Source: Gemmatimonadota bacterium (GTDB lineage: Bacteria; GCA-2686955). From it: DNA of 7,660 nucleotides. Location of the stretch: contig NYZA01000218.1 of the NCBI GenBank assembly GCA_002686955.1, positions 1 to 7,660 on the forward strand, given 5' to 3'. The notes under the pieces are model-generated. The model saw only the letters and a list, made by a program, of their open reading frames with translations. It ran no database searches and was not told the DNA's origin. How positions within the stretch are numbered: the first letter of the stretch is position 1; every line of letters starts with the position of its first letter. Both the position numbers and the translations under genes were made by a program. Below, one piece after another: positions 1 through 7,660 of this stretch.

Positions 1-121
1 GCGACGTGCAACCAGCACGCCTCCGCGCGAAACGGTGCGAAGCACCGCCAGGGCACGAATCTGCGCCGCCTCGCGACGAAAGTTGGTGAGAAAGGCGGGC
101 TAGTGATTGTCCGTCGATCGA
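1..121. other. Left-edge sequence without an assignable gene
   Basis: Nothing can be firmly assigned here. On the minus strand one frame stays open from just after an in-frame TAG near position 110 to the left edge, reading roughly LTNFRREAAQIRALAVLRTV. That is protein-like in composition, but it has no ATG, only a possible GTG, and no visible ribosome binding site, so I cannot call it a gene. On the plus strand another frame ends in TAG at 101-103 and could be the tail of a gene entering from the left. It shows no recognisable motif. No stem-loop terminator is evident after the amidohydrolase stop at 122-124; the short palindrome TCGATCGA is not followed by a U-tract. Confidence 0.3.
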
Positions 122-3100
122 TCATCTGCGCATCGGACGATTCCGATACCGCTCCCAGAGCCGGGTCTGTTTGCTTTCTAGGGGAACTCGCCGCCCACCG
201 ATGAAGAGATGCTCGATCCGTGTGCGTATATCTAGGGGGTCGCCGGTCGTGACGATCAGGCTGGCATCCATCCCCGCGGCCAACGATCCGATCCGATCAT
301 CCACGCCCAGAATCTCGGCTGGATAGAGGGTGATCGCGCTCAGCGCCTCTTCGGATGACAAACCGAAGGCGGCCGAGGATGCCGCCACATAGGGCAGGTT
401 CCGCACATTCGAATCCCAGGCGTAGGTGATGCCGAATCTCACCCCCGCGTCTCGCAGCACCGCCGCGGAGCGGAAGACCGAATCGTATCGATCCCAGTCG
501 CGCGCCGGCAGGCGATGGGCGCCGTCGAGGAGGATCGGAACGCGTCGCTCCGCCAGCCACCGAGCGCAGCGCCAGGCTTGCCGGCCGCCGACGATGACCG
601 GCGCCAGCTCTTGCTCCGTCGCCCAGCGCACGGCCGCCTTGATTTGGCCGGCCTCATTGGCCTCGATCAGCACCGGACTGGTTCCCGCGATCGCGCCCCG
701 CATCGCCTCCCAGCGGCGGTCTTCCTCGACCGGCGGTCCCGCGCCCTTTTCGGCGGCCGCCCGCGCGGAAATGTAGGCACGGGCCTCGGCAAAGGTGTCG
801 TCGAGCTCGCGGATCGCCCGGCGTCGCTCGGTCCGTTGCTCATCGATCGGCGTCTTCGCCTCTTCCGAGTAGTCGATCGCCACCGACGGAAACACGATGT
901 TCAGTCCCGCCGGCGCCAGAAGGGTCATCTCTTCCCAGGTCCAACCGTCGAGCTGAATCACTGCCGAGCTGCCGGAGATCAGCCCCCCTTTGGGACGACA
1001 GAGTGCGTGCGTGATGCCGTTCAGCCGGGCAACCGGGATCAGATCCGAATCTGGGTTGAGGCCTACTTCCGCGCGAATCTCGGGCCGAACCCGTCCAACC
1101 TCATCGATATCGTTGCTGGCTCGTACCGCGTCGATCTCGACCAATCCCAGATGGGTCTTGGCGTCGAAAAGCCCGGGATAGATGTGCAGTCCCTCGACAT
1201 CGATCTCCTTCGTTCCAGCGGGAATCGGAAAGTCGTTGCCCACCGCGATGATCTCGCCGCCGCGCATCAGAAGAACGCCACCACGCAGCGGTGTACCGAC
1301 CATCGTATGCACGGTGCCGCCGACCAGCGCGGTCGTTTTCATTCCCGCCCCGTCGCCCAGAGAATGGTCGGTCGAAGCCCGCTGAGAGCGCAGGGCCTGG
1401 CGCACAGCCACCGGAGCGGCGTCGACCACGTCCTCGGTAACCACGCTTTCGGTCGCTCCCGATCGGTCAGCGGCCGCAGCATCACCGTCCTCGTCCTCCT
1501 CCTCGTCTCCCTCTTTCTCCGCGGCGCCCTCGGCCAGCGCGAGCAGCGATTCGTGTTCGGCGCGCAGCTCGGCCTGGATCTCCCGGTCGACGCTCCGATC
1601 GAAATAGAGCTGGCCATCCACCCAGGTCTGATCGCAGACGCTCAGGGTCGATAGGGGGTCGTCGGTCCACAGAGCAAGATCGGCGTCTTTCCCGATCTCG
1701 AGCGAGCCGACGCGGTGGTCGATTCGCAGCTGCCGCGCGGGATTGATCGTCACCAGCGCGAGCGCCTCTTCTTCGCCGAGATCGCCGTACTTGATCGCCT
1801 TTGCCGCCTCGGTGTTCAGACGGCGGGCCATCTCGCCGCTGTCGGAGTTGAACGAAACCGTCACACCGCGCCGTGTCATCAGCGCCCCATTCCACGGAAT
1901 CGCGTCTTTCACTTCGAATTTGTAGGCCCACCAATCGCTGAAAGTCGATGCCCCCGTGCCCGCCGCCGCGATTTCATCGGCGACTTTGTACCCTTCGAGG
2001 GCGTGCTGGAAACAGGCCACCCTGAATCCGAAATCTTCCGCGACGCGAAGAAGCATCAACATTTCATCTTGCCGGTAAGCGTGGCAGTGGATGAAACGTT
2101 CTCCCCGCAGGATCTCGGCGAGTGTCTCGAGCTCGAGATCGATCCGTTGAGGCAAGCGCCCACGCGTCTTCTCCTCCGAGCGCCTCATATAGTCGCGGGC
2201 CGCCGAGAATCGTTCCCGTATGAACGCCTCGACTCCGTTACGTGTCTGGGGGAATCGCGTCGTGTACTTCTCTCCCCAGTTCGACTGCTTCACATTTTCG
2301 CCCAGCGCGAACTTGATCGTCGGTGGTGCCTCGGTGAAGTGAAGCCCATCGGGACCAGTACCCCAGCGAAGTTTGATCGTGGCGTTCTGTCCGCCCATGG
2401 CGTTCGCCGAACCATGCATCAGATGCGATGTCGTCACGCCGCCCGCGAGCTGCCGGTAGATGATCGGCCGGTTGGGATTCAAGACATCGCCGATCCGCAC
2501 TTGCGCGGAGCTCGATTCGGTGCCCTCGTTGACCCCGCCATCGATCGCGATATGGGAATGAGCGTCGATCAGGCCGGGCGTCAGATGCCGGCCGCTTGCA
2601 TCGACCACATGCGCGCCTTTCGGAGCCGAGAGAGATTGCCCGATTTTGTGAATTCGACCCCTCTCGACCAAGAGATCGGCGTGCTCGAGAATTCCCGCCG
2701 AGCTTTGAGTCCAAATCGTGGCGTTCCTGAACAAGGTCTTCCGGGGACTGAGGACGGGACCGGAGGGGCGCGCGGATGCGACCGCGGAGGCCTGCGCCGG
2801 CGGCTCCATCTCCTCTTCCGCGCCCGCTTCGTCTTTCACCTCCGCATCGTGCGCGGCTTCATCGGTGGCCAGAGACCCGGAACCCCAGTGGTGGCGGCCG
2901 TCGATCCACACCGCCAGAATCTGTGTCGCCTCGTCGAAGATCGGTCCGTCGCTTATGAGCAGATCGGCGGCATGTCCCCTCCGGATCGAGCCGGTCCGAC
3001 TCGATACGCCGCAGAGCTCGGCCGGCGTCGTGGTGAGCGCGGCAAGCGCGTCTTCGTGCGACAACCCGGCATCGATCGCCCTGCGTAGTGCAGCGGGGAA

Positions 3101-4144
3101 GTCGGCGGGAGACTCGAGTCCGTGGGTCGTGAGTGCGATCGGCACCTCCGCATCGCGCAGAGCCGCGGCGTTGCCCGACGCGTGATGCCAGCGGCGCAGT
3201 GCTCGCAGAGAGATATGTTGGCGCTCGTCGTCATCCATCTCCTCGACCCGAAGTCGAGCCGGGAATCGGAGCGGCACGATGAAAGGTGCCTTCAGCTTCG
3301 CGAGCTCTTCGAGGTGCTCGTATTCGAGTCCGCTGCCGAGGATTCGGTAGTCGAGCTCCGCCTCGCCGGCGATTCGGGCCGCTCGCAGCGCATCCAGCGC
3401 GTTCGATCCGGCCAGTTCTACTGGTAGATCGCCGTCGAGGGAGGGGAGCAGGGCGCGTAGCCCGCGGTTCCGATCCGGTCGCGGCAGCCGATCGGGAGAG
3501 CGTTCCCAGGCAGCGAGCGCCTCGCGCTGGTGATCGGCGTCGAGCCAGGTCTGCCGAATGAAGGCGATGACCCCCATGAGCGAAGATGGATAGGTTTCGT
3601 CGTTCGGGAGCTCGCGCTGGAATGCGATGACCTGCTGAACCTCGCCCCGGAGCAGATTGGCGCCTGCCTGCCCGTCGGAAAGCGCGACCAACGCCGAGGT
3701 GCCTCGAAAGATGCCGCGATTCGGCGACAGATTCAGTGCGGTGAAACCAAGATCGCGATACGACTTTCTGGCCGCTTCATCGAGCGCGAACGCCCCCGCC
3801 GCCGAAAACTCCGCGCGCATTTCGGCGTGCGGATGTTGATCGCCGCTCGGCTCCCGATCGGCCGCTTCGCCCAACCCTGCCTCGACATGCGCGTCGATCA
3901 ATCCCGAGTAGATCCAATGATCCTCGTGAGACCAGATGCGCGTCCCATCCCCCGCGTCGATCCTCTCCCCGACCGCCCGTATGAGGCCGTCTTCGATCAG
4001 GATCGAAGCGTTCCGCAAGGTGTCGCCGGGCGCGCGGACCACGGTCGCGCCGATCAATGCGTGGCGGCCGGGCGCTTCGGCGGCGGTTGCGCCCTGGGCT
4101 AGGGCGACAAGGGCCGTAAAGAGCGGAATTGAGCGGTGGCGCAT
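122..4144 (-). CDS. Secreted triple-domain amidohydrolase, central domain catalytic
   Basis: A 1340-residue exported protein of the metal-dependent amidohydrolase superfamily; substrate unknown. The start at 4144 is chosen because MRHRSIPLFTALVALAQGATAA is a clear Sec signal (cleavage near residue 21-22), whereas the open frame further upstream encodes only Arg/Pro-rich, non-protein-like sequence. No strong Shine-Dalgarno is visible. Three domains follow: about 28-421, 468-848 and 935-1340, separated by Ala/Glu/Asp-rich linkers (DEEEDED at 880-886). Each ends in the same element: TGSIRRG, VGSLEIG and IGSLAAG, with glycines at 385, 813 and 1286. Domain 2 has the full metal set: H529 and H531, H686 with H688, H714 and D768, plus K611 in a conserved KFALGEN segment. 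Domain 1 reads DAHVEAG (H86, E88) and domain 3 DAKTHLG (K996, H998), so both have lost the HxH pair. The domain 1-2 arrangement resembles known ~1000-residue amidohydrolases and domain 3 resembles separate ~430-residue proteins, suggesting a gene fusion. It is transcribed divergently from the ATPase pair. Confidence 0.9.
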   Translation of the reverse strand: MRHRSIPLFTALVALAQGATAAEAPGRHALIGATVVRAPGDTLRNASILIEDGLIRAVGERIDAGDGTRIWSHEDHWIYSGLIDAHVEAGLGEAADREPSGDQHPHAEMRAEFSAAGAFALDEAARKSYRDLGFTALNLSPNRGIFRGTSALVALSDGQAGANLLRGEVQQVIAFQRELPNDETYPSSLMGVIAFIRQTWLDADHQREALAAWERSPDRLPRPDRNRGLRALLPSLDGDLPVELAGSNALDALRAARIAGEAELDYRILGSGLEYEHLEELAKLKAPFIVPLRFPARLRVEEMDDDERQHISLRALRRWHHASGNAAALRDAEVPIALTTHGLESPADFPAALRRAIDAGLSHEDALAALTTTPAELCGVSSRTGSIRRGHAADLLISDGPIFDEATQILAVWIDGRHHWGSGSLATDEAAHDAEVKDEAGAEEEMEPPAQASAVASARPSGPVLSPRKTLFRNATIWTQSSAGILEHADLLVERGRIHKIGQSLSAPKGAHVVDASGRHLTPGLIDAHSHIAIDGGVNEGTESSSAQVRIGDVLNPNRPIIYRQLAGGVTTSHLMHGSANAMGGQNATIKLRWGTGPDGLHFTEAPPTIKFALGENVKQSNWGEKYTTRFPQTRNGVEAFIRERFSAARDYMRRSEEKTRGRLPQRIDLELETLAEILRGERFIHCHAYRQDEMLMLLRVAEDFGFRVACFQHALEGYKVADEIAAAGTGASTFSDWWAYKFEVKDAIPWNGALMTRRGVTVSFNSDSGEMARRLNTEAAKAIKYGDLGEEEALALVTINPARQLRIDHRVGSLEIGKDADLALWTDDPLSTLSVCDQTWVDGQLYFDRSVDREIQAELRAEHESLLALAEGAAEKEGDEEEDEDGDAAAADRSGATESVVTEDVVDAAPVAVRQALRSQRASTDHSLGDGAGMKTTALVGGTVHTMVGTPLRGGVLLMRGGEIIAVGNDFPIPAGTKEIDVEGLHIYPGLFDAKTHLGLVEIDAVRASNDIDEVGRVRPEIRAEVGLNPDSDLIPVARLNGITHALCRPKGGLISGSSAVIQLDGWTWEEMTLLAPAGLNIVFPSVAIDYSEEAKTPIDEQRTERRRAIRELDDTFAEARAYISARAAAEKGAGPPVEEDRRWEAMRGAIAGTSPVLIEANEAGQIKAAVRWATEQELAPVIVGGRQAWRCARWLAERRVPILLDGAHRLPARDWDRYDSVFRSAAVLRDAGVRFGITYAWDSNVRNLPYVAASSAAFGLSSEEALSAITLYPAEILGVDDRIGSLAAGMDASLIVTTGDPLDIRTRIEHLFIGGRRVPLESKQTRLWERYRNRPMRR

Positions 4145-4163
4145 TGGGGGAGTCCGTTGTTTT

Positions 4164-4185
4164 GGGGGGGAGGGAAGGAGTGGGG
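4164..4185 (+). other. Putative G-quadruplex tract in the amidohydrolase leader
   Basis: Seven consecutive G (4164-4170) are followed by A, GGG (4172-4174), a seven-base loop and GGGG (4182-4185). This can be parsed as four runs of three G with loops of 1, 1 and 7 bases, which fits the usual G3/N1-7 quadruplex pattern. A further G5 run lies at 4146-4150, right against the amidohydrolase start codon. The G-rich strand is the template for the amidohydrolase, so its mRNA leader would be C-rich. Folding and any regulatory role are inference. Confidence 0.4.
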
Positions 4186-4411
4186 AGGATAGCGGGTTCC
4201 CGCGACGGACGAAGTGCGGATGCTCTTCGGCGCGGCGACGAGAAAGGGCCGGACGACAATGTGGGGAAGAGCAACGCGACCGGCGTTGATGCAGCGGCGG
4301 CCGTAATCGACTGCGTTTGTTCCGAGGTGCGCTTTCGCTTTGAGCTAGAATTGCTTCCCTTTTCGGTGCGTGCAAGCGCCGATGATCCCCGCCTGGCGCA
4401 AGCGCCTAGCT

Positions 4412-4418
4412 GAGGTGG
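4412..4418 (+). promoter_or_regulatory. Shine-Dalgarno sequence deciding the ATPase start
   Basis: GAGGTGG lies eight bases before the ATG at 4427. It is the best ribosome binding site near the beginning of the ATPase frame. In-frame GTG at 4370 and ATG at 4382 lack a comparable site, and the residues they would add do not resemble the family N-terminus. This supports initiation at 4427. Confidence 0.7.
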
Positions 4419-4426
4419 ACCCTGCG

Positions 4427-5578
4427 ATGAGCAAAGATCCAAGATTCAGCAGCCTGCACATGCAGAACTGGAAGAATTTCGCTGGGGTCGAAATCGCCAT
4501 CCAGAATCGCCTCTTCTTGGTGGGCCCCAATGCGTCGGGTAAGTCGAATCTCCTCGACGTGTTCCGATTCCTTGAGGACCTGGCCTCCTCGGGAGGTGGG
4601 TTTCAAGAGGCAATCCGGCGCCGCGGCGGCGTCAGCGCCATTCGCTGCCTGGCGGCGCGGCGCCACCCGGACGTGGAGATCCGCGTCGAAGTTCAATCGA
4701 CGGGCGACGAGTCGCGATGGTCCTATTCGCTGGCGTTCCACCAGGACAGGCAGGGACGTCCGCTCGTGCGCTCCGAGAGCGTGCGGCGAGGCGAGGAGGT
4801 GCTGCTGGATCGCCCTGACAGCGAAGACCGGAGTGACCCGGAACGCCTGACCCAGACCCACCTCGAGCAGGTGAACGTCAATCGTGAGTTTCGAGATCTC
4901 TCCACGCTCTTTGCGTCCGTCCGTTATCTACACATCGTCCCGCAGTTGGTTCGCGAACCGGATCGTTCCATCGGCCGTGAGGGCGATCCCTACGGTGGCG
5001 ACTTCCTGGAGCAAGTAGCGGGAACCCCGGAACGTACACAGAAGGCGCGGCTGCGGCACATTCGCGACGCTCTTCGCGTTGCAGTGCCTCAGCTTGAGGA
5101 GATCGAGCTCACACGCGACAAGCGGGGCATGCCGCACCTTCGGGGCAAGTATGGGCATTGGCGGCCCCAGGGCGCCTGGCAGACAGAGGAGCAATTCTCG
5201 GACGGCACACTGCGACTCCTGGGCCTGCTCTGGGTGGCGATGGACAAAGAGGGTCCGCTGCTCTTGGAGGAACCCGAACTGTCGCTTCATCCCGAGATCG
5301 TGCGGGTTCTGCCTCAGATGTTGGCGCGGGCTCAGCGCCGGACCGGGAGACAGGTCTTCCTCAGCACTCACGCGCCGGAGCTTCTCCGTGACGACGGTAT
5401 CGGTATGGACGAGGTTCTTCTTCTCGAGCCGGGCAGCGAGGGCACGACGGTCGAGCCCGCCGGTTCGAGCCGGGAGATTCGCGACCTGCTCGACGGCGGT
5501 CTGACCCTCGCCGACATCGTGATTCCCAAGACTCGGCCGCCGAGCGCCGAGCAGTTGGCCTTGTTCGGGAACGATTGA
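4427..5578 (+). CDS. RecF/OLD-like AAA ATPase (AAA_21 type), partner of a TOPRIM-like protein
   Basis: A 383-residue cytoplasmic ATPase of the ABC-like RecF/SMC/OLD group, probably close to the AAA_21 predicted ATPases (COG4637-like). The N-terminal strand SLHMQNWKNF leads into Walker A GPNASGKS at 33-40. A long insertion (about 60-250) includes YLHIVPQLVREPDR, typical of the group. The signature-like FSDGTLR begins at F257, Walker B LLLEEPELSLHP has catalytic E281/E282, and the H-loop is STH with H315. All nucleotide-binding elements are therefore present and the protein should hydrolyse ATP as a dimer. There is no C-terminal TOPRIM domain as in OLD or GajA; the next gene appears to supply it. 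The tail ends AEQLALFGND, and QLALF (376-380) matches the sliding-clamp-binding pattern. Its stop overlaps the next start (TGATG), a sign of translational coupling. A role in defence or DNA damage is inference from architecture. Confidence 0.88.
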   Translation: MSKDPRFSSLHMQNWKNFAGVEIAIQNRLFLVGPNASGKSNLLDVFRFLEDLASSGGGFQEAIRRRGGVSAIRCLAARRHPDVEIRVEVQSTGDESRWSYSLAFHQDRQGRPLVRSESVRRGEEVLLDRPDSEDRSDPERLTQTHLEQVNVNREFRDLSTLFASVRYLHIVPQLVREPDRSIGREGDPYGGDFLEQVAGTPERTQKARLRHIRDALRVAVPQLEEIELTRDKRGMPHLRGKYGHWRPQGAWQTEEQFSDGTLRLLGLLWVAMDKEGPLLLEEPELSLHPEIVRVLPQMLARAQRRTGRQVFLSTHAPELLRDDGIGMDEVLLLEPGSEGTTVEPAGSSREIRDLLDGGLTLADIVIPKTRPPSAEQLALFGND

Positions 5579-6186
5579 TGATGGACGCCCCGGCAATCCT
5601 CTCGGCGGCTGTCGAAGGCATAGTCGATGAGGCGGTTGTTCGACGACTGATCGTCGATGCCGGCGGCCGGCCGGGAACGGTGTATGGAAGGAACGGCAAG
5701 CAGGCGCTACGGCAGAAGATCGATGGCTACAACAATGCCGCGCTCCGTGCGCCTTGGATCGTAGTTGTGGATCTGGACCACGAATGTGACTGTGCGCCAC
5801 GCCTTCGCGAGGCATGGCTTCCCCGACCAGCGCCCCACCTCTGCTTTCGCGTCGCCGTCCGCGCCATCGAGGCCTGGCTGATGGCCGATGCCGAGACGCT
5901 GGCCCCGTTCCTCGGCGTGGGTCGGAGCCATGTGCCACGCGATCCCGAGGCCGCGGCTGATCCGAAACGAGAGTTGATCGACTTGGCCCGCCGTTCTCGC
6001 CGCCGGGCGATCCGGGAGGATATGGTGCCTCGCGAGGGGAGCGGCCGACGGGTCGGGCCAGCCTATTCATCGACGCTCATAGAATACGTGGGGACGAGAT
6101 GGCGCCCCAAGACTGCCGCGAGGCACGCTAAGAGTCTTCGGAGAGCCATCGCCTGCCTGGAGAGGCTGATCGGGGCGGGCGCATGA
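5578..6186 (+). CDS. TOPRIM-like DUF4276-type protein coupled to the ATPase
   Basis: A 202-residue protein I place, from memory of the family, with DUF4276-type TOPRIM-like proteins. The visible pattern fits a TOPRIM fold: a first strand ending VEG with E13 followed by D17/E18, then a hydrophobic strand IVVVDLD with D65 and D67 followed by E69 and D71. FRVAVRAIEAWLMAD (E98, W100) is characteristic of the family, as is the later basic segment with SRRRAIRED and PREGSGRRVGP (about 140-161). Such acidic clusters bind Mg2+ in topoisomerases, primases and OLD nucleases, so nuclease activity is plausible but unproven. The ATG at 5578 shares its A with the ATPase TGA; CGGGA at 5566-5570 is a modest ribosome binding site. 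ATG at 5581 and TTG at 5575 are less likely starts. One-to-one coupling implies a complex with the ATPase. It is shorter than OLD-family TOPRIM regions and has no ATPase of its own. Confidence 0.75.
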   Translation: MMDAPAILSAAVEGIVDEAVVRRLIVDAGGRPGTVYGRNGKQALRQKIDGYNNAALRAPWIVVVDLDHECDCAPRLREAWLPRPAPHLCFRVAVRAIEAWLMADAETLAPFLGVGRSHVPRDPEAAADPKRELIDLARRSRRRAIREDMVPREGSGRRVGPAYSSTLIEYVGTRWRPKTAARHAKSLRRAIACLERLIGAGA

Positions 6187-6232
6187 TCCGCACGCGCGAC
6201 CCGCACACGGCAAATGACCGAGCGAGCGTCTC

Positions 6233-7081
6233 GTGACAGCCCACAAGCCCTACCAGCTCCTCGACTCCGGCAACCGGCGGCGACTCGAGCTCTGTGGCGA
6301 GCACCGGCTGACCCGCCCGGCCCCGCAAGCGCTCTGGCGGCCCGGGCTCGGTGAAGAGGAGTGGCGGAGCGATGCCGAGTACATCCGATCCTCTTCCGGC
6401 GGGGGGGACTGGCGGGGGAAGCTGCCGGATGAGTGGCGAGTCGCGTACGAGGGCTTCGAGCTCCTCGCGCGCCCAACCGGTTTCGGCCACCTCGGCATTT
6501 TCGGTGAGCAGGCGGGCTCATGGTCGTGGATCGAAGAGATCTGTCGCCGATCCACGGAGCCGCTCGAAGTGCTCAATCTCTTCGCCTACACCGGTGGAGC
6601 GACGATGGCGGCGGCGCGAGGGGGCGCCCGGGTCTGTCATGTCGACGCTTCGGCCGGGGTGGTGACATGGGCCCGGGGCAATGCCGCCGCGAACGGTCTG
6701 GACGAAGCGCCGATTCGGTGGATCTGCGAGGAAGCGACGAAATTCTGCGCGCGAGAGCTTCGACGGGAACGGAGCTACGATCTGATCGTTCTCGATCCCC
6801 CCTCCTTCGGACGTGGACCGAAGGGAGAGGTCTTCAAGATCGAGCAACACTTGCCTCCTCTGCTCGAAGCTTGCGCGGAGCTCCTTGGGCCGAAGGCGCG
6901 CGGTGTGCTGCTCTCGGCCCACTCCCCCGGCTTCAGTCCAAAAGTGCTCGTGGCTCTGGTCGACGAGATGCGGGGGGAGCGCGCGGGGGCTCTGCATGCC
7001 GAAGAGATGGTGCTCGACGCGGCCCCCGGCGGTCGATCGTTGCCGAGCGGTGCCCGAGCTTGCTGGCGGGCCGATTCTTGA
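6233..7081 (+). CDS. RlmI-like class I SAM-dependent RNA methyltransferase
   Basis: A 282-residue class I methyltransferase resembling the COG1092 (RlmI/RlmK) group, which methylates 23S rRNA in the cytoplasm. The N-terminal part (YQLLDSGNRRRLE, then RPAPQALW) is the short substrate-side region of this subfamily; no PUA domain is visible. The SAM-binding motif I is NLFAYTGGATMAAARGG from N115, motif II is VCHVDAS, and motif IV is VLDPPSFGRGPKG with D188-P189-P190-S191. The strand after motif IV reads LLSAHSPGFS (S228-S231), where I recall E. coli RlmI having a Cys-containing SCS segment, so the modified base and atom cannot be assumed. GTG at 6233 is the first start after an in-frame TGA at 6215-6217; its ribosome binding site is weak. 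It lies 46 bp after the TOPRIM-like gene and overlaps the next methyltransferase gene, so it could be read from the same transcript. Confidence 0.85.
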   Translation: MTAHKPYQLLDSGNRRRLELCGEHRLTRPAPQALWRPGLGEEEWRSDAEYIRSSSGGGDWRGKLPDEWRVAYEGFELLARPTGFGHLGIFGEQAGSWSWIEEICRRSTEPLEVLNLFAYTGGATMAAARGGARVCHVDASAGVVTWARGNAAANGLDEAPIRWICEEATKFCARELRRERSYDLIVLDPPSFGRGPKGEVFKIEQHLPPLLEACAELLGPKARGVLLSAHSPGFSPKVLVALVDEMRGERAGALHAEEMVLDAAPGGRSLPSGARACWRADS

Positions 7082-7660
7082 GCTCGCTCCGGATCACTAG
7101 CACGGCCAATCCGCGCGTGAAGAGCGCGCTACGCCTGCGCCGACGACGGGAAAGGGATCGTCTCGGCTTGACGTTGATCGAGGGAACGCTCGAGCTCGAG
7201 ATGGCCCTCGATGCCGGGGTGGAGCTCGTCGATCTCCTTGTTTGGCCCGAGGGGTATAGCGGTGGGGACGCGGAGATTGCCGCGCGCGCGGAGCGGTCCG
7301 CGGAGGCAAGATGCGAGGTGAGCCGACCGGTGGCGGAGCGCATCTCATACGGCGAGAAGATCTCGCCGCTCGTCGCGGTGGCGCGCTTCCCCGAGCCGGC
7401 CGAACCGCGTATCTCGCCCGCCAACGCCCTCGTGCTGGTGCTCGATCGTATCGAGAAGCCGGGCAATCTGGGCGCGGCCCTGCGCAGCGCCGATGCTGTC
7501 GGCGTGACGGCCGTCTTCGTCTCCGGCTCCCCCATCGATCTTTTCAATCCGAATGTGATCCGAGCGAGCCTGGGGACGGTCTTCACGTTGCCGGTTCACC
7601 ACTTGTCGCGGGAAGCGGCCGCCGAGACCCTGGGCGATCTGCCGATCGTCGTGGCGACCC
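7078..7660 (+). CDS. SpoU/TrmH-family RNA 2'-O-methyltransferase, 3' end outside window
   Basis: Partial gene: 194 codons are present and the frame is open to the right edge. The N-terminal part ITSTANPRVKSALRLRRR followed by a GLTLIEGTLEL segment matches the substrate-binding domain of SpoU-type rRNA methyltransferases (TsnR/RlmB-like). The SPOUT domain begins near residue 116: motif 1 is LDRIEKPGNLGAALRSADAVG from L122 with N130 and R136, and motif 2 is FNPNVIRASLGTVFTLPV from F156 with R162. Motif 3, which completes the SAM-binding knot, lies beyond the edge; the usual length is about 250-280 residues. These enzymes methylate ribose 2'-OH in rRNA or tRNA. TTG at 7078 overlaps the previous stop (TTGA) and keeps the conserved N-terminus, whereas GTG at 7117 would remove it. 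A TTG at 7060 is also possible. The exact target RNA cannot be told. Confidence 0.88.
   Translation, partial: MSSLRITSTANPRVKSALRLRRRRERDRLGLTLIEGTLELEMALDAGVELVDLLVWPEGYSGGDAEIAARAERSAEARCEVSRPVAERISYGEKISPLVAVARFPEPAEPRISPANALVLVLDRIEKPGNLGAALRSADAVGVTAVFVSGSPIDLFNPNVIRASLGTVFTLPVHHLSREAAAETLGDLPIVVAT

Follow-up and report, generated by a model that had tools for sequence, protein, structure and literature searches.

An ATPase and a Toprim domain are joined in one chain in the class 2 OLD nucleases, whose metal ligands are E400, E404, D455, D457, T506 and E508 (PMC6755086). Gabija likewise has a single ATPase-Toprim chain, GajA, with the helicase GajB as its partner, whereas PARIS divides the two functions between two chains, AriA and AriB, the latter a DUF4435 protein. 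A further ATPase and Toprim pair is catalogued in PADLOC as HEC-01, where HEC stands for 'Hma-embedded candidate'. A 2026 article (PMC12988326) credits the HECs to Payne et al., a preprint of 2024, and reports antiviral activity for several of them, HEC-06 included. Our literature searches on DUF4276, HEC-01 and clamp-binding defence systems found no relevant experimental paper, and none with experiments on HEC-01 itself. Here we describe a gene pair in a 7,660-nucleotide stretch of DNA (the window) that is a member of HEC-01, a little-studied candidate anti-virus system. The pair had been put forward as something unrecognised; its architecture is not new, because PADLOC already lists it.

The gene pair and its closest relatives

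The two genes lie on the forward strand. HEC-01A (positions 4427-5578) encodes a 383-residue ATPase of the RecF/Rad50/PtuA-head type without a Toprim domain, and HEC-01B (positions 5578-6186) a stand-alone Toprim protein of 202 residues. They share one base in a TGATG stop/start overlap (positions 5576-5580), and the coordinates, frames and overlap given in the preliminary description are correct. This overlap likely couples translation of the two genes; in most relatives they are likewise separated by gaps, or joined by overlaps, of a few bases. A forward-strand GAGGTGG (positions 4412-4418), 8 nt 5' of the HEC-01A ATG and inside the hmaB-like relic described below, may serve as its ribosome-binding site, judging by its Shine-Dalgarno-like sequence. 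Both proteins match their PADLOC models over the full length, HEC-01A with an E-value of 1.3e-158 and 526 bits (PDLC04180) and HEC-01B with 6.8e-64 and 213 bits (PDLC04194). No NCBIfam model exceeded its cut-off for the pair, Rfam gave no match anywhere in the window, and composition analysis did not mark the pair as foreign.

HEC-01A matches Pfam AAA_21 (2.3e-37). Its Walker A (GPNASGKS, with K39), signature (FSDGT), Walker B (LLLEEPE) and H-loop (H315) motifs, previously read as intact, are all present and are essentially invariant in an alignment of 27 homologues. AlphaFold predictions were made for HEC-01A and HEC-01B, each as a single chain. The HEC-01A model (mean pLDDT 90.9) matched the heads of SMC, Rad50 and PtuA at Z 19-22 and contains no Toprim domain, in agreement with what had been said of the ATPase from its sequence.

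The predicted structure of HEC-01B (mean pLDDT 94.2), on which the preliminary description had made its reading depend, is with high confidence an OLD-like Toprim fold. Foldseek by itself did not match HEC-01B significantly to any PDB structure or viral model, and searching solved structures by sequence likewise produced no significant hit; the relation to OLD and AriB emerged only when the Foldseek candidates were realigned. The best of these was the C-terminal Toprim region of OLD (6nk8_B, Z 9.4 over 161 residues, 3.6 Å), followed by AriB of PARIS (Z 8.5) and GajA (Z 7.3), with an RloB-like protein among the weak matches. Since unrelated folds also reach Z 8-8.5 against HEC-01B, over approximately 100 residues, the case for an OLD-type domain depends on the match extending over the entire domain and on residue conservation. 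Across 29 aligned homologues E13 and D65 never vary and D67 almost never does, bearing out the acidic pattern reported earlier, and E98, W100, K130 and other positions are also conserved. By their order in the sequence, E13, D65, D67 and E98 are plausible counterparts of OLD E400, D455, D457 and E508; the less conserved D17 falls at the sequence position of OLD E404, and K130 was considered as a possible counterpart of OLD K562. By this ordering, HEC-01B has the Glu, DxD and helical-domain Glu of an OLD-type Toprim. Its description as a DUF4276-type protein stands as a distant relationship and fails as family membership, with Pfam DUF4276 (PF14103) scoring 19.8 bits (E 0.001) against a gathering cut-off of 30.2; a second type of HEC-01B protein at locus L005 exceeds that cut-off. 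In line with the earlier reading, it gives no DUF4435 match, a Pfam search up to E=1 yielding only the sub-threshold DUF4276 match.

HEC-01 therefore resembles class 2 OLD in combining ATPase and Toprim, with a matching metal-ligand pattern, and differs in having two separate chains where OLD has one; membership of single-chain OLD was rejected on the separate genes and the Toprim-less HEC-01A model. PARIS has the same two-chain layout, and AriB is a close structural neighbour of HEC-01B. AriB, however, belongs to DUF4435 whereas HEC-01B is a distant relative of DUF4276, and membership of PARIS was rejected for want of a DUF4435 match. GajA has a related ATPase N-terminus (6e-14) as well as a related Toprim domain, but is a single chain with a helicase partner; Gabija was rejected since the neighbours of the pair are an amidohydrolase and a methyltransferase, with no GajB UvrD-like helicase. 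HEC-01A also matches the mad3 model of MADS (6.3e-20) and the AbiLi model (1.2e-22), which recalls AbiL/RloAB, but it lies far below the mad3 cut-off and the window contains neither a methylation-associated operon nor an RloB partner. The pair is accordingly neither a single chain of the OLD or GajA kind nor PARIS, as the preliminary description held, and with a Toprim HEC-01B beside a Toprim-less HEC-01A the architecture is OLD-like but split.

The HEC-01A tail and a proposed mechanism

At the extreme C-terminus of HEC-01A, after a linker of variable sequence, stands QLALF (residues 376-380; positions 5552-5566, forward strand), a candidate binding motif for the beta sliding clamp (DnaN), with QLDLF, QLTLF, QLSLF and similar sequences in relatives. 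Bacterial sliding-clamp ligands have the form QL[S/D]LF, the wider consensus being Q-phi-x-[LM]-[FL] or Q-phi-x-[LM]-x-[FL], and are often C-terminal (PMC13254535, PMC4549789, PMC9690074). The QLALF of the window fits this published consensus, which is found in the last 15 residues of 28 of 51 HEC-01A homologues (18/33 at below 70% identity); among background proteins it occurs in only 1 of 594, and among shuffled tails in 1%. About 45% of the homologues miss the consensus, many narrowly (QMDLF, QLSLW). A stricter pattern was fixed before a further phylum was sampled, with an expected pass rate of 40%, and only one of the seven sequences from that phylum passed. Six of the same seven fit the published consensus, which was consulted only later, because it admits the six-residue form (QLTLVF, QLSLQF). 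The Hma-embedded copies of HEC-01A at L005-L007 have degenerate tails (ELPLF, RLSVF, RLSRF), and other HEC-01A subfamilies are without the motif. In view of these mixed results, namely the failure of the strict pattern and the degenerate and motif-less tails, we treat DnaN binding as a good hypothesis suggested by the motif and not as a result. We found no description of such a tail for HEC-01, nor of clamp recruitment of any Toprim-ATPase defence system, in the literature searched.

Our preferred reading, to which we give a probability of roughly 0.7, is that HEC-01 is a candidate anti-mobile-element module working as a split OLD nuclease, with its ATPase probably docked on the clamp. HEC-01A would be a dimerising ATPase of the Rad50/RecF type and HEC-01B a separate Toprim nuclease subunit supplied by coupled translation. 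The ATPase probably holds HEC-01B inactive or positions it, as may be compared with AriA and AriB, or with the Toprim domain within OLD and GajA. An infection-specific DNA or replication state would trigger an ATP-dependent rearrangement by which the ATPase licenses the Toprim nuclease, and HEC-01B would then cut nucleic acid by a two-metal mechanism (E13, D65/D67, E98). We infer the complex, the nuclease activity and the trigger alike. The QLxLF/QLxLxF tail would probably anchor the complex to the sliding clamp of the host, bringing it to active replication forks; this fully clamp-tethered version, in which the HEC-01A tail binds DnaN and the complex rides the host clamp and acts at forks, we hold more tentatively, at slightly short of even odds.

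The strongest competing explanation is modelled on PARIS and resembles a toxin-antitoxin pair: HEC-01B would be a Toprim toxin that targets RNA and is kept in check by HEC-01A, and the tail would contact HEC-01B or the ATPase in place of the clamp. That AriB ranks with the best structural matches to HEC-01B, and AriA with the PADLOC relatives of HEC-01A, is consistent with this, as is the modelling of the tail, with moderate confidence, as a short helix. HEC-01B has no DUF4435 match, however, and the QLxLF and QLxLxF variants are known forms of clamp ligand that are rare at other C-termini (the 1/594 above). We regard this arrangement as unlikely, while keeping it in serious consideration beside the split OLD nuclease.

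Distribution and genomic setting

Strong HEC-01 matches occur in 1.5-5% of the genomes sampled from four phyla: in 20-21 of 396 genomes of the first phylum and, in further phyla, in 6/398 for HEC-01B and in 17/382 and 8/395 for HEC-01A. Searches with either protein (tblastn) found no homologues in plasmid and phage collections, and a scan of viral contigs gave no HEC-01 copies. Decayed copies are present at L004, L057 and L097. At L004 (positions 726-3920) the HEC-01A gene is interrupted by an IS-like insertion whose ORFs are 164 and 335 residues long, and at L097 HEC-01B is a remnant adjoining an HEC-01A that likewise has a degenerate tail motif.

By our own count, about 12 of 42 loci have Hma, restriction-modification or related genes next to the pair; in about 30 of the 42 no recognised defence gene lies beside it, and most pairs are solitary. 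The neighbours are of the HmaA/HmaB/HmaC, type III Res/Mod, SNF2 helicase plus type IIG enzyme, and GmrSD types. The gene order at L005 is HmaA, HEC-01A, HEC-01B, HmaB, two further ATPase/DUF4276-type pairs and HmaC, and at L049 it is HmaA, the HEC-01 pair, HmaB and HEC-03B. Hma genes or Hma-type helicases lie near the pair at L006, L007 and L105, a type III methyltransferase and ResIII-type proteins adjoin it at L053, L058 and L062, a SNF2 helicase and type IIG enzyme at L044, GmrSD at L117, and HmaA-like or NOV_C-containing proteins at L063 and L109. For 78 length-matched control proteins elsewhere in the same genomes, no Hma or restriction-modification family was among the 25 families listed, and among those listed there were only isolated single hits, mostly of kinase type. 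The L005 locus (positions 5382-20574) is a single Hma island that carries three separate ATPase plus DUF4276-type pairs.

In the window itself the neighbours identified by Pfam are the amidohydrolase and the methyltransferase, so that the earlier account of the flanking genes as ordinary enzymes was right; its corollary, that no defence island is in view, has to be amended for the hmaB-like relic upstream and for the relatives in Hma and restriction-modification loci. A sister genome of the same family (L146, G001:C706) has the same amidohydrolase and methyltransferase-SpoU flanks with a 503-residue gene and no HEC-01 pair, which identifies the interval as a variable site. The amidohydrolase flank (positions 122-4144, reverse strand) encodes a 1340-residue protein in which several stretches are of amidohydrolase type, apparently as tandem or fused amidohydrolases, and is conserved in the sister genome.

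These observations bear on a second alternative, that HEC-01 is a RecF-like, clamp-tethered DNA-repair module which aids stalled forks instead of acting in phage defence. A RecF-like ATPase, a clamp-type motif and the solitary state of most pairs would suit such a role, but the patchy presence, the repeated embedding by Hma and restriction-modification genes, the three decayed copies and the missing pair at the same site in the sister genome argue against it, and we think it improbable. The pair behaves like a mobile defence system in being patchy, paired, beside defence genes and missing from the sister site. Defence activity of HEC-01 is likely, judging by its context, patchiness and family.

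Unpaired homologues conserved in core genomes, named beforehand as evidence against a two-gene defence system, are not what the survey returned; pairing is near-constant and distribution patchy. In the phylum of 396 genomes, a strong HEC-01B (E up to 1e-37) occurs in 20, and these same 20 hold a strong HEC-01A, one additional genome having a diverged HEC-01A (5.9e-79). Full-length HEC-01A is adjoined on the same strand by HEC-01B in nearly all cases, mostly within a few bases, the exceptions being contig ends and the L097 remnant. That two unrelated genes stand side by side by chance, as the ordinary flanking enzymes might allow, is refuted by this co-occurrence, with order, strand and coupling conserved in dozens of loci from several phyla. 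The split OLD-like sensor-effector suggested in the preliminary description is supported by the Toprim fold, the Toprim-less ATPase and a patchy pair kept as a unit.

An hmaB-like relic and its meaning for the family

Directly upstream of HEC-01A and in frame with it, positions 4382-4426 (forward strand; MIPAWRKRLAEVDPA) look like a 13-codon relic of the start of hmaB, the gene of the Hma DNA methylase. The N-termini of HmaB are MIPRDCKRLAEVDFPIA at L005, MIPKQCKRLAEVEFPIA at L006 and MIPKKCKRLAEVDFPIA at L007, and the candidate relic is identical to them at 10 of 13 residues (MIP...KRLAEVD); the best unrelated match, in 1.63 million translated positions, reaches 7/13. The comparison was picked after the data were seen, but a match of this extent is not easily put down to chance. 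In intact islands hmaB follows the pair at L005 and L049 and precedes it at L007. A second relic of an hmaB start (MIPKECKRLADVDFHIAVV) lies within the Hma island of L006 (positions 12194-12469), ahead of other cargo genes. Elsewhere in the genome of the window, an HmaA N-terminus (3.1e-46; L087:3-359, contig C50) runs off the contig end, as if the assembly had broken up an Hma locus; a search of this 84.5%-complete assembly did not find HmaB. By full-length model match the window encodes the same proteins as the catalogued HEC-01, whose relatives sit inside Hma islands, whereas here only the hmaB-like relic adjoins the pair and no complete Hma is in view. The relic suggests that HEC-01 pairs depart from Hma islands and then survive as solitary cassettes.

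The family itself was already known; what appears new is the clamp-type tail motif of HEC-01A and the hmaB-like relic. An anonymous gene pair is now placed in a catalogued candidate defence family, and that family gains a predicted nuclease subunit with active-site residues that can be tested. Recruitment by the sliding clamp offers a concrete hypothesis for how an ATPase-Toprim defence system may find its target. If HEC-01 pairs do survive in this solitary form, simple searches for defence islands will miss many of them.
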